From a virus, in IMG/VR virus record IMGVR_UViG_3300025106_000009, positions 1 through 28,783 of that record: a DNA stretch of 28,783 nucleotides. One strand, 5' to 3'. A program made the position numbers and the translations under genes. Shown one piece after another: positions 1-28,783 of this stretch. Numbering within the stretch: the stretch's first letter is position 1; the number at the start of each line of letters is the position of its first letter. The notes beneath the pieces were generated by a model. It saw only the letters and a list, made by a program, of their open reading frames with translations, was not told the DNA's origin and made no database searches.

Positions 1-74
1 TGGTCGGGGGTGATGATTCCGAGGTGGGTGAGCAGGTCGAGGGTGATGCGGACCACGTCGGCGACGGTGGCGGC
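1..74. repeat. 74-bp repeat R1, left copy
   Basis: Bases 1-74 are identical to 28074-28147; identity ends at base 75 (T against G). The right copy encodes part of the C-terminus of fibre form B. Here the same DNA lies beyond a short ORF that follows fibre form A. It is a natural closing point if the molecule is circular. Confidence 0.95.
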
Positions 75-133
75 TCCTCTGTGAGTGCGGTTTCGATCTC
101 GACCAGTGCCAGCCGCTTGTGGTGTGTGGTCAC
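1..133 (-). CDS. Partial small ORF after fibre form A, probably chimeric
   Basis: A GTG start overlaps the stop of fibre form A (GTGA). The first 20 codons read VTTHHKRLALVEIETALTEE. The end of this stretch closely matches the C-terminus of the 48-residue protein at 26408-26554 (LAEIETALTEEQP), in both protein and DNA. Beyond that point the DNA becomes repeat R1 and is read in a different frame from the one used in fibre B, giving proline/serine-rich sequence that runs off the window. I infer that only about 20 codons are genuine. The rest may reflect recombination or an assembly join between a paralogue of the 48-residue gene and R1. Confidence 0.35.
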   Translation of the reverse strand, partial: MTTHHKRLALVEIETALTEEPPPSPTWSASPSTCSPTSESSPPT

Positions 134-978
134 GGGGCACCCCATGAGGGGTAGTCGCCTGCGTCGAGGGTGCCGTTGGGGAGGACCAGGCAGCTGATCC
201 GCATGTACCCGACGTAGGCGGCTGCGTTCCCTTCGTAGGGGGCGTCGATGTTCGCGCCGAGGCCGAGGGAGCATCGCTGCTCGGGCCGGTTCACGAAGAA
301 CCCTTCGATCATGTGGCTCATGTAGTTGTAGTCAGGTCCGCCCTTGACGAGTGTGTTGCGTGCGTTGACGGAGCGCAGGTTGTTCGCCCAGGTGAATGGG
401 TGCCCGTCGTGCCACCTGCCGTACAGGTGCATGAACAGGCTCAGGCTTGCCCTGGAGTACGCGCCGATGGCGCCGATGTGGCTGTAGCAGCCGATCGCGA
501 CGCGGGTGATGCCGGGGACGGTGCTGCTGTGGTGCAGGCACGGGTCGAACACCTGCACCCCGCTACCTGCGACGGTATCGACGTGCTGGTAGGAATCGTG
601 GACCCCGTGCGGCCCGGACAGCATCGGGTTCTCGTTCTTGCTGCGCGTCCAGTTGACGGTGGCGGCGGCCAGGCCGGTGGTCGGGTCGCCGGGGAGGATC
701 AGCTCCCCGGTCATCGTGTCACCGGCGACGTTGACGTACACGCTGTCGTGGTCGTGGTTGAGGTCCGGGTCGGTCATGCCGATGACGAGCCTGCCGCCGG
801 TGTCGGTGCACAGCACCGTGGCGCCCTCCACCGGGGTCTTCCCATACCAGGTGACGTTGTCGACCACCTGCCCGCCGATCGACACCGTGCACGTGCCCTG
901 CACCAGGTCGACGTGCAGCACCTCCGCGGGCAGCGGCGCCGACGTCAGCGGCTGGTTCCTCGGGAACGTGTCCGGCAT
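130..978 (-). CDS. Tail fibre protein, form A
   Basis: Putative receptor-binding or minor tail fibre, 282 residues from the ATG at 978; a GTG at 987 is also possible. Residues of about 1-90 form an N-terminal attachment region, followed by the tail motif GDTMTGELILPGDPTTGLAAAT. That motif is cut at a point where the alternative end (form B, right edge) continues with the usual KGYADSK. Form A instead continues with NWTRSKNENPML and a C-terminal domain rich in His, Tyr and Gly that I do not recognise. It lies directly downstream of the tail-tip gene (8-base overlap if the GTG is used). The segment coding for the shared motif is the 78-bp repeat R2, so the gene has two possible 3' ends in this window. 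Confidence 0.75.
   Translation of the reverse strand: MPDTFPRNQPLTSAPLPAEVLHVDLVQGTCTVSIGGQVVDNVTWYGKTPVEGATVLCTDTGGRLVIGMTDPDLNHDHDSVYVNVAGDTMTGELILPGDPTTGLAAATVNWTRSKNENPMLSGPHGVHDSYQHVDTVAGSGVQVFDPCLHHSSTVPGITRVAIGCYSHIGAIGAYSRASLSLFMHLYGRWHDGHPFTWANNLRSVNARNTLVKGGPDYNYMSHMIEGFFVNRPEQRCSLGLGANIDAPYEGNAAAYVGYMRISCLVLPNGTLDAGDYPSWGAP
658..735. repeat. 78-bp repeat R2, left copy
   Basis: Identical to 28706-28783, the last 78 bases of the window. On the minus strand it encodes VNVAGDTMTGELILPGDPTTGLAAAT-type sequence shared by fibre forms A and B. To its left the sequence diverges completely into the form A C-terminus. Joining base 28783 to base 736 keeps the reading frame and gives a full-length form B fibre. 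Confidence 0.95.
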
Positions 979-979
979 G

Positions 980-3337
980 TCAACCACCCACCCCCGGGAA
1001 CTCCAGCACCTGCACCCGACCGTCCGCCACCGCCGACACGGCAGCGTTCACGGGGATCCGTTCCGTCCCGGCCGACCCCACATACGCCAGGTCTGCGACC
1101 AGCCAGCCCGTGTCATGCAGGATCGCCACATCCCCGGTGCTGTTGTTCCAGATCGTGTCCGACGACTGCATGTAGTACTTGCCGGCGGCCGGGTTGTTCG
1201 TGCCCTTCCCCACATACACCCGGGCTGTCTGCCCGGCGGCGAGGACCGACCCGGCGGGGAACGCGATCGTCTCGTAGGGGCTGGGATCACCGAAATGCCA
1301 ACCCGTGATGTCGACCGGTGCGCCCGTCGTGTTGCGGATGTCGGTCCACTCGTACTTCGCCGTGTCCGACCCTGCCGGGTTGTTCATGATGTTGACGATG
1401 TGGACCTTCCCGTAGTGGGGGCTGCGCTGGGAGAACATGCCCTTCCCGTACCAGGCTGCGATCGCCATGTGCGCGATGCGGTTCATCGCGTTCCGAGGCT
1501 CCTTGGCGAGGGGGAACGCGAACGCCCACCCGTCGTCGATCTGGTGCAGGCAGATGTTCTCCCCACGGCTGCCATCCGCGTTGACCTTGAACACTTCCCG
1601 CGCATACCGACGGGTGCTGCTCGTGGACAGGTCCATGTTCGAGTCGCTGCGCAGCTGCACCCGGGTGCCGACGGGGATCACCGACCGCAGCGACGCCTCA
1701 GACGATGCGCCCCAGTGCCACGACGATTCGGGGGCCTGGATGCCGATGAACCGGATCCGCCCCGATGTGTGGCTGGTGCCGTCCGGGTGCTTCTGCGAGG
1801 TGCGTTTCGTGCACGCCGCATCCGAGTAGAAGTCCACGTCGACCGTGTCCCCGTCGCTGATGTGGGTGACCTTCCCGTAGGAGCGGAACGTCGCCAGGGT
1901 GGACGGGTTCTCCGAGAGGCGGTTCTTCCATCGGGTGAGGACCGCCGGGTCCGGCGGGGGAACAACCACCGGAGGCGGTGACGGCAGGTACGGGGCCTCC
2001 GCCGGTGGGGCACCGGGGTCGGGCAGTTCCTCCGGCGGCGGTGGCGTGTAGTCCGGGTTCGGTTCCGGTTCGGGGGTCCACGGCTCCGACAGGACCACGA
2101 CAGCGACCTGCCTGGTGACCAGCCGCATCACGCCGTCCGGTTCGATCGGCAACGTCAACGACTCCACGTAGTGGGTTTCGGTGCGGACCCGTTCGGTGTT
2201 GTCGGGCATCCGCTGCCGCCATGTGATGTTGATCCGGTCATCGGGGTCCAGCCACCACAGCGGCAACGCGTCGATCCGCAGCCTGCGGATCACGCCCTGA
2301 CGTTTCGTGAGCAGCGCGGCGGCGTGGCGACGCTGCGACTCCATGTTCTCCGAGGTGATCTTCTGCACCTCGCTGGTGCGGTGCAGCGTGATCCGCCCGA
2401 ACTGGTCCCCGTACATGGCAGGGCCGGAATGGGTCTTCGCGTTGACGACTTGCGGCTTGAACGCGCTGCCTTTCCCCGTCTGCGTCGGCTTCACCGTGAC
2501 GAACACCCCGTTCGCGGCGTTCTCCCGCGTCACCGATGGGGTGACACCGATGATCGACCCACGCGGGCCTTCCACCAGGTGGGCGACAGGGTTCGCCTCG
2601 CTGCCGATGTCGGCACCCGCACCGGGCACATACCCCTCATAGTCGACGATCTCGTTGCGGATCACCAGGTCCCCGTTGCGGTCGAAGAACGCCTCCAGCG
2701 CGGTCAGCTCGCACACGTGGTCGACGAAGTCCCACCGACCGGTGCCGGCCGTGATCTGCCCCTGCTCCTCGTTCAGGTTCTTCGCCGCGTTCGCCGAGTT
2801 GTGCACCGCGTACACCCGGTTGGGCAGCGCCTCATCCACCACCTGCTTGATGGCCTCCACCCGGGAGCGGCCCTTCCACGAATGGTTGTGCACGAACCCG
2901 TACTCGTTGACCCGATGCGACCAGTCAACGGCCTGCACCTCGGACAGGCCCTCGGGGCGGACCACCTCGTGGGACACGAGCGGGAACTCGCCGAGCTTCA
3001 CCCAGTCCGACCATGACGCGTCGGGCATGTCGATCCGCACCCAGATGCCCAGGTACTGGCCGAACGGCGCCAGGGGGTGGTCGGGGCCGTCGGGGATCCA
3101 TTCCTCACCGGGGATCGACAGGCGCACCCTGCGCCGGTGCGGGTCGGTCGAGTCCAACGTGATCTCACCGCCGCTGATCGGGATGTCGTACACGACCTTC
3201 CCGCCGGGCAGTGTCAGGCCCATGTGCTGGTTCTGCCCGGTGCCCGCATCCCACCGGTAGGAGCGGACCCGGAACATGCGGGTGTGCGACTCGCAGCAGC
3301 GGTCCTTGAACGCCTGGTCGACAACACCGTGGGGCAT
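980..3337 (-). CDS. Tail-tip protein with staphylococcal-nuclease and lamin-tail domains
   Basis: Large tail protein of 785 residues; the ATG at 3337 overlaps the previous stop (ATGA). Residues of about 1-415 resemble actinophage baseplate or tail-tip proteins that follow the distal tail protein. A Pro/Glu linker spans about 420-466. Residues of about 485-638 look like a thermonuclease (SNase) domain: DGDTV at 495-499, R529, GIQAPE with E537, and RYAR ending at R580. These match nuclease positions D21, R35, E43 and R87; the position of D40 is Gln534. Residues of about 643-755 resemble a lamin-tail (LTD) beta-sandwich, including VHIVNIMNNPAG and DITGWHFGD. The fusion suggests a virion-borne nuclease that acts on extracellular or entering DNA. 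The tail role is well supported by position; nuclease activity is inferred. Confidence 0.85.
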   Translation of the reverse strand: MPHGVVDQAFKDRCCESHTRMFRVRSYRWDAGTGQNQHMGLTLPGGKVVYDIPISGGEITLDSTDPHRRRVRLSIPGEEWIPDGPDHPLAPFGQYLGIWVRIDMPDASWSDWVKLGEFPLVSHEVVRPEGLSEVQAVDWSHRVNEYGFVHNHSWKGRSRVEAIKQVVDEALPNRVYAVHNSANAAKNLNEEQGQITAGTGRWDFVDHVCELTALEAFFDRNGDLVIRNEIVDYEGYVPGAGADIGSEANPVAHLVEGPRGSIIGVTPSVTRENAANGVFVTVKPTQTGKGSAFKPQVVNAKTHSGPAMYGDQFGRITLHRTSEVQKITSENMESQRRHAAALLTKRQGVIRRLRIDALPLWWLDPDDRINITWRQRMPDNTERVRTETHYVESLTLPIEPDGVMRLVTRQVAVVVLSEPWTPEPEPNPDYTPPPPEELPDPGAPPAEAPYLPSPPPVVVPPPDPAVLTRWKNRLSENPSTLATFRSYGKVTHISDGDTVDVDFYSDAACTKRTSQKHPDGTSHTSGRIRFIGIQAPESSWHWGASSEASLRSVIPVGTRVQLRSDSNMDLSTSSTRRYAREVFKVNADGSRGENICLHQIDDGWAFAFPLAKEPRNAMNRIAHMAIAAWYGKGMFSQRSPHYGKVHIVNIMNNPAGSDTAKYEWTDIRNTTGAPVDITGWHFGDPSPYETIAFPAGSVLAAGQTARVYVGKGTNNPAAGKYYMQSSDTIWNNSTGDVAILHDTGWLVADLAYVGSAGTERIPVNAAVSAVADGRVQVLEFPGVGG

Positions 3338-4401
3338 CAGCGGACCTCCACCTTCCGGGTGGTCACGTCCGAGCCGAGGGGGCCGGTCACTGTCAGCTTC
3401 ACCGTGTAGGTGCCCTTCCTCCGGTAGGTGATCGGCGGCGGGTTGGCCTTCGTGGACGTGCCGTAGGCGGATCCTGCGGTGTTGAAGTCCCACCGCCAGG
3501 AGGTGATCGTGCCGGTGCTGGAGGAGCCGGAGAAGTTGACCTTCAACGGCTGCCGCCCCGTGAGCCGGTCGTAGGTGATGACCGCGTCGGGGGGGCTGGC
3601 GGTGGACCCGTCCTGGTCGCGTCGGGGCACCAGGGAGCGGGGGTCGATCTCGGTGGTCTGCAGGTGGAACCACTTGCGCCACGGTGTGGCCTTGGACACC
3701 GGCTCGACCTCGATGTCGCCGGGGATGAAGCACATGTCGGACAGCAGCATCCAGTCCGAGTCGGAGGTCCGCAGCCACAGCGGGTAGATGCGGCCCGTCT
3801 CAGGGATCAGCATCTGGTGCAGGTCCAGGCTGTTGGTCAGGCTGTCGGTGTACAGGGTGATCCGGTCGATGGTGCGGCCCTCGCGCCGGTCGTTGATGAA
3901 CACGGGGAACCGGTTGCCGATGATCTTGTGCTGGGCGGCGCGGGCCGGGTAGGTGAGCTGCTGCACGTCGGCGACCTTCACCGGCACCCAGAACGCCGGC
4001 TGCACGGTGGACCGCAGCAGCGCCCCGCACTCGGGGGGGGGGATGGTGACCACCGGTGACACCGCCAGCGGCGCGGGCCCCGCGTAGGGGCCGTAGGTGA
4101 AGTCCCAGTCCGCGGGGGTTTGCTCGGCGGAGTCGTAGATGGCCAGCCGGTATGGGCGCAGCGACGCCTCGTAGTCGCGGATGATGATGCTGCCCGCGCC
4201 GGGCACCCAGTTGAGCCGGTGGGCGACGATCTGGTACTTCCGCTCGTTGTCGCGGACCGGGGGCATCGTCTCGGAGTCCGGGTTCGGTTCGACGACGCGC
4301 ATCACGTCGTAGGCTTTCGTGGTGGACAGCCCGGCCACGTTGAAGGTGGCCATGAACCCCTCGGAGTTGACCGAGCGGATGGTGATCGTGACCGCCATCA
4401 T
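3337..4401 (-). CDS. Distal tail / minor tail protein with C-terminal PKD domain
   Basis: A 354-residue protein placed directly after the tape measure gene, the usual place of the distal tail protein that joins tube to tip. The start is ATG at 4401; a second ATG follows immediately, and the tape-measure stop overlaps both. Residues of about 1-250 are tail-like. Residues of about 262-352 look like a PKD/Ig-like beta-sandwich: a VNFSGSSS strand, SWRWDF, and YTVKLTVTGPLGSD at the end. PKD domains on phage tails are generally considered to bind carbohydrate or cell surface. The next gene (tail tip) starts on the last bases of this one, so translation is probably coupled. Confidence 0.8.
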   Translation of the reverse strand: MMAVTITIRSVNSEGFMATFNVAGLSTTKAYDVMRVVEPNPDSETMPPVRDNERKYQIVAHRLNWVPGAGSIIIRDYEASLRPYRLAIYDSAEQTPADWDFTYGPYAGPAPLAVSPVVTIPPPECGALLRSTVQPAFWVPVKVADVQQLTYPARAAQHKIIGNRFPVFINDRREGRTIDRITLYTDSLTNSLDLHQMLIPETGRIYPLWLRTSDSDWMLLSDMCFIPGDIEVEPVSKATPWRKWFHLQTTEIDPRSLVPRRDQDGSTASPPDAVITYDRLTGRQPLKVNFSGSSSTGTITSWRWDFNTAGSAYGTSTKANPPPITYRRKGTYTVKLTVTGPLGSDVTTRKVEVR

Positions 4402-6689
4402 GCCCTCCTGGTGCCGCGGCCGGTGGCGATGTGGGCGGCGATCTGCCGGCCATCCAGGTACACGTTCACCTGGGTGGTGGCAGGCCGCGGGGCCGGTTCA
4501 ACATGCCGGGTCCTCCCAGACCCGGGCAGGTGATGCTCATCGGTGCCGCGGCCGCTGATCGTGGTGGACGCCGCGTACCCGGTGACCGGCGCGGGGAGGA
4601 CCCCCATGTACGCGTCGCGGGACACCACCGGCCCGGGCATCGGCAAGCCCCCAGCGGGGATGCTGGTCTTCTCCGCGGACTCGTGGCGCACCACGTAGAT
4701 GTGGTGGATGCGGTCCTCCCAGCTGGAGATCTGCGCGTTGATCGCGGCGAACCCGGACGTCAACGCCTGCACGTGCACGTAGCGTTGCCGCCCCCAGTCC
4801 GCGAGCTGCCGGTTCACCTCCGCGAACCCTGATGTCATGGCCTGCACATGCGCCTGGCGTTGCTTGCCCCAGTCGTTGAGCTGGGCGTTGACCGGCTGGA
4901 ACCCCGCGGGCTGGGCCTCCACCTTCACCTGCTTCGCCGTGGGGATGCTGGCCATCGCCCCTGTGACGCTGGCAGTGTCGGCGTTGACCTTCACGGTGAT
5001 CGGCTTGTCCGCGCCTACGGCCCGGATCAGCCTGGTCGGGTCGGCGCCGAGGAAGTCCTGGCCGATGTTGACGCTGCCCAGCCCTTCCAGCTCCGCCTTC
5101 GTCGCATCCACAGCGCCCTGCAGCCCGGTCAGCGCGGTGATGCCCGAGTCGAGGCCGCCGGTGATCGCCGGGCCCACATCACCCCACGCCGCCCGGAACG
5201 CCCCGAGGCTGCCCTGCGCACTGTCCAGACCGGCCTGCGCGTCGGTGAAGAAGTCCCGCACCGTGCCGGACACCAGCTGCAGCGGCAGTGTCACGATTCT
5301 CGCCATGTTCAGCAGGTATTCGGCGAACAGCAGCACCGCCTGCCCCGCCATCAACGCCGGGTCGACCAGCTGCACCAGTGCCTTCGCGAACTGCAGCGTC
5401 CCGATCGCGGCGCTGACCCCCGCGGACACGACGTTGAGGAAGAAGTTGCGGATCGACGTCTCGTTGTCGGCGATCCACTGCTTCAACCCGCCCTCGGGGA
5501 AGTCGAGGTTCAGGTTGGCGCGGATGCTGTCGAGGACCCCGACGAAGATCCGGCCGAACCCCTCGATCGCGTCGGTCTTCAAGTTCGCCATCGTCGCGCC
5601 GAGCTGGTCGAGCATCGCGTCGGCGGAACCGCCGCCGTTCTTGAACGCCGTCCACGCGTCGCCGCTGTTCGCCTCGATCAGCGCCAGGGTGGCAACCACC
5701 TCGGCCTGCTTCTCGTTGAGGCCCTGGACCTCGTCGGCGTTCTCCTTCACCCACTTCTTCACATCAGCCTTGCGGATCTCGACACCCATCATCGTCAGCG
5801 ACTTGCCCTGCCCGAGCAGCGCCTTCGTCACCGCGTCGATGCCTTCGGTCGTGTCCCGGCCCGCGAACTCGGCGATCGCCGCGCCCCGCTCGTACACGCC
5901 GCGGGTGATCTCCGCTGCCTTGCCGCGTGAGAACCCGCGGGGCACGAGCAGGTCCTGGATGCTTGATGCGGCGGTGACGATCTCCTGCCGGCCCAGTCCC
6001 ACATCCGTCGACAGGCCCGACGCCCAGTCCTGCATGATCGACAGCTGGTCGCCGAACACGATCCCGGCGCGCTTGTTCGACTTCTCGATCGCGTCGTAGC
6101 CCTCGAGCAGGCCCTTCCCCGCGTCGAACAGGCCCTTCGACACGGCCGCACCCACACTTGCACCGACCCCGGAGATGATCACCGGTGCTGCTGCGGCGGC
6201 GGCGGCGACGATCCCCGCACCGATCCCCGCACCCACGTACGGGTTCGCCGATGCTGCCTTCACGCCCTGCTGGATCGCGTTGCCGACCCCGTCCTGCACG
6301 ATGCTCGACAGGCCGGCGAGGCCCTTCATCACCCCGCGGCCCATGCCGCCCTTCGTGTCCACATCGACGTCCACGTTGGCGCGCATCCGGTCGATCGAAC
6401 GGATGCGCCGCTCGATCGCACGCAGCTCCGCCAACGCCGCACCCGCATCGATGTCGACGTTCGTCTCGATGTCGCGTTCCAGCTCGGCGCGCTGCGCCAG
6501 CATCCGGGCCTTCAACCGGCCCAACGCCGAATCGTCGACATCAACGTTCGCCGTCATGTCCAGGGCCCGGTCCGTGGCCCGCGCCTTCCGCCCCAACGCA
6601 CCCAGGTCTGCGGCGGCCCGCTTCGTCGCGGCCTTGAACCCGCGCGCATCACCATCAATCGTGTACCGGATCGGCTTCGGCTGGGTCAT
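4398..6689 (-). CDS. Tape measure protein
   Basis: 763 residues, the second-longest protein in the window. It sets tail length and passes through the membrane during DNA injection. The N-terminal 130 residues are a charged, coiled-coil-prone segment with repeated NVDVD motifs. A Gly/Ala-rich hydrophobic stretch near residues 165-200 and further hydrophobic helices around residues 430-500 are typical of tape measures. The C-terminal third carries a repeated motif (AQLNDWGKQRQAHVQAMTSGF, RQLADWGRQRYVHVQALTSGF). The ATG at 6689 overlaps the upstream stop; a possible upstream extension is out of context. It follows the frameshifted chaperone with one gene between them, as in many siphoviruses. 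Confidence 0.92.
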   Translation of the reverse strand: MTQPKPIRYTIDGDARGFKAATKRAAADLGALGRKARATDRALDMTANVDVDDSALGRLKARMLAQRAELERDIETNVDIDAGAALAELRAIERRIRSIDRMRANVDVDVDTKGGMGRGVMKGLAGLSSIVQDGVGNAIQQGVKAASANPYVGAGIGAGIVAAAAAAAPVIISGVGASVGAAVSKGLFDAGKGLLEGYDAIEKSNKRAGIVFGDQLSIMQDWASGLSTDVGLGRQEIVTAASSIQDLLVPRGFSRGKAAEITRGVYERGAAIAEFAGRDTTEGIDAVTKALLGQGKSLTMMGVEIRKADVKKWVKENADEVQGLNEKQAEVVATLALIEANSGDAWTAFKNGGGSADAMLDQLGATMANLKTDAIEGFGRIFVGVLDSIRANLNLDFPEGGLKQWIADNETSIRNFFLNVVSAGVSAAIGTLQFAKALVQLVDPALMAGQAVLLFAEYLLNMARIVTLPLQLVSGTVRDFFTDAQAGLDSAQGSLGAFRAAWGDVGPAITGGLDSGITALTGLQGAVDATKAELEGLGSVNIGQDFLGADPTRLIRAVGADKPITVKVNADTASVTGAMASIPTAKQVKVEAQPAGFQPVNAQLNDWGKQRQAHVQAMTSGFAEVNRQLADWGRQRYVHVQALTSGFAAINAQISSWEDRIHHIYVVRHESAEKTSIPAGGLPMPGPVVSRDAYMGVLPAPVTGYAASTTISGRGTDEHHLPGSGRTRHVEPAPRPATTQVNVYLDGRQIAAHIATGRGTRRA

Positions 6690-7192
6690 GGCAGCACCTC
6701 GGCGAGGAACTCGTCCACCAGGTCCATCACCTTGTGCCGGTACTCCGGTGCCAGGACCCGCATCCGCGGCCCCAGCCACAACCCGTCACGGCCCCGGTTC
6801 GCCGGGATCGCCCACGTCCGCACCCGGCGGCGCACCACCACCACACCACCACCACGCCGCCGACGCCGCGTGTACGTCGTGAACCGGCCGCGGGACATGC
6901 CGAACTCCATCGCGAAGAACGGCTGCCACGGATGACCGTGATCACCGGGCCACGACCCCTTACCGGCGATGATCACCGGCACACGGCCACCACCAGCCAC
7001 GATCGACCGGCCCGCCGCATCACCCTTCCGCCCCCTGGGCGCACCCCGGCGCGCATCCTCAGCCATCGGCTCCGCGATCATCGTCTTCGCCCGGCGGGCC
7101 CACTCCTGCGCCCACTTCTTGTCGATCGACGCAAGCCCGTTCATCGCCTGCCGCAGGTCGTTGGACACCACCCTGCCGCTGAAGTCAGCCAC
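6686..7192 (-). CDS. Putative minor tail protein (HK97 gp10-like)
   Basis: 168 residues from a GTG at 7192 with GGAGG six bases upstream. Its first bases overlap the end of the frameshifted chaperone product. The N-terminus (basic, helical, SNDLRQAMNGLASIDKKWAQEW) and the later Arg-rich TTYTRRRRRGGG region recall gp10-type head-tail or tail completion proteins. I cannot prove the family by eye. Its place between the assembly chaperone and tape measure is unusual for gp10, which normally lies before the tail tube. The context supports a structural or tail-completion role. Confidence 0.6.
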   Translation of the reverse strand: MADFSGRVVSNDLRQAMNGLASIDKKWAQEWARRAKTMIAEPMAEDARRGAPRGRKGDAAGRSIVAGGGRVPVIIAGKGSWPGDHGHPWQPFFAMEFGMSRGRFTTYTRRRRRGGGVVVVRRRVRTWAIPANRGRDGLWLGPRMRVLAPEYRHKVMDLVDEFLAEVLP

Positions 7193-7588
7193 CGTCGACC
7201 TCCGTCCATCCCAGGATCCGCGCCGCCGTCCACATCGCCGCCGAGTCCGCCTCCCACACCCCCGGCGGGATGCCGGTGCGGACCGCCAGCGCGACACACA
7301 ACTCCCCTACACCCCCGGGGGGGTAGTAGGGTCCGCCGGCTCATCCCCACCAGCGACAGGGATGACGAACTCGACCTGCTCGTAGAACTCGTCCGGGCTG
7401 CCCTGCCACAGGCCCTGCCTGCGCATCGCCGCGCACACCACCTGGTACCAGGCGTCCATCCGCCGCCCATCAAGGTCCAGCGACGACTCGCCGGACTCCC
7501 GCTCGTAGAACACGTAGTCCCGCCCGTCGACGGTGACCTGCTGCACCGTGCCGTCCGGCAGGTGAACGTCGTACCTGTCCGCCCTCAT
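7185..7588 (-). CDS. Tail assembly chaperone, long form by -1 frameshift
   Basis: Predicted product of a programmed -1 ribosomal frameshift from the gene that starts at 7588. At C CCC CCG (7322-7316) ribosomes can slip back one base and avoid the TAG at the end of the short form. The new frame then reads PPGGVGELCVALAVRTGIPP and on to GWTEVDGG, stop at 7185. The added segment has the typical composition and length of the second chaperone domain (AVRTGIPPGVWEADSAAM). The paired G and GT products load tail tube protein onto the tape measure. The family-wide habit of frameshifting here is well established; the exact slip site is inferred from the sequence. Confidence 0.75.
7307..7588 (-). CDS. 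Tail assembly chaperone, short form
   Basis: 93 residues, acidic (VDGRDYVFYERESGESSLDLDG, FYEQVEFVIPVAGGDEPAD). ATG at 7588 with AGGAGA upstream. It sits between the tail tube gene and the tape measure, the invariant position of this chaperone in siphoviruses. The protein ends in TTPPGV followed by TAG just past a run of seven C, which is where the long form is produced. Confidence 0.85.
   Translation of the reverse strand: MRADRYDVHLPDGTVQQVTVDGRDYVFYERESGESSLDLDGRRMDAWYQVVCAAMRRQGLWQGSPDEFYEQVEFVIPVAGGDEPADPTTPPGV
7316..7322 (-). other. Programmed -1 frameshift slippery site
   Basis: On the minus strand the heptamer C CCC CCG lies seven bases upstream of the short-form TAG, within C7G5. 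After a -1 slip the P-site codon re-pairs perfectly as CCC and the A-site codon as CCC with a third-base mismatch. An all-C heptamer is less usual than the GGGAAA-type sites of many phages. Confidence 0.65.
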
Positions 7589-7595
7589 CGTTTCT

Positions 7596-7642
7596 CCTGA
7601 CCCTCGGGTGGGGGAGGGTGAGGGTCAGGCCACCCTCCCCCA
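7596..7642 (-). terminator. Two mutually exclusive hairpins after the tail tube gene
   Basis: The gap between the tail tube and the chaperone holds two perfect inverted repeats that share bases. A 12-bp stem pairs 7609-7620 with 7631-7642 around a 10-base loop. A 10-bp stem pairs 7596-7605 with 7620-7629. Only one can form at a time. The first to be transcribed is a strong GC stem with no U-tract. A partial terminator here would reduce expression of downstream tail genes relative to the abundant tube protein. Confidence 0.65.
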
Positions 7643-7655
7643 GCTTGTGGACCTG

Positions 7656-8051
7656 CTACGCGGCGGTCCCATCGACTGGGGTGCCGACCACATCCAGGGT
7701 GACCTCGAACTTCAGCGGGGACCCGGCCTCACCGCCGAACGGCACATCCGCGACCGGCTTGCACGACCCGGTGCGGGTCTTGCTGCCGACGGTGACGACG
7801 AACGCGATCTCGTCGACCGGGTCGGCGATGTACGCGGCGTGGATCATGTCGCACACGCCCTCCACGGTGCCCCAGTCCTGGAACCCGCCAAGGTTCAGCT
7901 TGTAGTTGGGGGTGGAGGTGGTTTCCGTGTCGCAGAACGTGGTCACCTCCTCGGTCTCCGGCTCGTCGACCAGCTCGCACTTGTCGAGCTGGCATTCGAT
8001 CGAATGCGTGTCGAGGGTCAGCTTCAGGGTCTTGATCAGCTTGACGGTCAC
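7656..8051 (-). CDS. Major tail (tube) protein
   Basis: 131 residues from a GTG at 8051 with AAGGGG upstream. It is acidic and strand-rich, with the profile of a tail tube subunit (LTLDTHSIECQLDKCELVDE, ETTSTPNYKLNLGGFQDWG, PLKFEVTLDVVGTPVDGTAA at the end). It is the gene before the assembly chaperone and is followed by strong hairpins, as expected for a highly expressed structural gene. It is short for the family but similar to those of small actinophages. Identity rests on position and fold-like pattern. Confidence 0.75.
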   Translation of the reverse strand: MTVKLIKTLKLTLDTHSIECQLDKCELVDEPETEEVTTFCDTETTSTPNYKLNLGGFQDWGTVEGVCDMIHAAYIADPVDEIAFVVTVGSKTRTGSCKPVADVPFGGEAGSPLKFEVTLDVVGTPVDGTAA

Positions 8052-8064
8052 GGTGTGCCCCTTC

Positions 8065-8454
8065 CTAGGCGATCATGGCGAGGGTGAGCTGGTAGGCGGG
8101 CAGCTCCTGCCCGCCGGTGGTGACGGTGACCGGTTCCGCGGACTGCAGGACCGCGAACTGTGCGACCCCCCCGAGGGTCGGGTCGTCACCGAGGTGGTCG
8201 GCTACCGCGGTGACGATCCGGTCGAGCTCGTCGTGCGCTGTCTTGTCATGGGAACGGGTCACGACCACTGTCAGCGGCCAGTCCCAGTGGGCCTGCCCGA
8301 ACGTGACGTCCGCACCTGTCCATGTGATCGTGGGCCTCTCGACGACAACCGCGGGGGGCAGGACCGTGTCCGACGCGAACGTCCACACCCGCACCCCGAC
8401 GATCGGGGCCAGCGCGTCGGCGATGCCCTGCGCAAGTTCGGTGGACGTCCTCAT
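8065..8454 (-). CDS. Putative tail terminator / head-tail completion protein
   Basis: 129 residues, ATG at 8454 overlapping the stop of the upstream gene. An alternating strand-helix pattern (ADALAPIVGVRVWTFASDTV, WPLTVVVTRSHDKTAHDELD, VAQFAVLQSAEPVTVTTGG) recalls tail terminator proteins such as lambda gpU/HK97 gp10 neighbours, which cap the tube. It lies immediately before the tail tube gene, where the terminator is usually encoded. Assigned by synteny. Confidence 0.6.
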   Translation of the reverse strand: MRTSTELAQGIADALAPIVGVRVWTFASDTVLPPAVVVERPTITWTGADVTFGQAHWDWPLTVVVTRSHDKTAHDELDRIVTAVADHLGDDPTLGGVAQFAVLQSAEPVTVTTGGQELPAYQLTLAMIA

Positions 8455-8768
8455 CCGACGAGGACCTTCACGTACGGTGCCTCCAACGCGGTCACGTCCC
8501 GGTCCACGGCGGTGATCCGGGCCGGGCCGAAGTCGGCGAACCCGACCAGGCCTTCGGGGCTGTTCCGGCGGGCCAGGTAGCGGGCGCAGCGCAGCATGCA
8601 CGCCAGGTGCAGGTCCGCCGTCCACCCGGCGGGCATGTTCAGCAGCAGGGTCTGCTGATGCTCGGCGGCGGCCAGCCCCTCACCGATCGCGACGTCGTCG
8701 ATCATGTCCGCGGGATCCACCCGCAGCCACGCCTTGAACTCCGCGACGGTGGGGGGCAGCCCAGCCAT
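8451..8768 (-). CDS. Head-tail connector (gp6-like adaptor)
   Basis: 105 residues, mostly helical, starting LPPTVAEFKAWLRV and containing DDVAIGEGLAAAEHQQ. This N-terminal pattern is typical of HK97 gp6-type adaptors (phage gp6-like head-tail connector), which bind below the portal. GAGGAGG lies six bases before the ATG at 8768; a GTG one codon upstream is possible. It is the first gene after the capsid, the normal place. The 97 bases between it and the capsid stop contain no gene I can support. Confidence 0.7.
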   Translation of the reverse strand: MAGLPPTVAEFKAWLRVDPADMIDDVAIGEGLAAAEHQQTLLLNMPAGWTADLHLACMLRCARYLARRNSPEGLVGFADFGPARITAVDRDVTALEAPYVKVLVG

Positions 8769-8865
8769 CACGCCTCCTCGTCAGCCTGTGTGGGGGTTCC
8801 GGGCCCCCCGACGTCGACCGTCACCTGGTCGGGGTCGGGGGCAGGCTCATCCGACCGGAACCCGC

Positions 8866-10065
8866 CTAAGGGACCGTGACCTTGACGAACCCGGTCGGGT
8901 CGACCACGCACAGGGACGCGTAGCCGGCGTAGCCGACCATCTGCCCGAGCACGTCCGGCTCCGCCACCGACAGGAACCCCTCCAGGTCCTCCCAGTGCTC
9001 CACCAGGGTGTCGTCGCCGAGGATCAGGGTGCCCGGCGCGAACCGGTCGTCGATGGTGACCGCGAGCCCGTCGAGGTCGCCGGACGTGCCGTTCACCAGG
9101 GGGATGTTGTACAGCTTGTTCCCGGTGGTGGCGTTGCGCAGCTTCGCCAGGTCGACGGCCACGTCGCGGGACATCCACGCGTGGTTCAGCTCCCCGTTGT
9201 CCCCGTCGGCGCCGGAGACGGTCGACCCGGTCGTGCCGAGCACATCGTCCACATCACCCTGGGTGAGGCCGACGAGGGAGTCGGTCTGGGTGACCGCGGC
9301 ACTGAACTGGGCGCAGGCGGCCTTGTCGGAGCGGCGGGCGTACACCTTCACGAACGAGCCGTAGATGATGTCCAGCAGGCTCGGCGACGACCAGCGCAGG
9401 TCCTGCCGGGACAGGTTCACATGCCCGGCGTAGGTGGCGAGGGTGACCGACACCGTGTCGACGAGCATCTTCCGCGACGCGGTCAGGTCCTTCTCGTTGG
9501 CCTGCACACCCACGTCGACCTGCTGGGTGACGACGGGCCGGTCGAACTTGGGGGCCGGCGCCTGCTTCGACCCGCCCAGCGACATGATCAGCGGCCGCTT
9601 CTCCCGCATCCGGTCGACCAGCGGCCCGACCAGCGGGTAGGGGATCAGGCCCGGGTTGTCCGCGGTGGTCTGGTGGGCGGTGGCCCGCTCCAGCAGCGCC
9701 ACCGCGGCCGGGTCCTTGCGCACCCACACCCGGTTCATCATCGACGCCCACGCCCCCGGCGAGGGGATCTCACGGGCCAGGTCGAACTGCGGCTCCGGCT
9801 GGGCACCCGTGTCCACACGGCTGCGGGGTGCTGGCGTCCGCATCCCGTCGAGCCTGGCTGACACCTTCGCCGACCGGTCGAGCAGCGCAGCCTGCGTGTC
9901 GATCGCCTTCTGCAGATGGTCGCGGCGCGCATCCTCACGCTCGATCTGCGCGTTCTCCTCATCGGTCAGGTCCCGGCCAGCCTCCGCGGCACGCTCAAGG
10001 ACACTGTCGATGCTGTCGGTGATCTCATCGAACTCGGAGCGGAGCCGCTCCAGGTACACACCCAT
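8866..10065 (-). CDS. Major capsid protein, HK97 fold
   Basis: 399 residues from the ATG at 10065, chosen because GGAAGG lies upstream. The first 75 residues are a charged coiled coil (LERLRSEFDEITDSIDSVLE) like the HK97 delta scaffold domain, which the protease is expected to remove. The rest has the pattern of phage capsid family proteins: PLVGPLVDRMREKRPLIMSLGG, a DVGVQANEKDLTASRKMLVD strand pair, SRQDLRWSSPSLLDIIYGSF, and C-terminal FVKVTVP. It follows the prohead protease gene, in canonical head order. Confidence 0.92.
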   Translation of the reverse strand: MGVYLERLRSEFDEITDSIDSVLERAAEAGRDLTDEENAQIEREDARRDHLQKAIDTQAALLDRSAKVSARLDGMRTPAPRSRVDTGAQPEPQFDLAREIPSPGAWASMMNRVWVRKDPAAVALLERATAHQTTADNPGLIPYPLVGPLVDRMREKRPLIMSLGGSKQAPAPKFDRPVVTQQVDVGVQANEKDLTASRKMLVDTVSVTLATYAGHVNLSRQDLRWSSPSLLDIIYGSFVKVYARRSDKAACAQFSAAVTQTDSLVGLTQGDVDDVLGTTGSTVSGADGDNGELNHAWMSRDVAVDLAKLRNATTGNKLYNIPLVNGTSGDLDGLAVTIDDRFAPGTLILGDDTLVEHWEDLEGFLSVAEPDVLGQMVGYAGYASLCVVDPTGFVKVTVP

Positions 10066-10121
10066 GATGGGCACCTTCCGTAGGTCCTGGTGGGGTTCCA
10101 CGGAGGTGTCCTGCACCAGTC

Positions 10122-10160
10122 CCGGCGGGGTGCCACCCACGTGGGGTGGGGTGCCGCCGG
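10122..10160 (-). terminator. Long hairpin between protease and capsid genes
   Basis: The 179-base gap holds an imperfect hairpin. An outer 7-bp stem pairs 10122-10128 with 10154-10160, and an inner 6-bp stem pairs 10133-10138 with 10144-10149. It has no U-tract. It could be a processing or stabilising element for capsid mRNA, which is needed in far greater amount than protease, rather than a true terminator. Confidence 0.45.
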
Positions 10161-10244
10161 CGGGCGGGAGGTGTCACGCGCTGCAACCACAGTACCACCG
10201 GGCGCACCCGGGGCCGTCCACGAACCGAAGGAGGTGCCGGCAGC

Positions 10245-10856
10245 CTACCCGGCGCGGCGCGGGTACTTCGCCCGCCACACCTCGAGGCGTGTCACCTCCG
10301 GCGCCTCCCTCACCGCCAGGACCTGCGCGTCGGGGAACGCCGGCTGCTCGGTCAACAGGATGTGATCCAGGTCCGCGCGGGTGCGCCACCGCACCCCACC
10401 ATGGTGCGGGTCGCCCTCATCGCGGAACGTGCGCGCAACCGCCCCCACGCTGATGCCCCGCCACTGCCCCGAGTCGATCTTCGCCAGCGTCGCATCACCG
10501 AACGGCGACCGGTCCACCAGCAGCTCCGCGTACAGGCCATCATCCCGCTCGTCGAGGCTCGCAGCCCGGCCCACATCGGACCACGGGTTCGCGCTGCGCG
10601 CCTCATGCCCGCCCGCGACCCCCACCACGAACGGCACCCGGTGCGGCGCCCGCGCGGCCCGCTTGAACACGCCCAGCTCCCAGCCCTCCCGGTACGGGCG
10701 GGTCGACCGGCCCCGGGCCGGCTCGTCGGAGGCGTCCACCACCAGCGACGCCCGCCCGTAGGGCACCGCCCGCACCAGCACCCGCCGCCCCGACTCGTCC
10801 ACATCGACGTCGTCGAGCATGTACGCCCGCTCCAGCATGCCCGCCAGGTCCATCAC
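10245..10856 (-). CDS. Prohead maturation protease (HK97 family, peptidase U35)
   Basis: 203 residues from the GTG at 10856; an ATG follows in the next codon. It matches the phage prohead protease pattern: RRVLVRAVPYGRAS at the start, GWELGVFKRAARAPHRVPFV, GGHEARSANPW, DGLYAELLVDRS, a WRGISVGAV serine motif, and DLDHILLTEQPAF. It would cleave the capsid delta domain during head maturation. The start overlaps the portal stop, and the capsid follows after a gap with a hairpin. Confidence 0.9.
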   Translation of the reverse strand: MMDLAGMLERAYMLDDVDVDESGRRVLVRAVPYGRASLVVDASDEPARGRSTRPYREGWELGVFKRAARAPHRVPFVVGVAGGHEARSANPWSDVGRAASLDERDDGLYAELLVDRSPFGDATLAKIDSGQWRGISVGAVARTFRDEGDPHHGGVRWRTRADLDHILLTEQPAFPDAQVLAVREAPEVTRLEVWRAKYPRRAG

Positions 10857-12112
10857 CCCGGCACCTCCTCGCCGTCACTCAGTGACGCGGCAGGTTCCTG
10901 CCCCGCCGCGACCGGCACAGGCTGCGGGTCGGGCTCCGGCCACGGTCCCCGCCCGTACATCTGCCTGGCCTCATCCCGGGTCAGCACCGCCCCACCCGAC
11001 AGCATCGTCGCAACCTCAGCCTGCGTCCGCGTGTCCGTGCGCAGCCGGGCCGTGAAATCAGCGCGCGCCGACACACCCAACGGCAGCAGCCACTGCGAGA
11101 TCGTCGCCGTGATCGGGTCCAGCCAGCGGGCCAGCACATCCCGGTCGAACTGGATGTCCGCCTCCTGCATGTTCGTGTACGGCATCGGCCCCGCGGACGG
11201 CAGGCCCAGCTTGTGCGGCGGCACCCCCAGGATGATCGCAGCCGTCAACGCGTTCCACTGCCGGGCCTCCACCAGCTGCTGGCGCTGCGCATCCGACTGC
11301 AGCGGCACCACCTGCGCACCGTTCGGGATGATCGTCGCCTCACCGGTCTCCACCATGCCCCGCCACCGGTCCCGGAACTCCGCCAGCTGCTCATCGGTCA
11401 CCAGCTGCGGGGCGGTGATCACAGCCGGCGGCAGCCCACCACCATGCAGGTACCTGCCGGCCCACTGCTCCGCCGTCAGCTGCTCACCCAGCCGCCACCG
11501 GTACTGCGAGATCACCCCCTGCCCCAGCACCTCACCCGACCGGTTCCCCGCGCTGATGTGCAGCACATCGTCGCGGTCCAGCACCCACCCGCCCAGGGCG
11601 AACGCCCACCACCCCGGCCGTGACGGGTCCGTCACCAGCGCCACATGCTCCACCGGCAGCGGCACCAGCCACCCCGGCCGCCCGGTGCGCCAATCCACAT
11701 CCCCCAGCAGCGCCACATGGTTCCCAGCCTCGACCAGGTCCTTGACCGCCGCGAACCGCCAATGCCACGCCGTCGACAGCGGGTCCGGCTGCGTCAACAC
11801 CGTCGGCTGGTCCTCCAGCTCCACATCCACCCTGGTCTGGCGATCCCAGCGGACCGCCACCAGCGGTGTCGACGCGCAGCGGGATGCGATCAGCTCCACC
11901 CCCCGGCCGAACGCCGGCAGCGACAGGGCCTCATCCCGGGTCGCCGGTGCCGCCGCCGGCGGCAGCGTCTCACCAGTCAGCCACGCCCACGACCGGCGAT
12001 CACCGATCCCCGACGAGCCAGCCCACATCGTCGGGGCGGGAATGCCGCGCCTCGACCGCAACCTGCGCAGCACATCACCCCGAGTCACCGGCACACCCCA
12101 ACGGTAGCGCAC
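10853..12112 (-). CDS. Portal protein (HK97 type)
   Basis: 419 residues, the dodecameric ring at the unique capsid vertex through which DNA is packaged. Family hallmarks: SLPAFGRGVELIASRCASTPL near the N-terminus, the LTAEQWAGRYLHGGGLPPAV stretch, VVPLQSDAQRQQLVEARQW, AAIILGVPPHKLG, and YTNMQEADIQFDRDVLARWL. The GTG at 12112 is used here; GTG codons at 12094 and 12088 are also possible and no clear Shine-Dalgarno decides. It lies between terminase and protease, as in other HK97-type phages. Confidence 0.93.
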   Translation of the reverse strand: MRYRWGVPVTRGDVLRRLRSRRGIPAPTMWAGSSGIGDRRSWAWLTGETLPPAAAPATRDEALSLPAFGRGVELIASRCASTPLVAVRWDRQTRVDVELEDQPTVLTQPDPLSTAWHWRFAAVKDLVEAGNHVALLGDVDWRTGRPGWLVPLPVEHVALVTDPSRPGWWAFALGGWVLDRDDVLHISAGNRSGEVLGQGVISQYRWRLGEQLTAEQWAGRYLHGGGLPPAVITAPQLVTDEQLAEFRDRWRGMVETGEATIIPNGAQVVPLQSDAQRQQLVEARQWNALTAAIILGVPPHKLGLPSAGPMPYTNMQEADIQFDRDVLARWLDPITATISQWLLPLGVSARADFTARLRTDTRTQAEVATMLSGGAVLTRDEARQMYGRGPWPEPDPQPVPVAAGQEPAASLSDGEEVPG

Positions 12113-12130
12113 CAGCCCGCCGAGGGTCTA

Positions 12131-14041
12131 TCATGCGCGCCCCCCGCCCGCCGAGAACCACCCCGGCGCGCCCACGTCCGGCGCGGCCGCGGCCTGCACC
12201 ACCCCGAACACCGCACGCACCGCGTCCGTGCGCCCACCCGGCAGCAGCCTGGGCCCATCCACCCCATCAACCCGCGCCACCATCAGCCCCTCCAACTGCC
12301 CCGACAGCAGCCCACCCCCGTCATGCCACAACCCGCCCGCCCGGAACGCCGCCCTCAACCCGAACGCCGCCACCCGGCCCGACACCCGCAACGGCTCCAC
12401 CCCCAGCCCCGACCACACCGCATCCTCCGAATGCTGCCGGCCCACCAGCACCCGCGGCCCCCCACCCGCCGCGCGCACCATCCCCGCAGCGTCCACGATC
12501 GACGCAGCCCGCCGCACCCCCACCAGCAGACCCCCATCAACCCGCCACCCGAACGCCACCGCGAACCCATCCCCGAACCACGAATCCACCGCCACCGCGG
12601 CAGGCTGCGCAGCGACCCCCGGCCGAGCCCACCTGTCCAGCTCGCCAACCTCGAGCAGCGGCACACCCTCCGACCTCGGCGCCGCCAGGTCCGGCCACAC
12701 GTTCAGGTACTGCGCCCGGAACGCCTCCACCGGGTCCAGGTCATCATCATCAGGCGACGACTCCCCCCGCAGCGCACGCGCCACCCGATCCGCGCACATG
12801 CGCGCACGCTGCTCCGACCAGTGCGGCGCCGCAGCCCGCCACACCCGCGGATCATCCACCGGCGCATCCCGGCCAGCGCCCCACAGCAGCAGCAACGTCG
12901 AGCAGTCCACACCCAGCCCCGCCAGCGCCCCGTTCAACCTGTCCACCATCAGCGGCGTGGCCCGCCTGTGCGCCGTCGACGTCAGCACCAGCTGCGGCTG
13001 CACCCGCTCCAGCAGCGCAGGCTCAAGCCCCTCATCGACCACCACCGGCGGCACACCCCACGACTCGTCCACCATCCCCAACGTCACGTCGTAGCCGTAC
13101 ACGCTGTCCCGGCCGCGCACCATCCACCGCGACCCCTGCCCCGTCTCGATCTCCTCGTTGCCGTTCTGCCGGCGCACCGACCAGCCCCACGACTCCGCCA
13201 ACGGCCACGCCCGCCGGTGGATCTCCTTGCAGATCGGCAGGTCCTTGCCCGTGTGCAGCACCAGCTGCTGCTCGCCGAACCTGTCCTCCTGCCCGATCCG
13301 CCACAGCGCCATCGACCGCAGGCGCACGCTCTTCCCAGCCCGGCGCGGTGTCGACTCCGCCACCTCCCGGATCAGCAGCTCACCGGCCGAGTTGACCTGC
13401 AACTGCATCCGCGCCGCCAGGCGCTGCCACCACCGCAGCCGCACACCGGTCCGCTCGAGCACCCACGCCTCGAACTCGGCGCCGAGGGACCCGGCCGCGT
13501 CCGGGTGCGGCGCGGACATCGCCCTGGGCAGGGCCGCGTCGTCCGGCACGTCGGCCAGATCAGCCAGCCAGTCCAAATCGGCGATCTGAGCCGATTCCGG
13601 CTCCCACTGGGGTTCAGGTCCGGGTAGCGGCGTTCCGTGGCTCACAGGGGCCTTCTCGGGCGTTTGGGGGGGTATCACGCGGGGCGGGTCCGGCGCTTGC
13701 TTGGCAGGGGCGGCCTCCAGAGAACGGCCCCCCCCTGGGCGGGGTGGGGTGCTGACCTGGCCGAGTTGGATGGCGCGGCCGAGGCGCCCGCCGGCTTTGC
13801 GGTTGCAGTCGGCGCATTCGACGCGGTGGTTGTTGGGGTCCCACATGAGTTCGGGGTGGGTGGCTCGGTCCTTGATGTGGCCGAGGTGCCAGTCGTCGAA
13901 GGGGTTGAGGGTGCGCCCGCAGCCGGGGCATGTGGTGGGCCAGGTGGTGGCGCGGCCGAGGGCTTTGCGGGCGTTGGTGCGGCGGTGGGGGTTGCGGTGC
14001 CATTCGTCGCGTTGGTGTGCGGGTTTGGGTCGCAGGGTCAC
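12131..14041 (-). CDS. HNH endonuclease fused to large terminase subunit
   Basis: One uninterrupted frame of 636 residues. GTG at 14041 with GGGAGGAG upstream. Residues 1-90 are an HNH nuclease: zinc-type C38/C41, DDWHLGHIKDR with H52 and H55, NNHRVECADCNRK with H72, C76 and C79. A Pro-rich linker of about 100 residues follows. From about 187 it is a terminase large subunit: Walker A-like PRRAGKS at 232-238, Walker B-like TLGMVDE ending D325-E326, and later the nuclease-domain strand AVAVDSWFGDGFAVAFGW. HNH proteins are known to partner terminases in cos-type packaging, but usually as a separate gene. An internal ATG (PRAMSAPHPD, residue 175) could also start a terminase alone. No small terminase is recognised. 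Confidence 0.88.
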   Translation of the reverse strand: MTLRPKPAHQRDEWHRNPHRRTNARKALGRATTWPTTCPGCGRTLNPFDDWHLGHIKDRATHPELMWDPNNHRVECADCNRKAGGRLGRAIQLGQVSTPPRPGGGRSLEAAPAKQAPDPPRVIPPQTPEKAPVSHGTPLPGPEPQWEPESAQIADLDWLADLADVPDDAALPRAMSAPHPDAAGSLGAEFEAWVLERTGVRLRWWQRLAARMQLQVNSAGELLIREVAESTPRRAGKSVRLRSMALWRIGQEDRFGEQQLVLHTGKDLPICKEIHRRAWPLAESWGWSVRRQNGNEEIETGQGSRWMVRGRDSVYGYDVTLGMVDESWGVPPVVVDEGLEPALLERVQPQLVLTSTAHRRATPLMVDRLNGALAGLGVDCSTLLLLWGAGRDAPVDDPRVWRAAAPHWSEQRARMCADRVARALRGESSPDDDDLDPVEAFRAQYLNVWPDLAAPRSEGVPLLEVGELDRWARPGVAAQPAAVAVDSWFGDGFAVAFGWRVDGGLLVGVRRAASIVDAAGMVRAAGGGPRVLVGRQHSEDAVWSGLGVEPLRVSGRVAAFGLRAAFRAGGLWHDGGGLLSGQLEGLMVARVDGVDGPRLLPGGRTDAVRAVFGVVQAAAAPDVGAPGWFSAGGGRA

Positions 14042-14130
14042 GGCTGCTCCTCCCGACCGCAGTCAGCGCACACGCCGCGCGGTTCGCCCTTGCATCGGTC
14101 GCACCAGCCGCAGCACTTCCAGACGCTCAT
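14038..14130 (-). CDS. 30-residue zinc-binding mini-protein
   Basis: ATG at 14130 preceded by a strong GGAGGAGGA. The peptide begins MSVWKCCGWCDRCKGEPRG and ends CADCGREEQP. It has seven cysteines, including CxxC pairs, and probably folds around zinc. Its stop overlaps the terminase start (GTGA). An in-frame upstream ATG at 14181 would add 17 residues but has a weaker ribosome site. Function unknown. The position just before HNH-terminase suggests packaging or regulation. Confidence 0.6.
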   Translation of the reverse strand: MSVWKCCGWCDRCKGEPRGVCADCGREEQP

Positions 14131-14238
14131 GGGTGTTCCTCCTCCGTGCCGGAGTCTTGTCATCCTGCCTACTTCGGTCATCGGTGCTCCTGGTAGCTGT
14201 GGCTCGGGAGTCTCTGGGTGTTCGATTGGTTCGAACGG

Positions 14239-14256
14239 TTATGCACACTGTCCACA
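14239..14256 (+). other. Two adjacent DnaA-box-like 9-mers
   Basis: TTATGCACA (14239-14247) differs from the consensus DnaA box TTATCCACA at one base. The directly following CTGTCCACA (14248-14256) differs at one base from TTGTCCACA, the form common in high-GC actinobacteria. Chance matches are possible, but two abutting copies in one short intergenic gap are suggestive. Confidence 0.5.
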
Positions 14257-14311
14257 GGTTTGCGTGCTGCCACGTACCGTCTACCTACTCAACGGAACCA
14301 CACATGTAGTT

Positions 14312-14334
14312 GGGATGGGAAGGGAAGGGAAGGG
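14312..14334 (+). other. G-quadruplex-capable GGG tract
   Basis: Five GGG runs, each separated by two bases (AT, then AA), lie within 23 bases. Four runs with short loops meet the usual G-quadruplex pattern. The minus-strand copy is a pyrimidine tract in the leader of the packaging genes. Confidence 0.6.
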
Positions 14335-14360
14335 ATAGTCGTTAGTAACGCGTTTGCGAC

Positions 14361-14408
14361 GGCGTTGCTAACGGCGTTAGCAACGGCGTTAGCAACGGCG
14401 TTAGCCTC
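14361..14408. repeat. 12-bp tandem repeats (GGCGTTAGCAAC)
   Basis: Four 12-base units in a row: GGCGTTGCTAAC, GGCGTTAGCAAC twice, then a half-matching GGCGTTAGCCTC that overlaps the end of the DnaD-like gene. The first two units also form a perfect inverted repeat (14364-14373 with 14375-14384, one base between). Iteron-like spacing near one helical turn would suit a replication initiator. Confidence 0.8.
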
Positions 14409-14736
14409 CTGTCTTGCGGCGGGCGTTGTAGCGGGCGAGCCGTTCGCGGCCGGCGGCGCGTTCGGCTTCGACTTGGGCGCGGGTGCGTTGGTGCTGGTCC
14501 CAGTCGACGATGGCCCACCCGCCGTTGACGGGTTCCCACAGGTGCCGGTCTTCGAGTTCGGTGGATAGGCGTCGCCAGTTGGGGAGGTGGTTGATGGCGG
14601 TGGTGGGGATGAGCCCGTCGGTGAGGTGTTTGGCTGACCAGGCTCCGGCGTAGGTCCAGAGGCCGAGGGCGGCGAGTGGGATGCCGAGCATCTTGGGGTG
14701 GTCGTGGATGGTGTCGCGGACTCGGAAGTCAACCAC
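14401..14736 (-). CDS. DnaD-like / phage replisome-organiser N-terminal protein
   Basis: 111 residues. GTG at 14736 with GAGGAG nine bases upstream. The pattern VRDTIHDHPKMLGIPLAALGLWTYAGAW, HLTDGLIPTTAINHL and LEDRHLWEPVNGGWAIVDWDQ is that of the winged-helix domain found in actinophage and prophage replication proteins, which load helicase at an origin. It ends in a basic tail, and the usual C-terminal extension is missing or short. The candidate origin begins on its last codons. The upstream 104-residue gene ends seven bases before its start. Confidence 0.7.
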   Translation of the reverse strand: MVDFRVRDTIHDHPKMLGIPLAALGLWTYAGAWSAKHLTDGLIPTTAINHLPNWRRLSTELEDRHLWEPVNGGWAIVDWDQHQRTRAQVEAERAAGRERLARYNARRKTGG

Positions 14737-14742
14737 CGGTGG

Positions 14743-15057
14743 TTACTCCTCTGGGTTGTGGCCGTAGACGCGCAGCACCCGCATGATGAACTGCGACTCG
14801 CGCAGATTGTTGTTGACAAGCTCATCGCAGAACCTGCGAATCTTCTGATCACGCTCAAGCAGCGTGTCATGGGCGCGCTTCAGGTCGGACTCGTCTGTGG
14901 CGTCAGCCATGTCACGGTTGTACGCAGCTGTGACCAGCGCGATGGCGGTATCGAAGCCTGGCGGGGATGCGTCAGGGACTGCCGGCAACTTGGCGCCGGT
15001 CAGGGCGGGGGTGCCTGGGGTAGGTCGATGCCTTGCGTCGGCGCTGCGCTGCGACAT
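14743..15057 (-). CDS. Hypothetical helical protein next to DnaD-like gene
   Basis: 104 residues, ATG at 15057 with CTAGGAGAACCC upstream. The N-terminal 35 residues are low-complexity Pro/Thr/Ala. The rest is predicted helical (ALVTAAYNRDMADATDESDLKRAHDTLLERDQKIRRFCDELV) and charged, with coiled-coil character. No family recognised. It starts a three-gene leftward unit (this gene, DnaD-like, origin) that lies beyond the foreign-looking plus-strand insert, so it may carry its own promoter. A small terminase or replication accessory role is possible but unproven. Confidence 0.7.
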   Translation of the reverse strand: MSQRSADARHRPTPGTPALTGAKLPAVPDASPPGFDTAIALVTAAYNRDMADATDESDLKRAHDTLLERDQKIRRFCDELVNNNLRESQFIMRVLRVYGHNPEE

Positions 15058-15156
15058 GGGTTCTCCTAGAACGATCGCTCGGGGGTTCTGCCAGTGAAGT
15101 GGGCGGATTCGGGTCCCCGTTAGGCGCGAGTCAGACCCCTGCGGGAGACTAGACCC

Positions 15157-15777
15157 ATGTCCGACTGGCAGCACAGCCGACTCGGGGCGCTGCTTTGGGC
15201 ACCCGACTTCTTCACGGGAGTTTCCGCCGGGCTGCTGGCGGGGCTCGTTGCTGTTGGCAGCGAAAGCCTCGCCACCGAGTATCAGGCGGTGTTGCTGGCT
15301 GTTGCTGGTATCGCAGCGGCGTTTGGGGCCTTGGTACTGGCCGTTCTGCCAGTCCTGCTGTCCACACTGAGCGGGCCGTACCGAGCGTTGCTTCGCGAGA
15401 CTCGTGGCGGCGTTCCAGGGGTAGTGGTGCCGTTTCGCCAGTCAGTTCTCATCTCTCTGATGGCAAGCGGGGTTGCCATCGTTGTCGCGATAGCTTGGCC
15501 GCTGCAAAGTGGGAGCTCCTCCGCGAATTGGCAACGCGCCTTGTGGGGGATCGCTGCCGGCGTTCCAGTGGCTCTCTGGATCTGGGCATTGGGAGCCACG
15601 TTCATGCTGGTCACACAGCTCGAGAGGCACATGCGCAACCAGGAGCAAGCTGACCAACTTGCAGCCCAAGCGGCGGAGGCTCGGGAACAGTTGGCGGCTC
15701 GCGGCGTGCCGATTGACGGCGGACAGTCCAAGATCCCTGTAGGCGGACACGTCACTTCCCTTTCTGCGGACAACTGA
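15157..15777 (+). CDS. Four-helix membrane protein, probable moron, 3' end altered by IS
   Basis: 206 residues on the plus strand, opposite to its neighbours. Four hydrophobic segments lie at about 18-36, 44-68, 96-114 and 128-152, followed by a charged coiled-coil tail (LERHMRNQEQADQLAAQAAEAREQLAARG). Base composition and codons are less GC-extreme than in adjacent genes. The last dozen codons lie in what looks like an IS21-family terminus, so the native C-terminus was probably replaced. No family is recognised. Lone membrane proteins against the direction of a phage operon are often superinfection-exclusion or host-derived cargo genes; this is inference. The ribosome site (GGGAG) is weak. 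Confidence 0.75.
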   Translation: MSDWQHSRLGALLWAPDFFTGVSAGLLAGLVAVGSESLATEYQAVLLAVAGIAAAFGALVLAVLPVLLSTLSGPYRALLRETRGGVPGVVVPFRQSVLISLMASGVAIVVAIAWPLQSGSSSANWQRALWGIAAGVPVALWIWALGATFMLVTQLERHMRNQEQADQLAAQAAEAREQLAARGVPIDGGQSKIPVGGHVTSLSADN

Positions 15778-15977
15778 TCTCCCTTTGCGCAGGTGGGTCG
15801 GCACGTCGTGTCGGTCCGAAACGAAGCGTCCCTCCGGGGCTTGTCTCGAGGTCTCTGACCACGCACGAGACGAAGCCCAGCGGAGGGACTGTGAAGAAGT
15901 CTGACAGGGAGATCATGGAGATTCTGGAAGCGTTCGACGTCACCGGCTGCGCGCACTCGGCGGCCGCGTTGGCGTAG
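15738..15977 (+). mobile_element. Remnant of an IS21-family insertion sequence (left end)
   Basis: A TGT end followed by two GCGGACA copies 23 bases apart and repeated CTCCCTTT/TTCCCTTT blocks resembles the multi-repeat ends of IS21-family elements. About 150 bases later an IstA-like reading frame begins and then breaks off. There is no istB and no second end, so a deletion removed the rest and joined the remnant to a phage gene around 15968-15976. A GCGGCCGC-type run at the junction may be microhomology. Confidence 0.65.
15891..15977 (+). pseudogene. istA: Truncated IS21 transposase (istA) N-terminus
   Basis: GTG with GGAGGG upstream opens a 28-codon frame, VKKSDREIMEILEAFDVTGC then AHSAAALA, stop TAG. 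IstA-type transposases start with almost this sequence and continue into a helix-turn-helix (LAG-x-D/S-x-x-TV). Here the frame ends right where the helix-turn-helix would follow, so the gene is a non-functional fragment. Confidence 0.75.
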
Positions 15978-15991
15978 TCCTCCTCGGGTGT

Positions 15992-16028
15992 GGGGGCCGC
16001 CCCTTGAGCACCATCGGGGGCGGCCCCC
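15992..16028 (-). terminator. Strong 12-bp hairpin near the end of the early operon
   Basis: GGGGGCCGCCCC (15992-16003) pairs perfectly with GGGGCGGCCCCC (16017-16028) around a 13-base loop. It lies inside the truncated reading frame and lacks a U-tract. It may contribute to ending the leftward early transcript before the IS remnant, or may simply reflect Ala/Pro/Gly codons. Confidence 0.4.
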
Positions 16029-16177
16029 GCCGGCCGGCTGCCGGCAGCCTGGTGGCGGATCGCGGCCATGGCGGCGCCGGGCTGGTCGGCGTCGGAGGCC
16101 CAGCCGCAGCAGCATTGCCATTCGCGGCTGTAGGTGCCGTCACGGCGGCGGGTCACCTGATGGGGGGTCATGACGTC

Positions 16178-17614
16178 TCAGGTGGTGGATTGGTGTGGGA
16201 ACTCCTGCGGCAGGACCATCCCCGGTGACTGTGGCCCTGTGTTGCCGAGCAGGTTGGGCTTCAGGTACACGGCGGCCCCGGCGGCCCGTGCCTGTGCAAC
16301 GAGGTCCACGACCCACTCGAACGGCGGGGCGAACTCGGGCACGGCCCCGGAGGGTTGCGCGGTGGCTGTGCGCGAGCCGATGACGACCCAGTCGCACCAC
16401 GTCAGGTCGGTGAACGTGAGCTGCTCCTCCATGGGTTCTACGGACAGCCATCGGACCTTGGCGGGAACGTCACGCATGGCCTTCTCTGTCAGGGCGACTC
16501 GCCGCTGGGTGTCGACGGATGCGCCGGCCCACAGGTGGGGCGGGACACCGTCGCGCTTGTAGCGTTGTGGGAACTTGGTGAGGCACAGGTACTCCCACTG
16601 CGGGGCCGCCGCCATGCTGGCGTACACCTTGTCGATCCAGTCCTGCGGCACCCACGCCCCGAACAGGTCAGCCATCGAGCAGACGAACACGCGCCGCTTG
16701 CGCGGGTCCTCCGCGGCTTCCTTCGGCACCTTGGTGTCGCTCGGGGCGTCGAGCCGCTCGGTGTGGAACAGCGGAGTGAACCCGACCGGGTATGCGGCGG
16801 CGTAGGACTTCTTGGTTGCGAGGTCCCGGGCGTAGCAGTAGTCGCAGCCGTGGAGGCACCCGGTGACGGGGTTCCAAGACCAGGCGGCCCACGAGATGTG
16901 GTCGTTGGTGGGGTTGAAGGTGGGCTTGCCCTGCGGCTTCGGGTAGGGCACCTTCCGCCCGTCGTGGGTGTACAGGTCGAGCATGACGGGGGTGGGCTTG
17001 GGCTTCGGCTCCGGTGGCTTGGGCCGCTTCTTCGCCTCGTTGACGGCCGAGTTCAGGGACCGCTTCCCCTCGACGGCCTCGTCGAGGAGGTCGGGTGCCT
17101 CGGCGGCCAGCTTCTTGGCCTTGGAGATGCTGTCGTGGCCGACGCCGACGGCCTTGGCGGCACGGGCACGGGAGTCCTCGAACGGTTCTGCTGAATTCAG
17201 CGGAACCGTTCTGGTGCCCCCACCGGCGCGGCCGGTACCACCGCCAGAGGCCCGCTGCCGTTCCTTGGCCTCGGCGGCGTACAGGGCCTCCACCGCCAGC
17301 CCCACCTTCGCCCTCTGTGCGGCGGTCAGGTGGCGTCGGTGCAAGTTGGCAGACAGCACCCACGCGACCGGGTCGGTGACGTGCAGCTGGCGCACTCCGA
17401 CCGTAAGGTCGATCTCAACCGACGCGATGAGCCGGTTCCGCCCGTCGAGCAGCAGGTTGTCGTCGGTGATGACGACGCGCTCCATCCAGCCGTTCGCGTT
17501 CGCGTCAGCAGCCAGCTCAGCGCGTTCCTCCTCGGACATCATCGGGAACAGGTCCGCGGCCGGATGCACCCCGTCGATGCCGTACAGGTCGAGGGCCTCC
17601 CTGATAGTGGTCAT
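16178..17614 (-). CDS. ParB-like domain fused to radical SAM DUF5131 (Gp37/Gp68 family)
   Basis: 478 residues; ATG at 17614 overlaps the TcmP-like stop (ATGA). Residues of about 1-100 are a ParB/Srx-type domain with the LLLDGRNRL signature (54-62). Residues of about 100-195 are a KorB/ParB-like helix-turn-helix region (RARAAKAVGVGHDSISKAKKL). A Lys/Pro linker follows (196-210). Residues of about 211-465 match the DUF5131 pattern: SWNPVTGCLHGCDYCYARDL with C253, C257 and C260 spaced CX3CX2C as in radical SAM enzymes, RRVFVCSMADLFG, PQWEYLCLTKFPQRY, WAGASVDTQ, VRWLSVEPM, WVVIGS. The domain normally stands alone; here a DNA-binding module is attached. I infer a nucleic-acid-directed radical reaction. 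The substrate is unknown. Confidence 0.85.
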   Translation of the reverse strand: MTTIREALDLYGIDGVHPAADLFPMMSEEERAELAADANANGWMERVVITDDNLLLDGRNRLIASVEIDLTVGVRQLHVTDPVAWVLSANLHRRHLTAAQRAKVGLAVEALYAAEAKERQRASGGGTGRAGGGTRTVPLNSAEPFEDSRARAAKAVGVGHDSISKAKKLAAEAPDLLDEAVEGKRSLNSAVNEAKKRPKPPEPKPKPTPVMLDLYTHDGRKVPYPKPQGKPTFNPTNDHISWAAWSWNPVTGCLHGCDYCYARDLATKKSYAAAYPVGFTPLFHTERLDAPSDTKVPKEAAEDPRKRRVFVCSMADLFGAWVPQDWIDKVYASMAAAPQWEYLCLTKFPQRYKRDGVPPHLWAGASVDTQRRVALTEKAMRDVPAKVRWLSVEPMEEQLTFTDLTWCDWVVIGSRTATAQPSGAVPEFAPPFEWVVDLVAQARAAGAAVYLKPNLLGNTGPQSPGMVLPQEFPHQSTT

Positions 17615-18384
17615 GCGGTGTTCTCCTTCGCTGTGAGGAACAGGTAGTCGGCGATGCGGTCAAACCCCTTACGGTCCAGCCGCAGCCACGCCACCTCGTA
17701 ACCCTTCGGCCAGTGCCGGAAGGCGCTGGCGAAGTCGCAGTCGTACCTGTCGCGCCACTTCTGGGGGCCACTGACCAGGTAAGCCCACTGGGCATCGTCC
17801 TTCTCGAGCCGCACCAGCGCGACATCGTGGTAACGGGGAAGGTGCCGGGTGACCGTCTCAATGTGGGCGTACCAGCCCAGGCGCACATCCCGTTCGAGGC
17901 GCTTCAGGCCACTCGGGTTACACCCCAACGTGGACAGGGTCGTCGTATGGGGCGCCGCAGTGAGGAGGTCGGGCGTCAGCGCAAACTCGCTGATAGCGTT
18001 CGGGTCGTTGTAGATGAGGGCGCAGCCCTTTGGTGGGATCGCCCCCACGATTCGCTGAACCACTTCGGGGCTGCGTGCGTCGCCTGTGATGACAGGGAAG
18101 GTGACCTGTTCTCGCAGCACGTCGGCAACTGCAGGATGGCGCTCCACAGCAAGTGCGCTGAGGTGAGGGCCGAACTTCGGATGATCCAGATGCTTCTGAA
18201 TGATCAGCGGCGATGCCGTGCCACTCTCCATCGTGGGGATGCCGTCGCCTGCGGTAAGGTCGATGACCGCCATAGGCCACCCCTTGACGTATGACACTCC
18301 CGACTCACGCCCGACGATCTTGTCCAGCAAGATGTGCTTCCCCAAGGTCCGGGCGCTCGAGCCCACTTCCTTCCGCTTGCTCAC
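17611..18384 (-). CDS. TcmP-like (three-Cys-motif partner) Rossmann methyltransferase-fold protein
   Basis: 257 residues from the GTG at 18384, which overlaps the RecT stop (GTGA). It has class I SAM-methyltransferase features: motif I AVIDLTAGDGI (39-49), GTASPLII (55-62) as in the GSPLIAL segment of TcmP proteins, an acidic residue after strand 2 (LAVERHP, E81), ITGDA (99-103), and CALIYNDPNA (121-130) at the motif IV position. TcmP proteins are known as genomic partners of proteins carrying the three-cysteine DUF5131 motif, and here the DUF5131 gene follows with an overlapping start. That synteny supports the call more than sequence alone. The catalysed reaction is unknown. Confidence 0.7.
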   Translation of the reverse strand: MSKRKEVGSSARTLGKHILLDKIVGRESGVSYVKGWPMAVIDLTAGDGIPTMESGTASPLIIQKHLDHPKFGPHLSALAVERHPAVADVLREQVTFPVITGDARSPEVVQRIVGAIPPKGCALIYNDPNAISEFALTPDLLTAAPHTTTLSTLGCNPSGLKRLERDVRLGWYAHIETVTRHLPRYHDVALVRLEKDDAQWAYLVSGPQKWRDRYDCDFASAFRHWPKGYEVAWLRLDRKGFDRIADYLFLTAKENTA

Positions 18385-19037
18385 TCGCCCTCCGCCCCCT
18401 GGGCCGCGGCGTCGCCGCTGTCGTCCCACAGGACCCCGTCGTCGTCCACCTCGACACCGGGCACGTCCGGGTGCGGCTGACGGGCAGGGGCGGCCGCCAG
18501 GTGCACGGTGGACACCACCGGGCGGGCCTGCGCCGCCGGCCTGGGGTCGGCCAGCTCATCGGGGGTGTACCCGGCGCCTGCGATCGCATCGGGGAACACC
18601 GCCCGGCACGCCAGGCTCGTGCAACGCGCCAGCAGCATCGCCTTCGGGTGCTTCCTGTAGTTCTCCTGCCCACCCAGCCCAGCGTGCTGCGCGTCCACCA
18701 TCGTGAACTCGAACGCCTGCACATTGTCGGGCCGCTCCCGGCGGGCCACCAGCAGCCGGCAGCCCTGCTCGGTGAGCACATCCACGTCGATCTGGTGCCC
18801 GGCGCGCAGCACCAGGGTGCGCATCAGCTCCGCCGACATGGACATCTTCCCCTTGATGACGGTGATCCCGTTGATGGCCTGCATGGGATGCAGGTTCAGG
18901 GCTTCCGCCATCTCCAACGCGACGAGCAGGTTGGCGGGCTGCTTGCGGTACGACTCGGGGATGATGCTCGCCTCCGCCAGGTACTTGGCGAGGTTGATCT
19001 TCTCGTCCAGCGGCTGCCGGACCACAACATCGGTCAT
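18381..19037 (-). CDS. recT: RecT-family single-strand annealing protein
   Basis: 218 residues, ATG at 19037. The pattern LVALEMAEALNLHPMQAINGITVIKGKMSMSAELM, then LVLRAGHQIDVDV, YRKHPKAMLLARCTSLACRAVFPDAIAGAGYTPDEL is that of actinophage RecT/Bet-like recombinases, which anneal complementary single strands during recombination and replication. The C-terminus is acidic and disordered, as is usual. The start overlaps the stop of the upstream exonuclease, giving the classic exonuclease-annealase pair. Confidence 0.85.
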   Translation of the reverse strand: MTDVVVRQPLDEKINLAKYLAEASIIPESYRKQPANLLVALEMAEALNLHPMQAINGITVIKGKMSMSAELMRTLVLRAGHQIDVDVLTEQGCRLLVARRERPDNVQAFEFTMVDAQHAGLGGQENYRKHPKAMLLARCTSLACRAVFPDAIAGAGYTPDELADPRPAAQARPVVSTVHLAAAPARQPHPDVPGVEVDDDGVLWDDSGDAAAQGAEGE

Positions 19038-19915
19038 GCTTGGTTCTCCTCGGTTGGTTGTGCGGTGTACAGGGTTCCGCGGGTGTTCAGCCATGCGACT
19101 TTCCGCCCGTCCGTGTCGATCAGGGCCTGGTCGGTGCGCATCGCGGTGCGCAGTTCCACGCGGAGCTGGTCCTTGCTGGTGGTGAGTGGTTTCAACTGCT
19201 CGTCGACCTGCCACAGCCGTTCCACGATGGCCAGTTCCTCCGCCGTGGGTTCGCGGCTGCTGCCGGGCACGGGCTGCCACACCCGGTTCAGGTCTGGGAT
19301 CCGGTCCCGGGCGAAGTCCACTTCGGGTGGCACCCCGCCTAGCACGTTGGTGTGCCAGAACTCGTGCAGGATGGGCAGGGCACCCGCCTCCCACACCTCG
19401 TCCCGGTAGATGGTGCGTTCCTGGTAGCTGCCGCACACGTCGGCCACGACGTGGGCCTCCGGCAGCCCGGTGACCGCCAGTTGGGTGAGGACCTGCACGG
19501 CCACATGGTCGGGCAGGGTGCCGCCGACCCAGCCGTCCCAGCGGGAGGTGGTTTTCATCTCGAGGATGACGGTCCGGTCGGGGTAGTGGGCGAGCCGGTC
19601 CAGGGATGCGAGCAGCCATGGCATGTCTGGGTGGGCGAGCAGCGCCGGGGGGCGTTCCACGATGCAGTCGGGGTGCTGCTGCCGGTACCGGTCGGCGAGG
19701 AACCCTTCGAGGGTGCGCCCGCGTGCCATCGCATACCCGTCGCCCTGCCCTGTGTCGGGCGTGTCGGGTTGGGTTTTCTCCAGCCACACGGTGAGGGGGG
19801 TGCGCCACGGGGACGCTCCGAGCACGGCTGGCACCCCGGTCGCGGTCAGGCCGCGGCGTCGGCGCCGCAGCCACCGGTCGCGGCGCATCCTCGTATGGAC
19901 GATGACAGCTGTCAT
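19034..19915 (-). CDS. YqaJ/RecE-like 5'-3' exonuclease
   Basis: 293 residues, ATG at 19915. PD-(D/E)XK nuclease of the lambda-exonuclease/YqaJ kind: VLGASPWRTP (31-40), RGRTLE with E70, ASLDR with D106, ILEMKTT with E119 and K121, and Q141 in the following helix. It resects double-stranded ends to make single strands for the RecT protein encoded immediately downstream. It lies between a resolvase-like nuclease and RecT, so the three make a recombination module. Starts and stops overlap at both ends. Confidence 0.88.
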   Translation of the reverse strand: MTAVIVHTRMRRDRWLRRRRRGLTATGVPAVLGASPWRTPLTVWLEKTQPDTPDTGQGDGYAMARGRTLEGFLADRYRQQHPDCIVERPPALLAHPDMPWLLASLDRLAHYPDRTVILEMKTTSRWDGWVGGTLPDHVAVQVLTQLAVTGLPEAHVVADVCGSYQERTIYRDEVWEAGALPILHEFWHTNVLGGVPPEVDFARDRIPDLNRVWQPVPGSSREPTAEELAIVERLWQVDEQLKPLTTSKDQLRVELRTAMRTDQALIDTDGRKVAWLNTRGTLYTAQPTEENQA

Positions 19916-20250
19916 TGGTATCCGGCTTCTTTCAGTAGTTCGGTGAAGGTGTGCCCGTCGAGGAGGACGTAGCCGTCGGCTGGGTTGGGTTTGCCGCGGC
20001 GCCTGATCCACACGGCCCCGACGCGGGCGGCGGCGTTGATGGTTTCTGCGCGGGTCTGGTCGGCCCACACGGCCAGTTCGAGGCGTGCGGCGCTTTTCGC
20101 TTCGATGCACACGCCGACGACACCGGCGATGTCGCCCCGGTCGTTGCGGCCTGCTAGTGCGCGGCGTTCCGCGGTGGGCCAGCCGCGGGTTTGCAGGTAG
20201 GTGACGATCGCGGTTTCCCACGCGGTGCCCTTCGCCCTGGACCTACCCAT
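19912..20250 (-). CDS. Small PD-(D/E)XK nuclease, Holliday-junction-resolvase-like
   Basis: 112 residues, ATG at 20250. The order of motifs fits archaeal-Hjc/VRR-like resolvases common in actinophages: KGTAWETAIVTYLQTRGW with E12, GRNDRGDIAGV with D40, then GVCIEAKS with E50 and K52. It probably cleaves branched DNA during recombination or before packaging. It overlaps the exonuclease start. The activity is inferred from motifs. Confidence 0.78.
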   Translation of the reverse strand: MGRSRAKGTAWETAIVTYLQTRGWPTAERRALAGRNDRGDIAGVVGVCIEAKSAARLELAVWADQTRAETINAAARVGAVWIRRRGKPNPADGYVLLDGHTFTELLKEAGYQ

Positions 20251-20479
20251 CGGTGCGCCCCGCCCGCCACTGCTCCGCGGCCAGTTGGGCCTTGGCCCGG
20301 GCCCGCGCGGCGAACGTGTACAGCCAGTTGGCGGTGTCGGGCCACAGCGGGCCGACCCGGTCGGCCACATCCTCGGCCTGGTCTGCCAGGTCGCCGAGCC
20401 GGGCCGCTGTGGGGCCGACCACCTCGGGGCACCAGCGGATGTGGGCGCCGAGGTCGCGGCACCCGCCACACCTACCCAT
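20243..20479 (-). CDS. Small hypothetical protein with N-terminal cysteines
   Basis: 78 residues from the ATG at 20479, preferred over the GTG at 20488 because GGAGG lies ten bases upstream of the ATG. The N-terminus MGRCGGCRDLGAHIRWC has three cysteines and a CxxC pair. The rest is helical (RLGDLADQAEDVADRVG) and basic at the end. It overlaps the resolvase start by eight bases. No family recognised. Confidence 0.6.
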   Translation of the reverse strand: MGRCGGCRDLGAHIRWCPEVVGPTAARLGDLADQAEDVADRVGPLWPDTANWLYTFAARARAKAQLAAEQWRAGRTDG

Positions 20480-20711
20480 CCCGGTCACCCCTCCGGACGA
20501 TGCTGGCGAAGTACTGGCCGGGCTCGTCGACGTCCTGCATCTCCAGCTCGTACCAGCGGACCTGCTCCATGTCCTGGGCGATCCGCTCCAGCACCAGCGC
20601 CTCGACAGCGTCGATCAGGGGGCACAGGCACGGGCCGAGCTCGTCCAGGTCCATCCGCGGGTACATGGCCAGGTCCTGCCCGCGGGGGCACAGCCCCCGA
20701 TGCCCGCTCAC
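20472..20711 (-). CDS. Hypothetical early protein
   Basis: 79 residues. GTG at 20711 overlaps the upstream TGA. Amphipathic and acidic in the middle (MDLDELGPCLCPLIDAVEALVLERIAQDMEQV), with aromatic-rich WYELEMQDVDEPGQYFASIV. No recognised family. It belongs to a run of overlapping small genes before the nuclease module. Confidence 0.6.
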   Translation of the reverse strand: MSGHRGLCPRGQDLAMYPRMDLDELGPCLCPLIDAVEALVLERIAQDMEQVRWYELEMQDVDEPGQYFASIVRRGDRDG

Positions 20712-20959
20712 CGGTCGGCCTCCACCAGGTCGAGGGCCTCCGCCATGCGCGCCGCGACATGCTCGACGTACTCGGCCAGGGTCGGGTGGTTGTTCAGCAG
20801 CCCGGTCAGGCCCTCCACGGCGTGGGCGACGGCGACCAGGTCCCCGCCGTCCCAGTGCAGGCCGAAGTCCAGGTCCTGCTCGAGGATGCGCAGCTCGGCC
20901 GAGCAGTGGTCTGCGACGGCGGCGAGCAGCGCCAGCGCCCGCGCCCGGGCGCCCGTCAC
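20708..20959 (-). CDS. Hypothetical helical early protein
   Basis: 83 residues. The GTG at 20959 overlaps the stop of the gene before it (GTGA). Strongly helical and acidic: LALLAAVADHCSAELRILEQ, DLVAVAHAVEGLTGLL, ending MAEALDLVEADR. No family recognised. Translation is probably coupled to both neighbours. Confidence 0.6.
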   Translation of the reverse strand: MTGARARALALLAAVADHCSAELRILEQDLDFGLHWDGGDLVAVAHAVEGLTGLLNNHPTLAEYVEHVAARMAEALDLVEADR

Positions 20960-21144
20960 TGCTCCGCCTCCGCGACGGACTTCACCCATTGGGCTGCCAG
21001 TTCGACCCCGTCGGCCTGGTCCCAGCCCATGGCCCGCATCGCCCGGGCCAGCAGCTCCAGGGCCGACTGGACCTCCACTAGAGCCTCTTCCCGGGCGATG
21101 GCCTGCGCCCGCGCCACCCGCACCAGCATCTCATCCTGACTCAC
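20956..21144 (-). CDS. Hypothetical helical early protein
   Basis: 62 residues from the GTG at 21144, with AGGAGA at good distance; upstream in-frame codons belong to other genes. Helical (MLVRVARAQAIAREEALVEVQSALELLARAM) and then WDQADGVELAAQWVKSV. No family recognised. The GTG overlaps the stop of a 31-residue zinc-ribbon peptide. Confidence 0.6.
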   Translation of the reverse strand: MSQDEMLVRVARAQAIAREEALVEVQSALELLARAMRAMGWDQADGVELAAQWVKSVAEAEQ

Positions 21145-21236
21145 AGCGTCTCCTTCTCTCGTTCGAACAGTTCGCAGGTCGGGCATCTGGCGGTGATCCG
21201 TGGATGCCCGCAGCGGGGGCAGCGGAACACCCTCAC
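21141..21236 (-). CDS. 31-residue zinc-ribbon peptide
   Basis: GTG overlapping the preceding TGA opens a 31-codon frame: VRVFRCPRCGHPRITARCPT, then CELFEREKETL. Two CxxC knuckles twelve residues apart make a minimal zinc ribbon. The stop overlaps the next GTG. Stop-start overlap on both sides supports real translation in spite of its size. Confidence 0.55.
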   Translation of the reverse strand: MRVFRCPRCGHPRITARCPTCELFEREKETL

Positions 21237-21361
21237 GCCGGCTCCGCCACCAGGTCGCCCCGGCCGTGCCGGTACAGGTGCTTCTGCAGCGTCGGCCACG
21301 ACACCCCGAGCCGTTCGCTGATCGCCGCATGGCCCTCACCGCACTCGCGCAGCCATTGCAC
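21233..21361 (-). CDS. Small HTH-like protein, N-terminus apparently frame-broken
   Basis: In-frame start at GTG 21361 gives 42 residues: VQWLRECGEGHAAISERLGV, SWPTLQKHLYRHGRGDLVAEPA. This looks like a short helix-turn-helix. The same frame extends upstream to YDGCARCDD without any start codon, and related actinophage proteins carry such a CxxC. A GTG at 21407 overlapping the previous stop lies in another frame and would reach this frame if one base were removed near 21395. Either the gene is frameshifted (real or a sequence error) or it starts at the internal GTG. Confidence 0.5.
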   Translation of the reverse strand: MQWLRECGEGHAAISERLGVSWPTLQKHLYRHGRGDLVAEPA

Positions 21362-21403
21362 GTCGTCGCACCGCGCGCAACCGTCGTAGCTGTCGTCCTG
21401 GGC

Positions 21404-21964
21404 TCACGGCTGCCGGGCCGCCCACGCCCTGGTCCGCTCGGATGGGCCGGGGGTGCCGCCCCGCGCGGCCCACACCTTCAGCACCGCGAGGGCGGTGCGC
21501 CGGCGGACCTTCAACCGCTCACCCGACACGATCCGCCTGCATGTGTCCGTGTCCATGTCGAGCTCGTCGGACAGGCCACGCAGCGTCCACCCGAGCAGCG
21601 CCAGGTCCCGCAGCCGTTCCGCTGTCGGCCCGGCGTCCACGTACGCGTCGTCGCGGCGTTCCATGTGGGGGCGGACCGCGAGGATCCGCGCCTCGGTGCG
21701 GGTCGTGATCCGCGGATGGCCGAGCATCGTGTACAGGGCGTTGCGGGACTGCCAGCCGGCGGCCAGGGTGATCGCCCACATGCTCATGCCCGCTTCGCGG
21801 AGCGCAGCCACGTGCGCCCGCGCAGGGCCGACGTCGACGAGGCACGGTTCGCCCCGCGCCCGGCGCAGCCGGTACGCCTTCTGGTAGCGGTAGTGCGCGG
21901 CGCTGCACGTGTCGCAGCGGCACTTGTCCTGCACGTATGCGGTGGTCGTCCCATGCCTGCTCAT
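21404..21964 (-). CDS. Helix-turn-helix DNA-binding protein
   Basis: 186 residues, ATG at 21964. N-terminal CRCDTCSAAHYRYQKAYRLRR is a basic, cysteine-containing segment. Two helix-turn-helix regions follow: ALREAGMSMWAITLAAGWQSRNALYTML at about 55-82, and LRGLSDELDMDTDTCRRIVSG at about 128-148. Proteins with this layout are common in actinophage early regions as putative transcription regulators. The start overlaps the stop of a 16-codon ORF. Confidence 0.7.
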   Translation of the reverse strand: MSRHGTTTAYVQDKCRCDTCSAAHYRYQKAYRLRRARGEPCLVDVGPARAHVAALREAGMSMWAITLAAGWQSRNALYTMLGHPRITTRTEARILAVRPHMERRDDAYVDAGPTAERLRDLALLGWTLRGLSDELDMDTDTCRRIVSGERLKVRRRTALAVLKVWAARGGTPGPSERTRAWAARQP

Positions 21965-22011
21965 CGGCGTGTCCCGGGCAGCCCGCGGGCCGCGCTGCCA
22001 TCCACGGTCAC
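21961..22011 (-). CDS. 16-residue linking ORF
   Basis: The GTG at 22011 overlaps the stop of the upstream gene (GTGA), and its own TGA overlaps the start of the HTH gene (ATGA). It encodes VTVDGSAARGLPGTRR. It has no recognisable function. It may only carry ribosomes from one gene to the next across a gap with a weak ribosome site. Confidence 0.3.
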   Translation of the reverse strand: MTVDGSAARGLPGTRR

Positions 22012-22187
22012 CACAGCTTCGTCTCCTTGCACAGGTCGCAGCCGCATTCGGCCTGCGACTGGACGTACTCGGGCATGCCCTGGACGGTCCGGCCGGTGGG
22101 ATGCCACCGGTACGACATGCCGTGGCAGTGTTCGTGGAACCCCTTCTCGCAGTTCCAGCACATCTGCGGCTCACACATCCCAGTCAT
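22008..22187 (-). CDS. Cysteine-rich small protein, probably zinc-binding
   Basis: 59 residues, ATG at 22187. Cysteine/histidine pairs: MCEPQMCWNCEKGFHEHCHG near the N-terminus and CGCDLCKE near the C-terminus, enough for one or two zinc sites. No family recognised. It overlaps the upstream membrane protein gene by 17 bases. One of several such proteins in this operon. Confidence 0.65.
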   Translation of the reverse strand: MTGMCEPQMCWNCEKGFHEHCHGMSYRWHPTGRTVQGMPEYVQSQAECGCDLCKETKLW

Positions 22188-22461
22188 CGGCCCTCCACCC
22201 CTCGGGCAGCGTGTCCTCCGCACTGAGGGGCCGCCGCGGGTTGTGGAACAGGCTGTAGTGGGTGGGGCCGTCGAGGATGCTGCGCCCGCACAGGTCACAT
22301 GACTGGCCGATGTCGCGGGCCGGGCGCCGGCCGCGTGCCTGCTGCATGTCGCGGCGATGCTCCCGTTCCTCCACCCACACCAGCGCACCGACGATCAGCA
22401 GCGACACACCCATCAGCAGGCCCATGCCGACGGCCATCATCACCAGGTCATGCCCGTTCAT
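22171..22461 (-). CDS. Single-pass membrane protein with CxxC motif
   Basis: 96 residues, ATG at 22461. One hydrophobic helix at about 6-29 (LVMMAVGMGLLMGVSLLIVGALV) is followed by a basic segment and QSCDLCGRSILDGPTHYSLFHN, a zinc-knuckle-like motif on the probable cytoplasmic side. No family recognised. The start overlaps the upstream stop. Confidence 0.65.
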   Translation of the reverse strand: MNGHDLVMMAVGMGLLMGVSLLIVGALVWVEEREHRRDMQQARGRRPARDIGQSCDLCGRSILDGPTHYSLFHNPRRPLSAEDTLPEGWRADDWDV

Positions 22462-22706
22462 GAGGGGACCTCGATCCCGAGCGCCTCGGCGAACGCGACC
22501 GCATGCGCGCGGGTGAACCCGACCGCGCCGGGCACCACCGGTGTCACGCCGCGCGCCGTGAGGAACGCCACCTCGAACATCGCCGCCTGCTCATCCAAGA
22601 CACGGTCGGCCACATCGTGCGCCCACGTCTTCGGGGTGCCGTTCCCGGACGTGATCGACGTCATCAGCTGGTACTGGGCGGACTTGCGCAGGTCATCACG
22701 GTTCAC
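22458..22706 (-). CDS. Hypothetical early protein
   Basis: 82 residues from the GTG at 22706, which overlaps the upstream TGA. Contains NRDDLRKSAQYQLMTS, ADRVLDEQAAMFEVAF, then GFTRAHAVAFAEALGIEVPS. Mixed helical profile without a recognised family. In the same coupled early operon. Confidence 0.6.
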   Translation of the reverse strand: MNRDDLRKSAQYQLMTSITSGNGTPKTWAHDVADRVLDEQAAMFEVAFLTARGVTPVVPGAVGFTRAHAVAFAEALGIEVPS

Positions 22707-22885
22707 GGCAGCTGCTCCCAGCACGTCTCGCACAGCGGGTGGATGTCGAGGTCACGGTGCAGCGCCGGCCACGCGCCGCACCTGTCGCACAGGACGGCGG
22801 GCTTGCTGCCCTGCGGGATGGCGGGGCCGTTGGGCAGGTTGCCGCGGACCCGGGGGCGGCGCGGATCGTGCGCGTGGCGGGTCAC
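22703..22885 (-). CDS. Zinc-ribbon-like small protein
   Basis: 60 residues, GTG at 22885 overlapping the stop of the excisionase-like gene. A basic, Pro-rich N-terminus is followed by LCDRCGAWPALHRDLDIHPLCETCWEQL with two CxxC pairs, a typical zinc ribbon. Second gene of the leftward early operon; function unknown. Confidence 0.65.
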   Translation of the reverse strand: MTRHAHDPRRPRVRGNLPNGPAIPQGSKPAVLCDRCGAWPALHRDLDIHPLCETCWEQLP

Positions 22886-23235
22886 TGCGCCGCGGCCTTC
22901 ACGAACGCCTGCAGGTCAGCGTCCCGGACCCGCCACTCGGCGCGGGGGCTGTCCGACAGCCGGTACCCGGTCAGCCTGCCGTCGGCGAGCATGGCTCGCA
23001 CGGTGGTGGTGGACATGCGCAGCAGCTGCGCGACCTCGGCGACCCGCCAGTGCCGCGGCTGGTCGACGACTGGGGGTGTGGTGGGGGCGTCGAGCAGCGG
23101 TAGGGATGCGACGGCGACGCGCAGCGCGGTGCGCTGGTGCGGGTCGACGGCCCGCCAGTACTGGATCTTCGCGACGATGGCTGCGACTTCGTCGTCGGTG
23201 GGGATGTCCCTGGGTCGCGTTTCGATGGTGAGCAT
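22882..23235 (-). CDS. Excisionase-like HTH regulator (HTH_17/MerR type)
   Basis: 117 residues, ATG at 23235 with GGGAAGG upstream. The C-terminal half is a winged helix-turn-helix of the excisionase/HTH_17 kind: HWRVAEVAQLLRMSTTTVRAML at 62-83, wing GRLTGYRLS, then EWRVRDADLQAFV. The N-terminal 55 residues are less conserved. First gene of the leftward operon, reading away from the divergent control region with its nested inverted repeats, so it may regulate itself. No integrase is present, so a regulator is more likely than an Xis. Confidence 0.78.
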   Translation of the reverse strand: MLTIETRPRDIPTDDEVAAIVAKIQYWRAVDPHQRTALRVAVASLPLLDAPTTPPVVDQPRHWRVAEVAQLLRMSTTTVRAMLADGRLTGYRLSDSPRAEWRVRDADLQAFVKAAAQ

Positions 23236-23281
23236 GTGTGGTGCCTTCCCGCTCGGTGCGGATGTGGCACGTGACACCGGT

Positions 23282-23325
23282 CCGTTGACGTTGACCGATA
23301 ATGCACATTACTGGAATGTCAACGG
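23282..23325. promoter_or_regulatory. Nested inverted repeats, probable operator, with TTGACA
   Basis: CCGTTGAC (23282-23289) and GTCAACGG (23318-23325) form a perfect 8-bp inverted repeat. Inside it, TAATG-CA-CATTA (23299-23310) is a second inverted repeat with nearly the same centre. The stretch is an AT-rich island. On the minus strand TTGACA lies at 23322-23317, a good -35 for the early operon; no consensus -10 sits at ideal spacing. A plus-strand TTGACG (23285-23290) with ATTACT (23307-23312) is a weak rightward candidate. Confidence 0.6.
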
Positions 23326-23441
23326 GTTGCGTCACGTCCTACGCATCCGTGCTGTTTCGTGTACGGGTGTCACGCTAGCACGTGGGGATGGCAGGGCACG
23401 TGAGGGCCCCGGCGTGTCGTGAACCACCCACCCACGTCCGG

Positions 23442-23447
23442 TATACT
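23442..23447 (+). promoter_or_regulatory. -10 element for a probably leaderless rightward transcript
   Basis: TATACT lies seven bases before the ATG at 23455. A start point about seven bases after the -10 would fall on or next to the ATG, giving a leaderless mRNA, which is common in actinobacteria. There is no ribosome site upstream of this ATG, and no clear -35. Confidence 0.6.
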
Positions 23448-23454
23448 GGTAGTC

Positions 23455-23658
23455 ATGCAGGGTTCGGATGTGGCGCTGGTACGGCTGGCGGAACGAGGCG
23501 CCCAGTTCCGCGCCGCACGCGACACGGCCACACGGGCCAGCGCCCACCTGGCCGCAGCCGTGCGCAGCGCACACGACGCCGGGATCAGCGAGCACCGCAT
23601 CGCAGAAACCGCCGGGGTCACGAGGGTGACCGTGCGGCGCATGCTCGGCAAGGGCTGA
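23455..23658 (+). CDS. Small helix-turn-helix protein, divergent regulator
   Basis: 67 residues on the plus strand. The C-terminal part DAGISEHRIAETAGVTRVTVRRML is a clear helix-turn-helix. The N-terminal half is one helix rich in Ala and Arg. It faces the excisionase-like gene across the control region, the place of a repressor in many phages, although it is far shorter than a typical immunity repressor. Start chosen at the ATG next to the -10; an in-frame ATG at 23419 lies upstream of the promoter. Confidence 0.72.
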   Translation: MQGSDVALVRLAERGAQFRAARDTATRASAHLAAAVRSAHDAGISEHRIAETAGVTRVTVRRMLGKG

Positions 23659-23667
23659 GCAGCAGAA

Positions 23668-23698
23668 CGCCCCCACCGGACGGCCATCCGGCAGGGGC
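23668..23698 (+). terminator. Hairpin between the two plus-strand genes
   Basis: CCCC (23671-23674) with GGGG (23694-23697), and CCGGA (23676-23680) with TCCGG (23687-23691), form a two-part stem around a six-base loop, 13 bases after the stop of the small HTH gene. No U-tract. Possible partial terminator or mRNA processing site. Confidence 0.45.
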
Positions 23699-23708
23699 AC
23701 ACCACAGA

Positions 23709-24437
23709 TCAGGGAAGGTGATCAACATGGCTGAAGATCAGGATACCCGTGCGTGGAGGCCCGGCGACGTCGCCAACGGCCACATCCTCACCGAGGACGG
23801 CAGGTGGGTGCCGCACACTCCGCGCCCGAGCCGCAGGCCGCGCAAGGCCGCGATGGTCGCACTCGCGGTGGGCCTGCTGTGGACCGTCGGCCTTGCCGTC
23901 GCCGGGCAGGTGACCGGCGGGGACACGCAGCCGCAGCCAGCGGCGACGGTCGCGCAGCCGAACGCGGCCGTGCCCACCGTCCCCACCACCAGCGACGAGG
24001 ACGTCGACGACGAGGATGCGCCCGAGCCGGGCGGGAGCATCGACAGGGCCTGCCTGAGCAGCGAAGTCGGCACCGGCGCCGAGTGCCTGGACGCCGCGGA
24101 ACGGTTCGTCAAGGTGTACCGGGCCGAGTCGTTCGACTTCGGCACCACCGACGAGGCTGTCGCAGGTGTCGCGGGGCAGGTGTGCGTGTCGGTGCGGAAC
24201 CGCGGCGCGGACGCAACCCGCAGCTACCTGATGGCCGAGCATGACATCTCGGGACGGCGCGCCAGTGGGCTGGTTGAGGCTGCTGAGCGGCAGTGCCGGG
24301 CCCTGGGCTGGTGGTGACCTACCGGGGCAGCGGCACACCTGGTGTGGTGCCAGACCGGCGAGAACAGCGTCGGCATGCCGGCCGCACCCGGCCCACGTCA
24401 CCCGGCCGCATTCCCGGCAGCGGACCGCCCTACACAT
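23709..24437 (-). CDS. Zinc-ribbon protein whose frame runs antisense through the next gene
   Basis: ATG at 24437, three bases after the stop of the last lysis-cassette gene. The first 40 residues, VRCRECGRVTWAGCGRHADA with a further CRC, match a small cysteine protein very common in actinobacteria and their phages (CxxCGKxTWAGCGxH). Those proteins normally stop after 40-70 residues. Here no stop occurs until 23709, so the frame covers the whole plus-strand gene at 23727-24317 in antisense (242 residues in total). I infer that only the N-terminal part is meaningful and that its stop was lost when the plus-strand genes were joined here. Confidence 0.5.
   Translation of the reverse strand: MCRAVRCRECGRVTWAGCGRHADAVLAGLAPHQVCRCPGRSPPAQGPALPLSSLNQPTGAPSRDVMLGHQVAAGCVRAAVPHRHAHLPRDTCDSLVGGAEVERLGPVHLDEPFRGVQALGAGADFAAQAGPVDAPARLGRILVVDVLVAGGGDGGHGRVRLRDRRRWLRLRVPAGHLPGDGKADGPQQAHRECDHRGLARPAARARSVRHPPAVLGEDVAVGDVAGPPRTGILIFSHVDHLP
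23727..24317 (+). CDS. Membrane-anchored protein with DUF732-like C-terminal domain
   Basis: 196 residues, ATG at 23727 with AGGGAAGG upstream. Layout: a hydrophilic start including GDVANGHILTEDGRWVPHTP, one membrane helix at about 44-63 (AAMVALAVGLLWTVGLAVAG), a low-complexity Pro/Thr/Asp linker, and a C-terminal domain with two cysteines (ACLSSEVGTGAECLDA and further C residues) resembling small DUF732-type secreted domains. The C-terminal domain would be outside the cell. Its expression together with the small HTH regulator suggests a lysogeny or cell-surface function such as exclusion; this is inference. Confidence 0.72.
   Translation: MAEDQDTRAWRPGDVANGHILTEDGRWVPHTPRPSRRPRKAAMVALAVGLLWTVGLAVAGQVTGGDTQPQPAATVAQPNAAVPTVPTTSDEDVDDEDAPEPGGSIDRACLSSEVGTGAECLDAAERFVKVYRAESFDFGTTDEAVAGVAGQVCVSVRNRGADATRSYLMAEHDISGRRASGLVEAAERQCRALGWW
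24334..24346. terminator. Small inverted repeat between convergent genes
   Basis: CACACC (24334-24339) and GGTGTG (24341-24346) form a short inverted repeat in the 123-base gap after the plus-strand gene, with GGCAC/GTGCC pairing possible outside it. A terminator for the rightward transcript is plausible but weak. Confidence 0.35.
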
Positions 24438-24440
24438 GGG

Positions 24441-24638
24441 TCACCACGTCACCACCGTGACGATCGCGAGGATCACCGCACCGGTGATCACCGCGACCAC
24501 GGCGAGCAGGCCGACGAGCTCCATCCAGCGCCTGGCCTTCCACCGCGCGGCGAGGACGCTCATCAGGGTGAACGTCACACCGCCGAGCAGCATCAGCACC
24601 AGCGACAGGGACTCCCACCACAGCTCCGCGTCAGTCAC
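24441..24638 (-). CDS. Small two-helix membrane protein, holin-like
   Basis: 65 residues; GTG at 24638 overlaps the preceding gene by eight bases. Two hydrophobic segments, at about 11-28 (LSLVLMLLGGVTFTLMSV) and 39-63 (MELVGLLAVVAVITGAVILAIVTVV), are separated by a basic turn. Size and layout fit a class II holin. It lies third after the lysin gene, and there are two other small membrane proteins, so which one is the true holin is undecided. Confidence 0.65.
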   Translation of the reverse strand: MTDAELWWESLSLVLMLLGGVTFTLMSVLAARWKARRWMELVGLLAVVAVITGAVILAIVTVVTW

Positions 24639-24759
24639 GGCGGACCTCCTCCTCCACGTCCCGATACTTGCGGATCAGCCTGTCGTCCCACCAGGTGGCT
24701 GCTTTCACGACCGGCCAGATCGCGATGAACAGGGCCCAGCCGATAGCGCGGCCGAGCAT
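24631..24759 (-). CDS. 42-residue membrane protein in the lysis cassette
   Basis: ATG at 24759, joined to the previous stop as TGATG. Begins MLGRAIGWALFIAIWPVVKA, a single membrane helix, then ATWWDDRLIRKYRDVEEEVR, a charged tail. Probably a small holin partner or antiholin. No family recognised. Confidence 0.6.
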   Translation of the reverse strand: MLGRAIGWALFIAIWPVVKAATWWDDRLIRKYRDVEEEVRRD

Positions 24760-25175
24760 CAGTCGTCCTCGGGGAACCCGGACGTGTCCTCGACGGGGCC
24801 GGGCAGGTCGATCGTCTCCTCAGCCAAATCCTGGGGGGTCGGGTCGGGGATGCGCTGCTCGACCGGTTCAGGGACAGGTTCGGGTTCAGGGACAGGTTCG
24901 GGTTCCGGGGCTGCTGCCTGTTCGGTGCGGGCCTCGATGTAGTCGCGGGTCAGCCAGCCGACCAGGCCCCCGACCGAGGCTGCAGCAATGTTCCCGAGGA
25001 TCGACAGGGCCTCGTCGGCGACGGTGTTGCCGTTTTCGGCCTGTTCCGCGCCGAACATCCCGAACCGCAGCGTCAACCCCCAGAACGACAGGAGGATGAT
25101 CCCCGCGACAGCGGTGACGATGATCAACGCCAGTGCCTTGATCGCGGAATGGTTGAGGCTGGTGCGCCCGGTCAC
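24759..25175 (-). CDS. Putative holin with Pro-Glu repeat tail
   Basis: 138 residues; GTG at 25175 overlaps the lysin stop (GTGA). Two hydrophobic helices at about 12-34 (IKALALIIVTAVAGIILLSF) and 57-76, followed by an unusual EPEPVPEPEPVPEPV stretch (90-105) and an acidic end. The gene directly after the endolysin is the usual place of the holin in actinophages. The repeated tail is encoded by short imperfect direct repeats and may vary between relatives. Confidence 0.68.
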   Translation of the reverse strand: MTGRTSLNHSAIKALALIIVTAVAGIILLSFWGLTLRFGMFGAEQAENGNTVADEALSILGNIAAASVGGLVGWLTRDYIEARTEQAAAPEPEPVPEPEPVPEPVEQRIPDPTPQDLAEETIDLPGPVEDTSGFPEDD

Positions 25176-26155
25176 AGCAGGGCCCCTTTCGCGTACCTGG
25201 TCCCGATCGTGGCGGAGGTGATCATGCCGCGGATGCGGACATCCCAGTGCCCGCCGCGGTTGGCTTCGCCCTGCTCCCAGTGGGTGTGGGTGATGAGGAA
25301 GTCCTCCCACGGGGTCACGGCGAACGTCTGGTACGCGGTCGGGTCGGGGGTCGCCCCGCTCCTGGTCCACCGGACGCGGATCGCCGCGGTCTGGTACCAG
25401 TACATGGGATCGTTCTTCGGCAGTTTCCACGCCGGCGCGACGTTCAGGTAGCACATGCGCATCTCCAGCCCGGAGCGGGGCGGGGCGGGGATGCCGGCGT
25501 CCAGCCGGGTGTACGTGTCGGGCCGCAGGTGCAGGGTGCCCGAGGGTTTCCCGGAGTACTTGAACCATGGTGCGGCCACGGCCTGCTCCTTCACTGGTGC
25601 GGGTGCTGCCCGGCCGGGTCTGGGTTGGCCGGGCAGGACGAACCGGTCGGGCGGCCAGATGCGCAAGTCGGGCATGCTGATGTGGTCGTAGCGGGTGGCG
25701 GCGCCGTGGCCGCGGCCGGTGCGCACCCATTGGGCGCCGGCGTGCAGGTGCGGGCCTGAGCTGTTCCCCGAGTTGCCGGTGTCGGCGAGGTACTGCCCGG
25801 CCTTCACCTGCTGGCCCTTCCGCACGGCCAGCCCGGGGGACAGGTGCTGCAGGAAGATGGTGGCGTCCTGCATCTTGTTGTCGTTGGTCCTGATCTTGCT
25901 CTTGAGCAGGATCCAGTTGGACGGCTTGCCGGAGTAGATGCGCTCCCCGGGCCGGTTGTTCGGCACCCCGTCCACGAGGTCGACGATGGTGCCGTCGAAC
26001 GGGGCGTACAGGTCGGTGCCGATCGGGCAGCCGATGTCTATGCCGCCATGCACCTTGCCCGAGCTGTAGGTGAGCATGGTGGTGACCTGGTGCAGCCCAC
26101 CGGCGAGGATGCCGAACGTGCGGTTCTGGCCCCTGGCCAGCGGCAGGTCAGCCAC
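25172..26155 (-). CDS. Endolysin, M23 (LytM-type) endopeptidase
   Basis: 327 residues from the GTG at 26155, chosen since it overlaps the previous stop. Residues of about 25-150 are an M23 metallopeptidase: HGGID with H36 and D40, H104 in FLQHLSPG, and HLHAG with H136 and H138, together the zinc and catalytic set. These enzymes cut peptide cross-links of peptidoglycan. The C-terminal 125 residues are strand-rich and carry many aromatics (WFKYSGKPSGTLHLRPDTYT, MYWYQTAAIRVRWTRSG). They may bind the cell wall but match nothing I know. No amidase domain is present. Confidence 0.88.
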   Translation of the reverse strand: MADLPLARGQNRTFGILAGGLHQVTTMLTYSSGKVHGGIDIGCPIGTDLYAPFDGTIVDLVDGVPNNRPGERIYSGKPSNWILLKSKIRTNDNKMQDATIFLQHLSPGLAVRKGQQVKAGQYLADTGNSGNSSGPHLHAGAQWVRTGRGHGAATRYDHISMPDLRIWPPDRFVLPGQPRPGRAAPAPVKEQAVAAPWFKYSGKPSGTLHLRPDTYTRLDAGIPAPPRSGLEMRMCYLNVAPAWKLPKNDPMYWYQTAAIRVRWTRSGATPDPTAYQTFAVTPWEDFLITHTHWEQGEANRGGHWDVRIRGMITSATIGTRYAKGALL

Positions 26156-26411
26156 CAGTGTTCCTAAGTGCCTGCACGTGGGCGAGGATCATCGCATCGG
26201 TGATGACAGCCTCGTTCGCGCCAGGGTCGGCGTCGTGGGATGCCAGCGCGGATTCCCACGCAGCATCCCAGCCCGGTGCCGCAGCCCAGTTGTACCGGTG
26301 GGTGAACGCCCACCCTGCCGGGTCAGGTTCGCCTTCCTGCGCGGCGCAGGCGGTGACCCGCAGCGTCAGCGCAGGGTCTGCTGCGATCCGGCTGATGGTC
26401 AGGTACGTCAT
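26148..26411 (-). CDS. Hypothetical protein after the fibre genes
   Basis: 87 residues, ATG at 26411 overlapping the preceding stop. Contains TYLTISRIAADPALTLRVTA, YNWAAAPGWDAAWESALASH and AVITDAMILAHVQALR. This small protein type is common just before the lysin in actinophages, next to fibres. Function unknown. Confidence 0.65.
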   Translation of the reverse strand: MTYLTISRIAADPALTLRVTACAAQEGEPDPAGWAFTHRYNWAAAPGWDAAWESALASHDADPGANEAVITDAMILAHVQALRNTGG

Positions 26412-26554
26412 GGTTGCTCCTCGGTGAGTGCGGTTTCGATCTCGGCCAGTGCCTGCCGGGCTGCGGCGAGCTGGTGGGCCGCGTCGGGTGCGGCGACGTT
26501 GATCTGCTGGGCGCTGACCAGCCAGTGCAGCCATTGCAGCGTGTCGCGGGTCAT
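26408..26554 (-). CDS. 48-residue helical protein
   Basis: ATG at 26554 overlaps the stop of the repeat-rich fibre. Sequence MTRDTLQWLHWLVSAQQINV, then Ala-rich helix ending LAEIETALTEEQP. Its C-terminus is repeated, with changes, in the short ORF at the left end of the window after fibre form A. It is probably a small adaptor or assembly factor linked to fibres. Confidence 0.6.
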   Translation of the reverse strand: MTRDTLQWLHWLVSAQQINVAAPDAAHQLAAARQALAEIETALTEEQP

Positions 26555-27633
26555 GCTGCGGCCACCTGCAGGGTGCCGCCGTTGGCGACGGTGATGTTCC
26601 ACCGGCTGCCGTTGGGGGCGACCATCTCGATGCCCTTCCCCGGCCCTCGCATGATGACCCTGTGCCGGGGGGTGCCCAGCACGATGGTGTTGTCCTCGGT
26701 GGTGTAGGCACCTTCGCCTGTGCTGTCGGCGCCGATCGCTGTGGTTCCGTTCACCGCCGGGTTCTGCGATGCGTGGTACTGGGCGGCGTGCCCGAGCGCG
26801 CTGTTGTAGGAGCCGGTCGTCAACGCGCGCTGGGCGGCGTACCCGAACGCGTTGTTGGAGGAGCCGGTCGTCAACGCGTACTGGGCGGTGTACCCGAACG
26901 CGCTGTTGTAGGAGCCGGTCGTCAACGAGCACTGGGCGGCGTACCCGAACGCGTTGTTGGAGGAGCCGGTCGTCAACTCGTACTGGGCGGCGTGCCCGAA
27001 CGCGTTGTTGTAGGAGCCGGTCGTCAACGCGCGCTGGGCGGCGTACCCGAACGCGTTGTTGGAGGAGCCGGTCGTCAACGCGTACTGGGCGGTGTACCCG
27101 AACGCGTTGTTGGAGGAGCGTCGACGGGCCTCCAACGCGCCGCCAACCGTGAACAGTGATGGAACCGTGCCCGTGATCTGCTTCACCGACAGCGCTGCGC
27201 CGCCGGTACCCACCAGGGTGTGGCTGGTTGCTGTGGCCACGAACGATGACCAGCCGCCCGACACCACCAGCGGGGCGCCATCCGCCGTGATCGCGGTTAC
27301 CCCAGCGCCGCCGACCTGGTACGTCTGGCCGACGATCGTGGTAACAGTCTGCGTAAGGCCACTGCCCGAACCCAGTTCGGGGCCCTGCGGCGCGGCTGGG
27401 GACTCTGCGCCCACAGACAGTGCGCCGGTGATCGTGCCGCCGGCCTTGTCGACCTTCAGCGCGAGGGCGGTGTTCAGCTGCGCGTTCGACACCTCACCGA
27501 CAGGTCCCTGATCGCCCTTCGGACCGGGCATCCCCATCTCCCCGACAGGTCCCTGATCGCCCTTCGCACCGGGCATCCCGACGACGTTCACCTCGATGAT
27601 CGGGTAGTCGACTGTCACGTCCACGCCGGTCAT
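26551..27633 (-). CDS. Collagen-like / YadA-head-like repeat fibre protein
   Basis: 360 residues, ATG at 27633 overlapping the preceding stop. Residues of about 18-47 have two GxxGxxG collagen-like blocks (PGAKGDQGPVGE, PGPKGDQGPVGE), then a VDKAGGTITGAL fibre motif. Residues of about 173-291 are seven 17-residue repeats of the type SSNNAFGYAAQRALTTG, like the NNxxxGxxA repeats of YadA-type adhesin heads. The C-terminus (TTAIGADSTG, NTIVLGTPRHRVIM, NGSRWNITVANGGTL) is a strand-rich cap. It is probably a trimeric tail fibre or receptor-binding protein, between a minor tail gene and small pre-lysin genes. Confidence 0.8.
   Translation of the reverse strand: MTGVDVTVDYPIIEVNVVGMPGAKGDQGPVGEMGMPGPKGDQGPVGEVSNAQLNTALALKVDKAGGTITGALSVGAESPAAPQGPELGSGSGLTQTVTTIVGQTYQVGGAGVTAITADGAPLVVSGGWSSFVATATSHTLVGTGGAALSVKQITGTVPSLFTVGGALEARRRSSNNAFGYTAQYALTTGSSNNAFGYAAQRALTTGSYNNAFGHAAQYELTTGSSNNAFGYAAQCSLTTGSYNSAFGYTAQYALTTGSSNNAFGYAAQRALTTGSYNSALGHAAQYHASQNPAVNGTTAIGADSTGEGAYTTEDNTIVLGTPRHRVIMRGPGKGIEMVAPNGSRWNITVANGGTLQVAAA
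26761..27117 (-). repeat. Seven 51-bp tandem repeats in the fibre gene
   Basis: The unit encodes 17 residues. Repeats 1 and 5 are identical in protein, as are 2 and 6, and 3 resembles 7. There is therefore a higher-order period of four units (204 bp), pointing to duplication of a block as well as of single units. Changes fall at a few fixed positions (Y/H, T/A, Y/R/C, A/E/S). Copy number is likely to vary and may be collapsed by short-read assembly. Confidence 0.9.
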
Positions 27634-27986
27634 CGGGTCACGTCCTTGAGCAGGTGCAGGTCGCCGTGGGCGACTGTCTGGGTGGGGTCCCCGCCGCCGG
27701 CGGGCGCGAGCTGGGCGTCCCATACGCCCTGCCATGACTCGCCGGGGCACAGGGCGGCGGTGGTGGCGGCGGGCAGGATGAGGGTGACCGGGTCGCCGGC
27801 GGTGGCGCCGGCGGTGACGGTGAACGTGGCGAGGGTGGCCGGGTCGGTGCGGGTGGCGCGGACCTGCGCCGTCCACTGCCGGGTGCCAGGCTGCAGGTCG
27901 GCGGGGAACGTGACCCGCAGGCTGATCGTGTCGCCGGCGTACGCCCGGATGTCGACCCGGGTGGGTTCGATGTTCAGGTTGGGCAT
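27630..27986 (-). CDS. Minor tail / fibre-associated protein
   Basis: 118 residues, ATG at 27986 overlapping the fibre stop. Strand-rich with IRAYAGDTISLRVTFPADL, RQWTAQVRATRTDP, SWQGVWDAQLAP and ending DLHLLKDVTR. This pattern resembles small Ig-like baseplate/fibre adaptor proteins encoded among actinophage tail genes. It lies between two fibre genes and overlaps both. Confidence 0.7.
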   Translation of the reverse strand: MPNLNIEPTRVDIRAYAGDTISLRVTFPADLQPGTRQWTAQVRATRTDPATLATFTVTAGATAGDPVTLILPAATTAALCPGESWQGVWDAQLAPAGGGDPTQTVAHGDLHLLKDVTR

Positions 27987-28783
27987 CAGCGCTCCTGCAG
28001 GGGGGGTGCGGGTGGGGGTGTGGTGGTGACGCCGAGGGCGGTGAGGACCGCGGTGGTGGTGTCGGCGCGGGCCTGGTCGGGGGTGATGATTCCGAGGTGG
28101 GTGAGCAGGTCGAGGGTGATGCGGACCACGTCGGCGACGGTGGCGGCGCCCTCGGCGGGGACGGTGGTCGCGCCGCGGGCTGAGGCCTGCAGGTAGGCGG
28201 GGGTGGCGTAGGTGACCTGCCCGGTGCCGATGTTGACGCGGATCGGGGACGCCCGGTAGACACCTGCGGTGTCGTAGGTTTGCACCCGCCACTCGTCGGC
28301 ATCCGACGGGGTGGTGCCGGCTTTCTTCACCCCGGAGGCGGCCCGGTTGGTGCCGGCGGTGCCCGAGTGGTTGGAGCCGCCGTGCTTGTGCCAGATGAAG
28401 TTGTCCAGGTTGCCCCACGAGTACACGTAGTTGCCGACCCGGTACCAGGTGCCCCACCCGGCTGCGGTGCGGGCGCGGCACATCAGCGCCCCGCTGTCCA
28501 TGCCTTCGGCGGCGAACGGCACCGCGTACTGGGTGATCCACGTGCCGTCGTGGGCGACGACCCAGCCGTACCAGTGGCCGTCGTAGGCGGTGGATGGCCT
28601 GTTCGCTGCGCCCGGCGCGGACTGGTAGAAGCCGGAGGTGGTGGCCTGGTTCCAGTCGGTGACCAGGGTGAGGGCCTTGGCGACCTTGCTGTCGGCGTAG
28701 CCCTTGGTGGCGGCGGCCAGGCCGGTGGTCGGGTCGCCGGGGAGGATCAGCTCCCCGGTCATCGTGTCACCGGCGACGTTGAC
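27986..28783 (-). CDS. Tail fibre protein, form B, C-terminal part (5' end outside window edge)
   Basis: Open at the right edge. Coding starts with VNVAGDTMTGELILPGDP, which is the same as residues of about 85-105 of form A and is encoded by repeat R2. It continues with the canonical ATKGYADSKVAKAL tail motif, then SAPGAANRPSTAYDGHWYGW and HKHGGSNHSGTAGTNRA, a variable receptor-binding-like part, and ends TTTPPPAPPLQER. Joining this edge to base 736 gives a full fibre in frame, N-terminus shared with form A. Form B has the expected downstream gene arrangement, so it is the more natural allele. Confidence 0.8.
   Translation of the reverse strand, partial: VNVAGDTMTGELILPGDPTTGLAAATKGYADSKVAKALTLVTDWNQATTSGFYQSAPGAANRPSTAYDGHWYGWVVAHDGTWITQYAVPFAAEGMDSGALMCRARTAAGWGTWYRVGNYVYSWGNLDNFIWHKHGGSNHSGTAGTNRAASGVKKAGTTPSDADEWRVQTYDTAGVYRASPIRVNIGTGQVTYATPAYLQASARGATTVPAEGAATVADVVRITLDLLTHLGIITPDQARADTTTAVLTALGVTTTPPPAPPLQER
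28074..28147. repeat. 74-bp repeat R1, right copy
   Basis: Identical to bases 1-74. Here it encodes part of the fibre B C-terminus (VADVVRITLDLLTHLGIITP) in frame. Closing the molecule here (28073 joined to 1) would give a circle of 28,073 bases carrying fibre form A. Confidence 0.95.
28706..28783. repeat. 78-bp repeat R2, right copy at window end
   Basis: Identical to 658-735. Closing the molecule here (28783 joined to 736) would give a circle of 28,048 bases with fibre form B complete and in frame. Confidence 0.95.

Follow-up and report, generated by a model that had tools for sequence, protein, structure and literature searches.

Two-gene cassette downstream of phage recombination genes

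We analyzed a stretch of 28,783 bases (here called the window) that is the whole of a complete IMG/VR virus record. Genes for a terminase, a portal protein, a major head protein, tail proteins, and an endolysin-like peptidase identify it as a tailed phage. On the minus strand, a RusA-like gene is followed by a RecE-like exonuclease gene, a recT gene, a gene for a TcmP-like protein, and a gene that fuses ParB, helix-turn-helix (HTH), and DUF5131 regions. The features of the gene pair and its context are as follows:

19912..20469, minus strand: RusA-like resolvase (PHROG 244, E = 8e-23; context)
19034..19906, minus strand: RecE/YqaJ-like exonuclease (PHROG 434, E = 1.3e-57; Pfam YqaJ, E = 2.9e-23; context)
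18381..19046, minus strand: RecT-like annealing protein (PHROG 561, E = 6.4e-33; context)
17611..18384, minus strand: TcmP-like methyltransferase-fold protein, 257 aa, GTG start
16178..17614, minus strand: ParB-HTH-DUF5131 protein, 478 aa, ATG start
16988..17566, minus strand: ParB-like N-terminal domain plus HTH, about residues 17 to 209
16259..16900, minus strand: DUF5131 (probable radical SAM) domain, residues 239 to 452 (Pfam PF07505, E = 6e-40)
16835..16858, minus strand: putative CX3CX2C cluster-binding motif, C253-C257-C260

The original prediction had described two overlapping genes at 16178 to 18384, placed right after an exonuclease and RecT. The coordinates were right, and the exonuclease and RecT matches (E of 1e-57 and 6e-33) lie directly upstream. 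The start of the TcmP-like gene overlaps the recT stop codon as GTGA, and the genes of the pair share 4 bases (ATGA); short gene overlaps of this kind usually mean coupled translation. The codon-position GC content of both open reading frames (ORFs) was coding-like (GC3 of 0.79 and 0.89), and dN/dS values of 0.06 to 0.25 between close relatives indicated purifying selection on both genes.

Elsewhere in the window, positions 12131 to 14041 (minus strand) hold a single 636-aa ORF with an HNH/NinG-like N-terminal stretch (residues about 29 to 86) and a match to the terminase large subunit (residues 176 to 502). This ORF represents either two genes that lack an intervening stop codon or an in-frame fusion of HNH and terminase.

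In mycobacteriophage Panchino, a DUF5131 gene also lies inside a RecE-RecT-RusA block, beside a DUF4326 gene and without TcmP. DUF4326 recurs near phage DUF5131 genes (L153 [Panchino], 4004-5405; L034:5989-7978; L013:7933-8271) and an activity on ADP-ribose derivatives has been proposed for it (PMC9503650). The DUF5131 of Actinomadura rupiterrae (L034:5989-6792) is 58% identical to that of the window and has neither a ParB half nor a TcmP-type neighbor.

The larger protein joins a ParB-HTH half to a DUF5131 half

DUF5131 (PF07505), formerly the phage Gp37/Gp68 family, passed its Pfam cutoff in the larger protein (137.6 versus 28.9 bits). The protein also matched PHROG 2045 and, strongly, the PADLOC profiles PDC-M41B and PDC-M30B (E of 3e-35 and 1e-33). 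Cysteines C253, C257, and C260 were invariant across 54 diverse relatives and also in a broad alignment of DUF5131 only, and many core residues of the domain were likewise invariant across very distant proteins. These results bear out the architecture first read from the sequence, in which ParB and HTH domains are joined to a DUF5131 domain with three cysteines.

Weaker matches were obtained to the radical SAM families TIGR04471, NF033668, and NF038135. The score against the Pfam Radical_SAM model PF04055 (14.4 bits) was under the cutoff of 29.5; because this model also fails to capture many genuine radical SAM subfamilies, the low score weakens the case for membership without excluding it. 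We regard the DUF5131 half as probably a radical SAM enzyme. In the AF2 model of the protein (mean pLDDT, 92), spore photoproduct lyases (4fhg and relatives) were the only radical SAM entries among the top 50 PDB fold matches (best E of 1.6e-3; probability, 1.0), and the CX3CX2C loop is common to both. However, hhalign of DUF5131 against four spore photoproduct lyase proteins aligned 13 to 15 columns, the cluster loop alone (reversed controls were worse). Because the sequence alignment was confined to this loop, we dropped the assignment of the DUF5131 half to the spore photoproduct lyase family; judged from the predicted model, the lyase is its nearest fold, a likeness short of demonstrated family membership. 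The window protein also differs from these lyases in being fused to ParB and encoded in a two-gene operon. Searching PDB sequences by phmmer with both proteins of the pair gave nothing useful.

In the N-terminal half, PHROG 12047 was matched over residues 33 to 209 (E = 7e-11), the family profile found CTP-bound ParB and Noc in the PDB (E = 1.7e-8), and a fold search returned ParB, Noc, and KorB (E = 4.7e-5). Two ParB boxes keep G58/R61 and N90/R93, as in the CTP-binding N domains of these proteins. Unlike them, the window protein is joined to an enzyme and has no ParB C-terminal dimer domain, and the catalytic glutamate of the ENxQR box is mostly replaced in the family. ParB-HTH is a DNA-binding fold, and we predict that this half binds DNA and probably clamps onto it.

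The partner is a distant TcmP homologue with a predicted RlmJ-like fold

The 257-aa protein matched no curated library family at an E value of 0.1, and the NCBIfam TcmP model (TIGR04474; curated cutoff, 53 bits) was not reached. Its sole Pfam match was at chance level, and no hit was obtained by tblastn among 50,697 phage records. Scanning viral contigs was successful with an alignment of the protein and unsuccessful with the single sequence. With the 32 homologues gathered, 33 proteins were compared, and K16-H17, D42, A45-G46-D47, E81, D127-P128-N129, and G154-C155-N156 were invariant. At the sequence level, these residues read as a methyltransferase-like pattern comprising motif I, an acidic residue after strand 2, and motif IV.

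The AF2 model (mean pLDDT, 91; pTM, 0.90) agreed with the methyltransferase-like fold proposed in the original prediction. The five best PDB matches by Foldseek were all RlmJ or DUF519 (E of 4.7e-9 to 2.2e-7), and a BFVD fold search gave generic methyltransferases and nothing more specific. RlmJ is the 23S rRNA m6A2030 methyltransferase. The likeness to RlmJ (7p9o and 6qe5; DUF519, 2oo3) is nearly full-length (E = 4.7e-9; TM, 0.5 to 0.58), and by our reading of the sequence it extends to a KH pair near the N terminus and an SPL(I) stretch. In contrast, motif IV is NDPN in the TcmP-like family and DPPY (IDPPYE) in RlmJ, which uses DPPY for adenine N6 methylation. Given this replacement, N6-adenine methylation by the partner cannot be assumed, nor can its chemistry be read from the motif. 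A PF04378 search of six genomes returned no RlmJ, and the E. coli rlmJ sequence was used for comparison instead. No significant profile match to this single sequence was found by hhalign; since this comparison was uninformative, the likeness to RlmJ is one of fold.

The relationship to TcmP emerged from profile comparisons. TIGR04474 was matched by 2 of 17 relatives of the window protein (best E of 0.0028). By hhalign, the phage family matched bridging proteins from loci L093 and L033 (E = 1.2e-9) and canonical TcmP (E = 2.3e-5), with reversed-profile controls at E values of 0.2 to 0.5. The bridging L093 protein, which appeared again as L149, passes the TcmP cutoff (56.9 bits) and is also detected with the phage profile (E = 3e-8). 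From the profile comparison, the bridging protein, and the constant neighborhood described below, the 257-aa protein is a distant TcmP homologue outside the curated family. The label TcmP-like given originally thus held for homology and neighborhood and failed for the NCBIfam model.

The pairing is conserved, and the cassette has variants

Retrieval by the DUF5131 protein only gave 26 full-length ParB-DUF5131 genes that could be evaluated, and 22 of these had a TcmP-type gene within 1.5 kb, usually immediately upstream. Retrieval by the TcmP-like profile gave 33 loci, which include several contigs of the DUF5131-retrieved set; DUF5131 lies next to the TcmP-like gene in 32 of these 33 loci. Both genes and their order are preserved among relatives, and a chance methyltransferase-type neighbor was rejected on this conserved pairing. 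The one exception (L142:5962-6651) is a TcmP-like ORF whose end reads as a DUF5131 C terminus; a deletion appears to have joined the two genes. At the six strongest canonical TcmP loci, from bacterial genomes, TcmP adjoins DUF5131 in all and is fused to it in one. A single 559-aa protein made up of DUF5131 and TcmP is encoded in a Pseudomonadales genome (L145:697-2376).

In NCBIfam and PADLOC, DUF5131 and TcmP are entered as a pair or candidate system whose function is unknown, and our counts are in keeping with the earlier description of them as known neighbors. The literature that we searched did not name DUF5131 and gave TcmP passing mentions, with no functional work found. Like the PADLOC candidates PDC-M30 and PDC-M41, the window has a DUF5131 protein over the cutoff and an adjoining TcmP-type gene. 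These profiles matched the DUF5131 half (E = 3e-35) and not the window partner, and one relative of the partner matched M30A (E = 5.5e-4). The window differs from the recorded pair in its ParB-HTH fusion, in a partner beyond any library model, and in its location in a phage recombination block.

Three deltaproteobacterial ParB-DUF5131 genes had no TcmP. At such loci, a different, conserved ParB-like gene with a DGQNRLNA box lies upstream, at these positions:

L040:5092-5961
L041:5008-5850
L046:5092-5961

Numerous DUF5131 genes have neither ParB nor TcmP. Within one host genus (that of L030, a Streptomyces), 1 of 35 genomes had the cassette, which is as rare as accessory phage genes would be expected to be.

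About 20 relative cassettes share a recurring third gene, which encodes a small HNH nuclease (about 75 to 90 aa; PHROG HNH matches with E values as low as 5e-11) and nearly always lies between the pair genes:

HNH between the pair genes: L004, L007-L011, L013-L017, L020, L021, L023, L030, L033, L035, L039, L138, L140
HNH upstream of the TcmP-like gene: L012

Searching the window for a small HNH gene of this kind yielded none; the window has the two-gene form. In related phages, the DUF5131 protein exchanges its ParB half for other N-terminal modules (e.g., DUF3102 in L022), and TcmP-type genes are still present in L019 to L023 despite these other modules. The ParB-HTH module itself is also found elsewhere: in L026/L027:4911-6230, the same module (E = 4.8e-39) is fused to an MT-A70 adenine methylase (PF05063, E = 3e-22) instead of DUF5131. 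What is new here relative to the recorded pair is the ParB-HTH fusion with a phage-specific TcmP-like partner, the RlmJ-like and spore photoproduct lyase-like predicted folds, the recurring HNH gene, and the MT-A70 module swap.

Possible functions of the cassette

We tentatively favor, at somewhat less than an even chance, the explanation that the two proteins are a phage enzyme pair for DNA-directed base modification. The ParB-HTH half would bind DNA, probably as a clamp, and the fused DUF5131 half would act on DNA bases as a radical SAM enzyme with a spore photoproduct lyase-like fold and a 4Fe-4S cluster on C253, C257, and C260. The partner, translationally coupled and with an RlmJ-type SAM-binding methyltransferase fold, may carry out a second SAM-dependent step or may handle the substrate as a subunit of one complex with the DUF5131 protein. 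The most likely result would be a modified base in phage DNA that is replicating or has just recombined, and this base may shield that DNA from host nucleases.

This explanation draws on the invariant CX3CX2C motif, the ParB/Noc match, and the fold match to spore photoproduct lyase, an enzyme that acts on DNA. It further draws on the RlmJ fold and invariant residues of the partner, the ParB-HTH module on an MT-A70 methylase, the constant pairing, the location after RusA, RecE, and RecT (in Panchino, DUF5131 likewise lies in such a block), and the purifying selection. Counted against it are the 13- to 15-residue limit of the spore photoproduct lyase alignment, the action of RlmJ on RNA, the NDPN motif, and the many DUF5131 genes without ParB and TcmP. 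Among the window genes scanned, known hypermodification enzymes other than the pair were looked for and none was identified, which also counts against it. A nucleic acid target, probably DNA, had been part of the original prediction and gained circumstantial support from the ParB-HTH fold, the MT-A70 swap, the alternative N-terminal modules, the DNA-acting nearest radical SAM fold, and the HNH gene of sister cassettes. Both the suitable fold and the recurrence of TcmP favored that earlier reading. A more specific proposal, which we consider rather unlikely, is an undescribed base modification made by a radical SAM enzyme held by a ParB clamp (possibly CTP dependent) together with the RlmJ-fold partner, with the HNH nuclease of sister cassettes reading its absence.

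The pair could instead modify host or phage rRNA, tRNA, or mRNA, with ParB-HTH serving as a regulator or localizer. The closest solved fold of the partner is an rRNA methyltransferase, and RNA is the substrate of many radical SAM enzymes; however, the ParB-HTH fold binds DNA and is also joined to an MT-A70 methylase, and the neighboring genes are those of DNA recombination. We judge an RNA target to be unlikely. Superinfection immunity is another improbable explanation. Under it, the pair would mark self DNA or sense invaders and an HNH nuclease would cut unmarked DNA, as might be suspected from the HNH gene (about 85 aa) of about 20 relative cassettes and from the DUF5131 and TcmP-type proteins of PDC-M30/M41. 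These PADLOC entries are candidates only, though, no HNH gene separates the two genes of the window, and a position in the recombination block suggests lytic-phase expression. In Sinorhizobium, the gene listed immediately after the Hna defense gene is TcmP (PMC12445080), which would also fit immunity.

DNA repair seems quite unlikely. A spore photoproduct lyase-like enzyme, loaded on phage DNA by ParB-HTH, would reverse thymine damage from UV or the dry state once the DNA has been injected, in keeping with the sole radical SAM enzyme among the top fold matches and with the recombination and repair gene context. Yet the sequence likeness is restricted to the cluster loop, spore photoproduct lyase works alone, a methyltransferase-fold partner is unexpected for repair, and the HNH genes of sister cassettes do not fit. 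That ParB-HTH acts mainly as a repressor or partition factor, with the DUF5131 half vestigial or signaling, is very improbable despite KorB and Noc, both ParB-family regulators, among the fold matches, given the cysteines and DUF5131 core residues that are invariant across very distant proteins, the low dN/dS, and relatives that keep DUF5131 while exchanging the N terminus.

The strongest hint to date about the substrate of the DUF5131/TcmP-type pair is the ParB module: a natural fusion of DUF5131 to ParB-HTH points to DNA as the substrate of the recorded pair. The fusion also provides fold-level hypotheses for its two members, a spore photoproduct lyase-like radical SAM enzyme and an RlmJ-like methyltransferase. 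If the cassette is a modification system, it would give phages a further anti-restriction tool, in which a DNA clamp delivers radical chemistry.
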